From IMG/VR virus record IMGVR_UViG_3300044618_000713, positions 1 through 64,000 of that record: 64,000 bases of DNA, one strand, 5' to 3'. A program made the translations under genes and the position numbers. This DNA is from a virus. Shown piece by piece: positions 1 to 64,000 of the stretch (its first letter is position 1; each line of letters begins with the position of its first letter). The notes beneath the pieces are model-generated. The model searched no databases. It was not told where the DNA came from and was given only the letters and a program-made list of their open reading frames with translations.

Positions 1-127
1 ACACGGCGATTATTATCAAGTGTCTATGATGGCACAGGAACTGAAGGACGCCATGCGGCGCGGCAAGAAATGGAGAATACTAGACGATATGCAGCGCGAG
101 ACGCTGGAGATGATCGCCAGCAAGATT
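1..127. repeat. Exact 127-bp direct repeat, copy 1 (copy 2 at 38075-38201)
   Basis: Bases 1-127 are identical to 38,075-38,201, and base 128 is the first mismatch (G against A). Similarity continues with 7 substitutions to about 209, then stops. An exact repeat at the very edge of the window, ending at a divergence, is what a shared graph node between two genomes produces. The 127-bp length equals a k-mer size commonly used by short-read assemblers. Confidence 0.95.
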
Positions 128-352
128 GGCCGCATCTTGTCAGGCAATCCGCACGAGTCCGATCACTGGCGTGACATCGCGGGCTACGCCACGCTGATCG
201 AGCGGTGGCTTACCTCTTGCACCGCTTCCGATGATGATCCCACTCGCCGCCACGGCGGATGCAATCCCGCCACGCCTGCTCCTGTTCGGGAGGCATCCGT
301 TTGGCCAATAACGCCAGAAGAAGAGGAAGAACGGGCCGTACAGCAGCCGTGA
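2..352 (+). CDS. DUF6378-like protein, 5' end cut by window edge
   Basis: The reading frame enters from the left edge, and position 1 is the last base of a codon. Residues up to ERWLT are the same protein as the complete copy at 38,043-38,324, with one amino-acid change (G for S). The family (DUF6378) is known from phages and has no established reaction. After about position 209 the two copies part. Here the frame continues for some 47 codons antisense to the membrane-protein gene at 210-452, so the C-terminus is probably an accident of the junction between modules. Confidence 0.8.
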   Translation, partial: HGDYYQVSMMAQELKDAMRRGKKWRILDDMQRETLEMIASKIGRILSGNPHESDHWRDIAGYATLIERWLTSCTASDDDPTRRHGGCNPATPAPVREASVWPITPEEEEERAVQQP

Positions 353-452
353 CTAGGCCGATCCAGAAGGACGGCCGTTGGGCAACGAGAAAGCCACCAG
401 CGCCAATGCCGATCAACAGCACAGCGACGGCGGCAATCTCAAGCCAGTTCAC
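210..452 (-). CDS. Small membrane protein of lysis cassette
   Basis: An 80-aa protein with one N-terminal hydrophobic helix, a second hydrophobic stretch (about residues 32-50) and a charged tail ending RRGGEWDHHRKRCKR. The GTG start overlaps the holin stop as GTGA, suggesting translational coupling. The homologue at 39,496-39,726 keeps the same start, first helix and tail but differs in the middle. Its position after holin and endolysin fits a lysis accessory role such as a spanin-like or holin-modulating protein. That role is inferred, since no family was recognised. Confidence 0.7.
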   Translation of the reverse strand: MNWLEIAAVAVLLIGIGAGGFLVAQRPSFWIGLVTAAVRPVLPLLLALLAKRMPPEQEQAWRDCIRRGGEWDHHRKRCKR

Positions 453-610
453 TTCTTGGCCCAGATAGACCAGCCAGCGGCGAAGATGATGCCGAGCGCG
501 CCGATAATCTCGTTCATGGCGGTGGCGTCAATAACGCCGGTGCCGACAACGTAGCCGCCGCCAGCGGCCAGAACGGCGCGCACTACGCCCCAAACCATTT
601 CCTTCGTCAT
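449..610 (-). CDS. Holin-like membrane protein
   Basis: A 53-aa protein starting MTKEMVWGVV, nearly all hydrophobic, with two helical segments (about residues 6-25 and 33-50) joined by a short polar turn. This matches small two-helix holins, which open the inner membrane for the endolysin. The longer upstream frame lies inside the endolysin gene and was not used, because the ATG at 610 overlaps the endolysin stop as ATGA. The phage B copy (39,723-39,884) differs at a single residue (I to V). Confidence 0.7.
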   Translation of the reverse strand: MTKEMVWGVVRAVLAAGGGYVVGTGVIDATAMNEIIGALGIIFAAGWSIWAKK

Positions 611-1032
611 GTCTTCGCTCCTGTCTTGGTGCCGGGATACTGGACCCACGGCAGTTGAAAATGTGGCCCGTCCTTGAAACTTGTCCACGCCCCGCCCCAC
701 TCTAGCAGCACGCCTTCCTTCTTGGCTGCCACCTTCATGCGCTTGGCCAGCTTGTCGTACAGCGGCCAATCCCAGCGCACCGCGCCCTTGATCGTGCAGG
801 CCAGATCGACGGCGTGGGAGTAGCCGTTGGCGGCAGGGATGTGACGCGAGCGCAGCGTCTTGCTGGCGCCCTTGGCCTTGAGGATCTTCTGCTCCTCCAG
901 CGTGCGCACGCCGCAGGTGACGACGAAGCCCGTGTCGGCCTCGGCCCAGTCTTTAGCGCAGCGCAGCACGACGCGCACCAGGTCGGGATGGACGCCCTTG
1001 AGCTTGGCGAAGGACGCGCTGTTGAGCTTCAT
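607..1032 (-). CDS. Endolysin, peptidase M15 type
   Basis: A 141-aa protein of the M15 (VanY / L-alanyl-D-glutamate peptidase) type, which cuts the peptide stems of peptidoglycan. Zinc-site motifs are SRH at 62-64, HAVD at 73-76 and PHFQL around H124, with the conserved WGGAW before the last histidine. There is no signal peptide, so it needs the adjacent holin. It starts MKLNSASFAKL and overlaps the coiled-coil membrane protein upstream by 4 bp. The phage B homologue at 39,884-40,306 shares the motifs but differs clearly in the middle. Confidence 0.9.
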   Translation of the reverse strand: MKLNSASFAKLKGVHPDLVRVVLRCAKDWAEADTGFVVTCGVRTLEEQKILKAKGASKTLRSRHIPAANGYSHAVDLACTIKGAVRWDWPLYDKLAKRMKVAAKKEGVLLEWGGAWTSFKDGPHFQLPWVQYPGTKTGAKT

Positions 1033-1271
1033 TTGCGTAACGCCTCCTCGATGCTGTCAAGTTTCAACATGATGGCCCGCGTTGTCTCGCGGATCTCCTT
1101 GATCTCGCGGTCGTGCGCTGTGCGAGATGTTTCGGTCTGGGCTTGCAGAACCGCGATGGCCGTCTCATGCGCCTGTTGCTGGCGGTAGATAACCCAGACA
1201 AACGCGGCCACTGGCGCGATGATCCATTGCATGATGGCACCGAGCACTTTGAATGTTTGATCGTCAAGCAC
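1029..1271 (-). CDS. Membrane-anchored coiled-coil protein of lysis cassette
   Basis: An 80-aa protein with one transmembrane helix (about residues 9-28, IMQWIIAPVAAFVWVIY) followed by a long charged coiled coil to the C-terminus. This architecture resembles XhlA-like or i-spanin-like lysis accessories; which of these is not decidable here. The GTG start is preceded by GAGGTGA. The phage B copy (40,303-40,545) differs at only three residues. Confidence 0.7.
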   Translation of the reverse strand: MLDDQTFKVLGAIMQWIIAPVAAFVWVIYRQQQAHETAIAVLQAQTETSRTAHDREIKEIRETTRAIMLKLDSIEEALRK

Positions 1272-1277
1272 GGCACG

Positions 1278-2960
1278 TCACCTCAACCTGTTGCCTTGCG
1301 CGTCATAGGAACGCCCGTAGGCGTCAGTGAGAAAAGCGTTCTGAGCCCCCAGCACGACCGGCGGAACATAAGCCGCGGCGCGTCCAGCCGCGCGCCCTGC
1401 CTGTTGCACTCCGCTTGGCGGCGGGCGGCCTGCTAGCACGTTCTCGGCCACGTCGCTGGCGCGGCGCATGGCCATGCGATTGGCCATGGCACGGGACGCC
1501 AGCGCGGCGCCGCCAACGCCAGCAATACCCGCCAGATAAGCAGGATTGGTGGACGCAGCCGCTGTTGTGGGAATGGCGTAACCCAGTATTTTCTCTATGT
1601 TTTTGCCCGGTGCTAGTTCACCAATAGTCCGCAACGTATTTTCGGTCAGTGAACCTTTTTGCAGGCTTTGCAGTACCTCACGTTCTTTTGTTGAGAACTT
1701 GCTCATCAATCGCTTGTCGGAAACGATAGGGGCAAGACGCTCCTGCAATTCGGTAATTGCGGGCTTTTTTCCGGGCCCGACATCTATCTTGGTTAGCACC
1801 TGCTCCAGAATTTCGCCTTTGCGCGCGTTCTTGTACTGCTGGCGCGCCTGCTTGACCAACTGAACCGCGCGCTGCGGATCGCCCGACGACACTTGCGATA
1901 CGTCTAGAGTATCAAAAAAGTCGTCGAGCTTGTCTTGCACAATGCCTGCCATGCGGTTGGCCTGTGCACCAACCGCAGTAACCTTGCCCGTTTCCGCGCT
2001 GCGGCCAATCAGACCAAGGTCACTGCGCAGTTTTTCCAACTCTTCAAACGACAGATCGCTGTTTGGCCGGTTGCGCAGATCACGAATGACCCGCAGGATC
2101 GGCGCGCGGTCGCGCTGCGTGATGGCGGCGCCTTGGCGCTGCAAAGTCGTTTCAAGCTGGTTGGCAAGGTTGTCCGCAACATTAGGCAGGATGTATACGC
2201 CTTGCCGCTCCGCGCGCTTGTAGAACCGACTTGCCTGTTTACGGATGTCTTCGCCGGTCAGCAACGGACGCGGCGTGCGGCCGCCCGCCAACGTACCGCC
2301 GACGCCGCCAGCAAGAGACACCAGAAACAGCTTCAACGGGTCGGTTTCACCACCTTCGACAGCGGCTTGTGTCAGACCACCGGAACCCGCGCCGCCAACC
2401 GCTTGAGCACGCGTGCCGCGGCCTAACTCGGTCATTACATTGCGCGTCGTCGTACCTGAGCGCAGCGTCGGCGCAAGCACATTCAGTGCCTTGGCCGTTC
2501 CGCCAGCGCCTGTTGCAGCTTCCAGCCCGGCACTAAACACGCGCTGTTGCGGCGTGACGGGCTCGCGCGTACCCGGCCCACCGGCCATCTCGTATGTCTG
2601 TCGAATTGCTTCTGACGGCAGGGTCATGCGAGGCGCGCCAAACGGCGTAGCCGCCAGATTGTACGCCCCTGTACCAATATCACCAAGACCGAGCGCCAGC
2701 ACGCCCGCAGCGGCGCCAGGAGCAGCGCCTACGCCGCCCAACGGCGCGCCCACTGCGCCACCAGCCGCAGCGGCGAGGCCATAGGGCAACAACGCGCGCG
2801 TCGCTACGCCGAACCACTGCTGAAGGCTATTGTCAGCTTCGGCAGCTTGCGGGTTTTCGGCCAGCACTGCGGCGAGTGCGTCATCTTCGGTTGCGTCTTC
2901 CGGCAATCCGTCAACCGTGTAGGAAGACCCGTCTGGCAGCGTGACTGTAAACGAAGCCAT
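1278..2960 (-). CDS. Putative internal virion / DNA ejection protein, 560 aa
   Basis: The N-terminus (MASFTVTLPDGSSYTV) is a small beta-like domain. It is followed by long alanine- and glycine-rich hydrophobic stretches (about residues 50-95 and 455-490) and amphipathic helices. Membrane-active helices in a protein coded at the end of a podovirus late operon, directly after two other ejection candidates, fit an ejected protein that helps form the DNA channel (P22 gp16/gp20 role). There is no catalytic motif. The function is inferred from position and composition. Confidence 0.6.
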   Translation of the reverse strand: MASFTVTLPDGSSYTVDGLPEDATEDDALAAVLAENPQAAEADNSLQQWFGVATRALLPYGLAAAAGGAVGAPLGGVGAAPGAAAGVLALGLGDIGTGAYNLAATPFGAPRMTLPSEAIRQTYEMAGGPGTREPVTPQQRVFSAGLEAATGAGGTAKALNVLAPTLRSGTTTRNVMTELGRGTRAQAVGGAGSGGLTQAAVEGGETDPLKLFLVSLAGGVGGTLAGGRTPRPLLTGEDIRKQASRFYKRAERQGVYILPNVADNLANQLETTLQRQGAAITQRDRAPILRVIRDLRNRPNSDLSFEELEKLRSDLGLIGRSAETGKVTAVGAQANRMAGIVQDKLDDFFDTLDVSQVSSGDPQRAVQLVKQARQQYKNARKGEILEQVLTKIDVGPGKKPAITELQERLAPIVSDKRLMSKFSTKEREVLQSLQKGSLTENTLRTIGELAPGKNIEKILGYAIPTTAAASTNPAYLAGIAGVGGAALASRAMANRMAMRRASDVAENVLAGRPPPSGVQQAGRAAGRAAAYVPPVVLGAQNAFLTDAYGRSYDAQGNRLR

Positions 2961-2961
2961 G

Positions 2962-4077
2962 TCAGTTCCTCTTGACAGTTACACCCGGCGGCAGCGATGA
3001 ACGGCCACCTGTAGCGGTTTCTTCTTCGATGCGCCGACGTCGCGCTTTCGTCTGTTCTACGATACCTGCGGACGGTGCGTCGCCGCGGTAACTGTACGTT
3101 TCGTCAAAAGCAGACTGCACGTTACCCTGCGCTGTTTTAAGATCAATCAGATACTGACGCAAAGCCTCGCGAAAGTCGTCGTAATCTTGCGCCTGCGAGA
3201 ACGCAGCAACGCTTTTCTCCAGTTTTGCGCCTTCTTGGTTGGACACGTTGCCGAGAGCGCCGCCGGTAGGCGAAGCATCGCGCATTGCCTGCAAAGCGGA
3301 AAAACCTGCGCCGGACATGATCTTGTCGAGAAGCGCCTGCGCCCGCGTCGCGTCCTTGAACACGTTGGGAGTGTACGCCCCAAGATACCCCGTAATGGCT
3401 TTAAGCCCAACATCGTCAGTCAGCAGTTTTTCAACGTCCTGAATGTCTTGGTCAAGGCTTGTAACTGAGCTTTGAAGGGCGCGCGTAGCCTGCGGGTAAG
3501 CCTGGTCCAACTTAAGTTTGACCTTTGGGTCCATTGCAGGTTCAGCCATCTCGTCGGGCGGCTGTTCCGTGCTGATAGGTGCTGTTTTAGCCGCTGCGGC
3601 CTGTTTGCGCTGTTCAATCTCAAGCTTGCGCAATTCAAGGTTTTGGTTCTGAATGTCGGCGTTGATACGCTGAATTTCCGTCGGGATGCGGTCGAGCAGC
3701 GTGCGGCCTGCGTCGCTGCCCGCGAGCGATGCCTCCAGCGCCGACAGGCGCAGGTCGTCGGACGGCATGGCCATCAGCTTGTCGATCTGCCCCTTAACAC
3801 CCGGCTGGATTTCGGGCGGCAAGAGGTTGTACGCCGCCGTGATGGACTCCTTGGTGCCGCCGCCCTTGAACGCGGTGGCGTAGGCAGGCGCCAGCGCGTC
3901 CACCAGCGCCGCTGCCTGCTCCTTCTGAGCCGCCTGCGCCTGCGCGGCGCGCTGCTGCTCAATGGCGTAGATGTTCTCCATGCCCGCCGTGCGCGTCTGC
4001 ATCATGGCGTTCACGTCCGGCAGGCGCGGCTGCGCCATCTGGTTGCCAGAGAGGATGATGTTCGGGTTGATAGGCAT
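2962..4077 (-). CDS. Putative DNA ejection protein, 371 aa
   Basis: Mostly helical, with a glutamine- and alanine-rich coiled coil near residues 40-60 and another near 135-165. The C-terminal third contains a block FSALQAMRDASPTGGALG followed by an EGAKLEKS segment, which I recognise from podovirus ejection / internal virion proteins. It stands 12 bp after the gp7-like gene and 1 bp before the 560-aa gene in the same strand order, forming a three-gene ejection cassette comparable to P22 7-20-16. Confidence 0.65.
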   Translation of the reverse strand: MPINPNIILSGNQMAQPRLPDVNAMMQTRTAGMENIYAIEQQRAAQAQAAQKEQAAALVDALAPAYATAFKGGGTKESITAAYNLLPPEIQPGVKGQIDKLMAMPSDDLRLSALEASLAGSDAGRTLLDRIPTEIQRINADIQNQNLELRKLEIEQRKQAAAAKTAPISTEQPPDEMAEPAMDPKVKLKLDQAYPQATRALQSSVTSLDQDIQDVEKLLTDDVGLKAITGYLGAYTPNVFKDATRAQALLDKIMSGAGFSALQAMRDASPTGGALGNVSNQEGAKLEKSVAAFSQAQDYDDFREALRQYLIDLKTAQGNVQSAFDETYSYRGDAPSAGIVEQTKARRRRIEEETATGGRSSLPPGVTVKRN

Positions 4078-4089
4078 GGCAGACGCTCC

Positions 4090-4800
4090 TTACGCGCGCT
4101 GGCCGGGCGAGGCAAAGCCCATGGCGCTATTTGTAGGCGTGATGGACCTGAGATAGTTCTGATACGGCTGCGCCGCCTGATACTGGCCATAGGCGCCCGC
4201 AGCGTCTGATGCCAATCCAGAAATGCTGCCCAGCGTGTTCGTAAACGCGTTAGCTTGTCCCATGATGCCCGCCGACTGAATATTGCCAAGCGCGGTCATG
4301 CCCTCACCGACGTTGGCTGCCTGCCCAGCAGCCGCAGCCTGCCCAACGCCCGTCAGATAACGGTACGGGTCCATGCGCGCCTCGCGCTCAGTCAGATACC
4401 GCTGGAAAGCGTTCTGGTATTCCTGGCTGGCTGCATCCTGCCCGAACCGGGTGATGTCCTTGAGCGTTCCGCCTGACTGTAGCAGTCCTCGTGCCGACGC
4501 AGACCGCTCCAGAGCCTTGAGGCCCTCGGACATGCGGAACTGGTAGCCGGGATCGGCTTGGAACTGGTCCATGCTGAACGACTGATACGGCGCAAGGTTT
4601 TGGTACTGCGTCATGGCGTTTTTACCCGCCTCAACGTAAGGCCGCGCAAGTTCCATCTGCGCTTCAAGGGCTTGTTTCTGGGCTTTGGTCTGTGCCTTGG
4701 AGGCATCTTTGACCGCCTTGGCTTGCGACCTGCCGCCGATTATGGACGCGCCTGCGCCGACAACCGCCGCCCCTGCAATTGCTGCTACTGGTCCCGGCAT
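4090..4800 (-). CDS. DNA transfer protein, P22 gp7-like role
   Basis: A 236-aa protein with a hydrophobic glycine-rich N-terminus (MPGPVAAIAGAAVVGAGASI), then a coiled-coil stretch. The family block DPGYQFRMSEGLKALERSA (about residues 84-102) is followed by ARGLLQSGGTLKDI. These are typical of podovirus virion proteins delivered into the host envelope ahead of the DNA. The TAATG-like overlap region with the upstream gene suggests coupling. Confidence 0.7.
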   Translation of the reverse strand: MPGPVAAIAGAAVVGAGASIIGGRSQAKAVKDASKAQTKAQKQALEAQMELARPYVEAGKNAMTQYQNLAPYQSFSMDQFQADPGYQFRMSEGLKALERSASARGLLQSGGTLKDITRFGQDAASQEYQNAFQRYLTEREARMDPYRYLTGVGQAAAAGQAANVGEGMTALGNIQSAGIMGQANAFTNTLGSISGLASDAAGAYGQYQAAQPYQNYLRSITPTNSAMGFASPGQRA

Positions 4801-5243
4801 CAGGAAAACTCCTTCAGATATTCGTGAAGCGTCTCGCCATAGAGGTGCATCACCGTCATGGCCTTACCCATAGCAGTTGCGTGACCCTTCGTCAAAAGGA
4901 CAACCAGCAGGATCAGATCGTAATAGCCAGCCCGCCAGACGAACGACCGGGCGTCAGCCCACCCCTGCCGTTCGGCGTCGTCCGACGCCTGCCACTTGAG
5001 CACCAACGTTGCCAGCCCGGACTGAAGCGCGGCAGCGTTGGCGAGGTAGAACGGGTTGGCGGGCATGGTGACCAGCGAGGCCCAGATGGCGCCGTTCAAG
5101 TCATCACGGCTGACAGGGTCGCCGTCAGCCACGTCGTCCAGCATCTGGATCATGCGCCACACGTCCAGAAGCCACTCGACCGCTGCGGGAGGCAGATCAA
5201 GCGTTTGAAAGTGAACCGCCAGCGATTGCCCCGCAGCGTCCAT
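4800..5243 (-). CDS. Conserved phage protein of unknown function, 147 aa
   Basis: A helical protein with a hydrophobic segment near residues 108-120 (GYYDLILLVVLLTKG). It is coded between tail-fibre-like genes and the ejection cassette, and its start overlaps the previous stop as TAATG. I do not recognise a named family. A structural-operon location suggests a virion or assembly role, but the sequence shows nothing specific. Confidence 0.6.
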   Translation of the reverse strand: MDAAGQSLAVHFQTLDLPPAAVEWLLDVWRMIQMLDDVADGDPVSRDDLNGAIWASLVTMPANPFYLANAAALQSGLATLVLKWQASDDAERQGWADARSFVWRAGYYDLILLVVLLTKGHATAMGKAMTVMHLYGETLHEYLKEFS

Positions 5244-5578
5244 TACGTCACCTCGCGGCCGGACACGCGGATGTTGATGGCTGACGCCGTTCCAGCGATG
5301 GTCGAGATGAACCCGCTGATGGCCAGCACATGCCCGACCAGTTCGGGAAAAGTGTACGTTTCGGACGGCTGCAATGTCTTGGTCTTGACGATCAAGTTGC
5401 TATTGCCTGCCGTATCAGCCGCTGTCACCAAGTTGACGCTGATTGTCGCCGCCGCCGCCGAATAGTTGGTCGCCGTGAACTTGTCGATGATAGCTGTAAC
5501 CCCTACCGCCGTGTACTGCGTGGTCTGGGTGTTTTCGGCTGTTTTGGCCGGGACAAGAACTTTAACCGTTACGGTCAT
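5243..5578 (-). CDS. Small beta-rich structural protein, unknown
   Basis: A 111-aa protein dominated by alternating hydrophobic and Thr/Ser residues with no helices predicted by eye, ending in a positively charged tail. The pattern suggests a beta-sandwich such as a small decoration or fibre-associated protein. It overlaps both neighbours by a few bases and belongs to the tail part of the late operon. No family was recognised. Confidence 0.55.
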   Translation of the reverse strand: MTVTVKVLVPAKTAENTQTTQYTAVGVTAIIDKFTATNYSAAAATISVNLVTAADTAGNSNLIVKTKTLQPSETYTFPELVGHVLAISGFISTIAGTASAINIRVSGREVT

Positions 5579-6453
5579 GTTGCACCTCTGGAACTGATGT
5601 TGTCGGTAACCGTCAGTATGATTGACGGAATGGCAGGATGGACAGCGGTCGCTGGGTCACTAAACAACGACGCCGCCGTATCGGACACTTCCCACATAAG
5701 CTCAAAATAATCGCCTGCGTTCATGTCAAGCAAGAAGTTCCACGCTGCGACCGCTTCGGCGTTGTTGCCTTGGAGACGCAACGTCGTGGCTGAATTTGCC
5801 ACATCCGTACCGTTCTTGCGCAGCCAAACCCAGACGTTATGCGTGCCGCCCGCTGTGTTAACAAACTGTGCTGAGAACTGGATGTTGTAGACGTTGTGCG
5901 TGTCCACGTACACCCGCGACGTTGGCGTCCCGATATACACGCCTTGGGTAATGTCGGTCGAGTTGAACGTCATGGCGTAAGCAGTGTTGATTGCCGCTGC
6001 TGTCTGGTCGGTCGTGTCGTAGAACGATCCATACCGCAGTCGAGGCAACTGCGGCGTGTAGGCGGGGGCTACTTCCAGCGCCTGAATGCTGGATTGCAGA
6101 TTGGTTGGATCAAACGCCGCCTGCTGCGACGCTTCCAGCGCCTGAATGCTGGATTGCAGATTGGTTGGATCAAACGCCGCCTGCTGCGACGCTTCCAGCG
6201 CCTGCAACGCCGTGAGGATCGGCCCGAGATCGGACGGCAGGATACCTGACGAGATCTGCGCTGCCGACAGAATAGCGTTAAGATCTATTGCTTCGGCGGG
6301 CGGTCCTTTTTGGACGTCATCTAAAGAAACAAGGCTGTTGCCCGTCTGGTTAAACAGGCTGAGTAAGAACAAGTACCATTCGCGCGCAATCAGCCCAGTT
6401 TCCGGGTTTGTCAGCGGCACGCGCGGCGGGGTAATATTGGTGTTGTTAGGCAT
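5575..6453 (-). CDS. Tail fibre-like protein with internal 20-aa repeats
   Basis: The N-terminus contains TGLIAREWYLFLLSLFNQ, a sequence typical of phage proteins coded after the tail hub. The middle carries two identical 20-residue repeats (ASQQAAFDPTNLQSSIQALE) of coiled-coil character. The C-terminal about 150 residues look like a beta jelly roll, with DTHNVYNIQFSAQF and DYFELMWEV as in TNF/C1q-like trimer tips. This shape fits a short trimeric fibre or adaptor. Function is inferred. Confidence 0.6.
   Translation of the reverse strand: MPNNTNITPPRVPLTNPETGLIAREWYLFLLSLFNQTGNSLVSLDDVQKGPPAEAIDLNAILSAAQISSGILPSDLGPILTALQALEASQQAAFDPTNLQSSIQALEASQQAAFDPTNLQSSIQALEVAPAYTPQLPRLRYGSFYDTTDQTAAAINTAYAMTFNSTDITQGVYIGTPTSRVYVDTHNVYNIQFSAQFVNTAGGTHNVWVWLRKNGTDVANSATTLRLQGNNAEAVAAWNFLLDMNAGDYFELMWEVSDTAASLFSDPATAVHPAIPSIILTVTDNISSRGAT
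6072..6204. repeat. Perfect 60-bp tandem repeat, two copies plus 13 bp
   Basis: Units lie at 6,072-6,131 and 6,132-6,191, and the first 13 bases of the unit follow again. They are identical at every base and lie in frame inside the 5,575-6,453 gene, adding 20 residues per unit. Perfect identity points to a recent expansion. Confidence 0.95.
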
Positions 6454-8077
6454 TGGTGCCGCTTATCTGCAACTCGGCACCCATAATAGCAATCTTGACT
6501 GGGTCGGTGCCGCTAACCTCGTACACGCGGTCGCGGATTTTTTCAGTCATGCCAAGGCGGCGCCAGATCGTGCGGTAGCCGTACTGGCCGATCTTGCCCA
6601 TTGAACGCCAGTGCTCGTTCGACCAAGTATGGCCGCCGTCGTCAGACCAACGCAGCATGACTTCTGGATCGTATCCTGGCGCGGCAGTATACGCAGTTGT
6701 CGTCAAGTACATCGGCGGAACAAACGGAATAGGATAGTCTGGCGTATCGACTAAGGTTTCAAATTCGTCGCCAGCTTCCGTAGTGAGCGTATCTCCGCTT
6801 TCCGTCACAATGTCGTTTTGTACATATTCAGCAATAAGAAGGTCGCCGTTCTCCGCGGCCAGATCTTCGGCATCATACGCCGGGTATTGTTCCAACCCGA
6901 CGCCCGTTTCGCAATCAAGCTGCAATGCGTGCTGCGCCGTGCGTCGCAACGTGTTTTCGCCAGTTGGCAGCGCCCGCCACGACCGCAGCCAACGCTGCGT
7001 TCCGCCGTTATAGGCGTATGTGTTTTGGTCAACAGTGTAGATATTGCCGTTTTCATAGTCGCCCAGCAGGTTTTTGCCGTTGAAAAAAACCTGCGTTTGT
7101 CCGAGATACCGCGTCCAGCTATCATCCCAACCCGCACGTTCATGCCATGCGCCGGTCGCGGCGTCATAAACCCATGTCTTTCCAACAGACGGAAACACAA
7201 GCACATAGAATGAATGGCCATCCTGCTGGTATGTGTACCCGATGGCGTTCGACAGATCGCCATACTGTTGAATTTGCCATTCGACAGCGTGCGTAGAAAC
7301 GCGCTGACCTTGGTAACCATTGGCCACATAGACAATGCCTTGGCCGCGCGGATCTTTACCCAACCAGTAAATTTGGTTGTTCATCTTGGCAACGCTGTAG
7401 CGCGCAGCGCAGCCCAGTTCGTTAAACGCACCTTGAATGCGGGCCAACGGAAAGTCTGGCAACCCGGCGTTATACCAGACTTCGGTCGAGCTGTTGCCAA
7501 ACAACCAGACTTCGCGATGGTCTACAATCATGCTGACGATGTTGTCAGGATCGCCTTCAGCACTAGCAAAATCCAACGGGTCAATGCTGGTGCCGTCCAA
7601 TAAGGCGGTCACCCACATACGCTGGCTGTTTGGCTGAATGAAAACAAAGTAGCCGTCAAGATAGTCAACGACCGAAGCACCAGGGAAGTCCTGATCGGCG
7701 ATCTGCCCAAAGACGCCGGTAAGGGTGTTGTAGATGTAACCCTTTGGGCTGGCCGCAATCATGATCTGCGTGCCGTTATCGGCCATGCTGACCAGCCCCG
7801 TGCCATCAACAGTGCCTTTGGCTGTTGCAACCCAAGCACTGTTCACTTGGTAGAAGGTATTTGCCGACACGACATAAAGATAGCCGTTGTGCTCCCAAAG
7901 CCCGCGAATTGGGCCGCTGCCGACAACAGTTTGCAGCACCAAGCCGGGGCACCGTTGAAGAAACGCAGGTTGTTTACCGCCTTCCGGCACAACTTCAGGA
8001 AACAAGTTCACCATGCGGCTGTCCGCAGCGTTTACGCTGCGGGCCGTGTACGCTGAACCAAGGATCGGCGTCTGCAT
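6446..8077 (-). CDS. Tail hub / packaged DNA stabilisation protein, P22 gp10-like
   Basis: A 543-aa protein opening MQTPILGSAYTARSVNAADSR with NLFPE, followed by repeated beta-propeller-like blades (GYLYVVS, YIYNTLTG, EVWLFGNSS). This is the phage stabilisation protein family (P22 gp10), which plugs the tail under gp4 and keeps DNA inside the head. Around residues 425-445 it carries a short insert (ESGDTLTTEAGDEFET) that resembles one in the phage B tail hub at 41,184-42,983. Confidence 0.85.
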   Translation of the reverse strand: MQTPILGSAYTARSVNAADSRMVNLFPEVVPEGGKQPAFLQRCPGLVLQTVVGSGPIRGLWEHNGYLYVVSANTFYQVNSAWVATAKGTVDGTGLVSMADNGTQIMIAASPKGYIYNTLTGVFGQIADQDFPGASVVDYLDGYFVFIQPNSQRMWVTALLDGTSIDPLDFASAEGDPDNIVSMIVDHREVWLFGNSSTEVWYNAGLPDFPLARIQGAFNELGCAARYSVAKMNNQIYWLGKDPRGQGIVYVANGYQGQRVSTHAVEWQIQQYGDLSNAIGYTYQQDGHSFYVLVFPSVGKTWVYDAATGAWHERAGWDDSWTRYLGQTQVFFNGKNLLGDYENGNIYTVDQNTYAYNGGTQRWLRSWRALPTGENTLRRTAQHALQLDCETGVGLEQYPAYDAEDLAAENGDLLIAEYVQNDIVTESGDTLTTEAGDEFETLVDTPDYPIPFVPPMYLTTTAYTAAPGYDPEVMLRWSDDGGHTWSNEHWRSMGKIGQYGYRTIWRRLGMTEKIRDRVYEVSGTDPVKIAIMGAELQISGTNA

Positions 8078-8080
8078 CGT

Positions 8081-8917
8081 TTAGGCCAATACCGCGCCGC
8101 GAAGCAAGATCACCCACCACTCACTACCCAAGAATTGAAGGACGCAAGTGTCTCCCACAGCGCCGAACGTGATACTCGTGCCGTTAGCCAAGTTAGATGG
8201 CGTTAATACGCCTGTGTCGCCGCCTGCGGCTTCAGCCACATACACGATGGTCTTACGCTGGCCTTCAACGCCATCGACCAAAGTCAAGGCGTTACCCGCC
8301 GCCGTTGAAGTGAACTTAGTGACGGATTGGGTGATATTGACGGCGCCGGGGCCAGACAGCCCCTGTACACTTTCAATTATAGCCCCATTAAAAGTTTGAT
8401 TGCCCGTAAATGTCTGCGCCGCGTCCGTCCGCGCAATGCTGGCGCTGGTAGACGGGAACGTCATCGTTGTGCTGTCCGTGCCCTCAAGTGTCAGCGAGTT
8501 ATTGATTGTCAGCGTCTTGCCGTCCGTGCCCGCAAGTGTCAGCGAGTTATTGGCCGTCAGTGTCTTGCCGTTGGCAATGGTCAGCGTGGCGCTCGTTGCG
8601 GGCGCGGTAATAGCAACCTTGTTGATGGATGTAGCTGTTGCAACGCCAAGCGTTGGCGTCACTAGCGTCGGGCTGGTGGATAATACTACCGTGCCTGTGC
8701 CTGTTGATGTAGTAGAGCCCGTTCCGCCGCGCGCAACAGTCAGTGTGCCTGTCGTACCTGCGACAATCGGCAATCCTGTAGCACTGGCAAGCGACGAGGT
8801 GCTGAACAAAAGCGCGTTGGTCAGCTTTTTGGTAACGCCGCCTTGAACAATCGGTATTTCATCCGCAGCAGTAGCTGTGGTAGCAACAGGAAGTTGAGAG
8901 ATGGCAACGTTAGACAT
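8081..8917 (-). CDS. Tail fibre-like trimeric protein
   Basis: A 278-aa protein rich in Thr, Ser and Gly. It has the fibre motif VARGGTGST, and a repeat of LTANNSLTLAGTDGKTL followed by LTINNSLTLEGTD that suggests a triple beta-helix shaft. The C-terminal 80 residues look like a small globular beta tip. It lies between the gp4-like and gp10-like tail genes. A role in host surface contact is likely but not shown. Confidence 0.6.
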   Translation of the reverse strand: MSNVAISQLPVATTATAADEIPIVQGGVTKKLTNALLFSTSSLASATGLPIVAGTTGTLTVARGGTGSTTSTGTGTVVLSTSPTLVTPTLGVATATSINKVAITAPATSATLTIANGKTLTANNSLTLAGTDGKTLTINNSLTLEGTDSTTMTFPSTSASIARTDAAQTFTGNQTFNGAIIESVQGLSGPGAVNITQSVTKFTSTAAGNALTLVDGVEGQRKTIVYVAEAAGGDTGVLTPSNLANGTSITFGAVGDTCVLQFLGSEWWVILLRGAVLA

Positions 8918-8925
8918 AATTTACC

Positions 8926-9636
8926 TCAGTAATTTCCTGCAAAAATGTTGAACCGCTGGCGGGTTGCGACGATGCTGTAGGGCATCGACATGATGTCGTC
9001 GGGGTTGTTGATGCGCTTCAAGTTGCGCTTTGAAGTCATGGCGATGCGCTGCACCTGCCGCGATGGCTCAACGCCAAACTCAGGCGCCAGTTCACAAGCC
9101 AGATTGTAACGGAAGCAGCGCAGGTAACCTGGCGGAAACGCAAGGTCGGTCGCCAGATTGGCAGGCTGGGTCAGTTCCTCAACCGAAACAATGTGGAACT
9201 CCAGCACCTTGGTCGGCACCGGGTAGACGTACATCTCAACGTCGGGGTAGGTCATGTTGACCCACATCACCTGCGGGTAAGTGCTGGTGACGGTCTTGAC
9301 GGCGATGCCGTTGTACTGCTGCTGATTGATCAGCTTGAGCCCATAGGAAATGCCACTAGCCGGATCGCGGAAATATGTGCTGTCGTCGATGGCGATAGGC
9401 CGGTTAGCGACAATATCGCCGGTCGGCCCGAACGTGCGCGACCGTTGACCCGGTGGCCAAGTGACGACCTGATCCTGAGTAGAGAACACGGCGAGGCGCT
9501 CGGTGTTCCACGACTGGATCATCTGGTTCATGGCGGCAAGCGCGTCCTGCGCCGTCTCGGAAGACGACGTTTCGCCTTCGGCCAACTGACCGATAAGCCG
9601 CAAGGATCCGTTTATGATGTCGCCAGCCGTCGTCAT
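8926..9636 (-). CDS. Tail accessory factor / head completion, P22 gp4-like
   Basis: A 236-aa protein beginning MTTAGDIINGSLRLIGQLAEGET with ALAAMNQMIQSWNTERL. This is the hallmark N-terminus of the P22 gp4-like tail accessory family, which binds under the portal and extends the DNA channel. The C-terminal part has the family segment LAFPPGYLRCFRYNLA. Position between coat and gp10-like genes is as expected. Confidence 0.85.
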   Translation of the reverse strand: MTTAGDIINGSLRLIGQLAEGETSSSETAQDALAAMNQMIQSWNTERLAVFSTQDQVVTWPPGQRSRTFGPTGDIVANRPIAIDDSTYFRDPASGISYGLKLINQQQYNGIAVKTVTSTYPQVMWVNMTYPDVEMYVYPVPTKVLEFHIVSVEELTQPANLATDLAFPPGYLRCFRYNLACELAPEFGVEPSRQVQRIAMTSKRNLKRINNPDDIMSMPYSIVATRQRFNIFAGNY

Positions 9637-9637
9637 G

Positions 9638-9826
9638 TCATTCGTCCTGCGTTAGGCGGGGTCGCCCGCGGCGCCGGGGTTCAAGCATGACATTACTCGG
9701 TTCCGGCGTATCATTCAACTGTTCGTCCGGGTCAAACCGCACCCAACCGTGACTTTCGTCATACTGCGCTTCCATCTCCATGGTGGCAATCTTGACGCCG
9801 TGCTTGAAGTGACGAAGATAAATCAT
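9638..9826 (-). CDS. Small basic-tailed protein, unknown
   Basis: A 62-aa protein with aromatic and histidine residues at the start and a C-terminal RRRGRPRL stretch that resembles an AT-hook. The start is supported by GGAGGGAAC before ATG. It sits between a decoration candidate and the gp4-like gene. I do not recognise a family, and binding to DNA is only suggested by the GRP motif. Confidence 0.55.
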   Translation of the reverse strand: MIYLRHFKHGVKIATMEMEAQYDESHGWVRFDPDEQLNDTPEPSNVMLEPRRRGRPRLTQDE

Positions 9827-9842
9827 GTTCCCTCCAGAAGAA

Positions 9843-9864
9843 GCGGGCGGCCGGAGCCGCCCGC
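9843..9864 (-). terminator. GC hairpin after 154-aa gene
   Basis: A 9-bp perfect stem (GCGGGCGGC with its complement) and a 4-base loop, 5 bp past the stop of the 9,869-10,333 gene. There is no long T run, so it may attenuate or stabilise RNA rather than stop transcription fully. Confidence 0.55.
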
Positions 9865-9868
9865 AAGG

Positions 9869-10333
9869 TTACGAAGCCACCAGCGGAATGGAGAACCAGT
9901 CCGTAGTGTCATAAGCGACAAAAAAGCACGCCGTTTTGGCGGCCATGCTAAACGCAGTAGACCCGGCGACGCCGTTAATTTGGGCGGAACCCGGAGCGTA
10001 CACTTTGAGCGCGGCGTTAGCTGTGTCGTCGTTCTTGATGGCGATAACGCGACCAGCCGTAGGGGCCGGAAGGACGACACCCTTGGTGGCGTCAGCGGCA
10101 GTGACCCAACTGAATGACGCCGTCAGAGCCGTTGCATCAGCGCGGGTAGAACCGGCTGCGGCGGGCTTGGCGACATCAAGGTTGAGCGAGGACACAACCG
10201 CGCCAGAGAGAGTGCCGCCGGAAATGGCGGCGCCAGAGAGAGTGCCGCCGGAAATGGCGGCGCCAGTGATCGTGGTGCCCGAAACCAGTTCGGGATCGGC
10301 GTAAGCAACGCCCACAGGCTTTGTATTCGGCAT
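9869..10333 (-). CDS. Head decoration or fibre-like protein
   Basis: A 154-aa protein. The N-terminal about 60 residues contain repeated ISGGTLSGAA units, as found in triple-helical or left-handed beta repeats that anchor phage fibres. The C-terminal 90 residues are a compact beta domain. Flanking hairpins on both sides isolate it as its own RNA unit next to the coat gene, which suits a protein made in many copies. The function is inferred. Confidence 0.6.
   Translation of the reverse strand: MPNTKPVGVAYADPELVSGTTITGAAISGGTLSGAAISGGTLSGAVVSSLNLDVAKPAAAGSTRADATALTASFSWVTAADATKGVVLPAPTAGRVIAIKNDDTANAALKVYAPGSAQINGVAGSTAFSMAAKTACFFVAYDTTDWFSIPLVAS
10201..10260. repeat. Perfect 30-bp tandem repeat, two copies
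   Basis: Bases 10,201-10,230 and 10,231-10,260 are identical and add the in-frame unit ISGGTLSGAA twice to the 9,869-10,333 protein. A degenerate third unit follows. Confidence 0.95.
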
Positions 10334-10353
10334 AGTAGTCTCCTTGATGAGTT

Positions 10354-10379
10354 AAGGCCCCCGCCGAAGCGGGGGCCTT
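10354..10379 (-). terminator. Strong GC hairpin between decoration genes
   Basis: An 11-bp perfect stem (AAGGCCCCCGC with its complement) around the loop CGAA, between the 10,385 gene and the 9,869 gene. On the minus strand the stem is followed by TTAACTC only, so it is an intrinsic-terminator-like hairpin with a weak T tract. Confidence 0.7.
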
Positions 10380-10384
10380 GTTGC

Positions 10385-10813
10385 TTAGGCAATACGATAA
10401 ATCGTAAATGCCGCGTCGCCCGTCTTGCGGAAACGGAAGATGCCGGACGTATTGCTGGTCGCGGTCAGAGAGTCCTGAATGACCGCATTACCGACAAGGG
10501 TGTTGCCCGTGCCAGCACCAAACGTCACGTCGTTGGCTGCGTCGTCGCCGATATTGATGAACGCGCAATCAAAGGTCGAACCAACCTTCATGCTGGGGAA
10601 CGCCGCATCAATAAGAGCGCCAGTCGGGAACGTGTAGGTGCCCGCAGACGTGCTGCCGCTGTCCATCGTGCAGACGCCCGTAGCCAGATTGGCTGCGGTG
10701 ATGGTTACGGTTGCGCCGGAAAGAACCGCCGGAGTGTCAGAGTTGTAGAAGCTGATTTCGCCCAGATTGCCGTCACCGACCTGGTAGCCACCAGCGCCAT
10801 TGGAAAGTGCCAT
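10385..10813 (-). CDS. Putative head decoration protein
   Basis: A 142-aa beta-rich protein beginning MALSNGAGGYQVGDGN. Its second half (GNTLVGNAVIQDSLTATSNT, then FRFRKTG) I recognise from small proteins coded beside podovirus coat genes. It starts 24 bp after the coat stop and ends at a strong hairpin. A capsid surface role is likely and unproven. Confidence 0.6.
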   Translation of the reverse strand: MALSNGAGGYQVGDGNLGEISFYNSDTPAVLSGATVTITAANLATGVCTMDSGSTSAGTYTFPTGALIDAAFPSMKVGSTFDCAFINIGDDAANDVTFGAGTGNTLVGNAVIQDSLTATSNTSGIFRFRKTGDAAFTIYRIA

Positions 10814-10837
10814 GTGAGTATCTCCTATCTTTACCTG

Positions 10838-12046
10838 TTAGCCCCAGATGCGCGCGGCCATCTGCGGACGGATGGTCGAGAAGCCGTACAGCACGTCGAT
10901 ACGGCAGGGGAGCCGGTCGTTGTTGATGTCGTACTGGCGCACGATACGCATCGAGATGCCGTTGTGAACCTGGCGGGAAGCCATATCCACACCGCTCGGC
11001 ATGAGAAGGTCAGCCGTGGCGAAGGAGATGGCGTCCTTGTGGTACACAAGGTTCTGCGGGTACTGGGTCGAAGCCGCGCCGATGAAGGTGACGGCCTTGC
11101 CGGTGATCGTCAGGGTGTTGACGGTCGCCAGAGCGTTGGACGGCGAGTAGAGCGCCGGGGACACAGCAAGCGTTACCGCGCCGCCAGACGTCGATGTGTT
11201 GGCGGCAGTCACGACGAACTGCTGAAGCGAACCCGTGCTTTCGCGGGTCTGCGGGTTGACGGAGAAGCAGTCAGCCACCGTGAACACGTCACCAACGGTG
11301 AAGGTCAGGGCGTTGCCAGCAGACGCGAGCGTGATGGTCGAAGCGCCTTCCGTAGCGTTGCCGTTGACGGTCGCGCCCGTGGCAGTACGCGAACCAGTCG
11401 TGTGCTGCTTGATGGACTGCGACATGTTGATCTCCTCGTAGCCGAGGATACCCTCACCCATCATGCCGTTCTTGAACTGGCGGGAGATCGTGTCAACGGG
11501 GTTGAAGAGACCCTTCATGCCTTCAACCAGACCCGCGTTGGCCGCCGGGTTCACCGTGGCGTAGCGGCTCGGCATCATGGCAGCGTACTCGTTCAGCTTC
11601 TGCTGGGCCTGAAGCAGGACAAGCGAAGTGGCCGGGGTCGTGCCGGGGGTGCCGACGGACGAGAAGATCGACTTGTAAGCATTGGCGACGTCAGCGTCGA
11701 TGGAGGACGCAAGCTGCGAGATACGCGGCTTGAGCACACGGTCGGCGAAGTCGTCGAGCTGCATGGTCAGTTCGGCCGACGTGAAGTTGACGCCAATGTG
11801 CTTCTGGCTGGAGACGGTGAGCGAGGTGTGCTGCTCGTTGTCGTCCTGCACCTGAAGGGCAGCACCGTCGGTCACCAGCGCACGGTCGGGCAGACGGATG
11901 CGGAGGGTAGAACCGATCTTGGCACCTTCGACAGCGAAGCTGTCGTCGTAGGCGCGGTTGACGTTGCGGGTGATCACCAGGTTGTTCTCAAGGATTTCGA
12001 GAGCCTTCCGGGTGATCATGTCGATAGTAAGAATGCTGTTAGCCAT
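10838..12046 (-). CDS. Major capsid protein, P22 coat-like
   Basis: A 402-aa protein with N-terminus MANSILTIDMITRKALEILEN and FDDS-type sequence (NRAYDDSFA) typical of the P22 coat family. An HK97-type fold carries an inserted beta domain (about residues 230-330, rich in Thr/Ala/Val). The gene follows scaffold by 15 bp and has AAGGAAAAG before the start. It assembles the T=7-like head with the scaffold coded upstream. This is the strongest marker for podovirus A beside the portal. Confidence 0.9.
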   Translation of the reverse strand: MANSILTIDMITRKALEILENNLVITRNVNRAYDDSFAVEGAKIGSTLRIRLPDRALVTDGAALQVQDDNEQHTSLTVSSQKHIGVNFTSAELTMQLDDFADRVLKPRISQLASSIDADVANAYKSIFSSVGTPGTTPATSLVLLQAQQKLNEYAAMMPSRYATVNPAANAGLVEGMKGLFNPVDTISRQFKNGMMGEGILGYEEINMSQSIKQHTTGSRTATGATVNGNATEGASTITLASAGNALTFTVGDVFTVADCFSVNPQTRESTGSLQQFVVTAANTSTSGGAVTLAVSPALYSPSNALATVNTLTITGKAVTFIGAASTQYPQNLVYHKDAISFATADLLMPSGVDMASRQVHNGISMRIVRQYDINNDRLPCRIDVLYGFSTIRPQMAARIWG

Positions 12047-12061
12047 TGTCTTTTCCTTGGC

Positions 12062-12838
12062 TTAGCGTTTGCGTTGTGCCTCGTACTTCTTCGTCTGACG
12101 CAGCCGTTCTGCTTCAATCCATTCCGACGTTGACATGCTCTTGATAGAGCGCGGGTCGGTGGTGTCGAACGCAGGCGCACCAGAGGTGCGGGCCGTGACC
12201 GGACTGATAGGAGCCGGGGCGGTTGAAGTCTTCTTGGCCGGTGGAGACGACGCCAGTCTGGCCTCGATCTTCCCGATTTCCCGTGCCTGCAAGAGCGGGC
12301 TGAGGCGCGCAATCCGTTCGGCTTCCTTTGGGTTCGACCCCAAGTGATAGATCACATCGGGACCGATCTCGGAAGACTGAATGGTTTGCGCCATCGTTTC
12401 CGTGATTGGCAGCTTCGGGTTGTAGGCGACCTGTTCAAAGTCGTCGTACTTGCCGCGGGCTTCCTCTTCACGGTCCTGATAGGCTTCGAGCGTTGCCGTG
12501 CGTTCCGCCTCCGCTTCCCGCTGGGCCAGCATCTCTGCCGCCTTGCGTTCCGCCATGGCTTCTGCGTAGGCTTGCGCGTTGGTGAAGTCGTCGGGCTTCA
12601 GCGGTTCCGGCGGTGGTGCCGGGGACTGGGCCGTCTGCTTCCGCGCTTGCTCGCGCTCCCATTTCCGTTGTTCTCTTGCGAGACGTTTGCCGACGATGGC
12701 GTCCAGTTCTTCCTGAGAGAAGGTCTTGGGCGCATCCGTAGGCGTCGGTTCCGGCGATGAATTGTCTGGTTCAGAAACGGGGGCCGCCGTGGGAGCCTGT
12801 TCCGGCGCGGTCGCAACCGCTAGTTCGTTCTCGGTCAT
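12062..12838 (-). CDS. Scaffolding protein
   Basis: A 258-aa protein. A Pro/Ala/Ser-rich disordered N-terminus is followed by long charged helices (about residues 42-130) and an end SMSTSEWIEAERLRQTKKY plus basic residues. Internal scaffolds of P22 type bind coat through just such a basic C-terminal helix-turn-helix. Its place directly upstream of coat and after portal-side genes agrees. There is no protease domain. Confidence 0.8.
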   Translation of the reverse strand: MTENELAVATAPEQAPTAAPVSEPDNSSPEPTPTDAPKTFSQEELDAIVGKRLAREQRKWEREQARKQTAQSPAPPPEPLKPDDFTNAQAYAEAMAERKAAEMLAQREAEAERTATLEAYQDREEEARGKYDDFEQVAYNPKLPITETMAQTIQSSEIGPDVIYHLGSNPKEAERIARLSPLLQAREIGKIEARLASSPPAKKTSTAPAPISPVTARTSGAPAFDTTDPRSIKSMSTSEWIEAERLRQTKKYEAQRKR

Positions 12839-12862
12839 TCACTTACCTTTCGGTTCCTGGCG

Positions 12863-12919
12863 TACCCTGCCAGTAGGGTTAGGCTTTGTGTAACCCAATT
12901 TGTTACGGGTTAGCAACCC
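12863..12919 (-). other. Inverted GGGTT/AACCC elements between tailspike and scaffold
   Basis: Three short inverted pairs lie in the 104-bp gap: ACCCT/AGGGT (12,864-12,879), TAACCC/GGGTTA (12,891-12,912) and GGGTT-AGC-AACCC (12,907-12,919). The last two are mutually exclusive because they share the GGGTT arm. They could be a terminator for tailspike mRNA or an attenuator. Confidence 0.4.
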
Positions 12920-12942
12920 TGACGTTTTATGCGTTGGAAACA

Positions 12943-15075
12943 TCAAGGTCTGAACGACCCGTCATATTGGATGCAATTAATAAATTTGTTTGTTGCAGAG
13001 CCAGTGCCAGTGGAGAATAAACTGTTTGCGTTGTTAGTGCCAGAGTTTCTGGCGACAGCATTGTTTACGACTACATACGAACAGTTATTGAGGTATATAC
13101 CATAAGTAGACGGATGGTTGTTGTCGTTGTAACAAACAGACCGAACTTCACCATACAAAAGTCCGCTTACCTCAACAGCCCTAGATGCGTTTGTGCCGCA
13201 ATTTCGGATAAAATCCCGCCCAAGCGAAACACCGTAAGACCCGGCTGCAACAAGACCTTGCAACGGAAACCCGACAACAGTGTTACCATCGGTCCTTACA
13301 AAGTTTGATGTTGAAAGATTTATGCCGCGCTGCGTTGTTGTTACCCCGTCAGCGGTAACACTGTTGTCTTTCACAACCAAATCGTAGTTGTAATTGGCAG
13401 AGATGCCTGTTGTAGACCCCCTGACAATATTACCTTCGACCAGAACACGTGCGCTCGTCCCCATACTGATTGCGCCTTGTCCACCAGTGTTGTCGTGGAC
13501 AAAATTGTTTCTGACGATGATGTTATCGTTATTACCTTCGCGGCCATACACACCCCAACCACGCGCGGCGAGGACCGGGTTAATACTTAGTGTTCCAGAA
13601 CCTGCATCTGGAAACGAAGATACCTCTTGCCACCCAAAAGCAACGCCAATCTTAATTTTTGACTGCGTAGCGTCAATGTCAACAATCTGATAGCGGGTGT
13701 CGGTAACGTTTGCAGGCCATACAGCACCAGAGGCTGTCTGTTTCACCAGCCACATGCCGACGTTAATACCTAAGTCGTCAGTCAACCTATCGACGCCAGC
13801 GGTGCCGCTTGTTACAGTCATGAAGCCTGTCGCAAGATCGAAGTTAGAAACCCCTAACCTATCCCCTGTGCGATATACGGGGTCGTCAAATTGGGTGCCA
13901 CCAGCAGCAGACGCGATACCTCCACCCGCATTATTAAACACTTCATTTTCTTCAATAATTACTTCGCTACCAAAAACGACAATAATGCCCGTGTTGTCAT
14001 TATTGTATACGCGATTGCGCCTAATGACACACTGCATAATTGCCGATTGGCCGTTTGCCATGTAAAGATTTGCTTCAACGTCGATCCCAGCTTGAGGCGA
14101 ATTAGTAACGGCCCCAGAAAGATCGCAACCCTCAATCAAACACCCATGCACGGCAACCACCGAGATCACGTTACGCCCCGGATTGGTGCCCTTGCAATCT
14201 ATGATGCTGATGTTTTTTGAAACATTGTTGGCGGCGGGGTTGCCACCAATGTAGAAACAGTCATCACCGCCGCCGCCGGACCCATCGGCCCACAGGCCGC
14301 GCACAGAACACCGATCAGCACCTTGCAAGATGTAAATGTTATGGCTGCTTTGTGAGCCGTCCATCGTGGTCTTTGCGCCGTACCCCCAAATATGAACATC
14401 AGGCTGTTGAATCTGAAAACAGCGAGAACCGCCGCTAATCGCGACAATGTTTACCCCCGGCTCAAGAAAAATAAACGTGTCGGCGACTGGAATAATCCGG
14501 TCTGTTAGATAAGTCCCCTTGGGAAAATACAGAGTTTTTCCTGCGGCAGCAGCAACAGCCGCATAGATAGCCGTCGTGTCAATCGTAATGCCGTCTCCAG
14601 CAGCACCAAAGTCTTTCACGGATATAATATCGCGCATTTTATCTTGAGCGGATCGTGCAACTGCACCCGCGCCAGAAGATAAGAAACCGATCCAGTCAGA
14701 CCCATCTGCATCCGCCAAATCTTCAACATTACCGATTTGGTTATTAAACCCAGTAAAAGTAATCTGAGATGCGGGCGGGGGTGCAGGAACAGAGACGTTG
14801 TCGTATGTACCCAACAAAACCGACGCAGATGTGTTGATAACAAATTTGTAATCTGAACCCTCAGTCAACCAAATCTGGCCACCTGGCACACGCCCCGCGC
14901 TGTCTAACACGATAGGGTTAGTGTGCGGCGTGCCGCCCGTTACAGAAGTGTATGTAGTTTGCGGCGTAGTCGTACCGGCTGCGTAGGTATATATTTTACC
15001 CCCGGACAACGGTTGACCGTTGTTGTCAAAAAACTGACCTGCATAACCGCCAATAGGCGAGGGATTAACTGGCAT
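12943..15075 (-). CDS. Tailspike with head-binding and beta-helix domains
   Basis: A 710-aa protein. Residues 1-110 match the P22 tailspike head-binding type (GGYAGQFFDNNGQPLSGGK, PIVLDSAGRVP, WLTEGSDYKFV). Residues about 145-200 start a pectate-lyase-like fold (IISVKDFGAAGDGITIDTTA, LYFPKGTYL). A parallel beta-helix with NxxVxxN-type rungs follows (VIRRNRVYNNDNTGIIV, VIIEENEVFNN). It should bind and possibly cleave a surface polysaccharide. The gene is more AT-rich than its neighbours, as is common for exchanged receptor-binding genes. Confidence 0.85.
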   Translation of the reverse strand: MPVNPSPIGGYAGQFFDNNGQPLSGGKIYTYAAGTTTPQTTYTSVTGGTPHTNPIVLDSAGRVPGGQIWLTEGSDYKFVINTSASVLLGTYDNVSVPAPPPASQITFTGFNNQIGNVEDLADADGSDWIGFLSSGAGAVARSAQDKMRDIISVKDFGAAGDGITIDTTAIYAAVAAAAGKTLYFPKGTYLTDRIIPVADTFIFLEPGVNIVAISGGSRCFQIQQPDVHIWGYGAKTTMDGSQSSHNIYILQGADRCSVRGLWADGSGGGGDDCFYIGGNPAANNVSKNISIIDCKGTNPGRNVISVVAVHGCLIEGCDLSGAVTNSPQAGIDVEANLYMANGQSAIMQCVIRRNRVYNNDNTGIIVVFGSEVIIEENEVFNNAGGGIASAAGGTQFDDPVYRTGDRLGVSNFDLATGFMTVTSGTAGVDRLTDDLGINVGMWLVKQTASGAVWPANVTDTRYQIVDIDATQSKIKIGVAFGWQEVSSFPDAGSGTLSINPVLAARGWGVYGREGNNDNIIVRNNFVHDNTGGQGAISMGTSARVLVEGNIVRGSTTGISANYNYDLVVKDNSVTADGVTTTQRGINLSTSNFVRTDGNTVVGFPLQGLVAAGSYGVSLGRDFIRNCGTNASRAVEVSGLLYGEVRSVCYNDNNHPSTYGIYLNNCSYVVVNNAVARNSGTNNANSLFSTGTGSATNKFINCIQYDGSFRP

Positions 15076-15144
15076 ACTTATACCCTCAATATATCCGTTA
15101 ACAAAAACGTGTGCGCGACAGCCATGACAAACAAACTAAGCATG

Positions 15145-16293
15145 TCAGTACGCTTTCGTCACACTGTTAGTCCATGCCTCAGCAGAGGCAATCGTTGAGG
15201 CCGACAGATTTGTTGCGGAGAAACGCGCAATTAAGCTATAGAGCCTGCCGTTAAAATATCCAGCCGCAGTAGCTTGTCTGCCTATGTATAGTACCTGCGA
15301 ACCAAAACTTGTCACCCCACTATCCGTAGCAGAGCCCGTTGCCTTGACCGTTCCGTTTTCTCTCAAGGAAATTTCACCTGCTCCTGCTGCGGCGGCGTCA
15401 TACAGAGTTGAAAACACAACTGTATACGGCGCGACTTTGGTAACGCGCGGTGACAAGTTAAGAGCCGACCCATATAGAACGGCGCGGTAGGCATCCGTCG
15501 AACCATCGCCAGTAATAAGACGCATCATGGCATCTGTCGCAGTAGTAGTGGTATCGCCAAACTGCCACACGGGGCTATTGTTTGACCTTGGCAATCCTAC
15601 TCTGGTGCCTGCAAACATCTGCGCTTTTGTTACGCTGCCAGGGTTAATGCTCGCCGTGGCAAGAAAATCCGCCGTACCATCAAAGAAAAGGTAATACGGG
15701 AAATTTGTGGTGTCGTAATCAGTAGCTGTGGTGACACGCTGATAGGCTGGGAGACCTACGCCATCGCTGGTGACGCGGAGATCTGCGTTTGTAACCGTTC
15801 CCGATACGGTAATGGTAAGCGATCCGGCAGTGCAAGTAATAGAGTTGCTTCCTGCGGTATACGTTCCGGTGGCTGTACCCGATAACGTGACGGAACCATC
15901 GCCGCTAAAGGCGAGCGTGTAAGCCGTTGCAACAGTTGTTACCGATTGCGTAGACAGCGTAGCCGTAGCCAAAAGCTGGTTCACCCTAGCACTCAGCACG
16001 GGGCAAGAGGCTGGTGTGGCTTGCGTGGCGGTGTTGCCGCGACCGGACTTGTCAAGAATGCGGCCTACAGATTGCTCCACCGCTGTAACAGGCGTGGTCC
16101 CCGCGCTGTCTTGGAACATCGTGGTGAAATCGGACGGGTCGTACCAAACACCTTGCTCGCCCGCTGCAAAAAGCGAAGCAGGGTTAAATGCTTGACCTGC
16201 CGACAGCATCATCACGCCGTAACTGGGCTGGTAATAGTCCAGATACCGCTTAATGCGGTCGCCGCCATCAAAACCAGCCGGGGAGCGGATCAT
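15145..16293 (-). CDS. LamG / concanavalin-like virion protein
   Basis: A 382-aa protein with AGEQGVWYDPSDFTTMFQDS, then GRILDKSGRGNTATQ, and a C-terminal jelly roll (GEISLRENGTV, VLYIGRQATAAGYFNGRLYSL). This is the sandwich that closes concanavalin A-like LamG domains, so carbohydrate binding is plausible. Between them lies a beta-rich spacer. The phage B protein at 51,274-52,452 is very similar over most of its length, including at DNA level. The start overlaps the previous stop by 4 bp. Confidence 0.75.
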   Translation of the reverse strand: MIRSPAGFDGGDRIKRYLDYYQPSYGVMMLSAGQAFNPASLFAAGEQGVWYDPSDFTTMFQDSAGTTPVTAVEQSVGRILDKSGRGNTATQATPASCPVLSARVNQLLATATLSTQSVTTVATAYTLAFSGDGSVTLSGTATGTYTAGSNSITCTAGSLTITVSGTVTNADLRVTSDGVGLPAYQRVTTATDYDTTNFPYYLFFDGTADFLATASINPGSVTKAQMFAGTRVGLPRSNNSPVWQFGDTTTTATDAMMRLITGDGSTDAYRAVLYGSALNLSPRVTKVAPYTVVFSTLYDAAAAGAGEISLRENGTVKATGSATDSGVTSFGSQVLYIGRQATAAGYFNGRLYSLIARFSATNLSASTIASAEAWTNSVTKAY

Positions 16294-16565
16294 GCGTAGT
16301 AAGACACGTTGATGGTTGCGGAAGCCGTCTGCTGGATGAACTGGATGGCCTTGAGGTCGCCGTCGTAGGACAGCGACACGCCCGTGGCCAGCGGCATCCC
16401 GACCGAGGCGGTCGGCGCCGTGCCGTCATCGCGCCAGCGAACGGCCTGCGTCTCCGCAACGACCAAGGCCAGAGTGGCCCCGACCGGGACGGTCAGCGCA
16501 GTCGATGCAGACAGGCTGGTGATCTGCTGGTAGCCCAAACACTGCGTGGTGGTCTTAAGGCCCAT
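16290..16565 (-). CDS. Conserved small phage virion protein, 91 aa
   Basis: A 91-aa protein with VRWRDDGTAPTASVGMPL, YDGDLKAIQFIQ and NVSYYA. This arrangement recurs in small proteins coded near portal or tail genes of many phages. It is all beta by eye and without catalytic motifs. It is translationally coupled to the LamG-like gene downstream. Exact function unknown. Confidence 0.65.
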   Translation of the reverse strand: MGLKTTTQCLGYQQITSLSASTALTVPVGATLALVVAETQAVRWRDDGTAPTASVGMPLATGVSLSYDGDLKAIQFIQQTASATINVSYYA

Positions 16566-16575
16566 GATAGCCTCC

Positions 16576-16941
16576 TTATGCGAGGAACTTGAGTTTGTAA
16601 ATCGTAGTATAGTACAACCCTACGATCTCGTCGATGACGTTCTGAAGTGGCGTGCAGTCCTTGTCTACCACCTTATACCGAATGTCTTCAATTTCTGTCG
16701 CCTGCCGCTCAAGAAATTCCAGCACGTTGCTGGACTTGTCCGCCGACATCAGCATGACCGGCCCGATCAGGCCGTACTTGCCCTGGTACATTTCGGCAAA
16801 CTTGTCGGCAAGGTCGATGATTGCCGGGTAGAACTTACCCAACGCCTTGTGCTTGGCAAACGACCGTGTGTTGAGGTGTGCCGAGTGCGTTACGTCGCGC
16901 GCAAGGAACAGCATACCTAGAAACTTGTCGCAACCGCTCAT
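16576..16941 (-). CDS. DUF5856-like helical protein
   Basis: A 121-aa all-helical protein with FLARDVTHSAHLNTRSFAKH and KFYPAIIDLADKFAEMYQG, which I recall from DUF5856-type phage proteins. The repeated helices with His and Glu residues resemble a four-helix ferritin/Dps-like bundle, but a metal site cannot be proven by eye. The start overlaps the portal stop by 4 bp. The C-terminal half (EDIRYKVVDKDCTPLQNVID) is less typical. Confidence 0.6.
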   Translation of the reverse strand: MSGCDKFLGMLFLARDVTHSAHLNTRSFAKHKALGKFYPAIIDLADKFAEMYQGKYGLIGPVMLMSADKSSNVLEFLERQATEIEDIRYKVVDKDCTPLQNVIDEIVGLYYTTIYKLKFLA

Positions 16942-19088
16942 ACAGGGGCTCCTTCAACAGGCATTTCGGGCGGCAGCGGCATCTGGCGTTCGGACGGCTG
17001 CGGCATCGTCGGGCGTCCGTTTGAGATGTCGCCCGTTTCGATGGCCGCTGCGATGGTGCCCATGACGATGTCCTGTATCTGGTCAGGCGTCATGGCGTTC
17101 TGGACCGCCGAGATGCGCTTGGTCTCGGCGTCATACGCTTTAATCTGCAACTCCTGCGCTTCCATCGAGTTCTGGATGTTCTCGACCATACCCATGGTTT
17201 GGTTGAGCTGCTGGGTCAGCGCCTCGATCATCTGCTCGGCAGACTGGAGTTCCGGCGACTTGTCGTCCTCGGCCAGCACTTTCGGGTCGATGATCTTCTT
17301 GAAGCGGGCCGCCATCTCCTGCGCACCCGGCCAGTCCATGTTCTTGATGAACAGGTCGCCCGCCACCTGCCACAACTGCGGGCTGGTCTGGAGGATGTTG
17401 GCCATGGCCTCGACGGCCTCCTGGCGCTTGGTCAGATAGCTCGGGCCCGTGGTGATGACGACGTCGTAGGTGCCGACCGTCGGGTTGTAGATCTTCTCAA
17501 TGACGTTGCCCGCAGCGTCCATGATCGGCTTGACCGGCTCGGGCTGCTGCGGGTTGATCTTGGCCATGCCAACCTCACCGTCAACGCCGATGATGCGCGC
17601 GATGCGCTCGGTGTCGTAGATCTTGGGGATCATGTCCACAAGCTGGCGGGTGATGTGGCGGATGGCGCGGCCGAGGTTGTCAACGTAGTGGTAGGTGCCC
17701 GTGTCGCCCTCCTGCACGCGCGCGAGGATGGCCTTGCCAGAGCGTTCGTTGCCCTGCTGGCCGAGGCTGGCGTTGTACTGGCCGGTCGTAGACTTGATGT
17801 CCTCCGCGGCGCCCATCTTGGCCTGAATAAGGCCCGTCTGCGCCATTGGCGGCTGAGAACGCTGCGGGAGAGGCAGGACATTTCCCGCGCCGTCGGTCAC
17901 ATCCGGGTTCACTTCGAGGTACGGCCAGTTGGTCGTGTTGGCCGTCTTCCACTGCATCTCGTATCCTTCAAACTGGCCGCCATAAGCAACGAAGGGTGCC
18001 TTGGGCGCCAAGGCCAGCATCTCGGCCTCCTGGCTGGTCCAGTAGTTGTACATGCGCTGCGCGTCCTTGGCGTTGCGCACCAACCCGGAGATGTACAGGC
18101 GTCCGTCTACCTCAAACTCGTTGCCGACGACCCGCACGACCGGGATGTACTTGCCGATCCACTCGCGTTCGTCCAGCACCTCGTAGCCGTTGGTCTTGAC
18201 CCACATGACCTTGCGGCGGTCAACGGTGCGGGTGCGCACCGGCTGGCCAAACATGGCCTTGAGCTGTCCGTCCTGCGGCGTACCGTTGAAGGCCGTCACG
18301 TTGCCGGGGTACAGGTTCAGCTTGGCCTTCTCATGGTCGATGTAGAAGTATTCCGCGATACGGACGGTGTTCTGACTAATCCATTGGCTTAGTGACTGGT
18401 CGCCAATACCCTGCGCCATGATGGACGTGATGGGTGCTGCGTCGGGGAACATCCGCTCAAACTCTTCCTTGAGCAGGTCTTCCGTAATGAAGCACCACTT
18501 GGCGTCGGACCCGCACGGGTCTTGGATCGTCGGGTCCATATAGACGCTGAACGAGTTGCGGATGCGGCCGATGCGCAGATCCTGATCAAAACTGTCTTCT
18601 CGTGCATATTCTGTCAGGATGCGGATGTAGCCCTCGCCGTAGGTCACCTGGTTGTCGCAGGCGGTGTCGTAGGCCACGTCGGCGTCCGACATATACTCGA
18701 TGTGCCGGATGATGCCGTCGAAAACCTCGGCCACTGCCACGTCGGCGTTGTCGTCAGCCGGGATCACCTTGCCGCTGGGCCGGTTCTGCCGCTGCTGGTT
18801 GGTGACCTGCCGGACGTGCTGCGGCAGCTTGTTGATGGTCAGACAGGGGCGCGCGTTGATCGTCTGGCCCTGCACAGAGCCACGCGTCGCCAGCACGTCG
18901 GCGGGCCACTGCCACTGGTTGTCGGGCGAGCCTGCCATGAAGCGCAGGTCGTCCAGTTCGTCCTCGCGGCTTTCGCCCAAGGCAGAAATGGCCATGGTAA
19001 AGCGCGACCGCATGGTCGAGAGCATGTCGCTCTTGTCCGTACCGCCGTTGGCGACCTTGGCCGCGCCTTTCAGACCATCATCAGCCAT
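16938..19088 (-). CDS. Portal protein, P22-like
   Basis: A 716-aa protein. N-terminal helices are followed by LTINKLPQHVRQVTNQQRQNR and YGEGYIRILTEYAREDSFDQ (about residues 95-165), then AEYFYIDHEKAKLNLYP. This is the P22-type portal family, which forms the dodecameric channel for DNA entry. The C-terminal about 120 residues are a helical, Gln-rich barrel region as in P22. The length agrees with the family (about 700 aa). SD AAGAGGTAA precedes ATG. Confidence 0.9.
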   Translation of the reverse strand: MADDGLKGAAKVANGGTDKSDMLSTMRSRFTMAISALGESREDELDDLRFMAGSPDNQWQWPADVLATRGSVQGQTINARPCLTINKLPQHVRQVTNQQRQNRPSGKVIPADDNADVAVAEVFDGIIRHIEYMSDADVAYDTACDNQVTYGEGYIRILTEYAREDSFDQDLRIGRIRNSFSVYMDPTIQDPCGSDAKWCFITEDLLKEEFERMFPDAAPITSIMAQGIGDQSLSQWISQNTVRIAEYFYIDHEKAKLNLYPGNVTAFNGTPQDGQLKAMFGQPVRTRTVDRRKVMWVKTNGYEVLDEREWIGKYIPVVRVVGNEFEVDGRLYISGLVRNAKDAQRMYNYWTSQEAEMLALAPKAPFVAYGGQFEGYEMQWKTANTTNWPYLEVNPDVTDGAGNVLPLPQRSQPPMAQTGLIQAKMGAAEDIKSTTGQYNASLGQQGNERSGKAILARVQEGDTGTYHYVDNLGRAIRHITRQLVDMIPKIYDTERIARIIGVDGEVGMAKINPQQPEPVKPIMDAAGNVIEKIYNPTVGTYDVVITTGPSYLTKRQEAVEAMANILQTSPQLWQVAGDLFIKNMDWPGAQEMAARFKKIIDPKVLAEDDKSPELQSAEQMIEALTQQLNQTMGMVENIQNSMEAQELQIKAYDAETKRISAVQNAMTPDQIQDIVMGTIAAAIETGDISNGRPTMPQPSERQMPLPPEMPVEGAPV

Positions 19089-19724
19089 TTACCTCTTGCT
19101 TCCTGTTCCGGGGCCAAACTTCTCCATGCCGCCGCGCGACGAGCGGCTTGCGCCGCCGGTCGAACGGCTTGCGCTAGATGTAGCTGTCCGGTTACCCGTC
19201 ATGCTTGACACGTTGCGGCCGCTGCTGTCTTTGCGCGGGCCAGCCTCGCCTCTTTTTGCCATGGCATTGCGCTGCATCTGCTGGAAGGCTGTACCACCAG
19301 TTTTTGTCGCAACGCCAGCCTTGGTCACGGTCGAGCCAGTCGTCTTGCCGCTGGTAAAGCCCGTTGTGTCGCCCGTTGCGCGGTTGACCGCCATGCGGGC
19401 GGGTGCGGTTGCAGGGGCGTTGGCAGGCGTAACGCGCTCAGAAACGGTCGTGCGAATAACCTGCGGAGGCTTGGGCTTGGGCTTGGGCACGGGCGCGGCG
19501 GCTTTCTGCTTAAGTTTGGCCAACTGCTGCCTGCTGTACTCGTCCATGCGCTGGCCAACGGGCTTTACGGGCCCAATCGGCTTGCTGTACTTTATGCCAA
19601 AGGGGCCAAAACCGCCCGACAATTTGCTCTTTGGTTGCGTACTTCCTTGAAAGTCGCCTTTGTAGTCGGCGGTGTTGGGAATTTGACCGCGGTCTGATTT
19701 ATACGCAACAGAACGTTTAGCCAT
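19089..19724 (-). CDS. Basic low-complexity protein, unknown
   Basis: A 211-aa protein rich in Lys, Arg, Ser, Thr and Gly with Pro-Lys repeats (PVPKPKPKPPQ), probably disordered. It lies directly between the portal gene and three small basic proteins. A strongly basic disordered protein here could bind packaged DNA or assist assembly. The sequence shows no family and this is only a suggestion. Confidence 0.5.
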   Translation of the reverse strand: MAKRSVAYKSDRGQIPNTADYKGDFQGSTQPKSKLSGGFGPFGIKYSKPIGPVKPVGQRMDEYSRQQLAKLKQKAAAPVPKPKPKPPQVIRTTVSERVTPANAPATAPARMAVNRATGDTTGFTSGKTTGSTVTKAGVATKTGGTAFQQMQRNAMAKRGEAGPRKDSSGRNVSSMTGNRTATSSASRSTGGASRSSRGGMEKFGPGTGSKR

Positions 19725-19725
19725 C

Positions 19726-19866
19726 TTACTTGCCCTTTTTGTTCTGTGCCTTGCGCTTCGTCGCGTAGGCGATGGCCACAGACTGCTTTGCGGGTTTGCC
19801 CGCAGCCATTTCAGTCTTGATATTCTTGCGGAAGGCGGATTTACTGGAGTTTTTGACTAACGGCAT
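19726..19866 (-). CDS. Small basic phage protein, 46 aa
   Basis: A 46-aa protein beginning MPLVKNSSKSAFRKNIKTE and continuing GKPAKQSVAIAYATKRKAQ. It belongs to a common type of short phage protein with a KNI...G.P.KQAVAIA signature (DUF6496-like). ATG follows AAGGACAAG at a suitable distance, and the gene fills the gap between its neighbours exactly. Function unknown. Confidence 0.7.
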   Translation of the reverse strand: MPLVKNSSKSAFRKNIKTEMAAGKPAKQSVAIAYATKRKAQNKKGK

Positions 19867-19867
19867 G

Positions 19868-20080
19868 TCACTTGTCCTTTCTGGAGCCCTTGACGCGCTT
19901 CATGCCGGGCAGCCCGCCGTAGCTGGACAGCGACCGCTGCGCGGTTTTGGCTGATTTCTTGAAGTCGGCGGCAGTTGGAGCACCTTTGGCGCCAACTTTC
20001 CGCATCTTTTCGCCTGATCCGGCGGCAATGCGGGCCTTTTTAGCGTGAATTGCAGCGTAAAGTCCGGGTTTCTTGGCCAT
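19868..20080 (-). CDS. Small basic phage protein, 70 aa
   Basis: A 70-aa protein with MAKKPGLYAAIHAKKARIAA, GSGEKMRKVGAKGAPT and a C-terminal KDK. This pattern is widespread next to phage terminase and portal genes, without assigned role. It is tightly packed with the genes on both sides (2 bp gaps). Confidence 0.7.
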   Translation of the reverse strand: MAKKPGLYAAIHAKKARIAAGSGEKMRKVGAKGAPTAADFKKSAKTAQRSLSSYGGLPGMKRVKGSRKDK

Positions 20081-20081
20081 T

Positions 20082-20339
20082 TTAGCACTTCCACCGTCTC
20101 ATTGAGGCTTTGGCGCGGCTGCCTTCGCCTGCTTTGGCTGCAATTGGTCGCATACGCTTACAAAACGACGTTTTTCGCGCCTGTTCTGCATCATTACGCG
20201 GGTTTGGCGCGGGCGGCTTCAACTTGCTGCCCGTCGCCTTGTTGTACTTGGCACGTCCCTTGGCCGTCAGCCCGGCGCCCTTGCTGACGGGCAGCTTCTC
20301 ACCGCGTCCTACCGACAAAGATACGCCTTTGCGCGCCAT
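20082..20339 (-). CDS. DUF6321-like small protein
   Basis: An 85-aa protein with GRGEKLPVSKGAGLTAKGRA, KYNKATGSKLKPPAPNP and ARKTSFCKRM, the DUF6321-type signature of phage genomes. The ATG at 20,339 overlaps the terminase stop as TGATG and is preferred to the in-frame TTG further upstream. Function unknown; linkage to terminase is usual for the family. Confidence 0.75.
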   Translation of the reverse strand: MARKGVSLSVGRGEKLPVSKGAGLTAKGRAKYNKATGSKLKPPAPNPRNDAEQARKTSFCKRMRPIAAKAGEGSRAKASMRRWKC

Positions 20340-21865
20340 CAGGAACCTAGCCAAGAGGTTGAAACACTTGACTGACCATAAGCCTTGCGCGGCGTCCTGT
20401 CAACGCGCTCGCCTCTGGAGGCCACGGGGAACGCGAATGTAACGGCTATCGCGTCTGCGGCGTCGGGGCTTGCGAGCCCACGGGCTTTCATCTCCTTCTT
20501 GCCTTCGAGGAAGATCGTGCCCTTGCTGTCCGGCTTCATCAGCGGCGAGATCAGGTCCGTCTTCAGCACCCGGTCGGGTGGGATCGACGCGGTCTTCAAC
20601 CATTCCCGCATGGCTCCCCACATCTCGGCCCGCTTGTTGCCGTACATGACCGGCTTGCTGCTCTTGGACCCAAAGTTCACCCCCTTGACCTTGTACCGCT
20701 GCTCCTTGAGCCGGTCCACGACCCCCGCGCCCAGCCCGCCCTCGTCGATCACCACCATCGTCGGCTGGAACTCTTCCATCGCCTCGATGACGCGACCGAC
20801 TACTTCCATGGTGTCGTCACCGCGGTAGCGCTTGATTGCCACGATGTCTCGGCCTTGCCGTACCGCGATAACTGTAGCGTCGGCACCGAAGCGTGCCGGG
20901 TCCACGCCGAGGACCACTGGAGCCGAGGCGTCCTTATAGCGGGGTCGTCCCATGGCGTCGTCGACGAGATGGATCGGGATGAACTGGTCATCTCCAGCCG
21001 AGGGAAACTCACCGTAGACCTCAACATGCGCCTGAACGCTGTCAGGCCCGTATTCGAGGATGATCTGCTCATAGACCGCCTTGTCCGTTCCTTCGACCGT
21101 GCGGGCGTCCACGGTCTTGTTGCGCCAGAAGTCCCGCTTGGCGTTGAACGCCTCGTAGAAGTAGCCCGTGTTGCGGCGGGGGTTGGAGAACGCCATCCAG
21201 AAGCGGTTGGGCGTGTTCTCGGTGAAGAAGCCCGCTGCCACCTGCCAGATGCTGTCGGAGATACCGCTGGCTTCGTCGAACACCAGCATTACACCATCGA
21301 AGTTGTGCACGCCCGCGTAGGCGTCCGGGTTCTCTTCCGACCACAGTCGCCCCTCGACGCCCCAGTAGCGCGTGCCCTTCTTCAGGTCGCGCTCGACCAG
21401 CTCGGCCAGCCACTTGGCGGGCATGACGCGGGTAGCCGAGACCTCGAACCAGTGACTGTTCAACGCGAGCGCCAGCCACTTGGTGATCTCGGCCCAGGTG
21501 ATCGACCGGAGCTGCGTCTCGGAGTTGGCCGACACGATGGTGCTGGACCCGATCCGGGTCGTCAGCATCCAGATGATGAGCCACGAGACGAGGGCCGACT
21601 TGCCGATGCCGCGGCCGGAAGACACGGCCATGCGGAGCACGTCGAAGTCCACCTTGCCGCTGTTCTGCCTGATGTGCTCGGCCAGATCGCGCAGCACCTC
21701 GCGCTGCCACTTGCGCGGGCCAGAGAAGTGCTCCAGCGGCGTGCCGGGCTGCCCCCACGGAAACAGCCACATCACGAACTTGAGCGGGTCGTCCTTGAGC
21801 GACGGCGCCCACAGGGACGCCATCAGGTTCTGCTCGTCCTCAGCGCTGTAGCGCGTGGTCTGCAT
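20339..21865 (-). CDS. terL: Terminase large subunit (podovirus A)
   Basis: A 508-aa protein. The ATPase domain has Walker A SSGRGIGKSA at 82-91 and Walker B VMLVFDEAS at 192-200. The RNase-H-like nuclease domain has LGVDPARFGADA (about 319), VVIDEGGLGAG (about 373) and SPDAADAIA (about 478). It cuts concatemers and pumps DNA through the portal coded 1.2 kb downstream. The start overlaps the previous stop as TAATG. Confidence 0.95.
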   Translation of the reverse strand: MQTTRYSAEDEQNLMASLWAPSLKDDPLKFVMWLFPWGQPGTPLEHFSGPRKWQREVLRDLAEHIRQNSGKVDFDVLRMAVSSGRGIGKSALVSWLIIWMLTTRIGSSTIVSANSETQLRSITWAEITKWLALALNSHWFEVSATRVMPAKWLAELVERDLKKGTRYWGVEGRLWSEENPDAYAGVHNFDGVMLVFDEASGISDSIWQVAAGFFTENTPNRFWMAFSNPRRNTGYFYEAFNAKRDFWRNKTVDARTVEGTDKAVYEQIILEYGPDSVQAHVEVYGEFPSAGDDQFIPIHLVDDAMGRPRYKDASAPVVLGVDPARFGADATVIAVRQGRDIVAIKRYRGDDTMEVVGRVIEAMEEFQPTMVVIDEGGLGAGVVDRLKEQRYKVKGVNFGSKSSKPVMYGNKRAEMWGAMREWLKTASIPPDRVLKTDLISPLMKPDSKGTIFLEGKKEMKARGLASPDAADAIAVTFAFPVASRGERVDRTPRKAYGQSSVSTSWLGS

Positions 21866-22269
21866 TATTTGCGGCGGCTCATAAAGCCTGTAAACGCCGA
21901 CATTGCATTGCGCGTGTTTGCGTTGCCGCCAGAAAAAACGCCGGACAACAGGTCAGCAAACGCATTTCCTTGCTGCGATGGCGCAGGTTCCTCGGGCGGC
22001 GACATGAACTGGTAGAACATCTTGCCCCGGCTGCCCAGCATGGACGGGCCCACTATGCGCAGCAGTTGTTCTATAGACTGCGCGCGGTCACCAAGGTCTT
22101 CGCGAAATTCTGGTCTCAAGGTCCAGCCGGAATAGTCAGAGAACATTGGCCGCGCGCGGCGTTGGTTTTGGCCAAAATCAAACCTTTGGCCTGCCGTGCC
22201 GGGGGTGCGCCCAAACAATCCTGTAACAAGTTGTTTTTGCGCCGAAATGTCAGGTGATTTCGGAAACAT
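21865..22269 (-). CDS. Unknown protein between terminase subunits
   Basis: A 134-aa protein with a Gln/Arg-rich first half, a central segment RAQSIEQLLRIVGPSMLGSR and a Gly/Asn-rich end (FADLLSGVFSGGNANTRNAM). It overlaps terS by 20 bp and terL by one base. I do not recognise the family. Its place in the packaging operon hints at a role in packaging or maturation. Confidence 0.6.
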   Translation of the reverse strand: MFPKSPDISAQKQLVTGLFGRTPGTAGQRFDFGQNQRRARPMFSDYSGWTLRPEFREDLGDRAQSIEQLLRIVGPSMLGSRGKMFYQFMSPPEEPAPSQQGNAFADLLSGVFSGGNANTRNAMSAFTGFMSRRK

Positions 22270-22672
22270 GCGTTACCTCCGTTGCAACAAGGTCAATTAC
22301 GCGCCGCTGCGCCTCTTCCAACGCCGCCGTGATGCTGATCTTCTGCTCGATGCTGACCTCGACCGCCTGCTTGGCCACCCACCCATGGGCGTAGCGCAAC
22401 ATCTCGGTCGCCGCCTTGGCGTCGCCCGCCTCGGCAGCGGCGTACAGGGTGGTGGCCATGGCGCGCTCGCCCTCGGCGCGGCCCTTCTGTTCGGCGTACT
22501 CTGCGATGGGGTCCATCTGGCAGAGCTTGCGATACTCGACCGGCGTCATGCCAGCGGCGAGTGCCAGGCTGTCGCCCTTGAGCCCCAGCTTGGCAGCCGC
22601 GTAGATCGCCTCCAGACGCGCCTCGGTGGCGGTCAGTGGACGCGGGTCGTAGGGCAGTGAGTGGAAGGTCAT
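22250..22672 (-). CDS. terS: Terminase small subunit (podovirus A)
   Basis: A 140-aa protein starting MTFHSLPYDPRPLTATEARL. The helix-turn-helix-like segment GDSLALAAGMTPVEYRKLCQ (about residues 32-51) is followed by a helical oligomerisation region with AEQKGRAEGERAMATTLYAA and a C-terminal helix. This is the layout of DNA-recognising TerS proteins that initiate packaging. Longer upstream frame was rejected because it runs through the non-coding control region. No clear Shine-Dalgarno precedes the ATG. Confidence 0.75.
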   Translation of the reverse strand: MTFHSLPYDPRPLTATEARLEAIYAAAKLGLKGDSLALAAGMTPVEYRKLCQMDPIAEYAEQKGRAEGERAMATTLYAAAEAGDAKAATEMLRYAHGWVAKQAVEVSIEQKISITAALEEAQRRVIDLVATEVTHVSEIT

Positions 22673-22678
22673 GACGTC

Positions 22679-22707
22679 AAGATAGCGCGGGTTGGCTGTT
22701 TGAGCAA
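22679..22707 (-). promoter_or_regulatory. Possible promoter of late packaging operon
   Basis: On the minus strand TTGCTC, a 17-base spacer and TATCTT stand with the -10 box only 6 bases before the terS ATG. If used, the transcript would begin at or next to the start codon, giving a leaderless mRNA, which fits the missing Shine-Dalgarno. The boxes are only partial matches to a sigma-70 promoter. Confidence 0.3.
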
Positions 22708-22848
22708 GCGTCAAGTATTTTGTTGTGAGCGTGGAGAAAAAATAAAAAAATTCGTGCAGCCCTTGGCCACGGCAACAGCAGCCGCGCTTGGCCCTGCCCC
22801 CCCCTCCCCTCTGAGCACTCGCAGCAAAATGCTGCACTGCACCAATCT

Positions 22849-22894
22849 GCTAGCATGGTAGCAGGCTAGCCTAGCTAGCATGCTAACATGTTAG
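22849..22894. other. Clustered CTAG palindromes upstream of terS
   Basis: GCTAGCATG occurs at 22,849. Then nested palindromes GCTAGC (22,865), CTAGCTAG (22,871), TAGCATGCTA (22,876-22,885) and CTAACATGTTAG (22,883-22,894) follow within 30 bp. No gene covers 22,673-22,939. The site could be an operator or part of the packaging recognition site next to terS. Confidence 0.5.
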
Positions 22895-22939
22895 TTGCTG
22901 GCGTGCGCGCCTGGCGGCTATGTGCTGTGGACCTTTCTG

Positions 22940-23224
22940 TCACCAGAAACGTTTCGTCCTCAGATTGGCGCGCCAGCTTCCCGGCATGAACTGTCCACGC
23001 TGCCCGACGCGGAAGCGTCGGCCGCCAGCTTCGCAGTAGACAATGCTAAGAGGCGTGCGCACGCCTATCTTTAACAGGCATGGAAGCAATGGCTCAATCG
23101 CCAGCGCCAGCGTTTGCTTGTGACTTGACGTAATGATTTCGTCGCTTGCTAGCGTGGATAGTGTGTCATCCAGCGTCGCAGTATTGTCGGCGTAAGTGTC
23201 GGCGTAGACATAAAGCTGTGCCAT
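22940..23224 (-). CDS. Unknown 94-aa protein
   Basis: A 94-aa protein, MAQLYVYADTYADNTATLDD onward, with an acidic first half, a hydrophobic centre (ALAIEPLLPCLLKIG) and a basic end. ATG at 23,224 has AAGGA ten bases upstream. It is coded alone on the minus strand between the late operon and the control region. I do not recognise the family. A regulatory role would fit the place only. Confidence 0.5.
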   Translation of the reverse strand: MAQLYVYADTYADNTATLDDTLSTLASDEIITSSHKQTLALAIEPLLPCLLKIGVRTPLSIVYCEAGGRRFRVGQRGQFMPGSWRANLRTKRFW

Positions 23225-23611
23225 GCGGCTAGTCCTTTCTAGCGTTTTGTTTGCTCTAACAATCTAGCAGACTAACAGCGGGATTGCAAGCGCCGGGGCA
23301 GCGGAGAGGTGACGTAGCGTCACTGTGGGGTAGTGTGGGGTAATGTAGAACGTTAATTTTACTCGAAGTCGCCCTTCCAGTAACAGCACACTATTATATT
23401 AGCATTTACTAATATACACTTAACAGTCCTTTAACTAGAGAGATAACCCATATTACCCAAGAGCCGATGGCGTATAGCTTTTAGCCCCGCTCTGCATTGC
23501 CCCACGTCGTACCCCACGCGTACCCCAGCCATTGCCCAAAAGAAAACGGCGGCCGTTTGGCCGCCGTTTGCTTACTACACGCCAGCGTGTAGCACGTCCT
23601 GCTACGCCGCG
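23225..23611. other. Non-coding AT-rich control region
   Basis: No convincing gene was found. The stretch holds direct repeats TGTGGGGTA (23,324-23,332 and 23,334-23,342), reverse-oriented TACCCCA boxes (23,510-23,516 and 23,521-23,527) with a related GCCCCACG (23,500), a perfect 8-bp inverted repeat TATATTAG/CTAATATA with 6-base spacer (23,395-23,416), and two hairpins. Iteron-like boxes on both sides of an AT-rich core are typical of origins or of operator regions. Confidence 0.5.
23544..23569 (-). terminator. Intrinsic terminator after 46-aa gene
   Basis: An 11-bp perfect stem (AAACGGCGGCC with its complement) around loop GTTT. On the minus strand it is followed by TTCTTTTGGG after the final T run of the stem, so it stops leftward transcription leaving the 23,612-23,752 gene. 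A second palindrome, CTACACGC with its complement, lies at 23,575-23,592. Confidence 0.75.
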
Positions 23612-23752
23612 TCAATAGACACGCCTCAGCTTTTTGAACTCCACGGCGTAGCCATTGTTGACGTACAGTGGAACAATCTGAAAGCGATGCTGGTTGGCAC
23701 CAATCCAGTTAGCCATTGCGTGCGAGGTCTTGAAGCGCTTTGTGGTCCACAT
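23612..23752 (-). CDS. Small early protein, 46 aa
   Basis: A 46-aa protein, MWTTKRFKTSHAMANWIGAN then YVNNGYAVEFKKLRRVY. Similar short proteins with a KTxxAMxxWI and VNNGYxVEYRxLRRxY pattern occur in phage genomes without known role. AAGGAAAC precedes the ATG. It is driven by the leftward side of the divergent promoter region and closed by a terminator. Confidence 0.65.
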   Translation of the reverse strand: MWTTKRFKTSHAMANWIGANQHRFQIVPLYVNNGYAVEFKKLRRVY

Positions 23753-23788
23753 GGTCCGTTTCCTTGTGTTGTGTTGACAATACGTGGA

Positions 23789-23859
23789 CACTAGCACGAA
23801 AGAAAAAGTGGTGTCAACAAATATTTGTTGTTGACATTATGTGAGCAGTTCGCTATTCT
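23789..23859. promoter_or_regulatory. Divergent promoters around 16-bp palindromic operator
   Basis: Rightward: TTGACA (23,831-23,836), 17-base spacer, TATTCT (23,854-23,859), 27 bases before the first early gene. Leftward: TTGACA (complement of 23,812-23,817) with a weaker -10 (CTAGTG) at 17 bases. Between the two -35 boxes lies the perfect palindrome CAACAAATATTTGTTG (23,815-23,830). A repressor bound there would control both directions, as in phage switch regions. Confidence 0.65.
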
Positions 23860-23885
23860 GCGTCTATCAACCACGGAGAACGGAA

Positions 23886-24029
23886 ATGGAAACGACAATC
23901 ACAACGCGGGCCGGAAACAAAATCACAGGAATCTTCACTACCTACACAGACGACACGGACACGGTTAAGATCACAAAGGGAAAATGGAAAGGCAAGCACA
24001 TACTGATCAAGAAAACGGACCGCGCCTAG
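23886..24029 (+). CDS. First early gene, 47-aa unknown protein
   Basis: A 47-aa beta-rich protein (METTITTRAGNKITGIFTTY, ending KHILIKKTDRA). The ATG at 23,886 was chosen over the upstream frame because GGAG lies 12 bases before it and it is the first gene behind the rightward promoter. Function unknown. Confidence 0.6.
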   Translation: METTITTRAGNKITGIFTTYTDDTDTVKITKGKWKGKHILIKKTDRA

Positions 24030-24032
24030 GGC

Positions 24033-24077
24033 GCGGTCTAGCAGGCGGCCGCCATGCGCGGCCGCTCACTAGACCGC
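24033..24077 (+). other. Intergenic GC hairpin A with CTAG shoulders
   Basis: Outer stem GCGGTCTAG/CTAGACCGC (9 bp) and inner stem GCGGCCGC/GCGGCCGC, separated by CAG on one side and TCA on the other. It lies 4 bp past a stop codon, with no T run. The same CAG/TCA interruption recurs in hairpin B (24,518-24,553) and, as CAT/TCA, in hairpin C (24,837-24,873). Confidence 0.65.
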
Positions 24078-24105
24078 ACCACAAACACGGAAGGGAAACA
24101 CCACG

Positions 24106-24348
24106 ATGACACACGAAGAGTATCCTGGCGAAAACGCGCTTTTTGACGCGGAATATGCCGACTATCAGCGCCGTGCGCGCAACATTGACGACTGGGCGCG
24201 CGCCCAGTACGCGGCCGGAAAGATGTCCGAAGCTCAGATCGAGCGCGCCGTCGAGCGCATGTTTGACGCGCTTGACGACGCGTATATGCCGTCGCGTCAT
24301 GCCGGGTTTACCGGCGCGCAATCGCTTTCTGATTTTATGGGAGAATAA
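24106..24348 (+). CDS. Early protein, 80 aa, unknown
   Basis: A mostly helical acidic protein (MTHEEYPGENALFDAEYADY, then RAVERMFDALDDAYMPSRHA). GGAAGGGAAAC lies before the ATG, the same leader sequence as in front of the 24,592 gene. No family recognised. Small acidic early proteins often act on host enzymes, but nothing here shows that. Confidence 0.6.
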   Translation: MTHEEYPGENALFDAEYADYQRRARNIDDWARAQYAAGKMSEAQIERAVERMFDALDDAYMPSRHAGFTGAQSLSDFMGE

Positions 24349-24350
24349 CA

Positions 24351-24515
24351 ATGGAAAGCTACTGGTACGCATACGGGTACACGTCGCGCGTCAAAGCCGA
24401 AATTGCCCTAGAGATTGCCTACAATCGCGGCGACGTCCTGCCCGGCGAGAACCCCCGCGTTGAACCGTACCGCACACGCGACGGCGCCAAAGCCTATGGT
24501 ATCCGCGTTAACTAG
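24351..24515 (+). CDS. Early protein, 54 aa, unknown
   Basis: A 54-aa frame starting MESYWYAYGYTSRVKAEIAL and ending YRTRDGAKAYGIRVN. It starts 2 bp after the previous stop, with GGAGAATAACA before the ATG, and ends at hairpin B. Aromatic-rich N-terminus. No family recognised. Confidence 0.55.
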   Translation: MESYWYAYGYTSRVKAEIALEIAYNRGDVLPGENPRVEPYRTRDGAKAYGIRVN

Positions 24516-24517
24516 GC

Positions 24518-24553
24518 TCTAGCAGACGGGCGGCAAGCCGCCCGTTCACTAGA
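24518..24553 (+). other. Intergenic GC hairpin B with CTAG shoulders
   Basis: TCTAG/CTAGA outer pair, CAG and TCA interruptions, and an inner perfect 9-bp stem ACGGGCGGC/GCCGCCCGT with loop AA. The same ACGGGCGGC core is used in the hairpin at 25,534-25,555. Confidence 0.65.
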
Positions 24554-24554
24554 T

Positions 24555-24574
24555 CCTAGTCTAAACTCAACCAA
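24555..24574 (+). repeat. 20-bp leader repeat, copy 1 (copy 2 at 24875-24894)
   Basis: CCTAGTCTAAACTCAACCAA is found identically at 24,555-24,574 and 24,875-24,894. Each copy directly follows a GC hairpin and precedes a purine-rich ribosome site by a few bases. Confidence 0.85.
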
Positions 24575-24591
24575 GGAAGGGAAACGACACT

Positions 24592-24834
24592 ATGAAAAAC
24601 AGCGAAATGAAGGCCAATCGCTTTCTGACATGGCACAAGGCGCGCCGCCGCGTCGCCTACATCCAGTCCAATCTTAATCTCGGCCGCACTGTGTACCTTT
24701 GCACCATGACCAAGGCCACCAAGCTCACCTCGAAGCACATTGGCATGGTGAAGGCGGCAAAGAACGGCGCGTTCGTCCAGAGCGGAAAGAGCTGGGTTTG
24801 CATTGATGGCTGCAGCATCAAGGTTGCCGCCTAG
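24592..24834 (+). CDS. Early basic protein, 80 aa, unknown
   Basis: A basic protein (MKNSEMKANRFLTWHKARRR, then YLCTMTKATKLTSKHIG and WVCIDGCSIKVAA). The ATG is supported by GGAAGGG. Enclosed by hairpins B and C, it would be released as its own short RNA if those are processing sites. No family recognised. Confidence 0.6.
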   Translation: MKNSEMKANRFLTWHKARRRVAYIQSNLNLGRTVYLCTMTKATKLTSKHIGMVKAAKNGAFVQSGKSWVCIDGCSIKVAA

Positions 24835-24836
24835 GC

Positions 24837-24873
24837 ACTGGCATGACGGCGCCGCGGGCGCCGTCTCACTAGT
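24837..24873 (+). other. Intergenic GC hairpin C with CTAG shoulder
   Basis: ACTGG/CTAGT outer pair (one G-T), CAT and TCA interruptions, and inner perfect stem GACGGCGCC/GGCGCCGTC with loop GCG. It stands 2 bp past a stop codon and is followed by the 20-bp leader repeat. Confidence 0.6.
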
Positions 24874-24908
24874 CCCTAGTCTAAACTCAACCAAAAGAGG
24901 ATACTACA

Positions 24909-25520
24909 ATGCTAATCGCAACTGACATTCTCAAGGCCGCGCTGTTTTGCGCGTCATCTGAGGAGAGCCGCTACTATCTCCGCGGCGTGCACCTGTCCAC
25001 GTCCGGTCACCTGGTGACAACGGACGGTCACAGGATGTTTGTCGCCCGGCTAAATGATCGCCCGGCTGCCGACGTCATCGTGCCCTATGCCGACGTCGCC
25101 GCGGCGCTCAAGCTCGCAGGCGCGCGCTGCAAAGATATAGAGGTGACGGTTGACGTGACCGGAAGCGCGCTCCCGCAAGTGACCGGCAAAATCCACTCGA
25201 TTGCCTATACGCCCGTTGACGGTACTTTTCCCGATTGGCGCCGCGTCGTGCCGACGGGCGAGGAACTGCCGTCCGGCAAGCCGGACGACGCGCCCGGTAA
25301 CGTCCACTTCAATCACGCCTATGTCGGCGATTTGGCAAAGATGGGGAAACTGCTAGGCGGCTCGTCTATGTTGCACCCTGTTAGCGCCAGCCATCCCTGC
25401 CTCGTGACGTTCGGCGAGCGCGAAGATTGCCTTGCCGTGCTCATGCCAGTGCGCCGCGGCTCCGGCATACAAGGCGAAGCCGGGTTCGGCTCGCACGTCA
25501 AGCGCCGCGTGATCGGCTGA
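24909..25520 (+). CDS. Short DNA sliding-clamp-like protein (DnaN-like)
   Basis: A 203-aa protein. HLVTTDGHRMFVARL (about residues 34-48) and YTPVDGTFPDWRRVVP (about 103-118) match landmarks of the bacterial beta clamp: the ATDGHRL turn of one domain and the FPDYRRVLP strand of the next. Bacterial clamps have three domains and about 370 aa; this is little more than half. It could be a reduced clamp for the phage polymerase at 30,288-32,270 or a decoy of the host clamp. ATG follows AAGAGGATACTACA. Confidence 0.65.
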   Translation: MLIATDILKAALFCASSEESRYYLRGVHLSTSGHLVTTDGHRMFVARLNDRPAADVIVPYADVAAALKLAGARCKDIEVTVDVTGSALPQVTGKIHSIAYTPVDGTFPDWRRVVPTGEELPSGKPDDAPGNVHFNHAYVGDLAKMGKLLGGSSMLHPVSASHPCLVTFGEREDCLAVLMPVRRGSGIQGEAGFGSHVKRRVIG

Positions 25521-25530
25521 CAACTAAAGC

Positions 25531-25560
25531 TTGACGGGCGGCACATGCCGCCCGTATACT
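25531..25560 (+). promoter_or_regulatory. Promoter with hairpin-forming spacer
   Basis: TTGACG and TATACT (each five of six consensus bases) are separated by exactly 18 bases. The stretch ACGGGCGGC-ACAT-GCCGCCCGT (25,534-25,555) is a perfect inverted repeat covering the spacer. It lies between the clamp-like gene and the 25,594 gene. It could be promoter, terminator or both. Confidence 0.55.
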
Positions 25561-25593
25561 TTCCACGCAATGTCAACTAATGGAGACTACACT

Positions 25594-25836
25594 ATGTGCA
25601 ATGGATGGAAGAACCGCGAAACTTGGCTCGTCAACTTGTGGTTCGGCGACAACTTCGCAATGGACGCCGACGACGGCGTTGAAATCACGGCCGACTATAT
25701 CCGCGACATTGTCGAGAACTACGTCGACGAAATCGTCCCCGCGTCGTCGTTCATCGCGGACATGATGGACATGAACACTATTGATTACGACGAACTCGCC
25801 CGCCACTACGCTCCGGAGATGGCCGATGCTGAGTGA
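25594..25836 (+). CDS. DUF7249-like small protein
   Basis: An 80-aa acidic protein starting MCNGWKNRETWLVNLWFGDN. The NGWxNxETWxVxLW opening is a known phage and plasmid signature (DUF7249-like) of unknown function. GGAG lies nine bases before the ATG, and the promoter-like element at 25,531 precedes it. The earlier in-frame ATG was not chosen because it lies inside that element's transcript leader. Confidence 0.7.
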   Translation: MCNGWKNRETWLVNLWFGDNFAMDADDGVEITADYIRDIVENYVDEIVPASSFIADMMDMNTIDYDELARHYAPEMADAE

Positions 25837-25924
25837 TAGCCTGTACCTTGCCGCGCAACTCGCCAAGGTCGCCCTGCTATGCGGGGCGGCCTACACCTTC
25901 ACCTACTTCATGCTTGCGATATAG
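25826..25924 (+). CDS. Possible 32-aa membrane peptide
   Basis: A 32-residue frame (MLSDSLYLAAQLAKVALLCG, then AAYTFTYFMLAI) forming one transmembrane helix. It overlaps the end of the previous gene and stops just before the next ribosome site. The composition is unlike random sequence, but the frame is short. Confidence 0.4.
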   Translation: MLSDSLYLAAQLAKVALLCGAAYTFTYFMLAI

Positions 25925-25934
25925 GAGGGAAACA

Positions 25935-26246
25935 ATGTCTTATCTCTATGTGCCCGTGACCATTGGGGTCTATCGCGGCGACGTCCACTTGACCGATTTC
26001 GATTGCGAAGCCCGCGTTGACTATGAGCTGCCGGATGGCCCGTCTGGCGTGCTCGACTGGGACGTCACCGCGTTCCATTTCGCAGGCAAGCACAACGGCA
26101 AGCCGGTCTATACCGAAATCGGACGCACAGATCCGCTCTGGAAGGATCTGTACGCCCACATGGACCGCGAGTGGATCCACGATCAAGCCCGCGAGGCCCT
26201 TGCGGCCGACGGTATATGCAACATCTATCTGGACCCGGACCTATGA
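25935..26246 (+). CDS. Early protein, 103 aa, unknown
   Basis: MSYLYVPVTIGVYRGDVHLT starts behind AGGAGGGAAACA, a strong ribosome site that decides the start. The protein is acidic with YELPDGPSGVLDWDVTAFHF and a helical end (YAHMDREWIHDQAREALAAD). No family recognised. The next gene overlaps its stop as ATGA. Confidence 0.6.
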   Translation: MSYLYVPVTIGVYRGDVHLTDFDCEARVDYELPDGPSGVLDWDVTAFHFAGKHNGKPVYTEIGRTDPLWKDLYAHMDREWIHDQAREALAADGICNIYLDPDL

Positions 26247-26422
26247 CGCGGCCACTATACGACGCCCGCGGCCTAGCGCCGGACCCGGAGCGGCTCGCGG
26301 AGGCGCACCATGTGCGCCGCGACCCGGACACTGACGAAGTATCGTGGCCACCGTCGCGCATGGCGGCGGTACTGCGTGAACTCAAACTTATAGATGAAAA
26401 GGAACTCGACCGTGACACATGA
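26243..26422 (+). CDS. Early protein, 59 aa, unknown
   Basis: MTRPLYDARGLAPDPERLAE then PPSRMAAVLRELKLIDEKEL. The start overlaps the previous stop as ATGA, suggesting coupling. It is charged and probably helical. No family recognised. Confidence 0.5.
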   Translation: MTRPLYDARGLAPDPERLAEAHHVRRDPDTDEVSWPPSRMAAVLRELKLIDEKELDRDT

Positions 26423-26684
26423 CTTCACCTACTTGAACCAACTCAGCGGTGTCGATCTGCTCGACCGCGCGCACCGCGGCGCTTGGATCGGCCCGGAGGC
26501 GCACATGATCCGCGCGCTTGCCGAACGGCTGGAGGAACACCTCGACGCTGTCGCTGATTACGACGCCATCAATGCCGCCCTCATGGACGCAAACCAGCGC
26601 GCAGAGGCTCTGGAAGATGAGCTTAACAATTGGAAATCCATCGCTGAAGCGCTGAACGGCCGCGTGAAGGAATTGACCTATTGA
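26412..26684 (+). CDS. Early coiled-coil protein, about 90 aa
   Basis: GTG at 26,412 has AAGGAA seven bases upstream; an ATG at 26,394 in the same frame is the alternative. The protein ends in a coiled coil (AALMDANQRAEALEDELNNW and on). It contains AHRGAWIGPEAHMIRALAER. No family recognised. Confidence 0.55.
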   Translation: MTHDFTYLNQLSGVDLLDRAHRGAWIGPEAHMIRALAERLEEHLDAVADYDAINAALMDANQRAEALEDELNNWKSIAEALNGRVKELTY

Positions 26685-26890
26685 CCCCGGACTTCGCCTA
26701 TTGGGCAGGCCATTGCAGCGCGTTTGACGACGCGACCCTGCTACGCTTCCTTGCCGCCGTGGAGGCCCGCCGCAACCGCTACGACGCGGCCCTTGCGGCC
26801 GCGCAAGCGGAGGCCATGCGCCGCAACCTCATAAAAGAAAAGGCCCCCGTCACCGGGGGCCAGTCAACAACGGGGAGGAAACAGCCTTGA
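26681..26890 (+). CDS. Early protein, 69 aa, unknown
   Basis: TTG start overlaps the previous stop as TTGA. Sequence MTPDFAYWAGHCSAFDDATL then helical RRNRYDAALAAAQAEAMRRN. The 3' end contains the hairpin at 26,842-26,861. No family recognised. Confidence 0.5.
   Translation: MTPDFAYWAGHCSAFDDATLLRFLAAVEARRNRYDAALAAAQAEAMRRNLIKEKAPVTGGQSTTGRKQP
26842..26861 (-). terminator. Leftward terminator inside an early gene
   Basis: A 7-bp perfect GC stem (GGCCCCC/GGGGGCC) with 6-base loop. On the minus strand it is followed by TTTTCTTTTAT, as in an intrinsic terminator. It would stop leftward transcripts that run on from the replication operon ending at 27,404. Confidence 0.6.
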
Positions 26891-27351
26891 CGTACCACGA
26901 CGTGCCACTGGACGCAATAGAGATAGAGCGGCGCCTACGGGCGTACCTTGACGACCTGGTGCAGCTCGCGGGCGGCCCCGTGACGGTCTGGCGCGCAGCC
27001 CGCATGGCTATGGAGCACCTGCGGCGAGCGGCCGACGCGCCCAATAGCGAGCCCGTGACGCTGCCGACGACGCACCCCGAGCGGATCGTGTGGGCGGTGG
27101 CGACCGCGCATGGGCTCACAGCCGACATCCTGCGCGGCCCGTCGCGGACGCGCGACGTCAGCGCGGCGCGGCATCATGCGGTCTGGGAACTGCGCCTGCG
27201 GCGACCCGACCTGCCGCTGGACAAGATCGCGGCTTGGCTGAACCGCCGTGATCATGCGACGATGATCCACAGCTTGAAGACGTTCCGCAAACTGCGCGCG
27301 AACGGCCAATACGACGAAGAGCGCGCCCTTGTGGAGCGCGCCTTGTCATGA
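26887..27351 (+). CDS. DnaA domain IV-like DNA-binding protein
   Basis: A 154-aa protein. About residues 65-138 match the C-terminal DNA-binding domain of DnaA: VWAVATAHGLTADILRGPS, RTRDVSAARHHAVWELRLR, then LPLDKIAAWLNRRDHATM and IHS. DnaA uses this helix-turn-helix to bind DnaA boxes; there is no AAA+ domain here. The N-terminal 60 residues are helical. It may mark the phage origin or act as a regulator. TTG start behind GGGGAGGAAACAGCC. Confidence 0.75.
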   Translation: MTYHDVPLDAIEIERRLRAYLDDLVQLAGGPVTVWRAARMAMEHLRRAADAPNSEPVTLPTTHPERIVWAVATAHGLTADILRGPSRTRDVSAARHHAVWELRLRRPDLPLDKIAAWLNRRDHATMIHSLKTFRKLRANGQYDEERALVERALS

Positions 27352-27407
27352 TCATGCTGCTGGCCTTGGTGCTGGCGGCCCTTGTGGCCGCCTGGCTCGA
27401 CCTCTAG
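27348..27407 (+). CDS. Possible 19-aa hydrophobic peptide
   Basis: MIMLLALVLAALVAAWLDL overlaps the previous stop as ATGA, and its own TAG shares CTAG with the stop of the opposite-strand primase-helicase gene. It would be a single membrane helix. Very short, so uncertain. Confidence 0.3.
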   Translation: MIMLLALVLAALVAAWLDL

Positions 27408-29710
27408 GACTTCACCACTGTAAGCCCCGGACCTGCGGCGTGCTCGACCATGCGCCGCAGGTCGCTCTTTGAGTAGGTGCGCACCATGTCCTCGCGCGCC
27501 CATATGTTCTTCTTGGTCTGGAACTCGGCCGATTTGACGGCGCCGAGGTCGATCCAGCCCGCTTCCTTGAGGCCATGCAGCAGCGCCGCCTGGGGCACCT
27601 TGACGCCGCCGGGCGCGCCCTGCTGCAATGTGCTGCAAAGCTTGTGGAACGGCGAGGCGATGACGCCCGCGGCAAACTCGGCCGACGGCTTGTGCACCTG
27701 CTCGATGACGTAGCTTTCCGCCATGCTGCGGCCCGTCTCGATAAGACGCGTCCGGTAGTCCGTCCACGGCGGCATGGCTGCCGGGTTAAACGCCGACACA
27801 TCGCGGTCGAGCAGCCACCGGCCCACGGCCTGGAGCCCGCCTTGCTTCTTGTACCACGCCCACAGCGCGACCGCGTCGGCCTTCTCCATGCGCGGCGCGT
27901 GCGACCACAGGCAGAACCAGCGCCTGTCTTGCGTTGGCAGCGACAGCGGCACGGGATCGTTGGTGAACGCCAGCACAAACAGGCGGTTGACCATGTCGTA
28001 GGGGTGCAGGCCCTTGCGCTCGATGGTCAGCGTGTCGGGCGGCGCCGCGATGATCGGCTTGAGCTTGTTGGACAGCGAGCGGCGCTGCGCGGCTTCCGGT
28101 TCCTTGAGCTCGTTAAGGATCAGGATCTCGCTCTCCAGCGCGTAGCCCCAGCGCGAATTGATCCCGTCAGCGTCCACCAGCCCGCGGTTGCGCAGGTCCG
28201 GCCCGCACACGGACCAGATGAAGGGGAACCAGAACGTGTCCTTGCCGCAGCCCTCGTCGCCGCCATGCAGCACGGCGTGATTGATCTTGATCTCCGGGTG
28301 CTGGAGCTTGTAGGCCATGACATCAAGGACGTGCTCGCGCTCGACCAGATCGGGGATCAGCAGCTCGGCATGGGCCAGCCATGGCGCGACGTCGCCCGGC
28401 GTGACGCCGGACAGGTCCGGCCGCGCGTTGACCCAGCGGTTGCCGTAGATCTCCCCGTCGCGCGCCACGAGGACGCTATCGCCCGCAGCGTAGGTCAGCC
28501 CGCGCAACACCCGCGCGCCCGCGCCCTGGCGGTTCTCGTCGTAACAGACGGACGCCTCGACCTTGCGTTGCGTGTGGATGGACTTGCAATCGACGTGTCT
28601 AAACACGGCGTTGAACGCGCCGCGCGTCATCTCCCGCCGGTCGATCATGTCGAAATAGGCGTCATCCTCGACGATGTACGCGAAGCGGCTGAACCACTCG
28701 CGCTTGGTCAAGCGGCCCAGCTCCTTGCGGTCAACCTCGGCGATGACCTCGGCAGCCGCGTCAGGGAACGCCTCGGTCGGCTGGATCGTCGCGGCCACCA
28801 TGGCCATGCGCTCGGCCACCAGCTCCTCGCGGAAGCCCGCCTGCACCGTCGGCCCGCCCTGCTCGGCCACCCATGCAAGGAAGGCGTTGCTGTCGAGGTG
28901 CTCGCAGTGGGAGTGGTAGCAGCAGAACGCCCGGTTGACGGGCGAGTAACGCCCCTCGATCTGGCCGTCCGTGTGCGCGGCATGGTTCGGGCAGACGACG
29001 CCGCACCAGCCCTCGCGGTTAACCTGGGAGAGCACCAGCCCCTGCTCGGAGAGCCACTTGAGCACGCTGTCGGAGCCCGTGTCGCGCAGGCGGATGACCT
29101 GCGGCCCGGCGCTGTCGGCGGGCGCTGGCGTGACGTCCAGACCCTCGCAGATGGCGGCAAGCGTGTATTCGCGCTCAGGGTGGAACTCGACCAACCGCGC
29201 CGGGAACAGGTCACGCCCCGGCTTGAGGTTGGGCGAGCCCGGCAAGCGGCAGTTGCGCACTGCGTTGGTGGCGCCGGGGTCCGTGTAGCCTGCGGCTGCG
29301 ATGGCCGTGATGGCCGCGACGAACTCGCCCTTGGTCGGCTGCTCCTTGAAAGCGTAGCCCCACTGGCAGTTGCCGGGCGACGTCTCGACGATCCACGTCG
29401 GCGGCACGGGCGGCACCTTGGACTTGGTGCCGATGTCGTCCAGCATCATGAACAGGACGAACTCGCAGTTGGCCGCCGAGGCCGACGGCTTGCCGTCGAA
29501 GCGGTCGATAATGAACGAGCCCGTGTTGATGAACCAGCTCTCGCCGTCCCTGCGCGCACGCGACGGCAGGAAGGCGGGCCACGTGAACTTGAGGGTGCCG
29601 TCGCGGTGCGTGACCTGCTGCCCGTCGTACATGACGGGCTTCTGGCGCACGATCAGGGCTGTTTCGCCGTCCGGCGCAAGGCCGGTTAGATATTCTAGAA
29701 GGTCTGACAT
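27404..29710 (-). CDS. Primase-helicase, DUF5906/SF3-type
   Basis: A 768-aa protein starting MSDLLEYLTGLAPDGETALI behind GAGGAAACA. The N-terminal half resembles a RepB/archaeo-eukaryotic-type primase region (AANCEFVLFMMLDDIGTKSK, ATNAVRNCRLPGSPNLKPG). A zinc-finger-like stretch follows (WCGVVCPNHAAH, FCCYHSHCEH). The C-terminal superfamily 3-like ATPase has HGGDEGCGKDTFWFPF (about 480) and LILNELKEPE (about 530). It should prime and unwind phage DNA for the family-A polymerase in the same operon. Confidence 0.85.
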   Translation of the reverse strand: MSDLLEYLTGLAPDGETALIVRQKPVMYDGQQVTHRDGTLKFTWPAFLPSRARRDGESWFINTGSFIIDRFDGKPSASAANCEFVLFMMLDDIGTKSKVPPVPPTWIVETSPGNCQWGYAFKEQPTKGEFVAAITAIAAAGYTDPGATNAVRNCRLPGSPNLKPGRDLFPARLVEFHPEREYTLAAICEGLDVTPAPADSAGPQVIRLRDTGSDSVLKWLSEQGLVLSQVNREGWCGVVCPNHAAHTDGQIEGRYSPVNRAFCCYHSHCEHLDSNAFLAWVAEQGGPTVQAGFREELVAERMAMVAATIQPTEAFPDAAAEVIAEVDRKELGRLTKREWFSRFAYIVEDDAYFDMIDRREMTRGAFNAVFRHVDCKSIHTQRKVEASVCYDENRQGAGARVLRGLTYAAGDSVLVARDGEIYGNRWVNARPDLSGVTPGDVAPWLAHAELLIPDLVEREHVLDVMAYKLQHPEIKINHAVLHGGDEGCGKDTFWFPFIWSVCGPDLRNRGLVDADGINSRWGYALESEILILNELKEPEAAQRRSLSNKLKPIIAAPPDTLTIERKGLHPYDMVNRLFVLAFTNDPVPLSLPTQDRRWFCLWSHAPRMEKADAVALWAWYKKQGGLQAVGRWLLDRDVSAFNPAAMPPWTDYRTRLIETGRSMAESYVIEQVHKPSAEFAAGVIASPFHKLCSTLQQGAPGGVKVPQAALLHGLKEAGWIDLGAVKSAEFQTKKNIWAREDMVRTYSKSDLRRMVEHAAGPGLTVVKS

Positions 29711-29730
29711 TGTTTCCTCGTTCTTATGGG

Positions 29731-29922
29731 TCAGTCGTCGTTTTTGAGCGGCAGTACAGAGTACCTTGTTGGCTCGTGGGTAACAAAATCCCACGATATT
29801 GTGCGGCTGCTGGCGGGCCAGGCATTCAAGGCCGCCGCAATCGCCCCGCCTACGTCGCCAATCGCGGCGTACCCACTCGCGGCTTCGATTGCTTCGTCGG
29901 GTATCTGGTCACGTTTGATCAC
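29731..29922 (-). CDS. Small protein of the QIPDE...NAWP family
   Basis: A 63-aa protein, MIKRDQIPDEAIEAASGYAA then IAAALNAWPASSRT. It is related to two rightward genes at 37,363-37,590 and 37,577-37,786. GTG start behind GAGGTGA. Function unknown; the family recurs in phages of Alphaproteobacteria in my recollection. Confidence 0.65.
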   Translation of the reverse strand: MIKRDQIPDEAIEAASGYAAIGDVGGAIAAALNAWPASSRTISWDFVTHEPTRYSVLPLKNDD

Positions 29923-29925
29923 GGG

Positions 29926-30279
29926 TCACCTCAAGGTTCTGAAAGCAATGGCGTTGTGGACCGTTCGCACGCGGGTCCGCACCCTGTTTCCGTCGTTTCC
30001 GCTTTTCACGAGCCAGCCCTTGGCCGTCCTGCCGACGATCACGCCGACGTGATTGCGCCAGACGACGATGGCGCCGATCCGCGCCCGCGTCGGGCGTCCG
30101 ACCTTGGCCCAGTTCCGCGCGCGCCACAGATCCTTGCGATGCGGCATTCCGAAATAATGCGCCAGATAGCAGCCGCACCAACGTGACGGGCAGCCCCTCG
30201 GCTGACCGGGCTCGCGGGCCTCGACGCTGGCGGTAGAGATCAGCAGCGCGGCTAGCGCAGCGAACAAGACATTCTTCAT
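29926..30279 (-). CDS. Secreted CHAP / NlpC-P60-like cysteine peptidase
   Basis: A 117-aa protein. A clear signal peptide (MKNVLFAALAALLISTASVEA) is followed by PSRWCGCYLAHYFG with the candidate catalytic Cys and by NHVGVIVGRTAKGW with the candidate His, the pattern of CHAP/NlpC-P60 domains (TIGR02594-like). It would hydrolyse peptidoglycan cross-bridges or amide bonds in the periplasm. It lies inside the replication operon, away from the lysis cassette. GAGGTGA precedes the ATG. Confidence 0.7.
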   Translation of the reverse strand: MKNVLFAALAALLISTASVEAREPGQPRGCPSRWCGCYLAHYFGMPHRKDLWRARNWAKVGRPTRARIGAIVVWRNHVGVIVGRTAKGWLVKSGNDGNRVRTRVRTVHNAIAFRTLR

Positions 30280-30287
30280 GGTTCACC

Positions 30288-32270
30288 TCACTTGCCGTAC
30301 CGTTGCATCACCTTGCCGCTGGCACCCAATGGTAGCCCCTCGGCCCACGCGGGAGGGGTGATCATAACAGCCTGCATCGCGGCTGCCAATTCTTCTGATT
30401 TTTCTGTATCAACCTCAGCTACAATTTCGTCGTGGACGTGCAGCACGACCTCGACGCCCGCGGCGTCCAGACCGCGCAGCGCCTCGCGCAGGATGTCGTT
30501 GGCGGTGGCCTGCACGATGTTCTCGCAGGCGAGCCCGCGCCAGAGCCGCGCCCGTGGCCACTCCTTGGCGTCTGCCGCAGGCTTCCACGACGCCTTGGCG
30601 TAGGACACGCCGTCCTCCTCGAACCGCGCGTAGGGGTAGCACAGCACGCGGCCCGACGGCAGCGCGTACCAAAGGTGGTCGCCTTGCTTCATGTACTGCA
30701 CGCGGCCCGCCTTGAACACCTCGCCGGGGTTGCGGATGGCGCGGGTATACGCCTGCTCCAGATCGGCCCAGAACGGCACGGCCCACGGGTTGGCGCGGCG
30801 CCACAGATCGACCGTGCGCCTCGCCTCGCTCTCGGGCATGTGGACGCCGTAGACGCGGCCCATGGCACTGAACGCACCCACGCCGCCGCCGAACCCGCAG
30901 GCCAGCACGGCCACCTTGCCAAGCTGCCGCTGCTCGTCAGTGACGGCCGTCTCCTCGACGTTGAACATGCGCGCGGCGACGGCAACGTAGATGTCGCGGC
31001 CCTCGCGGAACACGTCCAGCGTCTCCTCGCCGTCCATCGACAGCCACGGCGTGACGCGGGCCTCGATCTGGGCATAGTCGAACACGGCGAAGACCTTGCC
31101 CTCGGCCGGGATCAACGCCGGACGCAGCATCGACTTCAGCACGTCGGTGACGCGCTTGCCGAACTCGGGCACGATCTGGTGCCCGCGCACGAGCGCCTGG
31201 CGGGCTAGTTCAGGCTCTTTGGCACATTTTCGGGGGAAGTTGTGGACTTGGAGACCATAACTTGATGCGCGGCCCGTAGCGCTTCCCCCAGCAAACACAA
31301 ACGCACCCCGGACGCGACTGTCGAGATCATCTGAGAGCGATGCAGCTCGCTCAAACTTCGCCACCGACGATGCCCAGAGATCGTCCGCGCACTGCACCAC
31401 TTCAGCGACTTCCGCAGGGACTTCATCAGGGTTTTCCTCCGCAAGGGTTAATACGCTCGCGCGCACGGTCTTGTCCAAGCATCTGTGCGCCCGGTCATTT
31501 TTCATAAGCGTCATAAGTTTTCGGGCTTCAGGACCGACACGATCCCAAACCCAATCTTTCATTCGTACGCTGCGCACGCTCACAATTTCGCGCTGCGTTA
31601 TCTCGCAAACCAGATTTTGTATCTCAATCGTCTCGGCGGCGGCATACTTGACGGCTGCCTGCGCCAGCGGGCGGTCGAGGCGCACGCCGCGGTCGTTGAT
31701 GCGCTCGTTGACGTGGTAGTCGAGCAGCTCCTCGTCGGTCAGCCCGCGCATGGCCTTGGAGAAGGCCCGCATGGCGCGCACGTCCTGCTCGCAGTACTCG
31801 ATCATCTCCTGCATCAGCCCGGCGTCCTCGCGGAACGTGCCGTTGGCCTGCGGGATGGACAGCGCACGCACCAGTGCTGCGCCGCGGTGATCCTTGCGCA
31901 TCCCTGCGCCCGCGAAGCGGCCCACGTCCTCCAGAGAGCCTGGCGCGCAGTTGGCGCGGGCCTGCGTCGCGGTGCAGTAGAACTGCGTCAGCGCGGGCTC
32001 CGGCACCTTGAAATCAGGGCAGATCACATACCAGAACAACAGCCGCTCGAAGGCGGCGTTGTGCGCGCGGATCTGTACGCCGGAAAGAATTGCGGCCGAA
32101 ACTTTCTGTGGAAAGGGTTGCTCAGGCGTCCACGTCTGCACGTCCTCGTCATCGAAGGCGTAGGACATGCACAGCACCTCGGTGCTGGGGTCCTGCATAT
32201 AGTTGTAGACGCCACGCACCTTCAGATCGCAGCGGCTGCGGGTCTCGAAGTCAAGCCAGAGTATTGTCAT
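30288..32270 (-). CDS. DNA polymerase, family A with 3'-5' exonuclease
   Basis: A 660-aa protein. Exonuclease motifs: LDFETRS (residues 6-12), RAHNAAFER and YCEQDVRAM. Polymerase motifs: A FDYAQIEAR (about 397-405), B RQLGKVAVLACGFGGG (about 445-460) and C LHVHDEIVAEV (about 608). It replicates the phage genome with the primase-helicase downstream. Bases about 31,205-31,640 (residues about 210-355) differ in base composition and third-position use from the flanks. Confidence 0.95.
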   Translation of the reverse strand: MTILWLDFETRSRCDLKVRGVYNYMQDPSTEVLCMSYAFDDEDVQTWTPEQPFPQKVSAAILSGVQIRAHNAAFERLLFWYVICPDFKVPEPALTQFYCTATQARANCAPGSLEDVGRFAGAGMRKDHRGAALVRALSIPQANGTFREDAGLMQEMIEYCEQDVRAMRAFSKAMRGLTDEELLDYHVNERINDRGVRLDRPLAQAAVKYAAAETIEIQNLVCEITQREIVSVRSVRMKDWVWDRVGPEARKLMTLMKNDRAHRCLDKTVRASVLTLAEENPDEVPAEVAEVVQCADDLWASSVAKFERAASLSDDLDSRVRGAFVFAGGSATGRASSYGLQVHNFPRKCAKEPELARQALVRGHQIVPEFGKRVTDVLKSMLRPALIPAEGKVFAVFDYAQIEARVTPWLSMDGEETLDVFREGRDIYVAVAARMFNVEETAVTDEQRQLGKVAVLACGFGGGVGAFSAMGRVYGVHMPESEARRTVDLWRRANPWAVPFWADLEQAYTRAIRNPGEVFKAGRVQYMKQGDHLWYALPSGRVLCYPYARFEEDGVSYAKASWKPAADAKEWPRARLWRGLACENIVQATANDILREALRGLDAAGVEVVLHVHDEIVAEVDTEKSEELAAAMQAVMITPPAWAEGLPLGASGKVMQRYGK

Positions 32271-32317
32271 GAGTGTGGTCGGGGCGCGGCCCCAGCAGAA
32301 ACCGCGCCCCTCGCCCG

Positions 32318-32956
32318 TTACGCGCTGCGACGGCGGCGGGTGGGGGCATCCACCGGCGCTTCGCTTGCGGGCGTCTCTTCCGTCTGGCCATCAAGGCTCA
32401 GCCAATTCACGACCTCGAACACGGGCGTGAAGATGCGCCCGTAGGACTTGTGAGTGTAGTGGTCCTTCTTCAGCCTCACCGCGGGCACCGGCTTGGCCTG
32501 ATCGGCCTCGACCTGCGCCGCAATGTCAAGGGCCAGCTTCTGCACGGCACGCTTGCCGCCGACGCTGGTGACGCTGTAGCGCACCTCAAGTCCCTCGTCC
32601 TCACCGGACATGCACTTGAGGCTCATGCCGACCTGAAGCTCCCAGCCGCGCTTGGCCTGCGGCGGCGCGGGGTCCAGTTCGGGCAGCGGCTCGTTGACCG
32701 GCACCATCTTCTCGGCCAGCACCTCGCCATCGCCCCAGGCGATGTAGCCGTGCACGAACGAGAACGGGTTGACGGCCCAGGTGCTGCCGTCCTCCACCTC
32801 GGTCTGGTCAGCGCCGAACACCCAGTGTCCGGTCTTGTCCATCTTGAGGATCGCCACACCATCGGCACCACCGACGCTCGCATCAAGCGAGCGCAGTGCC
32901 TGCGACAGGTTCTGGACGGAGGGAAGGTTGGCCTTCGCAAAGGTAATCGCGTTCAT
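32318..32956 (-). CDS. Conserved replication-operon protein, 212 aa
   Basis: It starts MNAITFAKANLPSVQNLSQA (ATG 32,956 behind AAGGAC), not at the longer upstream frame, which lies inside the nuclease gene. It has a beta-rich core (HWVFGADQTEVEDGSTWAVN, SFVHGYIAWGDGEVLAEKMV) and a charged C-terminus. Proteins of this type accompany phage family-A polymerases and DUF2800 nucleases. A single-strand-binding role is plausible but not shown. Confidence 0.65.
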   Translation of the reverse strand: MNAITFAKANLPSVQNLSQALRSLDASVGGADGVAILKMDKTGHWVFGADQTEVEDGSTWAVNPFSFVHGYIAWGDGEVLAEKMVPVNEPLPELDPAPPQAKRGWELQVGMSLKCMSGEDEGLEVRYSVTSVGGKRAVQKLALDIAAQVEADQAKPVPAVRLKKDHYTHKSYGRIFTPVFEVVNWLSLDGQTEETPASEAPVDAPTRRRRSA

Positions 32957-32969
32957 CTTATTGTCCTTT

Positions 32970-34094
32970 CTAGACAAGTTTACCAAGGGCAGCAGCAAGA
33001 TGCTTGCCGACCTGCAACGACGCCGGGCGCGGATCATCCGCGGGTGCCAGCGTGTCACCCGATGAGACGGCGGTGATGAGCCCTTCCGGCATGGCGAGCT
33101 TGTGCTTCTTCAGCACCTTCTCGACCTGCGCCGGGCTCTTCAGCTCCGTCAATTCCTCAGCACTACAGCCTGCTTCGGCAAGGGCTGTCAATGCCGTCTG
33201 TTCGTTCACCCACTGGCGCATCGCCCGCTTGGGCACCAACTTCCAGCCGGGCAGCTCGACGCCCGCCTCCAGCAGTTCGACGGCCATCTCGCGGGCGTCC
33301 CTGATCCAGCCCTCCAGCAGGTCGATGCTGGCCAAGGCTTCCGAAAGCCGGAAGATGTTGACCGCCTTGATGTTCTCGCGCTTGGCGCGCTCGACGGCGC
33401 CGTTCACCAGCGGGCAGATCGACTTGGCAGCGCACCAGCGGCAGTGGTCGCCGGTCGCCAGCGGTGCGTCCGGCCGCTGCGCGGTCTTGACGGCCATGAT
33501 CAGCTCGGCCTCGAAGCGGCGCACCCGGTCGAGGTCCGTCACCCAGCGCCGCACATGCGGCGGCTGCACGATGATCACCTCGACCGTCTCGACGCCCTCG
33601 AAGGCCCAGCGTGTCGCCTCGGTGCGAAGTGCGGCAGCCGTGTAGAAGAGCGCCTGCGGGTTCTCTTCAGCCTCGACAGGCACGCCATCGCCAAACTTCC
33701 AGTCCAGCAGGATACCGCGATTGCCAATCCGGCCAACAAGATCGGCGGAACCAAAAACACCAGGGAGAGCGTCACCAAAGCCCACCACCTGCTCGACCGC
33801 GTATTCCATCTGTCCATCGGGGTCGATATCATTCAGCGCCTCCCATGCGGGCAGCAGCTTGCGCTCCAGCCGGTCCTCCGTCAACTCGATGCCGTTGTGC
33901 ATCGTGCCGAGGAAGTCGCGCGGGTCCTTATGCGTATCCAGAATGGTGGCGATGACGTTGTGCAGCAGCGTGCCCTCGTCGGCGTAGCTGCTGGACGGCT
34001 TGGGCGGCACCTGCTGCACAAGCGCGACGCTGCCGGGGCACGCGATGACGCGCTTGGCGGTCGAGCCGCCGACAATGTTAGAGTGTTGGGCCAT
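32970..34094 (-). CDS. DUF2800 / Cas4-like PD-(D/E)XK nuclease
   Basis: A 374-aa protein. The core has GVFGSADLVG, GILLDWKFGDGVPVEAEENP (D and K of the PD-DxK site) and NPQALFYTAAAL. The cysteine cluster CRWCAAKSICPL follows, as in RecB/Cas4-type nucleases with an iron-sulfur site. The family (DUF2800) is frequent in phage replication modules, where it likely processes ends for recombination. It is the first gene of the leftward replication operon. Confidence 0.85.
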   Translation of the reverse strand: MAQHSNIVGGSTAKRVIACPGSVALVQQVPPKPSSSYADEGTLLHNVIATILDTHKDPRDFLGTMHNGIELTEDRLERKLLPAWEALNDIDPDGQMEYAVEQVVGFGDALPGVFGSADLVGRIGNRGILLDWKFGDGVPVEAEENPQALFYTAAALRTEATRWAFEGVETVEVIIVQPPHVRRWVTDLDRVRRFEAELIMAVKTAQRPDAPLATGDHCRWCAAKSICPLVNGAVERAKRENIKAVNIFRLSEALASIDLLEGWIRDAREMAVELLEAGVELPGWKLVPKRAMRQWVNEQTALTALAEAGCSAEELTELKSPAQVEKVLKKHKLAMPEGLITAVSSGDTLAPADDPRPASLQVGKHLAAALGKLV

Positions 34095-34138
34095 ACTGTA
34101 TTCTCCTGTTGTTTCGTCAGTCGTTACAGATTTCTTGT

Positions 34139-34150
34139 TGACCTGTCAAG
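34139..34150. promoter_or_regulatory. Overlapping divergent -35 boxes
   Basis: TTGACCTGTCAA is an inverted repeat that reads TTGACC rightward and TTGACA leftward, in the 78-bp gap between the divergent nuclease genes. Candidate -10 boxes are TTAGAG at 16 bases rightward and TAACGA at 17 bases leftward, both weak. Confidence 0.35.
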
Positions 34151-34172
34151 CATTGTTTGTTAGAGGCTGGTC

Positions 34173-34487
34173 ATGGTACGCGAAAGTGAAATCGAGAAGT
34201 ACTTCGTTTGGACGGTGCAGCGCATGGGCGGGACGGCCTACAAGTTCAAGTCGCCCAACCACCGCGGCGTGGCCGACCGCATCGCCTGTCTGCCGGACGG
34301 CTCGACGTGGTTTGTCGAGTTGAAGGCACCCGGCGGACGGCCATCCCCGCTCCAGAAACTCTTCGCGGCCCGCATGAAGGAACTCAGGCAGAACTACACG
34401 ATACTATGGTCAAAGACGGAGATAGACGAATGGCGGCATACTATAACGAGTTCGACCCCTACGCAGCCCAATGGCTGCGCAACCTGA
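34173..34487 (+). CDS. VRR-NUC domain nuclease
   Basis: A 104-aa protein, which is the usual size of stand-alone phage VRR-NUC proteins. It has YKFKSPNHRGVADRIACLPD, WFVELKAPGG and RPSPLQKLFAARMKELRQN. These are the GVxD...ExK...Q catalytic elements of the family. It probably acts on branched or recombination DNA. Its end overlaps the methylase start by 58 bp. Confidence 0.85.
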   Translation: MVRESEIEKYFVWTVQRMGGTAYKFKSPNHRGVADRIACLPDGSTWFVELKAPGGRPSPLQKLFAARMKELRQNYTILWSKTEIDEWRHTITSSTPTQPNGCAT

Positions 34488-35608
34488 TCGACAGTAAACT
34501 GATAGCGGAAGGTGATGTAGATGACAGATCAATTCGGGGCGTGGCTCCGGGCGACCTCAAGGGTTACACGCAGTGCCACTTCTTCGCCGGTGTCGGCGTC
34601 TGGTCCTACGCCCTCCGTCTCGCAAGATGGCCCGACGACCGGCCCGTCTGGACCGGCTCCTGCCCTTGCCAGCCATTCAGCGCCGCCGGAAAGGGAGCAG
34701 GATTTGCCGACGAGCGTCACCTCTGGCCGGAGTTTCATCGGCTCATCAGCGAGTGCCGCCCTCCAGTTGTCTTTGGAGAGCAGGTTGCGAGCAAGGACGG
34801 CCTCGGCTGGCTCGACACTGTACAGTCTGACATGGAAGCATCGGGCTACGCCATTGGGGCGGCAGATCTGTGCGCTGCGGGCATCGGCGCCCCGCACATC
34901 CGCCAGCGCCTCTGGTTTGTCGGAGAAAGGTTGGACGACACCGCAGGCGCACGACACCTCGGGGCGCTCGCTCGGGCAGAAGGAGAAGCACGGGACGAAG
35001 CACGGCTGCGCCTGTCTGGTGAGGGACGCAGATCTGGCGGGCTGGCCAACGCCGCGCTCGACGGACGGCGACAAGGGATCGAGGACGGCGGAAGGCTGCG
35101 AAGCGGAGATCGCGCGGAAGGGTCGGCTGGACGACCTGCCATCGACGGCGGTTTATCTGGCGGGCTGGCCGACACCATTGGCGGCGGACAGCCGGGGCCG
35201 GGCGGGGGCGGCGGCGCACAAGGACAGCGAACTTCCGAACGCGGTTTGCAAAGTGGATTGGTCGGGCTGGAACACGCCAGCAGCCTCGGACGGGAACGGG
35301 GGCAAGCGCCCGCACCCGGACACGACGATGACGGGCCAGCACCCGGAGGGCAGGAAGGTGAACATGGGGCTGGCCTCACAAGTTCACATCGGCTTCCTCA
35401 AGACGGAGCCCGCCCGACTAACGGCCACTGGCGAGATGCTGACTGGCTCCACTGCCGGGATGGCCGCTGGCGGCCAGTTGAACCCGGCACATTCCCGTTG
35501 GCTCATGGGGCTCCCGCCCGAGTGGGACGCCTGCGCGCCTACGGCAATGCCATCGTCCCGCAAGCAGCGGCAGAAGTGATAGGAGCCTACCTTGACGCTC
35601 GCCCTTAG
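34430..35608 (+). CDS. DNA cytosine-5 methyltransferase (phage Dcm type)
   Basis: A 392-aa protein starting MAAYYNEFDPYAAQWLRNLI. Motif I FFAGVG (51-56), motif IV GSCPCQPFS (76-84, catalytic Cys), motif VI-like FGEQVASKDG and motif VIII IRQRLWFVGE. After a Gly-rich variable region there is the C-terminal GRLRAYGNAIVPQAAAEVIG (motif X). It methylates cytosine, probably to hide phage DNA from restriction. A second 352-codon frame with its own ribosome site (34,521-35,579) lies inside it. Confidence 0.85.
   Translation: MAAYYNEFDPYAAQWLRNLIDSKLIAEGDVDDRSIRGVAPGDLKGYTQCHFFAGVGVWSYALRLARWPDDRPVWTGSCPCQPFSAAGKGAGFADERHLWPEFHRLISECRPPVVFGEQVASKDGLGWLDTVQSDMEASGYAIGAADLCAAGIGAPHIRQRLWFVGERLDDTAGARHLGALARAEGEARDEARLRLSGEGRRSGGLANAALDGRRQGIEDGGRLRSGDRAEGSAGRPAIDGGLSGGLADTIGGGQPGPGGGGGAQGQRTSERGLQSGLVGLEHASSLGRERGQAPAPGHDDDGPAPGGQEGEHGAGLTSSHRLPQDGARPTNGHWRDADWLHCRDGRWRPVEPGTFPLAHGAPARVGRLRAYGNAIVPQAAAEVIGAYLDARP
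34521..35579 (+). CDS. Overprinted gene inside the methylase, WPTP-repeat protein
   Basis: A 352-aa frame in the +1 frame of the methylase. ATG follows AAGGTGAT at seven bases. The product resembles, from memory, phage proteins with SSASAALQLSLESRLRARTA, YSLTWKHRATPLGRQICALR, GW(T/P/N)TPxxxD repeats (residues 138, 175, 216, 250) and an end LNPAHSRWLMGLPPEWDACA. No reaction is known to me. Because both frames read as recognisable protein, I take both as coding. A chance open frame in GC-rich DNA is the alternative. Confidence 0.6.
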   Translation: MTDQFGAWLRATSRVTRSATSSPVSASGPTPSVSQDGPTTGPSGPAPALASHSAPPEREQDLPTSVTSGRSFIGSSASAALQLSLESRLRARTASAGSTLYSLTWKHRATPLGRQICALRASAPRTSASASGLSEKGWTTPQAHDTSGRSLGQKEKHGTKHGCACLVRDADLAGWPTPRSTDGDKGSRTAEGCEAEIARKGRLDDLPSTAVYLAGWPTPLAADSRGRAGAAAHKDSELPNAVCKVDWSGWNTPAASDGNGGKRPHPDTTMTGQHPEGRKVNMGLASQVHIGFLKTEPARLTATGEMLTGSTAGMAAGGQLNPAHSRWLMGLPPEWDACAPTAMPSSRKQRQK

Positions 35609-36920
35609 ACCCTACCAGAACGACGCGGTGACGTTCCTCTACGAGCGTGACCGCGCCATGATCCTGGCCCCGGTGGGCGCGGGCAAGACCGCCATCACGC
35701 TCACCGCCATGCAAGAGTTCATGGTCAACGGCGTGGTCAAGCGGTGGCTGGTCGTCGCCCCCAAGCGGGTCTGCACCGACGTGTGGCCGGTCGAGGCCCC
35801 CAAGTGGGCGCCGGACCTGACCATCGCCGTGGCGGTCGGTAACGCCGCCAAGCGCCGCGCCGCCTTCGCCTCAGACGCCGCGGTGGTCGTGGTCAACTAC
35901 GACGTTCTCGACGTCGTGGGCGAGGACTTCGCGCGGTTTGACGGCATCGTGTTCGACGAACTGACCCGGCTCAAGAACCCGTCCGGCAAGCGGTTCAAGG
36001 CACTGCACAAGCACCTAGGGCGCTTCAACGTGCGGATCGGCCTCACCGGATCGTTCACGTCAAACGGGCTGGAGGATGTGTTCGGACAGTGCTTCGTGAT
36101 CGACCCGACGCTGCTGGGCCGCACCAAGGGGGCGTTCCTGCAGCAGTACTTCGTCTGCATCAACCGCGACTTTGGCGAGTGGATGCCACGGCGCGGTGCG
36201 CTGGAGCAGGTGATGACCCGCATCCGCCCGGCGACGTTCGTGCTGGAGCCCGGCGTCTACAAGGACAAGCTGCCGCCGTGCCATGTGGTCGAGATGCGCT
36301 GCGACATGCCCGACCGCGAGCCATACGAGAAGATGAAACGCGACTTCATGGTTAAGATGCAGGGCAAGGACATCACCGCCATGTCGGCGGCTGCGGTCAC
36401 GACCAAGCTTCAGCAGATGGCCAGCGGTTGGGTCTACCATACGGTGGACTGGAACGGGCCGTACCGTCTGCCGGTCTGGTTCTCGACGCACCGCTTCGAC
36501 CTGCTGGACGAGGTGCTGGAGGGCAACCAGCGGGCCAACACGCTGATCGTCTACAACTTCATCGAGGAGTTGGCGGAACTGAAGCGCCGCTATCCTGGGC
36601 GGCTGTGGACGCTGGACGACGGTGCCGACGTGATCGAGCGCTGGAACGCGGGCAAGATTCCGCTGCTGGCGGTCCACCCCAAGTCGGCAGGCCACGGCCT
36701 CAACCTGCAACACGGCGGCCATCACCTGGTGTTCCTGTCGCTGCCGTGGTCGCTGGAACTCTACGAGCAGGTCGTCGGCCGTCTGCACCGCAGCGGGCAG
36801 GAGCGCGACGTGTGGGTCTACGTCCTGCTGACGAACAAGACTATCGACGAGCGCATCTGGGCGGCCCTTGCCGACAAGCGCGCCATATCGGACATCGCAC
36901 TGGAGGAGTTGAAGGGATGA
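35592..36920 (+). CDS. SNF2-like DEAD/DEAH-type helicase
   Basis: A 442-aa protein with TTG start behind AGGAG. Walker A LAPVGAGKTA (25-34), Walker B VFDELTRLKN (about 115), LTGS, then in the second RecA domain KSAGHGLNLQHGG and motif VI EQVVGRLHRSGQ. This is the short phage SNF2/Swi2-type translocase often next to VRR-NUC genes. Likely role: recombination or replication-fork remodelling. Confidence 0.9.
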   Translation: MTLALRPYQNDAVTFLYERDRAMILAPVGAGKTAITLTAMQEFMVNGVVKRWLVVAPKRVCTDVWPVEAPKWAPDLTIAVAVGNAAKRRAAFASDAAVVVVNYDVLDVVGEDFARFDGIVFDELTRLKNPSGKRFKALHKHLGRFNVRIGLTGSFTSNGLEDVFGQCFVIDPTLLGRTKGAFLQQYFVCINRDFGEWMPRRGALEQVMTRIRPATFVLEPGVYKDKLPPCHVVEMRCDMPDREPYEKMKRDFMVKMQGKDITAMSAAAVTTKLQQMASGWVYHTVDWNGPYRLPVWFSTHRFDLLDEVLEGNQRANTLIVYNFIEELAELKRRYPGRLWTLDDGADVIERWNAGKIPLLAVHPKSAGHGLNLQHGGHHLVFLSLPWSLELYEQVVGRLHRSGQERDVWVYVLLTNKTIDERIWAALADKRAISDIALEELKG

Positions 36921-37117
36921 GTTGGAATTGGCACGATTTGAACGTGGTTCTGGCGATGCGTGACGAGCACCAGGTCAAGGCCATGCTGGACGAGGAGGTC
37001 GAGGTCCACAAGCGCCCGACCTACGCGGTGCGCATCCATCAGCGCTACACGACGCTGCGCGCGGTGCGCGAACGCAAGGAAATTCTCGCCGCACTCTCAG
37101 GAGACAAGCATGAGTGA
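36917..37117 (+). CDS. Small protein, 66 aa, unknown
   Basis: MSWNWHDLNVVLAMRDEHQV then TYAVRIHQRYTTLRAVRERK. The start overlaps the helicase stop as ATGA. Basic and helical. Similar short proteins follow the helicase in other phages in my recollection, without function. Confidence 0.6.
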   Translation: MSWNWHDLNVVLAMRDEHQVKAMLDEEVEVHKRPTYAVRIHQRYTTLRAVRERKEILAALSGDKHE

Positions 37118-37370
37118 TATTGTAGAACGTCTGCTCCTACTTGCAGCCGTAGATAATTGCCAAGCATCTATTGAAGCCGCCGACACCATCACCCACCTCA
37201 CCGCAGAGAACGAGAGGCTGCGGGCGGCGCTGCGTGAGTGTGAGGCGGAGCTAAACGCCTACTACCGGATGGAATATCCGAGCGACCACCCATACAGCCA
37301 GAAGGAACTGGCGCAAGCTATGGCGTCTAATCCTGCCACCGTTGCACTGAAGGAGACAAACAATGATTGA
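37110..37370 (+). CDS. Ead/Ea22-like coiled-coil protein, 86 aa
   Basis: MSDIVERLLLLAAVDNCQAS, then ADTITHLTAENERLRAALRE and a coiled coil. The DIVERLR...EAADxIxxLxAENxRLR pattern is common in short early phage proteins. AGGAGACAAGC precedes the ATG. The last 8 bp overlap the next gene. Confidence 0.65.
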   Translation: MSDIVERLLLLAAVDNCQASIEAADTITHLTAENERLRAALRECEAELNAYYRMEYPSDHPYSQKELAQAMASNPATVALKETNND

Positions 37371-37590
37371 GCTTGAACAGATACCGGAGGAAGTCCTCCG
37401 CGCGTTGTGTGCCAGCATGGGCTGCGAGTGGGCCATGCAAGACAAAGAGGACCAGATAATCATTCGCCGTCACATCACCGCCGCTATCAATGCGTGGCCT
37501 AATATAGATAAGATTTATAGGTCTGAGGACGAGAAACTATTCACCATCATCCTCCCCCTGACACAGGAGAACAACAATGATCAAGGCTGA
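37363..37590 (+). CDS. Small protein of the QIPDE...NAWP family
   Basis: A 75-aa protein, MIELEQIPEEVLRALCASMG then ITAAINAWPNIDK. A paralogue follows directly (37,577-37,786) and another lies at 29,731-29,922. AAGGAGACAAACA precedes the ATG. Unknown function. Confidence 0.65.
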   Translation: MIELEQIPEEVLRALCASMGCEWAMQDKEDQIIIRRHITAAINAWPNIDKIYRSEDEKLFTIILPLTQENNNDQG

Positions 37591-37786
37591 ACAGATACCG
37601 GATGAGGTGGTGGAGGCGGCTTTATGGGCTTACAACTACGCATTCAGAAATTGTTACACGACAGAAGAACAGGACATTGCTATCGCCATCGCCGCCGCTA
37701 TCAATGCGTGGCCGGGGATAGAAATCCACACTGACGGCACTGATGACTGGGTTGAACTTACCCTGCCGCAGGAGCCACGCACATGA
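37577..37786 (+). CDS. Small protein of the QIPDE...NAWP family
   Basis: A 69-aa protein, MIKAEQIPDEVVEAALWAYN then IAAAINAWPGIEIH. CAGGAGAACAACA stands before the ATG. It overlaps its paralogue by 14 bp, which suggests a tandem duplication that later diverged. Confidence 0.65.
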   Translation: MIKAEQIPDEVVEAALWAYNYAFRNCYTTEEQDIAIAIAAAINAWPGIEIHTDGTDDWVELTLPQEPRT

Positions 37787-38046
37787 CCACCACACCAGAG
37801 CAGATAGAGGCTGCGCTTGCTGCGTTCGCGCTCGCATCTGGCCTTGGCATTTTCCCCAACGACGAAAAGGACGAGGAGTGGCGTGAGGACTTAGTTAACG
37901 GTATGCGCGCCGCCATCGACACCATGCGCCCCGTCATCCGTGCCGAGGCGCTGGAGGAAGCGGAGGATGTCGTTGGAGAAGTTGGTGATTGCGCGGAAGT
38001 TGGCGCTTATATAGCCGTTATCAGAGCGTTGAAGGAAAAGCCATGA
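37783..38046 (+). CDS. Small acidic protein, 87 aa
   Basis: MTTTPEQIEAALAAFALASG, acidic, with VIRAEALEEAEDVVGEVGDC near the end. The EQIEAALxAF opening resembles the neighbouring family, so it may be a distant member. The ATG overlaps the previous stop as ATGA, and its own end overlaps the next gene. Confidence 0.6.
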   Translation: MTTTPEQIEAALAAFALASGLGIFPNDEKDEEWREDLVNGMRAAIDTMRPVIRAEALEEAEDVVGEVGDCAEVGAYIAVIRALKEKP

Positions 38047-38324
38047 CTGACATTCTAGACGAACGCGAGAAGACACACGGCGATTATTATCAAGTGTCTA
38101 TGATGGCACAGGAACTGAAGGACGCCATGCGGCGCGGCAAGAAATGGAGAATACTAGACGATATGCAGCGCGAGACGCTGGAGATGATCGCCAGCAAGAT
38201 TAGCCGCATCTTGTCAGGTAATCCGCACGAGTCCGACCATTGGCGTGACATAGCTGGCTACGCCACGTTGATCGAGCGGTGGCTCACACCACCGGCTGAC
38301 CTCGAAACCAAGCCTGACCGTTGA
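38043..38324 (+). CDS. DUF6378-like protein, complete copy
   Basis: A 93-aa protein starting MTDILDEREKTHGDYYQVSM, with MAQELKDAMRRGKKWR, QRETLEMIASKISRILSGN and DHWRDIAGYATLIERWL. This is the DUF6378 family signature of phage proteins, function unknown. The ATG overlaps the previous stop. Inside it lies copy 2 of the 127-bp repeat, at which the sequence passes from phage A to phage B. The 3' end overlaps the opposite-strand phosphoesterase by 41 bp. Confidence 0.8.
   Translation: MTDILDEREKTHGDYYQVSMMAQELKDAMRRGKKWRILDDMQRETLEMIASKISRILSGNPHESDHWRDIAGYATLIERWLTPPADLETKPDR
38075..38201. repeat. Exact 127-bp direct repeat, copy 2
   Basis: Identical to bases 1-127. Left of it the sequence continues the phage A rightward operon; right of it, from 38,202, the bases follow a diverged allele and then phage B genes. 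This is the junction point of the window. Confidence 0.95.
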
Positions 38325-39240
38325 TCACGCGGCAGAACTCCGGTTCCAGCAACATGCCGCTAGGTGCGAAATGCAACACCACAAAACCCTGTGACCAGTT
38401 CACGGGGTTGTCCTCCGCATAAGCGAACTTATCGTTATCAGGTCCGTAATCCGAAAGCGTTCCGCACTCCACGCCCCATCGAAGGCCATTGTAATCCGCA
38501 AACATAGTAGCCTGGAGCCGATGCGTGTGGCCGGTCACAATCGATTTGCCGCTCTTCAATGTGTTGTTATAGGCCCCATGAACGCCTTGGTGAATGCGAT
38601 GCTTTACAACCGTATGCTCATTGAGCCATAGGCTTGTGCAGAACTGCCACGCAGGAAAATGGTCTGCGATGTCAAATCCTTGGACCTGTACATATTCCGG
38701 CGCTGCTTGAGCCAGCCTCGACATGAAGCGGTTGTCGTGATTGCCATCGGTCCACATGAGATAGCAGCCCGGAGGTGCATAAGCCTCGATCTCTGCGTGA
38801 CGTTCCTTGACGGCTTCTAGTTCCTCGGCCACGCTCGGCGTCTGCACACGAGCGCCTGGAGGATGACGACTGATCTTTGCACCGTCGAAGCTGTCGCCGT
38901 TCATGATGACCATCGACGGCTGCAAGTCCTTGATGATCTCGATCATGGCTGCGAAAGCCTTGCTTCGCTCACCCGGCCAGAAATGCCCATCGCTGCCGAT
39001 GATGACGGGGCCGACAACATTTTCTTTTAGCGCGCGGAAACCTTTTGTCGGCACCTCAATCTTGATCCGCTGGGCGGGCTGCGAGATCGTGTTCAGAATG
39101 ATTCCATGCTTGCGCTCGAGGCTATCCCGTCGAGCGTTAACGCCTCGCAGGTTGAGGCCCAATTCTTTGGATACGGCGGACGGTGAGCCTAGACGCTTCC
39201 ATGCGTCAATGAACTCTTGATCGGAGTACCTCTTAGTCAT
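38284..39240 (-). CDS. Metallophosphoesterase with N-terminal HTH
   Basis: A 318-aa protein. Residues 1-45 form a helix-turn-helix-like region (YSDQEFIDAWKRLGSPSAVS). The phosphoesterase part has IGSDGHFWPG (DxH), MNGDSFDG (GDxxD), WTDGNHDNRF (GNHD) and VTGHTHRLQ (GHTH), a full metal site. Such proteins hydrolyse phosphate esters, and phage members may act on nucleic acid or small molecules. It is last in the leftward late operon of phage B. Confidence 0.85.
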   Translation of the reverse strand: MTKRYSDQEFIDAWKRLGSPSAVSKELGLNLRGVNARRDSLERKHGIILNTISQPAQRIKIEVPTKGFRALKENVVGPVIIGSDGHFWPGERSKAFAAMIEIIKDLQPSMVIMNGDSFDGAKISRHPPGARVQTPSVAEELEAVKERHAEIEAYAPPGCYLMWTDGNHDNRFMSRLAQAAPEYVQVQGFDIADHFPAWQFCTSLWLNEHTVVKHRIHQGVHGAYNNTLKSGKSIVTGHTHRLQATMFADYNGLRWGVECGTLSDYGPDNDKFAYAEDNPVNWSQGFVVLHFAPSGMLLEPEFCRVINGQAWFRGQPVV

Positions 39241-39243
39241 TCG

Positions 39244-39492
39244 CTACTCCTGCACGCGGCGAAAGTTGAGCCGCCAGATCACATCTGCAACTTGCTTGCC
39301 GAACATATCGATCTGCTTTTCTTCTGCTTCTGGGAAGACAAGATGCGCCACCTCATGGGCGGCTATTTCCAAGAGCAGCTTTGGTTTCTGGAGAAGCCGC
39401 GGGTCTAGCTGGATGTGGTCTTCGCCAATATAGGCCCAGCCCCAAGCACGCTCGCAGGTCTTCCATTCTATGGTGATCTTGCGGCGTGCCAT
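39244..39492 (-). CDS. HExxH metalloprotease-like small protein
   Basis: An 82-aa protein with LLLEIAAHEVAHLVFPEAEE; HEVAH is the zinc-binding HExxH motif of zincin-type peptidases (SprT- or gluzincin-like). Only one domain fits in this length, and the third ligand is not certain. It could process a virion or cell wall protein. It lies between the phosphoesterase and the lysis cassette and is absent from phage A. Confidence 0.6.
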   Translation of the reverse strand: MARRKITIEWKTCERAWGWAYIGEDHIQLDPRLLQKPKLLLEIAAHEVAHLVFPEAEEKQIDMFGKQVADVIWRLNFRRVQE

Positions 39493-39495
39493 AAA

Positions 39496-39726
39496 TCAAT
39501 CCTTGCATCGCTTCCGGCGGTGATCCCATTCGCCGCCGCGGCGGATGCAGTCGCGCCATTCCTTTTCTTTCTCAGGCGTCATTCGTTTCATTAGAAAAGG
39601 CAAAGATGCCTTGAACATAACAATGCCAAGGCCGAACCAAAAGGATGGCCTTTGAGCGACGAGAAAGCCGCCAGCGCCAATGCCGATGAACAGCACGACG
39701 ATGGCGGCAATCTCGATCCAGTTCAC
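39496..39726 (-). CDS. Small membrane protein of lysis cassette (phage B)
   Basis: A 76-aa protein from the GTG that overlaps the holin stop as GTGA; a TTG at 39,747 would add 7 residues. The N-terminal helix (NWIEIAAIVVLFIGIGAGGF) and the tail RRGGEWDHRRKRCKD match the phage A protein at 210-452, while the middle (GIVMFKASLPFLMKRM) differs. Confidence 0.7.
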   Translation of the reverse strand: MNWIEIAAIVVLFIGIGAGGFLVAQRPSFWFGLGIVMFKASLPFLMKRMTPEKEKEWRDCIRRGGEWDHRRKRCKD

Positions 39727-39884
39727 TTCTTGGCCCAGATAGACCAACCAGCGGCGAATATAACTCCCAGTGCGCCGATGATCTCGTTCATGGCGGTGGC
39801 GTCAATAACTCCGGTTCCGACAACATAGCCGCCACCAGCCGCGAGAACGGCGCGAACAACGCCCCAGACCATTTCTTTTGTCAT
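39723..39884 (-). CDS. Holin-like membrane protein (phage B)
   Basis: A 53-aa frame too short for most gene callers, equal to the phage A holin (449-610) except for one I to V change. Two hydrophobic segments. The start at 39,884 shares one base with the endolysin stop, and the end overlaps the next GTG start. It opens the inner membrane for the endolysin. Confidence 0.7.
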   Translation of the reverse strand: MTKEMVWGVVRAVLAAGGGYVVGTGVIDATAMNEIIGALGVIFAAGWSIWAKK

Positions 39885-40306
39885 CACTTACTTCCTTTTG
39901 TTGTGCCGGGATATTGCTTCCACGGCAGTTGGTAGTGAGGGCCGTCCTGGAAAGTCTTCCAGTCACCGCCCCATTCGATAGGCACGTTTTCTGCTTTCGC
40001 AGCGGCCTTCATGGCTGCGGCGATCTTGTGATAGAGGGGCCAGTCGCCACGGTATTTCCCGCCAATGATGGCTCCGAGGTCGACGGCGTGGGAGTAGCCG
40101 TTCTTGGCGATGAGGTGGCGAGACTTCAGGGTCGTGGATGCTCCACTCGCCTTTAGAATCTTCTGCTCTTCGAGGGTGCGCGGGCCGCAGGTGATGATGA
40201 AAGTGAGGGTCTTGTCTTTCCAATCGCCAGCGCATCGATTGACCACACGCACCAGATCGGGATGAACGCCTTTAAGCTTGGCGAAGGACGCGCTGTTAAG
40301 CTTCAT
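39884..40306 (-). CDS. Endolysin, peptidase M15 type (phage B)
   Basis: A 140-aa protein with KSRHLIAKNGYSHAVDLGA and IEWGGDWKTFQDGPHYQLPW, the zinc site of M15 peptidases. The N-terminal 20 residues equal those of the phage A endolysin, but many central residues differ (RCAGDWKDKTLTFIITCGPR). It cuts peptidoglycan stem peptides at lysis. Confidence 0.9.
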   Translation of the reverse strand: MKLNSASFAKLKGVHPDLVRVVNRCAGDWKDKTLTFIITCGPRTLEEQKILKASGASTTLKSRHLIAKNGYSHAVDLGAIIGGKYRGDWPLYHKIAAAMKAAAKAENVPIEWGGDWKTFQDGPHYQLPWKQYPGTTKGSK

Positions 40307-40545
40307 TTGCGTAATGCCTCTTCGATGCTGTCGAGCTTCGCCATGATGGCGCGGCTTGTCTCACGAATCTCCTTGATCTCTCGATCATGCGCTGTACGCG
40401 ATGTTTCGGTCTGCGCTTGCAAGACGGCGATGGCAGTCTCGTGCGCCTGTTGCTGGCGGTAGATCACCCAGACAAACGCGGCCACTGGCGCGATGATCCA
40501 TTGCATGATGGCCCCGAGCACTTTGAAGGTCTGATCGTCAATCAT
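40303..40545 (-). CDS. Membrane-anchored coiled-coil protein (phage B)
   Basis: An 80-aa protein, MIDDQTFKVLGAIMQWIIAP, one transmembrane helix and a coiled coil, 77 of 80 residues the same as the phage A protein at 1,029-1,271. ATG start here instead of GTG. Probable lysis accessory. Confidence 0.7.
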   Translation of the reverse strand: MIDDQTFKVLGAIMQWIIAPVAAFVWVIYRQQQAHETAIAVLQAQTETSRTAHDREIKEIRETSRAIMAKLDSIEEALRK

Positions 40546-40554
40546 GGCACTGTC

Positions 40555-41184
40555 TCACGGAGAAGAGGCATATTCGCGGCGGCGGAACATCCAGACTTTT
40601 CCAGCGTCTATACCAGCACCAAAAGAACCGCCACTAGTTCTAAATCTAATTGACGCATAGAGAACTTTTTGGACAGTGGCGTCATACGTTCCTATAGTGT
40701 TTGTTCCAGAAACGTCGCTGCCAGCATAAGAACTGATTCTTGCTATGTGATTTGTCTTTGGTATCCTTGGCAACAGCACTTCCATGTCAAAACCAAAGAG
40801 TGCAGAACTCGTATTGTCGCCTATTTGCTCAACCTGATCTAACCTTGCGTCTGTCTCAAGGTAAAAAGAAATGTTTATCCCGTTGTTACTTACCGAATTA
40901 TGCGACAATCCGTGAGCAACGATTCGATATTCATATCCGTCTACAAAATTAGGCGTCACAATGCTTGTTTGGACCCCGTTCACAGCGAAATCATAAATAA
41001 GCCCAGTCTTACCGTCGCCTATCGTCACTTTGTCGTGCGGATGCCAACCAGACACCATAACAGGAGCGCCAGATGCGCTCTCGGCAAGAGCAGAAGGATT
41101 GTCGCGCAATGCAGTCACCGTCGTGCTTGCAGGAATGCCGCCAACAGCAACCGCTGCGTTTGATATGCTCGTCCATGTTGTCAT
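40555..41184 (-). CDS. Tail tip / fibre-like protein, 209 aa
   Basis: Starts MTTWTSISNAAVAVGGIPAS at the ATG that overlaps the hub protein stop as ATGA. Beta-rich, with GWHPHDKVTIGDGKTGLIYD and a C-terminal AGKVWMFRRREYASSP. It is the last virion gene before the lysis cassette, a place often used for host-contact proteins. No family recognised. Confidence 0.55.
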   Translation of the reverse strand: MTTWTSISNAAVAVGGIPASTTVTALRDNPSALAESASGAPVMVSGWHPHDKVTIGDGKTGLIYDFAVNGVQTSIVTPNFVDGYEYRIVAHGLSHNSVSNNGINISFYLETDARLDQVEQIGDNTSSALFGFDMEVLLPRIPKTNHIARISSYAGSDVSGTNTIGTYDATVQKVLYASIRFRTSGGSFGAGIDAGKVWMFRRREYASSP

Positions 41185-42983
41185 CAAAGCCACCTATACG
41201 GTTGAGGAGTCCCGCTCAAATCATTACCACTATCATCGAGCCAGCGCCACGGCTGGGCAACGCCGTTGACATCAAGCCCCGCATCGGTCAGCCAGGTCCA
41301 GAGCACGCCGCCCTTCTCGTTGTCTTCCGCTGTAAAGCGATATGTCAGGCCGTTGCGGGCTACCTCTGCCGAGGTGATAAGCCACTCGCCATCACGCGGC
41401 GCACCTGTGAAATCGACATCCAGATAGTGCCGTATCTGCACAACCGATCCGGTCCAGACGTTTGTGGCATCTTTGGCTGATAGGTCGAAGGTGATTTCCT
41501 TGCGAACATCCGAGAAGCGATCAAGGTATGTCTGTGCGAGAGCGTTGGCGATTGCCTGTGTGCTAATGAACCGGCAGAACAATTCCCTGATTTGCGGTTC
41601 GCCGCCATACTGCACTTGCTTTAGAACATCGATGTAGACCGAAACGCGGGAATAGTTGCTCTTCTCTGTCACGCTCGGGATCGGCGTGCGTTGCAAGTAG
41701 TAGACATGTGTCTGAGATGCGCGCTCTTCCGGCTTTTCCTCTATTGAGAAACTGCCAGCAACAATCGCATCGTCATCAGTCAAAATTGTAGGTGACGGCT
41801 GTGGCCTTACTGGCTCCATGAGAATCTTTTGGACGCGCTCATCCCACCACAAATTTGAGACGGCCTGGAGGCACACCTCTGCCAGAAGTTCTTCGATCTT
41901 GTCGGGATCGGTGATCCACGCAGTGAAATTGTAGTCTGGCCGATAGGTGGTCTTTGCTGCCGCCCAATCTGCGAAGTTGATATACTTCGCAGGGATGCCT
42001 CCCCAATTGACAAGAAGGTCATAGAGGATTTCGTGGAATGGCGTAGCGTTGTAATAAAGCACGCGCTGCACGCGGTCGTTCTGACTTTGAGCCGCTGCTG
42101 TTGTTCCGGCCAGTCCTCGTGTCAGCCCATCGAAGTAGATGTTGCCGCCGGTCGTTTCATAACGCTGGGCATATTGGATCACCTCGCTGTTGATCCTGAC
42201 ATATCCCGCCTCAGGATAGTCGCTCAATGTTGCGCCAGCTACGGTCATGGCCGTTGCTACGTTCGTGATGTTCGAGGCTAGTTCGCCACGGCTCAGATAC
42301 GGTGCCGTCAGGTTGGTGTCGGTGATCTTTCGCAGGATGTCCTTGGCCGTGATCGAAACGCCATTGCGACCTGCGTCGATCTTCTCGATCACATATTCAC
42401 GCTGCGTCATGACCGAAAGCGGTTCGCCTATCAGCCCTTCATAGATGTTCAGCGTGTATCCGATGTGATACGGATTGCGGGCAAGCCACTTGCTCCAGAA
42501 GCTGCCGATCTGGTCTGGATCATAAGCCCTCGTGGAGACGTATGGATCGGTGCCTACGTCATTCCAAGGGAAGTCTTTAATACGGACATTGCTAACAGCG
42601 CGATAGCCTAGCGGGCTTTTATTGCGCGATCCAGAGGCCACGTTGAGGACGGTTGGAGCCGTCTGATAGTTCTGCATTGCCGGGATGGCGAGTGATGGCT
42701 GGTATATGTAATCAATCAGGAACGGATCGCCAGCTTCCGTGGTGAGCGTGTTGCCATTCTCGGTCAGCAGATTGGTGTTGTTATCCTGCCATTCGTATAC
42801 GTCATCGTTGACGAATCGCAGCGTCAACGACTTGCTCAGATCGAGAGCGGATAAGAACTTGCAGGTCTTGTCTGTGTTCCAACAGGCATCGCCAGTCGCA
42901 TTGCAGGGCGAGACACCGAACGTGCGGGAGCAGAGCGGCTGGATGATCTCGACAATCTCGACGGGGCGCGCTGCAAAAGTCAT
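41184..42983 (-). CDS. Tail tip hub-like protein, 599 aa
   Basis: The N-terminus has four cysteines (LCSRTFGVSPCNATGDACWN, then TCK), a feature seen in some siphovirus tail-tip proteins. Central repeated beta domains include AKDILRKITDTN and VIQYAQRYE. The C-terminus repeats WTWLTDAG, WRWLDDSG and YRWL. A short TENGNTLTTEAGDPF insert at about residues 75-90 resembles one in the phage A gp10-like protein. Position after tape measure and before lysis fits a tail hub. Confidence 0.6.
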   Translation of the reverse strand: MTFAARPVEIVEIIQPLCSRTFGVSPCNATGDACWNTDKTCKFLSALDLSKSLTLRFVNDDVYEWQDNNTNLLTENGNTLTTEAGDPFLIDYIYQPSLAIPAMQNYQTAPTVLNVASGSRNKSPLGYRAVSNVRIKDFPWNDVGTDPYVSTRAYDPDQIGSFWSKWLARNPYHIGYTLNIYEGLIGEPLSVMTQREYVIEKIDAGRNGVSITAKDILRKITDTNLTAPYLSRGELASNITNVATAMTVAGATLSDYPEAGYVRINSEVIQYAQRYETTGGNIYFDGLTRGLAGTTAAAQSQNDRVQRVLYYNATPFHEILYDLLVNWGGIPAKYINFADWAAAKTTYRPDYNFTAWITDPDKIEELLAEVCLQAVSNLWWDERVQKILMEPVRPQPSPTILTDDDAIVAGSFSIEEKPEERASQTHVYYLQRTPIPSVTEKSNYSRVSVYIDVLKQVQYGGEPQIRELFCRFISTQAIANALAQTYLDRFSDVRKEITFDLSAKDATNVWTGSVVQIRHYLDVDFTGAPRDGEWLITSAEVARNGLTYRFTAEDNEKGGVLWTWLTDAGLDVNGVAQPWRWLDDSGNDLSGTPQPYRWL

Positions 42984-43765
42984 CAGTAATATCCTGTGAC
43001 GCCGAGGCTGACAGAGCGATAAGCCTTGATCCCCATGTTTACTGGTTCAACGTCTCGGTCGGTCCAGACGAAGCCGACATCGGTCGTGATCTTCGATGGA
43101 TTGCCAGCGATGAAGAATGGCTGCAATGGCAGCGTCTTTGCGAACGGCTCGAAGTAGGTATCGTACCAAGCCGTTGTCAGATATTCCCAATCGTAAGATG
43201 TGGTAACGGCGCGCCTCTTGATGATGCGACCAAGCCATTGGCCTGTCTCGGAGAACTGTTGCTGTGCTTCCGTGACGCGGTTGAGATTGAGCGGCCTATG
43301 CCCTCCGTAGATCGGTATTGGCATTTGCAGAGCAGTGCCAGCGCGAATGATGCCGATGGCGATGTCCGTACCATCATTGATGACAAGTCGCACTTCGCGG
43401 ATTGTATAGGCAATGCCATCGTTGTTGAAGAGGGCGCAGATGGTTGTGTTGTCTGTTGGGCTGACGGTTGCGCGCGTTGTATGTGCGCCGCCAGCCGTCG
43501 ATGCGGTCGAGATTGTGATCGTCTTTCCTGATAGATTGTGCGCTGCAATGAAGACGCAATCAATTGTGGCATTAGATGCGGTTTGCAATGTCCAGGTATT
43601 AGACCCAGGTGCAAGTTCCCAACGCTGTGATGTGTAGTCATTCGTCGCATAAGACGGATTGGTTCCGCCGCCAGAGACAGTGCCGGTTATCATATCCCAC
43701 AAGATGCGGGCATGGTTAAGCGGCTGATTCGTTTCGACTATATAACTGGCGGTGTTGATGGTCAT
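42983..43765 (-). CDS. Distal tail-like protein, 260 aa
   Basis: Starts MTINTASYIVETNQPLNHAR. A beta domain (WTLQTASNATIDCVFIAAHN, ITISTASTAGGAHTT) of galactose-binding appearance is followed by a part with PLNLNRVTEAQQQFSETGQW and DWEYLTTAWYDTYFEPFAKT. This order resembles tail-tip proteins coded after the tape measure. Likely a distal tail component; assignment by place and fold impression. Confidence 0.55.
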   Translation of the reverse strand: MTINTASYIVETNQPLNHARILWDMITGTVSGGGTNPSYATNDYTSQRWELAPGSNTWTLQTASNATIDCVFIAAHNLSGKTITISTASTAGGAHTTRATVSPTDNTTICALFNNDGIAYTIREVRLVINDGTDIAIGIIRAGTALQMPIPIYGGHRPLNLNRVTEAQQQFSETGQWLGRIIKRRAVTTSYDWEYLTTAWYDTYFEPFAKTLPLQPFFIAGNPSKITTDVGFVWTDRDVEPVNMGIKAYRSVSLGVTGYY

Positions 43766-44382
43766 GATGTTCCCAATGCCCCGGCAGCAATAATCCAATT
43801 TGTACCATCACAGACAAGCATTACCCATGCGCCATCACCACCAGTTGCCGGAATGATTGCTGTTCCAGCCGATCCACCAGCGCGCGGCACAACATTGGTC
43901 GATGCGGAGTTAACCGCAAAAGCGCCGCCGATGTTGGTAACAATGATAATGCGACCCGCATGAGAAGCAGCAGTCGGAAGTGTCAGAGTGTTAGTGGCTC
44001 CACGATTAGAGATGATGAATGTTACACCAGCCGCGACCGTGTAGTCTGTCGTGACAGTCACCGGAGCGGCAAGGGCAAACGATCCGTTGACTTGCAGCTT
44101 CGCCGTTGGCGTTGCCGTGCCGATGCCTACGCGATCCGTGGATGCGTCCACGAAGACAAGGTTGGCGTCTGTGTCGCCCTCGATGCGTTGGTCTACATCA
44201 GCGCCAGCATCGTTGAAGACGTTGGCCCCTGCGAATGACGCAGCCGGGATATTCTGAAACAGTTCCGCGCGCGTCTGTTTCTTGGTCTCTGGGACACTTG
44301 TGTCCACCACCACATAGAGATCATCGGTGGCCGTGTTGGCCCCGGTCAGTGCTGATAGTGCGCTGATCTTGATGTCGGCCAT
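43762..44382 (-). CDS. Fibre-like protein, 206 aa
   Basis: MADIKISALSALTGANTATD with LYVVVDTSVPETKKQTRAEL is a common N-terminus of phage fibres; DRVGIGTATPTAKLQVNGSF is a typical shaft motif before a beta tip. It stands directly after the tape measure, which is early for a fibre. It may be a tip fibre or decoration of the tail. Confidence 0.6.
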   Translation of the reverse strand: MADIKISALSALTGANTATDDLYVVVDTSVPETKKQTRAELFQNIPAASFAGANVFNDAGADVDQRIEGDTDANLVFVDASTDRVGIGTATPTAKLQVNGSFALAAPVTVTTDYTVAAGVTFIISNRGATNTLTLPTAASHAGRIIIVTNIGGAFAVNSASTNVVPRAGGSAGTAIIPATGGDGAWVMLVCDGTNWIIAAGALGTS

Positions 44383-46301
44383 CAGGCTATCACTCCGCGA
44401 ATTGTGCCGCCGTTGCGCTGCGTGCTGTTAAGCTGGTCGATGAACTGTCTGGCGAACTTCTCGCCAAAGCCCATCGGATCATTCATCATTGTAAACTGGA
44501 AAGTGGTCGTTGGCGATGCCGCTGCCGGGGCTGCGGATGCACCACCGCCACCGCCTCTACGGCCACCACCGCCACCTCCACCACCACCACCGCCGCCGCC
44601 GCCTTCCGAGACGCCCTTGATAGCCGCCACGGCACTCATGCCCTTGGCAAAGACGGCGGCGTAATTGGCGAACTTCTGAATGGGCGTGATGGCGGTCGGA
44701 TCATTCATCGCACTAACGGCTGCGCGGATGGTGTCAACGATTGCTTGTGCGGCTGCTGCGGCCTTTGCCACTTTTAGCAGACGCTTTCCGCCCGCTTGTG
44801 CGACTTGGGCCATAGAGCCAAAGAATGAAGACGCGGCAGTCAGATCACCATCAAGGCGTTGAGACTGAATGGATGCGAGAGATGTAGCGTGATCTTCCGC
44901 CAGCTTGCGTGATAGGTCATAGTATTCTTGCTCGGAAAGCAGCTTGTTAGCCAGTGCGCCGTCAAGAGTTTCTTGGTTGAGCGTGTATTCTTCCGCAAGG
45001 ATTTCACGCTCGGTTGCGAACTGATCGCGAATAGTTTGGAGTCTATCGACGAAGAACGGGTCTTCCTCTCGATAGATACCAGGCTCTCGCATTTTGTCTG
45101 CGTTGCCATCTTTTCCGGGGATCGCCGGAATAAAAGCACCAGCATTTGATTTCTCGACCATCGCACGAGCGGCAGAAAGATCGGCTTGAAGACCTGATAA
45201 GTCTATTCCAATTGCATCAGAAATCTGCTTCCCGAATTCTGCCATTCCTGGCACCATGTCTTGAGCAGTCTGGTAAACAAAATCTAAACCTTTCTTCAGT
45301 TCATCCACGCTATCGGTAGCGATTGCAATGCCAGCCGCTAGTGTAATGAACCCGACAAGGCCAATCTTCTTGGCAAGGTTGAAAGCTGTCATTGTAATAG
45401 TTGCGGCTTTTACTGCTTGTGCAAATGCCACAAAGCCAGCCGCAGCGCCAAACAGATAGCGCGTAAAGATTGCAAGTCCAATCCCTTTTATGATTTCACC
45501 AAGAAGGTCAAGATTGTCCTTCACAACAATGACTGCGCGTGCCACACCTTGCAGAATCTGACCAGCAGCCTCTCCCGCAGACTTGAAGATATCAGTCGAT
45601 TGTGCGCTATTAACTAATGCCTCAGATACACCGACCAAGGCTGGCGTCATGCCTGTGGTAAAACTCTGCACGGCCCCAGCAACATATTGCTGAAGTCTGG
45701 TAATGTTATCGTTGAATTGTTCTGCACCTGCAGCTGCTTCTTGCGAAACAACTACGCCAAACATTCGTGCCTGATTAGTCATTTCGGCAATGCTTGCGGC
45801 ACCACCGTTGAGAAGCGGAATTAAATCAAGACCAGAACGGCCAAACAATTCCAATGCCCACTGCGATTTTTGCACGCCATCGGGCATCATGGCGAACTTG
45901 TCGGCGACATCCATCAGCACTTCGTTAGTGCCGCGCATTGTTCCGTCATTATTGCGAAGAGAGACGCCGAACGCTTGGAAACTCTTAGCACTATCACCCA
46001 TTTTGCGGGCCATGATGCCAAGAGAACTTTGCAATTGCTCAATAGATAAGTCAGACAATTTGGCTGCGTAATTTAAGCCAGACAACTCTTCAGTTGTCAT
46101 GCCAACTTTCTGGGCTACCTTCCCAATGTTGTCAGCATAATTTAGTGCAGCCTTCCCAACAGCAACAAACACACCAGCGGAAAGTGCCCCGGCAATGCCT
46201 TTCGCAAATCTGCTTAATGCACTTTCTGCCTTGCCTAGTGCTCGATCAAGGCCAGTCGTGTTGCCATTTATGGCAATTTCAATTCCGCTAGATTGAGCCA
46301 T
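44382..46301 (-). CDS. Tape measure protein
   Basis: A 639-aa protein. The N-terminal region (GLDRALGKAESALSRFAKGI, then GMTTEELSGLNYAAKLSDLS) belongs to the phage tail tape-measure / TP901-like minor tail type. A hydrophobic centre (about residues 255-320) and a glutamate-rich coiled coil follow. Near the end a long glycine run precedes a Gly/Ala/Pro stretch. It sets tail length and is ejected into the host envelope; 639 aa suggests a short siphovirus tail of about 100 nm. Confidence 0.85.
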   Translation of the reverse strand: MAQSSGIEIAINGNTTGLDRALGKAESALSRFAKGIAGALSAGVFVAVGKAALNYADNIGKVAQKVGMTTEELSGLNYAAKLSDLSIEQLQSSLGIMARKMGDSAKSFQAFGVSLRNNDGTMRGTNEVLMDVADKFAMMPDGVQKSQWALELFGRSGLDLIPLLNGGAASIAEMTNQARMFGVVVSQEAAAGAEQFNDNITRLQQYVAGAVQSFTTGMTPALVGVSEALVNSAQSTDIFKSAGEAAGQILQGVARAVIVVKDNLDLLGEIIKGIGLAIFTRYLFGAAAGFVAFAQAVKAATITMTAFNLAKKIGLVGFITLAAGIAIATDSVDELKKGLDFVYQTAQDMVPGMAEFGKQISDAIGIDLSGLQADLSAARAMVEKSNAGAFIPAIPGKDGNADKMREPGIYREEDPFFVDRLQTIRDQFATEREILAEEYTLNQETLDGALANKLLSEQEYYDLSRKLAEDHATSLASIQSQRLDGDLTAASSFFGSMAQVAQAGGKRLLKVAKAAAAAQAIVDTIRAAVSAMNDPTAITPIQKFANYAAVFAKGMSAVAAIKGVSEGGGGGGGGGGGGGGRRGGGGGASAAPAAASPTTTFQFTMMNDPMGFGEKFARQFIDQLNSTQRNGGTIRGVIA

Positions 46302-46856
46302 GTAACAGTTCCTTTAATTCCTCTACATCGGCCCTAGTCAGTTTCCCGGCGTATGTTTCGCCTGGCTCTTTCGGCTTTTTCAACTCGTATTCCAACCACC
46401 ACTCGGGAATGGTCATCTCCCAGAAATCGCTAGGCTGAATTCCCCATTCCCTCGCCCATAGATACATTCCGTTCCAGTCTAGTTCTCCATACTCTCCATG
46501 ATCTTCGCCCTCGCCTTCGACTGGCTTTCGGTCTGGGCGTCTGGATTTTTTGACTTGTCTTCAGTCGGAGAGAACGATGTGAGCACAAGGCTGATCAAGG
46601 AAGTGATGCTCTCCTGATCGCCCGTTACAAGTTCCTCATAGACCTGTTCGTCCGTGACCCTGCACCCTGCCGCCGTCAGCATCTTTGCAAGCACGAAAGA
46701 GATGTGGCTGACAGGCGGATGACCTTGGCTTGTGCGCACGGCGATGTCCGTGAAGGATATGTCGCCCATCTCGATGGATCGCATTAGCTTCATGGAAGGG
46801 ACGAAGCGATACTCTTCACCCTTCCACTTGATTGTTAGCTCCCGAAAGATTGCCAT
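46288..46856 (-). CDS. Tail assembly chaperone, -1 frameshift product (GT-like)
   Basis: At A-AAA-AAT (46,545-46,551) the zero frame can slip by -1. The new frame stays open through SRRPDRKPVEGEGEDH and GELDWNGMYLWAREWGIQPS to a TAG at 46,288, inside the tape-measure start. The product would be about 189 aa. Tape-measure chaperones of lambda G/GT type are made by the same kind of slip, and the second frame (WEMTIPEWWLEYELKK) looks like real protein. Frameshift efficiency is unknown. Confidence 0.75.
46479..46856 (-). CDS. Tail assembly chaperone, unshifted product (G-like)
   Basis: A 125-aa protein, MAIFRELTIKWKGEEYRFVP with FVLAKMLTAAGCRVTDEQVY. Its place between tail tube and tape measure and its alpha-helical charged composition are those of tail chaperones, which coat the tape measure before tube polymerisation. 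It ends SKARAKIMESMEN in the zero frame. Confidence 0.75.
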   Translation of the reverse strand: MAIFRELTIKWKGEEYRFVPSMKLMRSIEMGDISFTDIAVRTSQGHPPVSHISFVLAKMLTAAGCRVTDEQVYEELVTGDQESITSLISLVLTSFSPTEDKSKNPDAQTESQSKARAKIMESMEN

Positions 46857-46858
46857 GA

Positions 46859-47248
46859 TTACGATGCCGTGAACGTAATCGTTCCAGAGGACTGGATCGA
46901 GGCCGTGAAGGTCGTGGCGTCTGCCTGTTCGCCGGTCACAGCGAAGCTGGCAAGAAAGAAGTTGCCGGTGAACGATCCAAGGCCGAGCAGTTCAATGGTG
47001 TAGGCTTCAAGCAGAGCCGAGGAAGTTCCAACGGCAAGCGCCAAGAAGGTGGTGTCCTCAAGGATGCCTTCGACTTCGGCATCGATGGAGCGGACACCGA
47101 CATCAGCCAGCATCTTGCGCCAACCGTTGTCATCCTTTTCGGTGAGATCGATCGGTTCGTTATTGATAGTGAAGCTATCAGCGCGAGCACCAGCCACGGC
47201 AGTCGAGCCGCGCTTGATACGAACTTTGCGTCCAGCAATTGCGGGCAT
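46859..47248 (-). CDS. Tail tube protein 2
   Basis: A 129-aa protein, MPAIAGRKVRIKRGSTAVAG, INNEPIDLTEKDDNGWRKML, ending TFTASIQSSGTITFTAS. This is the TP901-1-like major tail protein family. It is paralogous to the first about 130 residues of the gene just upstream (47,264-47,944): both have INNEP(I/L)D(L/I)T(E/D)KD followed by a VEGIL or IEGVL segment. It lacks the Ig-like end of that protein. Confidence 0.8.
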   Translation of the reverse strand: MPAIAGRKVRIKRGSTAVAGARADSFTINNEPIDLTEKDDNGWRKMLADVGVRSIDAEVEGILEDTTFLALAVGTSSALLEAYTIELLGLGSFTGNFFLASFAVTGEQADATTFTASIQSSGTITFTAS

Positions 47249-47263
47249 GTTCTAGTTCCTTTC

Positions 47264-47944
47264 TTAGGTCACGGGTCCACGAATGTTAGAGAATGCCACC
47301 GTGGAGCCGACGCTGTTGGTGGCGGTTACGCGGCACCGGATGTATTTTCCGGTGTCCGATCCAGTGAGAGTATAAGTCAATCCAGTAGCCGATGCGATGT
47401 TGGCCCATGACGGATCGTTTGGATCAGCCACGTTGCCACGCTGCCACTGGCGAGCGAACGTGATCGTAGCATCACCAGCCCATGTTCCGTTCGTCGTCGT
47501 CTGGACGTTCGTTCCAGACAGCGTGCCAGTGATGGCAGGAAGGACAGTGTTGTACGGGCCGATGGTGGCCGTCATGCTTTCGCCGCTCTCAAGTGTGGCG
47601 GTAAAGGTCACGACATCAGCCTGTTCCGCGCCGATCTGAAGGCCCTGGAGCATGAAGTCGCCGGTTAAGGTGCCGATACCAGAGATCGTGACCACGCACT
47701 CCTTAAGAAGCGCCGTGGTAGCGGTGCCCACGGAATCCGCCAAGAGGACGGTATCCTTCAGCACGCCTTCGATCTCGCAAGAGACAGAGCGCAATCCGAC
47801 ATCTGTCAGCATGGTGCGCCAGCCAAGATTGTCTTTGTCCGTGATGTCAAGTGGCTCATTATTGATCGTCACGCTGTCAGCACGAGCGCCCACGATGTTG
47901 GAGCCGTTGCGGCTTATGCGAACTGATCGGCCAGAAATAGCCAT
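47264..47944 (-). CDS. Major tail tube protein with Ig-like C-terminus
   Basis: A 226-aa protein. Residues 1-130 are the tube domain (MAISGRSVRISRNGSNIVGA, INNEPLDITDKDNLGWRTML). Residues about 135-226 are an immunoglobulin-like domain (TFARQWQRGNVADPNDPSWA, TGKYIRCRVTATNSVGSTVA), as in tail surface decorations. Tubes with such C-terminal domains carry them on the outside. Strong candidate for the main tube subunit. Confidence 0.8.
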   Translation of the reverse strand: MAISGRSVRISRNGSNIVGARADSVTINNEPLDITDKDNLGWRTMLTDVGLRSVSCEIEGVLKDTVLLADSVGTATTALLKECVVTISGIGTLTGDFMLQGLQIGAEQADVVTFTATLESGESMTATIGPYNTVLPAITGTLSGTNVQTTTNGTWAGDATITFARQWQRGNVADPNDPSWANIASATGLTYTLTGSDTGKYIRCRVTATNSVGSTVAFSNIRGPVT

Positions 47945-47983
47945 GCAAGAACCTCTTCTTTGGCCGTGATTATATCACGGAAA

Positions 47984-48412
47984 CTATGCAATCCACAATA
48001 CACGGTACAAGATGAGGCCGCGCTTGGTCTTGCCATCAGGATCGCGCGAAAAATTGCAACTATCGAGTTCTGTGGTGATGTGCGTGACGCCAGCGATAGA
48101 AAGCGGCTGGCGGCGCATCCTGCCATCGACAGCATCGACTACGGTCTTGAGATCGAGCATAGATGCGGCACGGTCCCATACGTCGATCTGCACGATGGCC
48201 GATCCACCAAGGTCATCTTTGCTGTCGAACGGATTGATTGTGTCAGCCCCGATGGTGATGAACGGGAATGCCGATTCCAACTCACTATCAGCCGCTTGTG
48301 GGACATCGGTAAAGATCGCTACGAGCGGGCTATAGTAGGTGCTGAGAAGACTGGTGACGGCGCTATCGTTAAGCCGGTTGTAGACTGCCGTCTGGAGGTC
48401 ATCAGATTTCAT
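47984..48412 (-). CDS. Tail completion protein, DUF3168
   Basis: A 142-aa protein. MKSDDLQTAVYNRLNDSAVT, VFTDVPQ-like (IFTDVPQAADS), FPFITIGADT and WDRAASMLDLKTVVDAVDGR are the DUF3168 signature. Members close the head-tail interface on the tail side (lambda U-like). It overlaps the gp10-like gene by 4 bp. Confidence 0.85.
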   Translation of the reverse strand: MKSDDLQTAVYNRLNDSAVTSLLSTYYSPLVAIFTDVPQAADSELESAFPFITIGADTINPFDSKDDLGGSAIVQIDVWDRAASMLDLKTVVDAVDGRMRRQPLSIAGVTHITTELDSCNFSRDPDGKTKRGLILYRVLWIA

Positions 48413-48873
48413 TTCGTTGTCTTCTCCGCGCGTGCCTTGGCCTTGGCGATTGCAATGTTAACCAATTCTAGCATCCGTGGGATTGCTCGCTCAACAGCAG
48501 GTATCCATGCAGGACGTTTGCCCATCTTGAATGTGCCGAACTCAAGGTGATAGGCATATGGCAACCGGCTTCCGATTGCGCGTCCATATTTGCCTCGGTT
48601 TTCAATGTAGGTTGATGTCAGCAAAGCGCCTCCATCGGTGGCCGGGGCTTCGCCTTCTTTTGACGCCTGATGCTTGATGTCTCTGTTTTTTCCCTTGTAA
48701 TAAATCCGACCTGTTTTCGGCGGGTTCTCAATAGCATTTCTAACGTCTCTGAGAGCGTTTTGTGCGGTTGCTTTAACAATCAGCTCTAGATTGTTGCCAA
48801 GGTCTTTCCCATAGGCTTGCAAGGCCGCGTTGACCTCTTTCAAGCCCTTGATCTCGACCTTGACGTCCGTCAC
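48409..48873 (-). CDS. HK97 gp10-like head-tail protein
   Basis: A 154-aa protein. MTDVKVEIKGLKEVNAALQA, AKALRDV-type segment (ATAQNALRDVRNAIENPPKT) and SRLPYAYHLEFGTFKMGKRP, matching the HK97 gp10 / phage tail-completion family. Acts at the head-tail junction between adaptor and tube terminator. Confidence 0.85.
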   Translation of the reverse strand: MTDVKVEIKGLKEVNAALQAYGKDLGNNLELIVKATAQNALRDVRNAIENPPKTGRIYYKGKNRDIKHQASKEGEAPATDGGALLTSTYIENRGKYGRAIGSRLPYAYHLEFGTFKMGKRPAWIPAVERAIPRMLELVNIAIAKAKARAEKTTK

Positions 48874-49217
48874 GCTGCGACCCCGCCATCAACGTCGATC
48901 TGAAGCCACTTGTTGGCGAACTCCATGTTATCGAGGAACCGGATATTGTGGATCTTGTTCCTGATCTGCACGCGGTCGGAATCTAGCAACGCGGAGGTGT
49001 AGCGCACAACAAGACGCAACCGAACGGTTGCCTCAGTGCGGTCATGGGCAAATCGCTCCGAGCCGCCAACCGGCACCACATAGGCGCGGGTCGGTGCGCC
49101 GGAAACGGTAGCCCAGGATTCCGTCTGTCCTCCTGCTCCGTCGCTGGTCAAGGTGCGGCGTTGGAACGTCACCGGCTCCTTGAGCTTGCCGGAATTCATG
49201 TCGCAACATTTCATCAT
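48870..49217 (-). CDS. Head-tail joining protein (SPP1 gp16-like)
   Basis: A 115-aa protein. SGKLKEPVTFQRRTLTSDGA and VRYTSALLDSDRVQIRNKIH match the phage head-tail joining family PF05521, a small beta-barrel stopper. The start is uncertain among ATGs at 49,217, 49,214 and 49,199; MNSGKL (49,199) fits the family length best, while 49,217 overlaps the upstream stop. Confidence 0.8.
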   Translation of the reverse strand: MMKCCDMNSGKLKEPVTFQRRTLTSDGAGGQTESWATVSGAPTRAYVVPVGGSERFAHDRTEATVRLRLVVRYTSALLDSDRVQIRNKIHNIRFLDNMEFANKWLQIDVDGGVAA

Positions 49218-49984
49218 CTGGCGTTGAACTCTATAATGTCCATGTTGACAGCGACATCGACGGTGCTGGCCGATACGTTGGCAAGGAAGCCGAAATCACA
49301 TAACGGCGGGAAGTAGAGAGGCGGATCGAATACAACATCGAAGAGACCGGAACTCTGCGGATACTCAGTCACCATTAGCATAGAACTGTATGGTGCCGCA
49401 GTCTCAAGGATATTTTCGCGCTTGTAGAGAACGATGTTGGCCTTCTTGTCAGCATCGCTTGAGATGGTCACGTTGCGGAGTGCCGCGCTGCGGTCTCTGG
49501 GCGTGGTGTAGACAGCCATTTCTGTCTTGCCGCGTGCCAGTGTGCCATCTGCAATAACTGCCCAGTCCTCGCCTCCTGCGGCATTCTCAATGGTTATTGT
49601 ACCAGCGTGCGATCTGGCGCTCTGCGTTGAATACGTTCCAGACTTGGACACATAGACATCGAATAGGCGGATAAATGACTTCGACGTTTGCGCGCTTGCG
49701 GATGCACCTGCTGTTGCCAGCGCCTGGGTGCTGTAGTCACCGAACTCATCAATGCCGATTAAAATAATTTCTCTCGCACCGGAGCCGTTGGCGGTGTCGT
49801 TCGCATTGCCACCGGCCTTGATGCGGAGATGAACATGGGCATTTGCTTGGGGCGTGCGGTAGAAGCCAGAACGAGATACAGGCACGAAGCTGGAACCGAT
49901 GGAAATATTGCGTCCGAACTTGTTGAACGACCGACAACCCGAAGCCAGTCCGCGCGCAATGTCGAGACTGCTGGGATAGGTCAT
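49214..49984 (-). CDS. Beta-rich virion protein, 256 aa, unknown
   Basis: MTYPSSLDIARGLASGCRSF then many beta strands (VHLRIKAGGNANDTANGSGA, LFDVYVSKSGTYSTQSA). No family recognised. It sits between the connector and the stopper genes, where small decoration or collar proteins may be inserted. Overlaps on both sides by 4 bp suggest it is translated with them. Confidence 0.55.
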   Translation of the reverse strand: MTYPSSLDIARGLASGCRSFNKFGRNISIGSSFVPVSRSGFYRTPQANAHVHLRIKAGGNANDTANGSGAREIILIGIDEFGDYSTQALATAGASASAQTSKSFIRLFDVYVSKSGTYSTQSARSHAGTITIENAAGGEDWAVIADGTLARGKTEMAVYTTPRDRSAALRNVTISSDADKKANIVLYKRENILETAAPYSSMLMVTEYPQSSGLFDVVFDPPLYFPPLCDFGFLANVSASTVDVAVNMDIIEFNAR

Positions 49985-50661
49985 ATCTTCATGGCCTTAT
50001 ATTGAGCCATAATGACCGAAGCGCCGGATGCGTCATAGGCATCACTTGCATCGCAGTCATCGCCACGGTTGCTATAGAGGAAAGCCGCAAGCTGCTTGAC
50101 GGCACGCTTCATTGGAGACGGCACTGCTGCTGCATTGGCGAATCCAGACACATAGATGATCTGGATGGCGTTATTGGCTCGCAGAGCAACCGGCCAAGTC
50201 TGGCCTCGCTTGAGTGTCAACCTTCCAGGCGTCTGGTAGATGTCAATGTCGAAGACATTGGCAACCGTGACTGCCGTTGCATTGCTGCCTTCATCGTAGA
50301 CAGTGACTGATGTGATAGACTGAAGAGGCCAACGCGGAATGGCAAGGCTTTGAATTGTGCTGGTGCGGTAGAGTTCTGTGATCGACATCTCGCGCACGCC
50401 ATCCCACCAAGCCTCGCCACCAGCGGGCCAGCGATCAAGCGAGAGCCGCCACGACTGCGTTATGAATGCAAGGCCGGTCATGTTCTCGATCTCGGTCCTA
50501 GCGTCCGTGATGAGCGTATTCGCCTCCGCGTCAGGGAGTTCCGTCGAATCAGTGCGAAGATGCGTGCGGAGTTCCGCAGCCGTTACCGGCTCGGATGCAG
50601 GGGCGGAAGTAAGAACCGAACCCCGGAACTGATAAAGCGGAACGGCGGCGCGAAGGCTCAT
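49981..50661 (-). CDS. Head-tail connector (gp6-like / phiE125 gp8 type)
   Basis: A 226-aa protein. ASEPVTAAELRTHLRTDSTE, LITDARTEIENMTGLAFITQ, LSLDRWP and FEIPRWPLQ-like IAIPRWPLQSITSVTVYD are landmarks of the connector family that docks under the portal. The C-terminus (MKRAVKQLAAFLYSNRGDD) is the usual helix. Confidence 0.85.
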   Translation of the reverse strand: MSLRAAVPLYQFRGSVLTSAPASEPVTAAELRTHLRTDSTELPDAEANTLITDARTEIENMTGLAFITQSWRLSLDRWPAGGEAWWDGVREMSITELYRTSTIQSLAIPRWPLQSITSVTVYDEGSNATAVTVANVFDIDIYQTPGRLTLKRGQTWPVALRANNAIQIIYVSGFANAAAVPSPMKRAVKQLAAFLYSNRGDDCDASDAYDASGASVIMAQYKAMKI

Positions 50662-50664
50662 AGA

Positions 50665-50859
50665 TTAACCTTTCCTAACTTTCTTCTTTGGCGTTTCGAT
50701 CTTGGTTTCCAGATCAGGGATTGACTGGATTTCGATTGCCACACCATCCGCTATTGCCATTTCTGCAATAGGGCTTTCGATGGTTGTTCCGGCTTTTAAC
50801 TTTAAGATCGTATGCCCTTCTGGGGCGCACGCATAATCATGCAGAAGAGTTGCCTTCAT
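50665..50859 (-). CDS. Small protein, 64 aa, unknown
   Basis: MKATLLHDYACAPEGHTILK with a beta-like body and a Lys-rich end (KIETPKKKVRKG). Short proteins of this kind often stand next to the connector gene in HK97-like phages. No function is evident. Confidence 0.6.
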   Translation of the reverse strand: MKATLLHDYACAPEGHTILKLKAGTTIESPIAEMAIADGVAIEIQSIPDLETKIETPKKKVRKG

Positions 50860-50860
50860 C

Positions 50861-51274
50861 TTATGTATCCATTGGCGCGTTGATAATGGTCAGGCCGAGA
50901 CGCCCCATTGCCACGAACGGTTCCTGTTCCGTGACATCCGCAGCAGCAAAAAGGGCATCCACATCCTCTTGCGTGCAAACGACGCCCTGCGCTGTAGCTG
51001 CCGTGTAGACCGCCACTGGATCGCCGGGTTCGCTGCCAATCAGCACCCAGTCACCGCCGTATTCGTACTGCGCCCAGACCTGTAGCGGCACAAGATACCC
51101 ATACTCAGGCGGCACATAGCCTGATGAGATGTAGTGCGTTGCGGGGTCTAAACCGGATGCGGAGAGCGGTGTGATCCACATGCCTTCGCCGCCGGGGCCA
51201 AAGGATTTGGCAATCTGGCGAGCCAACTGAACTCTGTCAGCCGGGACAATGAGAGTGCGGAAGATATAATCCAT
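50861..51274 (-). CDS. Fibre-associated protein, 137 aa, unknown
   Basis: MDYIFRTLIVPADRVQLARQ then a Gly/Tyr-rich middle (GGDWVLIGSEPGDPVAVYTA). The ATG at 51,274 overlaps the LamG-like stop as TGATG and is preferred to the longer frame. It follows the LamG-like gene and may act with it. No family recognised. Confidence 0.55.
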   Translation of the reverse strand: MDYIFRTLIVPADRVQLARQIAKSFGPGGEGMWITPLSASGLDPATHYISSGYVPPEYGYLVPLQVWAQYEYGGDWVLIGSEPGDPVAVYTAATAQGVVCTQEDVDALFAAADVTEQEPFVAMGRLGLTIINAPMDT

Positions 51275-52452
51275 CAGTATGCCATCGTCCTTCCGTCGAC
51301 CCATGTTTCGGTATTGCTGATCGTGGTTGCGTCAAGGTTTGCGCCGAAGCGGACAATTAAACTATAAATTTTTCCGTTGAGGTATCCGGCAGCAGTAGCT
51401 TGTCTTCCTATGTATAGTACCTGCGAACCAAAACTTGTAATGCCGCTATCCGTAGCAGAACCGATTGCTGTAACCGTTCCATTTTCTCTTAATGAAATCT
51501 CACCCGTCCCTGTTGCAGCGGCATCGTACAGAGTTGAAAAAACAACTGTATACGGCACAACTTTAGTAACTCGCGGTGATTGATTAACTCCCGACCCATT
51601 TAGAGCGGCGCGGTAACTATCCGTCGAACCATCGCCAGTAAGAATACGCATCATGGCATCTGTCGCAGTAGTCGTAGTATCGCCAAACTGCCATACTGGA
51701 CTATTGTTTGACCTTGGTGTCTCTACCCTGACCCCGGCAAACATCTGTGCTTTAACTCCAGCACCGGGATTAATAGATGCTGTAGTAAGGAAGTCATCTG
51801 TGCCATCAAACTTAAGGTAATACGGGAAACCCGTGGTGTCGTAATTAGTACTGGTTACTACAGCTTGGTATGCGGGGAGACCTACGCCAGTGTTGGTTAC
51901 TCGAAGGTCAGCAGATGTTACTGACCCAGATACCGTTAGAGTTAAAGTACCAGCCGTGCATACCAGCGAGTTTGATCCTGCGCTGTATACTCCGACATTG
52001 GTTCCAGATGTTGTAACTGTGCCAGTACCACTAAAAGCAAGAGTGTATGTAGCCGCCCGTGTCGTAACATTTTGTGTTGCCAGCGTAGCAGTATTTAGAA
52101 GTTCATTTACCCTAGCACTCAGCACGGGGCAAGAGGCGGGTGTGGACTGTGTAGCGGTGTTGCCGCGACCGGACTTGTCAAGAATGCGGCCTACAGGTTG
52201 CTCCACCGCCGTAACAGGCGTGGTCCCCACGCTGTCTTGGAACATCGTGGTGAAATCAGACGGATCGTACCAAGCACCCTGCTCACCTGCTGAGAACAAT
52301 GCACCAGGAGAAAAACTGCGTCCATAAAGAACAGTAGATGAGAGAAGGCCAAGACTTAGGTTTATCATGGTGTCACTTCCGACAAGAGGGCTTGCAATAT
52401 TGTCGCCTTTCGCCAATCGAAGTCTAATTATTTCCGCGCCAAAGTCTGTCAT
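51274..52452 (-). CDS. LamG / concanavalin-like virion protein (phage B)
   Basis: A 392-aa protein. AGEQGAWYDPSDFTTMFQDS, GRILDKSGRGNTATQ and the closing VLYIGRQATAAGYLNGKIYS match the phage A protein at 15,145-16,293 over most of the length, with a different N-terminal 40 residues. The different N-terminus probably adapts the same binding module to another virion. Carbohydrate binding is inferred from the fold. Confidence 0.75.
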   Translation of the reverse strand: MTDFGAEIIRLRLAKGDNIASPLVGSDTMINLSLGLLSSTVLYGRSFSPGALFSAGEQGAWYDPSDFTTMFQDSVGTTPVTAVEQPVGRILDKSGRGNTATQSTPASCPVLSARVNELLNTATLATQNVTTRAATYTLAFSGTGTVTTSGTNVGVYSAGSNSLVCTAGTLTLTVSGSVTSADLRVTNTGVGLPAYQAVVTSTNYDTTGFPYYLKFDGTDDFLTTASINPGAGVKAQMFAGVRVETPRSNNSPVWQFGDTTTTATDAMMRILTGDGSTDSYRAALNGSGVNQSPRVTKVVPYTVVFSTLYDAAATGTGEISLRENGTVTAIGSATDSGITSFGSQVLYIGRQATAAGYLNGKIYSLIVRFGANLDATTISNTETWVDGRTMAY

Positions 52453-52782
52453 TTAATCCGTAACCTGACGGACAACGATGATTCCGAATGTGTCTGTTCT
52501 AACCGTGTCACCGCTGACAATTTTAAGATCACAAATGAGTGGTCGTTCTTCATCAGTAAGAGGCCACGCGGAAGTGTCACTAGCGGAAATTAAAATTTCC
52601 CCAGTCGCCGCACCAGATGTATCAATCGTCAACGTAGCAACCGCCGAAAAATCCCATGTTTTGACCTGAGAAGTAACGGTGTCTCCGGTCAAATCAACGA
52701 CTCCATCCGCATCCGAGACAATGATTTTCCTGGTGAACGTATCACTTCGCTTATGATTCGTTGTCTGGATGCGGCTTGCCAT
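52453..52782 (-). CDS. BppU-like or fibre-anchor protein, 109 aa
   Basis: Starts MASRIQTTNHKRSDTFTRKI at the ATG overlapping the previous stop. The beta pattern (VSDADGVVDLTGDTVTSQVK, then ICDLKIVSGDTVRTDTFGII) resembles N-terminal adaptor domains of baseplate fibres such as BppU. It precedes the LamG-like gene in the operon and could anchor it to the virion. Confidence 0.55.
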   Translation of the reverse strand: MASRIQTTNHKRSDTFTRKIIVSDADGVVDLTGDTVTSQVKTWDFSAVATLTIDTSGAATGEILISASDTSAWPLTDEERPLICDLKIVSGDTVRTDTFGIIVVRQVTD

Positions 52783-53033
52783 CAATACCATCCAATGACG
52801 GTTGCTGTGGTTGCTGCGCGAACTTGAACGGCGCGGATTGGAAGAATTTGTCCCTTTACAACCGCGTATGTCACATCAACGCCGCCAATATCACGAACAA
52901 CAAGATTGCCGTCTGCGTTGACATAAAGAGCGCGAGGACGAACCGCAAGATCAGAGTCTCCTGGCGTAATGGAGAAGTGCCGATATGCGGGACTTTCAAG
53001 CCCCATTGTATGATTGGAATACGGATCAGACAT
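52782..53033 (-). CDS. Conserved capsid-region protein, 83 aa
   Basis: MSDPYSNHTMGLESPAYRHF, ALYVNADGNLVVRDIGG and VVKGQILPIRAVQVRA form a pattern common in small proteins coded near HK97-like capsid genes. Probably a virion component such as a spike or decoration base. The role is not established to my knowledge. Confidence 0.65.
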   Translation of the reverse strand: MSDPYSNHTMGLESPAYRHFSITPGDSDLAVRPRALYVNADGNLVVRDIGGVDVTYAVVKGQILPIRAVQVRAATTATVIGWY

Positions 53034-53062
53034 TTTTTATCTCCGGCTGGAGTGAGAAAGGT

Positions 53063-53086
53063 AGGGGCGGCTTTGAAACCGCCCCT
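53063..53086 (-). terminator. Hairpin after decoration gene
   Basis: An 8-bp perfect stem AGGGGCGG/CCGCCCCT with 8-base loop, 7 bp past the 53,093 stop. Only a short T run follows on the minus strand. Confidence 0.6.
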
Positions 53087-53092
53087 TCGAGA

Positions 53093-53536
53093 TTACGTAG
53101 CAGCCACGTTGGTGCCGACGAAGGTGGTGGCAGCGCGGTGCGGCACATTGAGGATGCCGTAGACCTTGACGGTCGCATCGGTGCCGGTGGTGCCAACGCC
53201 GTTCATGCGAACATAACGCTTGCTGCCCTTATAGCCGATGCCGCCGATGATCTTGTTGTCATCGCCATCGGCAGTGACAGACAGGGCAATCGTGCCATTA
53301 ACTGAATCAGCAGCGACAATGGCCGCAGCGTCACCAGCAACGGTCGTGTCGGAGTGCTGGGCCGTGAAGGTGAAGCCAGCAGCAGCGCCAGCATCGGTCA
53401 CGGTGTCGGTGGCAAGCATCAGGGTGACGGCATCAAAGCCACGGGTATCAACCCAAGAAGTAGCACCGGCAGTGGTGCCAGAGAGAGTCACGGTGCCAAG
53501 CAAGACAACCTGCTTGTTGGAAAGCATATCACGCAT
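53093..53536 (-). CDS. Putative capsid decoration protein, 147 aa
   Basis: MRDMLSNKQVVLLGTVTLSG, TSWVDTRGFDAVTLMLATDT and KRYVRMNGVGTTGTDATVKV form a beta-rich protein. It is coded right after the capsid gene and bounded by hairpins on both sides. The same layout (capsid, hairpin-bounded small beta protein) is seen in phage A. Decoration is likely. Confidence 0.6.
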   Translation of the reverse strand: MRDMLSNKQVVLLGTVTLSGTTAGATSWVDTRGFDAVTLMLATDTVTDAGAAAGFTFTAQHSDTTVAGDAAAIVAADSVNGTIALSVTADGDDNKIIGGIGYKGSKRYVRMNGVGTTGTDATVKVYGILNVPHRAATTFVGTNVAAT

Positions 53537-53564
53537 CTCAAGAATCCTTCTTATCGGCGTGGTT

Positions 53565-53590
53565 GCGGAGCGGCGTTATTGCCGCCCCGC
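53565..53590 (-). terminator. Hairpin after major capsid gene
   Basis: A 10-bp stem with one mismatch (GCGGAGCGGC against GCCGCCCCGC) and 6-base loop, 8 bp past the capsid stop. No T run, so partial termination or RNA end protection is more likely than full stop. Confidence 0.55.
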
Positions 53591-53598
53591 GTTAGTTG

Positions 53599-54894
53599 TT
53601 ACGAGCCAAGCTTGACCAGCTTGATGGCCTCGAAGTTGACCACATCGCCACCGACGCGCTTCGTGGTGTAGAATTCCACGTAGGGCTTGGCAGAGTAGGG
53701 ATCACGCAGCGTGCGGATGCCGAGGCGGTCCACAATCTGATAGGCTTCGCGCATATCGCCGACGGCGATGGAGAGCGAGTTGGAGGCCGGGTCCGGCATG
53801 TCCTCGAAAGATGCCACCGGATAGCCGAGCAGCGTTGCTGGCTGACCGGCAGCAATGCCGGGCGACCAGAGGTAAGCGCCATCCGAATCCTTGGCCTTGC
53901 GAACCAGAGTGAGAGTCGCGCGGTTCATGAACCAAGTGGCGTTGTTCCGGTACTGCTGCTTGAGGCCGTAGAGCGCGTTGATCAGCGCATCGCCGCCCGA
54001 GGGAGCCGCAGCCAGAGCGCCAGAAGCGCCCGTGGGGAACTGCTCGATGGTGCCGGGGAGCGTGGTGCCCGAGCCATAGGTCAGGAAGCCACGGGGCTTG
54101 TTGGAGCCGTTGCCGACAACGAAAGCGTTGGCTTCGTCACGGGCGAACTTCTCGGCAACCTTGGAAGCAAGCCATGCTTCCATGTTGATCGAGGCGTCAT
54201 CGAGCAGCTTCTGCGTAGCCTTGGGCTTCGCATAGAGTTCGTGGGCAGGAATGCGCCACTTGCCAAGCTGCGGCGTGTTGGTCTCGGGACGGCTATCCGT
54301 TTCGCCAACCCAGCCCGAAGAGGCTTCGTTGAGATCGAACAGGCCTTCGAGGGCATCCGACGAGATGACCTGGACCGAAGCGTATGCACGCATCGGGCTG
54401 GTCTCGAAGACCTTCATCACGATACGGCCAGAGAGGTCGGGATTGACCACATAGCCGCCATCGGGATCGGTGCCGACCGAGAGAGCCTTGCGCTCGTCCG
54501 GCCCCATGACTTCTTCACCCTTGCGGAGGAATGTGTCGAACGCGGCCTTGTAGCCGTCCATATCGGCAGCGCCGAATGAACCAGCAACAGCGCCACGGCG
54601 ACGGGCGTTCATGGAGGCCCACTCCTGGGCCTTGCGGTCGAGATCGACCACTTCGCCACGCTCGTCGGTGACGATGCGAGACTGACGCTTAGAAGCCAGA
54701 ACGGCTTCGTCAGCAATCTTCTGGGCCTTCTCAAGATCGGCTTCGATCTTCTGAAGCTTGGCCTCGGTCACGACATCGGCGCTGCCCTTCTTCTCAATCT
54801 GGGCAAGGCGTTCGTCGTTGGCCTTCTTGAACTCTTCGAATCCGGCGTGCAGCGCGTCAACCGCGCCGATGGCCTTCTTGATTTCCTCTGACAT
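53599..54894 (-). CDS. Major capsid protein, HK97-like
   Basis: A 431-aa protein. The N-terminal coiled coil (AKLQKIEADLEKAQKIADEA) is the delta/scaffold region normally removed by the protease. The mature fold begins near residue 115 with FDTFLRKGEE, then GGYVVNPDLSGRIV, MRAYASVQVI and WVGETDSRPET. This is the HK97 capsid family (PF05065). Its start overlaps the protease gene by 38 bp. Confidence 0.95.
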   Translation of the reverse strand: MSEEIKKAIGAVDALHAGFEEFKKANDERLAQIEKKGSADVVTEAKLQKIEADLEKAQKIADEAVLASKRQSRIVTDERGEVVDLDRKAQEWASMNARRRGAVAGSFGAADMDGYKAAFDTFLRKGEEVMGPDERKALSVGTDPDGGYVVNPDLSGRIVMKVFETSPMRAYASVQVISSDALEGLFDLNEASSGWVGETDSRPETNTPQLGKWRIPAHELYAKPKATQKLLDDASINMEAWLASKVAEKFARDEANAFVVGNGSNKPRGFLTYGSGTTLPGTIEQFPTGASGALAAAPSGGDALINALYGLKQQYRNNATWFMNRATLTLVRKAKDSDGAYLWSPGIAAGQPATLLGYPVASFEDMPDPASNSLSIAVGDMREAYQIVDRLGIRTLRDPYSAKPYVEFYTTKRVGGDVVNFEAIKLVKLGS

Positions 54895-55999
54895 GCAGGG
54901 ATTCCTTTAGCTTTGACAGTGACTGTAAAAGGGCATCGACGCCCTCGATTACGGCCTCTTCATCGCCAGCGTCCCGCTGTCTCTGTAGGGCTTTGAATCC
55001 GTGGAGAGTGAGAGCCACGGCCTCTTTACGGGAGTATCCTGCATCACGCAGGAAACGCTCGAAATCTCTTTCGGTTGTGATCGATTTGACGTTTGTCACC
55101 TTTGCATCCGGCAGCATCGGGAACGTCACAAGGCTGATCTCGAATAGGTCCACTTCCATCAGCTTGCGCACACGGCCATCACCTTCGGGTATGGCTTCCA
55201 TTGTGCGATAGCCGATAGACATGGAATCGATGGCCCCGGCGCGAAGGAGCGCCATTGCCTCGCGGCCTTTTTCTACTTCTTTGAGCAGACGGCCACGGAC
55301 AAACAGGCCACGCTCGTCCTCGTAAATGTCATCCCAGACGCCGATGGGCTGGCTCATATCGTGCTGCCATAGCATCTTGACTTTACGAGAGCCGAGCGAT
55401 TTGCGGAATGCGCCGCGTTCGACCACATCCATTCCCTGATCGACAACGCCGAACACGGAGGCATAGCCCTCGAAGACGCCATCTTGATCCGGTTCGCGCT
55501 TGATCGTGAGGGATACGTTCTTATGCTGGATCGGTTCGGACATGAACTTGTCGCCCTCTTCTCTGCGAACTATTGCGTTGGCCCATGAGCGGCCAGGATC
55601 ACCGCCCCAGAGCGCCCAGGCTATGCGACCAGCGGAAGGATATCCGTCTTCGCCGGGAGACCAACCTTGACCTTGCTTGTCCACCTCATGACGGGCGAAG
55701 TAGGACACCATCCGCTTGACGGTATCGAGCGAAAGGTTGCGGCGGTTCTTGATGTCACGGGCGCGGGCAACGCCGATCTCGGTGCCGCCACGGTTGAACT
55801 CATCACGCCATTCGAGGCCGCGTGTGGCTTCTCGTGCCATTGCCTCGTTGGGAGAGAACCCATCGGCCTTGCCTTCCCAGTTGGAAATGCAGACGGCATA
55901 ACGCTGATCTTCATCAGGAAAATCAGACATCGCCTCCTCGTCGCTCATGCAACGGGAGATGAACTCGTCTTCGTTTTCGGTCGGGCCGGGGCTAGGCAT
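54857..55999 (-). CDS. Prohead protease (S78) with N-terminal extension
   Basis: A 380-aa protein. Residues about 1-155 are an extra domain (FISRCMSDEEAMSDFPDEDQ, RRNLSLDTVKRMVSYFARHE, GRIAWALWGGDPGRSWA). Residues about 160-330 are the HK97-type serine protease: FEGYASVFGVVDQGMDVV, LWQHD with the catalytic His, DSMSIGYR with the catalytic Ser, and EVDLFEISLVTFP. It cleaves the capsid delta region during maturation. The extension is seen in other phages, sometimes as a separate protein. Confidence 0.85.
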   Translation of the reverse strand: MPSPGPTENEDEFISRCMSDEEAMSDFPDEDQRYAVCISNWEGKADGFSPNEAMAREATRGLEWRDEFNRGGTEIGVARARDIKNRRNLSLDTVKRMVSYFARHEVDKQGQGWSPGEDGYPSAGRIAWALWGGDPGRSWANAIVRREEGDKFMSEPIQHKNVSLTIKREPDQDGVFEGYASVFGVVDQGMDVVERGAFRKSLGSRKVKMLWQHDMSQPIGVWDDIYEDERGLFVRGRLLKEVEKGREAMALLRAGAIDSMSIGYRTMEAIPEGDGRVRKLMEVDLFEISLVTFPMLPDAKVTNVKSITTERDFERFLRDAGYSRKEAVALTLHGFKALQRQRDAGDEEAVIEGVDALLQSLSKLKESLHVRGNQEGHRRG

Positions 56000-56028
56000 G
56001 AGGGGAATATATCATTGCTTGATTGAAA

Positions 56029-56817
56029 TCACAACATGGCCTCAAGGGCGGCTTCGTCCACGATGTAACCAACAGCACAACGGCAGTTGATGACCTCATC
56101 GCCGGGGCCTTCTGGATCACCGGGAAACATGAGTTCGGCATCGCCAACCTTGAATTTTTCGTCCATGCCCACAGGCGGTTGAGTAGCAGCGATTCGATGC
56201 GTCTCTCTGGTGCGGTCATCGGCAGCGGCCAGCCACTCACGGGCCAAGGGCAAGCCAGTCTGTTTCGCGGCCTCCTGGGAGCCATAGTTGGCAGCGCCGT
56301 GCGTCTCGGTGCGGGCTATCATCTCGGCCCTGTAGGACGAAATCTGTGGCACCAGATCGAGGATGTATGAAGCGGTGCCGCGTTGGCCCAAACCATCCTC
56401 ATAGCCTTTCCGAACTGCCCTAATGATTTGATCGCGCGTGGTTTCAGTAACCTCTGTGATGCGGCGGCGGATCGCCTCTTGCTCAATAAAGCGCAACGCC
56501 CTGCGCGTCATGATCTGGGCGAAACTCTCTTTCGTCTCCAGCTTCAAGCCTCGCGCCTTGGCTTGCTCCATGATGCGAGAGCCGAACGTGGTGATTGATG
56601 CAATTGCCATCTGGCGATAAGTCGCCTCGATGCGATCACGGAAGTCGCGCGGCAAGGTTACATTGCCGGTCTGCTCCCAATGCTCGACCATCTCACGCAT
56701 GGCGGTTGCGATCTCACGCTGAAGACGGCCACGGAATTGAGTTGTCAGCCTATCGAGTAATGCGCCTTGACGGCGCACCTCGCGGCGCGTGTTCGAATCA
56801 ACCAGCCTTCGAGCCAT
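56029..56817 (-). CDS. Minor head protein, phage Mu F-like
   Basis: A 262-aa protein. A helical N-terminal half is followed by the Mu-F domain: AEMIARTETHGAANYGSQ, WLAAADDRTRETHRIA and EVINCRCAVGYIV. The C-terminal Asp, His and Cys residues are conserved in the family. It is a minor capsid component near the portal. It overlaps the portal gene by 20 bp. Confidence 0.85.
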   Translation of the reverse strand: MARRLVDSNTRREVRRQGALLDRLTTQFRGRLQREIATAMREMVEHWEQTGNVTLPRDFRDRIEATYRQMAIASITTFGSRIMEQAKARGLKLETKESFAQIMTRRALRFIEQEAIRRRITEVTETTRDQIIRAVRKGYEDGLGQRGTASYILDLVPQISSYRAEMIARTETHGAANYGSQEAAKQTGLPLAREWLAAADDRTRETHRIAATQPPVGMDEKFKVGDAELMFPGDPEGPGDEVINCRCAVGYIVDEAALEAML

Positions 56818-58270
56818 AGGCCAGTGCCTTGATGTCTGTCTCGGTGAGGCGCGGCTCGAATGATGCCGCTGGCGTTATGATCGAACGGGCTTCTGCTTCG
56901 TCCATTCCGGGGAAGGCAACCAGCATCATCTGGATTGCACTCTCGGCTGGCAACATGCCATCGGCAACTGACTGAACGATTTGCACCATTGATGCGATCT
57001 GTGCGCCGTTAAGAGCGGTTTCCTGCACGCTCGTGGTGCCGGTCACTGCCATGTTATTCTCTCCGGTGATGTCGCCCTCGGCAAGTGAAAGCGGAATCTG
57101 GCTAGACGCCACGAACAAGGTATCACCGCCATCGGTCGGCCCATAGCCCTTCAAGGCGCGGCGCTCATTGATGGTGAGGTCTTGTGACTGGTCAGCCATC
57201 TGCCACATCGAAAGACGCTTCTCGGCAATGGCCGGGATGCTGTCGATGTCAGGCTTGATCTCGACACCGTAGATGGAGCCGAGCCATGCGTTCCAATCGT
57301 TTACTATCATCTGAAGCAGTGGGAGCGCCGTGTCTTCCCAGAACGCCAGACGGGCCTCGGCATAGTTCGAATAGGTGTTATCGCCAGGAATGCCGAGAAG
57401 CTGCGGCGGCACGCCGAAGGCCAAGGCAACGTCACGGGCCGAGGAGAACTTCACCTCGATGATGCCCATGTCGGTCGGCGACAGGCCCATCTGCTGCCAA
57501 TCAAGTCCACCTTCGAGGAGCATGGGGCGACCGGCGTTCGAGGAGCCGGAATATTGCTCTTCGATCTGGGCCTTGAGGCGGTTAAAGTTCTCGTCTGATA
57601 GCGTGCCGGAATCCTTGACGGTCAATGCACCTGATGGACGCGCCGAGTTCTGGAGCAAGGCTTGCATCCAGTTCATGGCTTCGTTGTTCTGATCGATGGC
57701 GTAGGAACCCGCTTCGATTGGGCTCATGCCGTACCAATCGTTCAACGGGTTGAACAGCTTCAAGTGCCGCACATCGCATTCGAGCGTGCGAGGGTCCATC
57801 TCCCATCGCACTTTGTTCTGCCCGAGCGTGTACTCGTATGCAGACGGGATGCCATTGGATGACGGAACAATTTTCATGCGGTCAGGTCGAAGCTGGTAAA
57901 GCTCCTTGACCTCGCGGCCCACCATGAACCGCTCTTCGTAGCCGTTTCCCGCGATCATCAGGAACGACACCTTGGCGCGAACGTAATCGGAATAGGACTG
58001 AAGCGGATTCGGACGCTCGAGCAGCGTGATCAGCGGATGATCGACCAGTTCCGTCTCGCCACGGTAGACGCCAAGATTGACGGATGCAATGGCGTCAGCG
58101 ATCCGGTTGATGGCCTGATATGCCACCACGTTCTTGCCATAGGCTTCCTTGGCGAAGCTCTCGTAGTTGCGTGGAGACCACACGGCTTGGCCTGGATTGA
58201 TCACCATCAGCTTGGCGGCAGCGGATTCCTTGCGCTCTTGCGGGCGGCGGAAACGGTCAAAAAGTCCCAT
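56798..58270 (-). CDS. Portal protein, HK97-like
   Basis: A 490-aa protein. YQAINRIADAIASVNLGVYR, PLITLLERPNPLQSYSDYVR, DVRHLKLFNPLNDWYGMSPI and FGVPPQLLGIPGDNTYSNYA are classic landmarks of the HK97-type portal (PF04860). The Gln-rich C-terminal part after residue 400 is typical. Forms the DNA channel at one capsid vertex. Confidence 0.95.
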   Translation of the reverse strand: MGLFDRFRRPQERKESAAAKLMVINPGQAVWSPRNYESFAKEAYGKNVVAYQAINRIADAIASVNLGVYRGETELVDHPLITLLERPNPLQSYSDYVRAKVSFLMIAGNGYEERFMVGREVKELYQLRPDRMKIVPSSNGIPSAYEYTLGQNKVRWEMDPRTLECDVRHLKLFNPLNDWYGMSPIEAGSYAIDQNNEAMNWMQALLQNSARPSGALTVKDSGTLSDENFNRLKAQIEEQYSGSSNAGRPMLLEGGLDWQQMGLSPTDMGIIEVKFSSARDVALAFGVPPQLLGIPGDNTYSNYAEARLAFWEDTALPLLQMIVNDWNAWLGSIYGVEIKPDIDSIPAIAEKRLSMWQMADQSQDLTINERRALKGYGPTDGGDTLFVASSQIPLSLAEGDITGENNMAVTGTTSVQETALNGAQIASMVQIVQSVADGMLPAESAIQMMLVAFPGMDEAEARSIITPAASFEPRLTETDIKALAYGSKAG

Positions 58271-58278
58271 CTAGAACC

Positions 58279-59664
58279 TCACAAGGCGCGAACCGCAGGA
58301 GCAGACTGCGGCGCGGTCATATCGGAAATTGCACTCATTGCGGCGTCTATCATATCATCATGTGTGCCGTTGGGAAAGACCGAGGCCTCGGACATGAAAT
58401 CGGCCAGGTGATCAATGTTCGACATGATGTAGACGTTGCCAGATTGGACGTAGGGCGCGGCATCGAAGGCGCGGGTGATCTTGTCCACGTTGCGCTGGAT
58501 CGGGATGATCGGAATGCCCTCGCGTTTTAGCTTCTGGATCAGGCCGGTGCCGCTCACCTTGTCTTCGACCTTGAAGGCTCGAAGCGGCCCCTTGTCCGAT
58601 GCTGCCAAATGCTTTTTCCAGAATGCCCGAGCCATCGTTTCCAGTTCCGGAGCCTCCCACTTACCGCGTGCCATATCGAGCAGCACGATCTGTCCGGTGT
58701 GCGTTTGGCCCCAGCATTGGAAAACGGAATAGTCATTCTGCTCCTTTGTCTTTTGCGCGGTGTCGGCATAGATCGCCCGCCACTTGAGCGGCGGCATTGC
58801 CTCATAGAAGCGCCACCATTCGTCCTTGAAGATGCCGCCGCCAAGCGGTGCGGGTCTTTGCATGTATTGACCAGCGAAAACGTATGGGCTGGATTGCTCA
58901 AGGCGGTCGAGCATCTCGGGAGGGAATTGTTCCGGCCAGAACGATGAGCCATCTAGATCACGGGCAGGGATGACAAGGCTATCCCAATGTTCACCGGAGC
59001 CGCCGCCTAGAAGCCAGCCGGAAAGATCATCCTCGTGGAGCCGCTGCATGATGACGATGATTGGCGTGTCGGTCTTGTTGAGGCGCGACTGTATCGTGGT
59101 CTGATACCAGTCGATCACGTTCTGGCGCATGATGGGCGAGGTTGCCTCACCGGCCTTGTGCGGGTCATCGATGATAATGGCACCGCCGAAGCCGTCTCGC
59201 ATCTTGCCAGCGCCATAGCCGGTGATGGTGCCGTCTGCGCCGGTTGCGTAGACGATACCGCCGTGTGATGTGCGGAACTCATCCTTGGCCTTGCTATCGT
59301 CTTGGAGCGAAACCCACGGGAATATCGATCGATAGGTCTCGTGCTGCATCATGGCGCGGATGTCGTATGCGTTGGATGTGGCGAGGCGCTTTGAATAGCT
59401 GGCGTGGATGAATTCGGCATCAGGCACGAGGCCGATGGTCCAGGCGATGAATGCCTTGACGGCAATCTCGGTCTTGCCGGATCGAGGCGGCACGTTGATG
59501 ATGAGCCGCTTGATGCGGTGGGCGAAGACCTGTTCGAGGCTGCGGCAGATTGCCCGTTGATGCTCGTTCGGCAGCATCTCTTGGTTGGTGCGGGCGCGGT
59601 AGATCGTGCGTGCGAACTTATAGAGCCGTTGATGGTTGGCGGCTCGATGCTCACTCGGCGTCAT
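58279..59664 (-). CDS. terL: Terminase large subunit (phage B)
   Basis: A 461-aa protein, start MTPSEHRAANHQRLYKFART (ATG 59,664), overlapping the small subunit by 14 bp. Walker A NVPPRSGKTEIAVKAF, Walker B GAIIIDDPHKAGEA, nuclease acidic sites YADTAQKTKEQND and DDMIDAAMSAIS. This is the PPRSGKTE type common in HK97-like siphoviruses and differs fully from the phage A enzyme. Confidence 0.95.
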   Translation of the reverse strand: MTPSEHRAANHQRLYKFARTIYRARTNQEMLPNEHQRAICRSLEQVFAHRIKRLIINVPPRSGKTEIAVKAFIAWTIGLVPDAEFIHASYSKRLATSNAYDIRAMMQHETYRSIFPWVSLQDDSKAKDEFRTSHGGIVYATGADGTITGYGAGKMRDGFGGAIIIDDPHKAGEATSPIMRQNVIDWYQTTIQSRLNKTDTPIIVIMQRLHEDDLSGWLLGGGSGEHWDSLVIPARDLDGSSFWPEQFPPEMLDRLEQSSPYVFAGQYMQRPAPLGGGIFKDEWWRFYEAMPPLKWRAIYADTAQKTKEQNDYSVFQCWGQTHTGQIVLLDMARGKWEAPELETMARAFWKKHLAASDKGPLRAFKVEDKVSGTGLIQKLKREGIPIIPIQRNVDKITRAFDAAPYVQSGNVYIMSNIDHLADFMSEASVFPNGTHDDMIDAAMSAISDMTAPQSAPAVRAL

Positions 59665-60034
59665 CGTAAATCTTGTTGAGCGCAGCAAGGACGGCGGCAG
59701 CGACTGGCTCCGGTCTTAGTGATCCATCTTCGTTGGAGATGTCCACGGTTTCGCGCCAGCGTGCGCGCGTCTTGAGCCAGAAGATCATGGCGGTTGTATC
59801 GCCAGCCTTTGCCTTGTTGAAGAGCGCACCGCCGATGGTTGCGTTGGCCTTGTCCCTAGCTTGCTTCAGTTCAGCGGAATAATACTTGTAGAGCGTCTCT
59901 TTGTGGATGCCGAGGATTTCGGCAATGCTCTCATGCGTGGTGCCGACCGTTGCGTGAAGCGAAACCAGCTGGCGCTGCGCGTCTGTCGGTGCATGAGGCT
60001 TGCGGCCTAGCTTGCCTTTGGTTTCTTCGGTCAT
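59651..60034 (-). CDS. terS: Terminase small subunit (phage B)
   Basis: A 127-aa protein, MTEETKGKLGRKPHAPTDAQ, then a helix-turn-helix (TTHESIAEILGIHKETLYKY) and an oligomerisation helix (LKQARDKANATIGGALFNKA, DTTAMIFWLKTRARWRETVD). This is the usual order for small terminases. The ATG overlaps the methylase stop as ATGA. Confidence 0.85.
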   Translation of the reverse strand: MTEETKGKLGRKPHAPTDAQRQLVSLHATVGTTHESIAEILGIHKETLYKYYSAELKQARDKANATIGGALFNKAKAGDTTAMIFWLKTRARWRETVDISNEDGSLRPEPVAAAVLAALNKIYDDAE

Positions 60035-61098
60035 GATGCAATTCCTTTTGGCATTAGCCATTGATCAATCACAGCACGCGCAACTTGCTCAGTCATCTTG
60101 GGTGGAACGCTCATGCCAATCATGTATTTGCCAATCTTGTCGGTCTTGGCGTGATAGTCATCTGGGAAACTGCCGAGGCGTTTCCATTCGCGGAAAGTAA
60201 GTGTTCTAGGTGAATCCCAATGATTTATCATCTCATGCGTGGCTGTTAGTGAATTGGCTGGAATCAAAGCATGTAACCTTTTATGATTCCATAGCTTCTC
60301 CTTTAGACCTGCCCTCACTACAGCGTCAGCATATTGCTCGCCTTGTTTTGTTTTCGGCCACCAAGTCAAATCTGTATTTGAGACGTGACGAGTGTCTTCT
60401 AGTTCTTCTTTGATCAGATGTTGCACGTCGCAGCATGACTCTTCCGGACCTATCCATCGATGCGTTGGTGACAACTTCAACGGCAACACTTCAATGTCAT
60501 TCCGGATTGCAACAAAAAACACCCGCTCTCTCCGCTGCGGAACTCCACAGTCAGCAGCATTTAAAAGAAACAATTGAGGCCGATATCCAATCTCACGAAA
60601 ACGCGCCATGACCATCTTGGTATAGCCCTTGGCATTGCCAAGGATCATTCCCTTGACGTTTTCAGCAATTGCAACTTTCGGCTTGAGCCGTTCAACAAGG
60701 TCAAGGTAATCAAAGAAAAGGTCAGACAGCACTTGCTTTGCCTGGCCTTCACGGAAGTGTTTGTCCTTTCCCCACGCCTTTTCGCGGCTTCCTGCCATGC
60801 TGAATGTTGAGCAGGGCGGCGAGCCATCAAGGATGTCGAGTTTGAAGAGTTCCGGAGGAAGATCAGCAGTCAGCAAGTCACGGATTGGACAAAGAAAATA
60901 ATGAGGTGGATTGAGATTGCGCTTGTAGTGCCAAGCCATTTCAGGGTCGATGTCATTTGCTGCAATGATTTCGCATCCGGCTCTTTTGTAGCCCATTGAT
61001 GATCCGCCACCGCAAGCAAAGGTGCTCATGACCTTAATGCCATTCTTTGGCACTGATGCAAGGTCAGTCAAATTCCAAGCGCAATCAGGCTTATTCAT
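60031..61098 (-). CDS. DNA cytosine-5 methyltransferase (phage B)
   Basis: A 355-aa protein from MNKPDCAWNLTDLASVPKNG. Motif I FACGGGSSMGYKRAG, motif IV GSPPCSTFSMAG with catalytic Cys (PCS in place of the usual PCQ), motif VI AENVKGM, motif VIII QRRERVFFVAI, and IGMSVPPKMTEQVA (motif X). It lies in one operon with ParB-like and terminase genes, so methylation may mark DNA for protection or packaging control. Lower GC than its neighbours. Confidence 0.9.
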   Translation of the reverse strand: MNKPDCAWNLTDLASVPKNGIKVMSTFACGGGSSMGYKRAGCEIIAANDIDPEMAWHYKRNLNPPHYFLCPIRDLLTADLPPELFKLDILDGSPPCSTFSMAGSREKAWGKDKHFREGQAKQVLSDLFFDYLDLVERLKPKVAIAENVKGMILGNAKGYTKMVMARFREIGYRPQLFLLNAADCGVPQRRERVFFVAIRNDIEVLPLKLSPTHRWIGPEESCCDVQHLIKEELEDTRHVSNTDLTWWPKTKQGEQYADAVVRAGLKEKLWNHKRLHALIPANSLTATHEMINHWDSPRTLTFREWKRLGSFPDDYHAKTDKIGKYMIGMSVPPKMTEQVARAVIDQWLMPKGIAS

Positions 61099-61585
61099 CA
61101 AATTCAAATCCGCACTTTGGACATCTATGATCCATTGCATATTCGTCAGGATCAATTTCTTTTGTGCTGCTATCTGGAACAACAGGCTGATCAAACATTG
61201 ACGCCATCTCGCCTAGATCGAAGCCGGTGATAGTCAGATCAAACTTCATGTCTTCGAGGTCTTTCAATTCAACCTTGAGCATCTCGAAGTCCCATCCGGC
61301 ATCGAGCGCCATCCGGTTGTCGGCAATGACATAGGCGCGCTTCTGGGCCTCCGTGAGGTGGCTTGCTTCTACGCACGGCACTTCCTTCAGTCCCAGCTTG
61401 TTCGCCGCCAGGACGCGCCCGTGGCCCGCCACGATGCCATTCTTGCCGTCCGTCACCACCGGGTTGATAAACCCGAACTCCTTGATCGAGGATGCGATCT
61501 TGGTGACCTGGGCCTCGGAGTGTGTCCTGCTGTTGCGGGCGTACGGGATGAGGTCGGCGGTTGGAATCAGCTTATAGGTCAGCAT
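61091..61585 (-). CDS. ParB-like domain protein with C-terminal zinc ribbon
   Basis: A 164-aa protein, MLTYKLIPTADLIPYARNSR, then VTKIASSIKEFGFINPVVTD, IVAGHGRVLAANKLGLKEVP and VIADNRMALDAGWD. This is the ParB/sulfiredoxin-type nuclease domain seen beside phage methylases. The end DHRCPKCGFEFDE has one Cys pair, half of a zinc ribbon. AAGGACAG precedes the ATG. A nuclease or CTP-dependent DNA-binding role is possible. Confidence 0.8.
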   Translation of the reverse strand: MLTYKLIPTADLIPYARNSRTHSEAQVTKIASSIKEFGFINPVVTDGKNGIVAGHGRVLAANKLGLKEVPCVEASHLTEAQKRAYVIADNRMALDAGWDFEMLKVELKDLEDMKFDLTITGFDLGEMASMFDQPVVPDSSTKEIDPDEYAMDHRCPKCGFEFDE

Positions 61586-61769
61586 TGCTGTCCTTTTTAT
61601 TGTCGGTTTTCTGGACTGCCTTAACGGCAAGTTCGATGTATCGCGGGATCGGTTGCTTGCCGGTCTCATAGGCTCGGAAGGTGTTGCGTGCGAGGCCAAG
61701 GGCTTCTGCTGCCTTGCGCTTCGATAGGGCAACGGAGGTGCGCCATTGGATGAGTTCGTCTGCTGTCAT
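61572..61769 (-). CDS. Small HTH (XRE-type) regulator
   Basis: A 65-aa protein, MTADELIQWRTSVALSKRKA, AEALGLARNTFRAYETGKQP. This is a compact Cro/CI-type helix-turn-helix. It is the first gene after the terminator at 61,787 and overlaps the ParB-like start by 14 bp, so it may control the packaging and morphogenesis operon. Confidence 0.75.
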   Translation of the reverse strand: MTADELIQWRTSVALSKRKAAEALGLARNTFRAYETGKQPIPRYIELAVKAVQKTDNKKDSNADL

Positions 61770-61786
61770 GCGGCGCAATATAGAGC

Positions 61787-61813
61787 AAAAAAAACCCCGC
61801 CACAAGGGCGGGG
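61787..61813 (-). terminator. Intrinsic terminator after HTH-sigma gene
   Basis: A 7-bp perfect stem CCCCGCC/GGCGGGG with 5-base loop and, on the minus strand, a run of eight T. It separates the regulatory cluster from the late operon, so the latter needs its own promoter or antitermination. The HTH gene begins 18 bp further. Confidence 0.85.
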
Positions 61814-61851
61814 CTGAGTTGCTGCGGCGGGAGGAGTAAACCGCAGGGGAA

Positions 61852-62418
61852 TCAATACCGATATGGATGCTTTGGCACGGCGACACCCATGCGTCTCGCC
61901 TTCTCCCGCATCTCGCGGAAGGCCTTCAATTCGTTCTGCCGGATGCGTTCGCGGGTGACGCCATAGTCCTTGGCGATGTCCTCGAGCGTCTGTTCCGGTT
62001 CGCCGGTGAGGCCAAAGCGGGCTTCGATCATGGCGCGGCGCTTTGGGTGGGTGATGGCAGCGACCAGCTTGGCGAGAAGCGGCTTGTCCACTTCCAGGCT
62101 CGATGGTGCGGCGATTTGGGCAAGTTGCTCGGCGTCGATCTCTGCCTCGATGGAGTTGCGGGCGGTGAGCAGGTCTCGCATGTGGTGCGGCCAGAGTTCT
62201 TCCGGCTCGGTGCGGAGCGCGGAGGAGATGTCCATTGCGAGTTCTGACCAGTCGCCGTTGGCGATGGGCTTTTCGCGGAAATTTATAATCGCGTTGATGT
62301 GTTGCGGAGACTTGCCCATGAAGCGGGCGAGATCGGCTTGTGTGGCAAACCCTGCGGCCTTGATGGCGCGAAGGAGTCTGGCATTGCGAACGGTGACTTT
62401 GACGGCGAAGTCGGTCAT
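61852..62418 (-). CDS. Regulator joining HTH and sigma-70 region 4
   Basis: A 188-aa protein. Residues about 15-60 are an XRE-like HTH (FATQADLARFMGKSPQHINA, with NFREKPI). Residues about 125-180 match sigma-70 region 4 (KRRAMIEARFGLTGEPEQTL, EDIAKDYGVTRERIRQNELK), which binds -35 promoter elements. No regions 2 or 3 are present, so it cannot be a full sigma factor. It could be an activator or an appropriator of host RNA polymerase for late genes. SD is not obvious. Confidence 0.8.
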   Translation of the reverse strand: MTDFAVKVTVRNARLLRAIKAAGFATQADLARFMGKSPQHINAIINFREKPIANGDWSELAMDISSALRTEPEELWPHHMRDLLTARNSIEAEIDAEQLAQIAAPSSLEVDKPLLAKLVAAITHPKRRAMIEARFGLTGEPEQTLEDIAKDYGVTRERIRQNELKAFREMREKARRMGVAVPKHPYRY

Positions 62419-62669
62419 GGGGTGGCCTCATAGGGGGGTGGCAGTGGCATCCATGCGGTTACGTTATTGAGCTTCTCGCCTCGGGGTCCGTCGTCGTGCC
62501 ATCTCTGGCTCGTCTTGTTCCATCGGGCGATGCGGATGCGATGGAAAGTTTCGACGGGACCGCCGAACATGGCAAGCTCGAATTTGCTTGTCTCGTAGGT
62601 ACAGGTGACAAGGACACATCCTTCGGGCTTTCGCTCGCCTTTGGTGATAGGGGTCCAAGTGGCGGTCAT
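62415..62669 (-). CDS. DUF551 protein
   Basis: An 84-aa protein, MTATWTPITKGERKPEGCVL, VTCTYETSKFELAMFGGP and an end TAWMPLPPPYEATP. The W.PI...P..G..VLVT....WMPLP pattern is DUF551, frequent in phages, function unknown. ATG overlaps the previous stop as ATGA. Confidence 0.75.
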   Translation of the reverse strand: MTATWTPITKGERKPEGCVLVTCTYETSKFELAMFGGPVETFHRIRIARWNKTSQRWHDDGPRGEKLNNVTAWMPLPPPYEATP

Positions 62670-62869
62670 TCGGTCCTCGTGACTTTGGTGCCGATGATGC
62701 CTTTGAGGCTGATCTTGCGGCAGGTGTAGCGGCGTGGTCGGTAGTAGCGGGCGGCATCGTGCTGGAGCGATTTGGAACTGCGACCGGGAGCGAAGAAGGA
62801 TTCGCCGATCTCGATGGTGCGCCACGGATACTTTGGCGGGCGTCCATTGGGCTTAGGCTGGCTCGTCAC
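62666..62869 (-). CDS. Small basic protein, 67 aa
   Basis: MTSQPKPNGRPPKYPWRTIE, then FFAPGRSSKSLQHDAARYYR. GRPPKYPW followed by IGESFF and a basic Arg-rich body recalls small phage DNA-binding-like proteins. It overlaps both neighbours by 4 bp. Function unknown. Confidence 0.6.
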   Translation of the reverse strand: MTSQPKPNGRPPKYPWRTIEIGESFFAPGRSSKSLQHDAARYYRPRRYTCRKISLKGIIGTKVTRTE

Positions 62870-63108
62870 TTGGAGGCCTCCTCTGCCCTATAAACGATCC
62901 AGATCGAACGTGCGCGGGGCGTCAGGTTGCCGATGCTGATCGCCATGTCTGCCATCTTGATGCGGGCGGCTTTGGACTTGGTGCGGCGGCGCATCTCCTC
63001 GATGACGAGGATGGCTTCCTCGCCTGTCTGGGGCAGCTTGCGGGGGCAAGTAGCAAGTTCGGCCATTGCGGTGTGGCCTTTGGCGATGATGTCGTTTGCG
63101 GTGGTCAT
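62866..63108 (-). CDS. Small helical protein, 80 aa, unknown
   Basis: MTTANDIIAKGHTAMAELAT, then EEMRRRTKSKAARIKMADMA. ATG is preceded by AGGAGCCACCA. Charged helices. No family recognised. Confidence 0.6.
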   Translation of the reverse strand: MTTANDIIAKGHTAMAELATCPRKLPQTGEEAILVIEEMRRRTKSKAARIKMADMAISIGNLTPRARSIWIVYRAEEASK

Positions 63109-63155
63109 TGGTGGCTCCTATTGGGTGGGTGGGTGAGGGGCGCTAGGCCCCTCGG

Positions 63156-63332
63156 TTAGGCAACCGGCTCGGCGCGGAAGTTGGTGAGGCCAGCGAACCC
63201 GAAGGCCACCGCATCGCGCTTGGCGCGTTCGATGCCAGCCTCGGGCGACTTGCGCCATGTAAAGCATTCAAGAACCGAACCATCGGCGCGGTCGGCGAGG
63301 ATGCGGTAGGAAGCGGAAGAAGCGAGAAGCAT
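63156..63332 (-). CDS. Small protein, 58 aa, unknown
   Basis: MLLASSASYRILADRADGSV, then TWRKSPEAGIERAKRDAVAF and GFAGLTNFRAEPVA. A near-perfect ribosome site AAGGAGG stands seven bases before the ATG. It is the first gene of the leftward regulatory cluster, downstream of the operators at 63,399-63,440. A longer frame over the same bases is a shadow. Confidence 0.65.
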   Translation of the reverse strand: MLLASSASYRILADRADGSVLECFTWRKSPEAGIERAKRDAVAFGFAGLTNFRAEPVA

Positions 63333-63786
63333 GTAACCCTCCTTGGGCTGTGCAGTGGCGGGATTGCCCTGCGCTGTTGATGTCCCTTTATCCCATACCT
63401 TGCAGAAACTTGCAAGCGTTATGTTGCAGAAAAGTGCAAGAAAGCGCCATCCCGATAAACGCCAATACTAAGCCTTTGAAATTGCTAGGCTTTTAATTAA
63501 CGTCCTATATAGCCGTAAGCACCAAAAACGCCAAAGAATTGCAGATTGGCTTGTGCTTTCAATGGCTTAGGCCGATCACGGCATTAAAGGCAATTAAATG
63601 ATTTATGGGTGAAGGCGGAAGGGGAGACCCGGACGGGTGGCTGGTGGTGGGTGGTGGCGTGGTGGTACTGTAATATATATAAATAGTATAATTCTCTCTA
63701 TATACATACAACACTAGCAACATCAAGCACTTGCACGATCCATTTACGGGTGACGCCCCACCCTCGAATAAGACCCCTTAAATAAG
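63333..63786. other. Non-coding control region with AT-rich tract
   Basis: No gene is supported over 454 bp. It holds tandem operator-like boxes (63,399-63,440), a candidate leftward promoter across them (TTGCAA, 17 bases, GATAAA on the minus strand), and an AT-rich tract at about 63,670-63,710 with TAATATATATAAATAG. The tract is preceded by a G-rich run on the plus strand. It resembles a phage control region. Confidence 0.5.
63399..63440. promoter_or_regulatory. Two tandem inverted-repeat operators
   Basis: CTTGCA-gaaact-TGCAAG (63,399-63,416) and GTTGCA-gaaaag-TGCAAG (63,423-63,440) stand 24 bp centre to centre, about two helix turns. The same face of DNA would be bound by two dimers. They overlap the candidate promoter for the 63,156-63,332 gene, so they are likely repressor sites, perhaps for one of the HTH proteins nearby. 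Confidence 0.6.
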
Positions 63787-63812
63787 AAAAGGCCCCGGAT
63801 CGCTCCGAGGCC
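63787..63812 (-). terminator. Intrinsic terminator at right edge gene
   Basis: A 9-bp stem (GGCCTCGGA with TCCGGGGCC, one G-U) with 4-base loop on the minus strand, followed by TTTTCTTATT. It closes the gene that enters from the right edge (63,837-64,000). Confidence 0.75.
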
Positions 63813-63836
63813 CTATCAAAATGATATGTCACTAGG

Positions 63837-64000
63837 TCAATCTTCCGTAGCCTCCTGTGCCGGGATAAACCACGCCATGCGAGGCCTTCCTCGCTGGCCC
63901 TTGTTCGTGTGGCGGCATTGGATGCCGTAGTCGGCAACCAGCTTGTCCATCACCTGGCCCCGGTCTCGGAGCGTCAAGGCGTCAAACGCAGAGATGCGAT
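63837..64000 (-). CDS. Partial gene at right edge, C-terminus of unknown protein
   Basis: A 53-residue C-terminal part runs in from beyond the window: ISAFDALTLRDRGQVMDKLV, ADYGIQCRHTNKGQRGRPRM, AWFIPAQEATED and a TGA at 63,837. The terminator just downstream supports the frame. No family recognised. A different frame on the same strand over these bases is a shadow. Confidence 0.6.
   Translation of the reverse strand, partial: RISAFDALTLRDRGQVMDKLVADYGIQCRHTNKGQRGRPRMAWFIPAQEATED

Follow-up and report, generated by a model that had tools for sequence, protein, structure and literature searches.

The window, the whole 64,000-nucleotide stretch of DNA that was analysed, comes from a 75,554-base record of an uncultured virus. 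The ORF at 61852-62418 (minus strand, ATG at 62418, stop at 61852) encodes a 188-aa fusion of a helix-turn-helix (HTH) domain and a sigma factor region 4, and the name HTHR4 is used here for its protein. Its ATG overlaps the stop codon of the preceding ORF, as ATGA, and it is the final gene of a leftward early operon that starts at approximately 66.9 kb with a 66-aa ORF and contains, between that ORF and HTHR4, a Prim-Pol/DUF3987 gene and small ORFs. The 66-aa ORF was read by eye as a putative HTH protein; Pfam gave no match for it. HTHR4 is followed by a terminator (61793-61815, minus) and then by the late operon with the packaging genes, in the order 65-aa small HTH protein (phrog_6962, 61572-61769, minus), ParB-like protein, methyltransferase, terminase small subunit (TerS, 59651-60061, minus), terminase large subunit (TerL, 58279-59688, minus), portal, prohead protease (54857-55999, minus, ATG at 55999) and capsid; the tail tube gene lies at 47264-47944 (minus). 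The terminator behind the gene and the late operon beyond it are as the first-pass annotation had described them. The TerL of the window corresponded to phrog_38, and phrog_2 was unsuitable as a terminase probe for these phages. A second terminator-like hairpin was observed at 63789-63814 (minus), after the Prim-Pol/DUF3987 gene and ahead of a long AT-rich intergenic stretch.

From the letters alone, the protein had been proposed to carry a Cro-like HTH at its front and a full region 4 at its back, and both assignments were borne out. The Pfam family Sigma70_r4 matched residues 125-172 with an E value of 5e-11, exceeding the cutoff, and HTH_3 matched residues 26-46 with an E value of 3e-4 and 21.2 bits, slightly below the 23-bit cutoff; no DnaA family was among the Pfam matches of HTHR4. 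An AlphaFold2 model, made from an alignment of 31 rows, consisted of two domains (mean pLDDT 86, pTM 0.51), with pLDDT minima at residues 106-108, between the domains, and at the C-terminal end; a flexible linker joining the two domains would fit the low pTM. In the model, a strand (4-9), helices at 13-21, 27-34, 38-45 and 59-68 and a further strand (89-94) come before residues 106-108, and after them the region 4 helices span 112-120, 125-135, 145-152 and 156-177. Structural comparison matched the front domain to ImmR (Z 9.4), CylR2 (Z 8.6) and the P22 c2 repressor (Z 8.5) over 62-65 residues and the rear domain to the region 4 domains of primary sigma factors (maximum Z 9.7), including 1ku7, on -35 DNA (Z 8.6, 69 residues); best Z values of 7-8 are common without kinship, and these matches are moderate. 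The Cro/CI-type HTH domain was accordingly placed, by model and structural comparison, at residues 9-80 (62179-62394, minus), with residues 38-45 as its recognition helix, and the region 4 domain, by Pfam, model and structural comparison, at residues 110-177 (61888-62091, minus). The reading frame was intact in 33 of the 34 loci translated across the matched stretch, the exception (L012) having a stop two codons early.

The first-pass annotation had named the absence of the region 4 residues for beta-flap or -35 contact as its refutation; judged by the -35 recognition helix, it was not refuted. The recognition helix of the rear domain, VTRERIRQ (residues 154-161), is identical to that of Staphylococcus aureus sigmaA domain 4; residues of this helix touch the -35 bases. 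HTHR4 thus has one trait of the sigma-70 family, a region 4 with its -35 recognition helix. Regions 2 and 3, which had been described as missing, were not found by Pfam in HTHR4, nor did families for either region appear in a tally of 23 Pfam families, at an E value of 0.01, for 31 family members. HTHR4 is therefore confirmed to join a Cro/CI-type HTH to a sigma region 4, with regions 2 and 3 both missing. It was rejected as a full sigma factor, since it is without region 2, the part for core binding and -10 melting. In split sigma factors of the SigO/RsoA type, region 2 comes from a second phage gene; this arrangement was also rejected, since Sigma70_r2 had no match in the 75,554-base record, which is possibly incomplete, and the whole record gave a single PF04545 match. 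One of 26 records examined (G035, that of the distant relative L067) did contain a separate region 2 protein, a sigma-like protein with regions 2 and 4 at 5281-5751. T7-type RNA polymerase (PF00940) gave no match in the 26 records and none in the controls either.

A search of IMG/VR with the single HTHR4 protein gave 34 loci, and a profile search gave 77 loci, from the best 80 of 404. Close relatives in IMG/VR numbered 35, with at least 87% identity across the matched part; L033 and L056 were 54-55% identical to HTHR4. An alignment of the window protein, two close relatives and 28 others of 24-52% identity was assembled, omitting near copies (e.g., L061, L064, L067 and L072) and loci matching mainly region 4 (L092 and L095-L097). 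All 31 members matched Sigma70_r4; the HTH families matched were various, with HTH_3 in 12 of the 31. VTRERIRQ was one seed of the IMG/VR profile search, so the search itself accounts for part of its invariance in the distant relatives; the loci of the single-protein search were obtained with other seeds. Among INPHARED phages, tblastn matched 47 records, by region 4 only, with no full-length relative and no match covering 80% of the query, and megablast with 54000-63900 of the window gave no match. A GTDB search with the single protein gave no relative. The GTDB profile search, biased toward sigma factors by its VTRERIRQ seed, yielded loci of which the best 80 of 570 are considered here, several aligning across residues 26-175. 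Twenty of these best 80 were inspected: 18 had frames of at least 363 aa in which at least 228 residues precede the match, the layout of full sigma factors, whereas the other two were cut at a contig end; another locus, L105, also reaches a contig end, with 309 residues before the match. Foldseek matched HTHR4 to BFVD entry A0A0F7L6V6 across 203 columns (E value of 2e-9). This uncharacterised 200-aa protein of an uncultured marine virus, labelled a Sigma-70 region 3 domain protein, is 24% identical to HTHR4, with an rmsd of 12.7, indicating that the domains are placed differently. Among the titles and abstract openings found in the open-licence PMC literature, none named a phage protein joining an HTH to sigma region 4.

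Immediately past the HTHR4 stop is an inverted repeat, CTGCGG-N13-CCGCAG (61822-61846, minus), a candidate hairpin or operator. It is followed by the terminator hairpin CCCCGCCCTTGTGGCGGGG with its T run, by TATATT, and, after 7 nt, by the ATG of the first late gene. The loop and 3' arm of the terminator contain the -35-like hexamer TTGTGG, and together the two hexamers form TTGTGG-N17-TATATT (61777-61805, minus), a candidate late promoter (P1) with a leaderless start. A promoter had been suspected before 61,769, and the conservation of this element supports it. The 44-nt block from hairpin to ATG was 98.3% identical among 17 loci, compared with third-codon-position identities of 80.5% in HTHR4 (84.6% where the residue is unchanged) and 82.6% in the next gene. 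The block core was present in one copy in each of 35 close loci; such counts are not independent events, since many of the records are closely related and some are near copies. The strict block was present in 33 loci; in all of them the spacing of TTGTGG and TATATT was 17 nt, as the pattern itself demands, and in 32 the ATG lay exactly 7 nt past TATATT. This distance was kept where the first gene was a different one (L002, L036 and L042), and TATATT was kept in L045, where the flanking bases were changed on both sides. In the exception, L057, another sequence follows TATATT, with a Shine-Dalgarno-like AAGGAG ahead of a later ATG. Two loci fell outside the strict block, L044, with one T fewer at the point where the contig ends, and L050, with TATCTC in place of TATATT; these come from the same records as L016 and L026. 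The arms of the inverted repeat differed in L018 and L202 (GCGATG/CATCGC) with the dyad kept (L018:3405-3445), and that of L018 still folds into a hairpin. Behind two distant relatives, a scan for terminators and promoters found hardly more than chance would give.

Two further sites of this kind were found in the window. P2 (TTGTGA-N17-TATATT, 56006-56034, minus) lies 6 nt before the prohead protease ATG at 55999, its TTGTGA overlapping the end of the preceding gene, and P3 (TTGTGG-N18-TATAAT, 47969-47998, minus) lies ahead of the tail tube gene. P2 was kept in 19/19 relatives spanning the site and P3 in 4/4 relatives fetched. The -10 of P3 sits inside a perfect palindrome, CCGTGATATAATCACGG, an operator-like feature. 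Only 2 of 212 window ORFs (ATG start, at least 60 aa) have a -10-like hexamer positioned so that transcription could begin at the ATG, those at 61769 and 55999, and both have TTGTGR 17 nt upstream of the -10. With up to one mismatch, TTGTGG-N17-TATATT had two sites against 0.06 expected, a count reached in none of 100 shuffles. At two mismatches it had four sites against 1.6 expected, which 8 of 100 shuffles reached, not a clear enrichment; the promoter signal therefore resides in the near-exact sites. The relaxed pattern TTGTGRN16-18TAWAWT, widened only after P2 and P3 had been seen, had three sites in the window against 0.06 expected, all on the late strand: one at the start of the late operon, one ahead of the prohead protease and capsid genes, and one ahead of the tail tube gene. 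Across the whole record, TTGNNN-N16-18-TAWAWT had four sites, all on the late strand and in the late region; three were TTGTGR, and no TTGAC site was among them. Strong late expression would be expected at the places of P2 and P3. As judged from these sequences, P1 to P3 are best read as a phage late-promoter class with HTHR4 as the putative activator, and we infer that HTHR4 acts on all three.

The block and the protein occur together. Block-bearing records numbered 37, of which 34 contained HTHR4, two were cut by the contig end before the gene (L199 and L202, with the block at contig bases 43 and 836) and one was without it; 33 of the 37 were HTHR4 loci of the IMG/VR searches, and L190 shows the last 13 codons only. 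The pair was thus present in 34 of 35 informative records. The remaining record, L197 (a 21-kb contig), has the block and early genes and is missing HTHR4 and any region 4 match. At L197:9548-13172, HTHR4 and the ORF before it are absent, and a helicase-like gene comes after the remains of the small upstream ORFs.

The HTH domain behaves differently from the block. Between two alleles of the HTH cassette, A and B, the two worst 30-nt windows (codons 31-50) were 50-70% identical in DNA, and in L018 the same two were 43-56% identical; most remaining HTHR4 windows were 83-100% identical, falling to 70-80% toward the 3' end. The swapped cassette includes the recognition helix and exists in at least three alleles (window 62269-62349; L013, L018, L046, L052 and L053). 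Alleles A and B carry the same junction block. The recognition helix varies and the block is constant, so it is not obvious that the block is read by the HTH. This argues either that the constant promoter would be partnered by the constant region 4 and not by the HTH, or for an action of the HTH at other places. No 9-mer tracking allele A or B gave a site at a constant place.

Late-operon genes followed HTHR4 on the same strand in 34 of the 35 close relatives, beginning with a small HTH or ParB gene and continuing with TerS, TerL or portal to the contig limit; in the 35th, L044, the contig ends inside the junction block. In L039, L045, L018 and L055, a module that was read as putatively helicase-like separates HTHR4 from the late operon; the block is behind the module, adjoining the late genes. 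In these four and L054, TerL is 57-59% identical to that of the window, TerS was not detected and the neighbours are conserved, which by its sequence is a terminase module swap. For distant relatives, 29 flanking genes were considered at 18 chosen loci. In L066, L086 and L062 the homologue was close to TerL or portal, and in L063, L069, L072, L074, L076, L077, L088, L090 and L099 it was close to genes for DNA polymerase, primase or nuclease; in L091 it was followed by a NinG-like gene, and in L056 an integrase was nearby. In L208-L211, a second stretch of 126 residues, 52-53% identical, lies beside the homologue of the tail tube gene (window 47264-47944).

Since the gene stands just before a conserved promoter-like switch for the structural genes, HTHR4 probably helps to steer the host RNA polymerase to the late genes. 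The first-pass annotation had offered two roles, recruitment of the polymerase to late promoters or blocking of -35 recognition; through the late-promoter signature, recruitment is now the better supported of these candidate roles. As the leading explanation, we hypothesize that HTHR4 is an early-expressed activator that switches on the late genes via host RNA polymerase, and we hold the case for and against this to be about evenly balanced. In such a scheme, the candidate late promoters would carry a -35 that is weak for the host sigma factor, and region 4 of HTHR4, on the -35 element and/or the beta-flap, would supply the missing contact. The HTH domain may bind DNA nearby or elsewhere, the polymerase with host sigma regions 2 and 3 would open the promoter, and transcription from P1 and P2 would start at the ATG. 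Several observations count against the activator. Its helix, equal to that of a primary sigma factor, predicts a preference for TTGACA and not TTGTGR, so that TTGTGR would be a weak site needing help or a box read otherwise. The HTH cassette is swapped with a constant block and L197 has the block without HTHR4, against a simple version of the activator, and distant relatives often place the gene near replication genes rather than terminase. A more specific proposal is a one-protein sigma appropriation, in which HTHR4 would replace host sigma region 4 at the beta-flap with host regions 2 and 3 still in use, moving the polymerase from TTGACA to TTGTGR promoters in an uncultured phage family, with the HTH as an exchangeable address module; we put this forward only tentatively, as possible but on balance doubtful.

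Alternatively, HTHR4 may act in antitermination, as Q and GafZ do, loading at a promoter so that the polymerase passes the terminator at 61793-61815 and later ones and the early transcript feeds the late operon. The gene does precede a conserved terminator dividing early from late genes, a place comparable to that of lambda Q, and a NinG-like gene follows the homologue in the distant relative L091. GafZ of Caulobacter is reported to be an antiterminator, and a sigma-like C terminus is described for its R. capsulatus homologue, GafA (PMC11150451, PMC9638019). However, the conserved -10-like hexamer at a fixed distance from the ATG and the presence of P2 and P3 within the late region point to new initiation, and no homology of HTHR4 to GafA was found, so that we regard antitermination as unlikely. 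Another function considered was inhibition, in which region 4 would compete with the sigma factor of the host for the beta-flap or the -35 DNA and shut off host or early phage promoters, with the HTH targeting chosen promoters. The intact region 4 fold, unaccompanied by regions 2 and 3, could take the place of the sigma tail, and the swapped HTH cassettes suggest a specificity tied to something besides the constant late block, but inhibition would leave both the conserved late-promoter signature and the position at the early-late junction unexplained and seems improbable. Finally, a conventional repressor or autoregulator acting on the early region, with the late promoters read by host RNA polymerase alone or with another phage factor such as the 65-aa HTH protein, would fit the late block without HTHR4 in L197 and the variation of the HTH alleles beside an invariant block, but it is equally improbable given that the pair is kept in 34/35 informative records and that no simple repressor making use of a region 4 domain is known to us.

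To our knowledge, late-gene switching is known for few phage groups beyond the classical models. With a stand-alone region 4 fused to a repressor-type HTH and a defined set of promoter candidates, the idea that a phage may exchange the tail of the host sigma factor alone becomes open to direct testing. Since the family spans phages with different replication and packaging genes, one answer could help to read many unannotated genomes.

Among known regulators, GafA of the Rhodobacter capsulatus gene transfer agent and the split GafY/GafZ of Caulobacter pair a DNA-binding domain at the front with a sigma-like one and activate phage-like gene clusters, according to three reports (PMC11150451, PMC9638019, PMC6363796). 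As described there, they share with HTHR4 a front DNA-binding domain, a sigma-like DNA-binding domain at the back and the lack of a full sigma factor. GafA/GafYZ is presented there as a direct activator of the capsid gene cluster via host RNA polymerase, with GafZ acting on terminators, and the GafA front domain as DnaA-like, whereas the HTHR4 front matches Cro/CI-like repressors. DUF6456 (PF20057) was present in the controls RDJL Phi 1 (gp38) and Caulobacter and had no match in the record of HTHR4. Comparison of the HTHR4 family with RDJL Phi 1 gp38 gave an hhalign probability of 0.5% and a BLASTP E value of 2.5, and a GafA homologue was rejected. The Ltr/RinA late regulators of Gram-positive phages are reported to occupy the same gene place as HTHR4 (PMC13123087). 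In close relatives, HTHR4 shares that place, at the end of the early cluster and upstream of the packaging genes and a predicted late promoter, but there was no clear family match, and the match to phrog_836, "late transcriptional activator," was weak (E value of 0.049). If the activator model is right, HTHR4 would work like GafA/GafYZ and Ltr/RinA.

In T4, two proteins, MotA and AsiA, act on the host's own region 4, whereas HTHR4 carries its own. This sigma appropriation redirects host polymerase to phage promoters (PMC6755090). The complex of lambda cI and sigma region 4 on DNA (PDB 1rio) contains both kinds of partner that the halves of HTHR4 match, with moderate Z values of 8.8 for the rear against 1rio chain H (sigma region 4) and 8.5 for the front against the P22 c2 repressor (3jxb). 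The partners in 1rio are separate proteins, whereas in HTHR4 they are combined in one chain.
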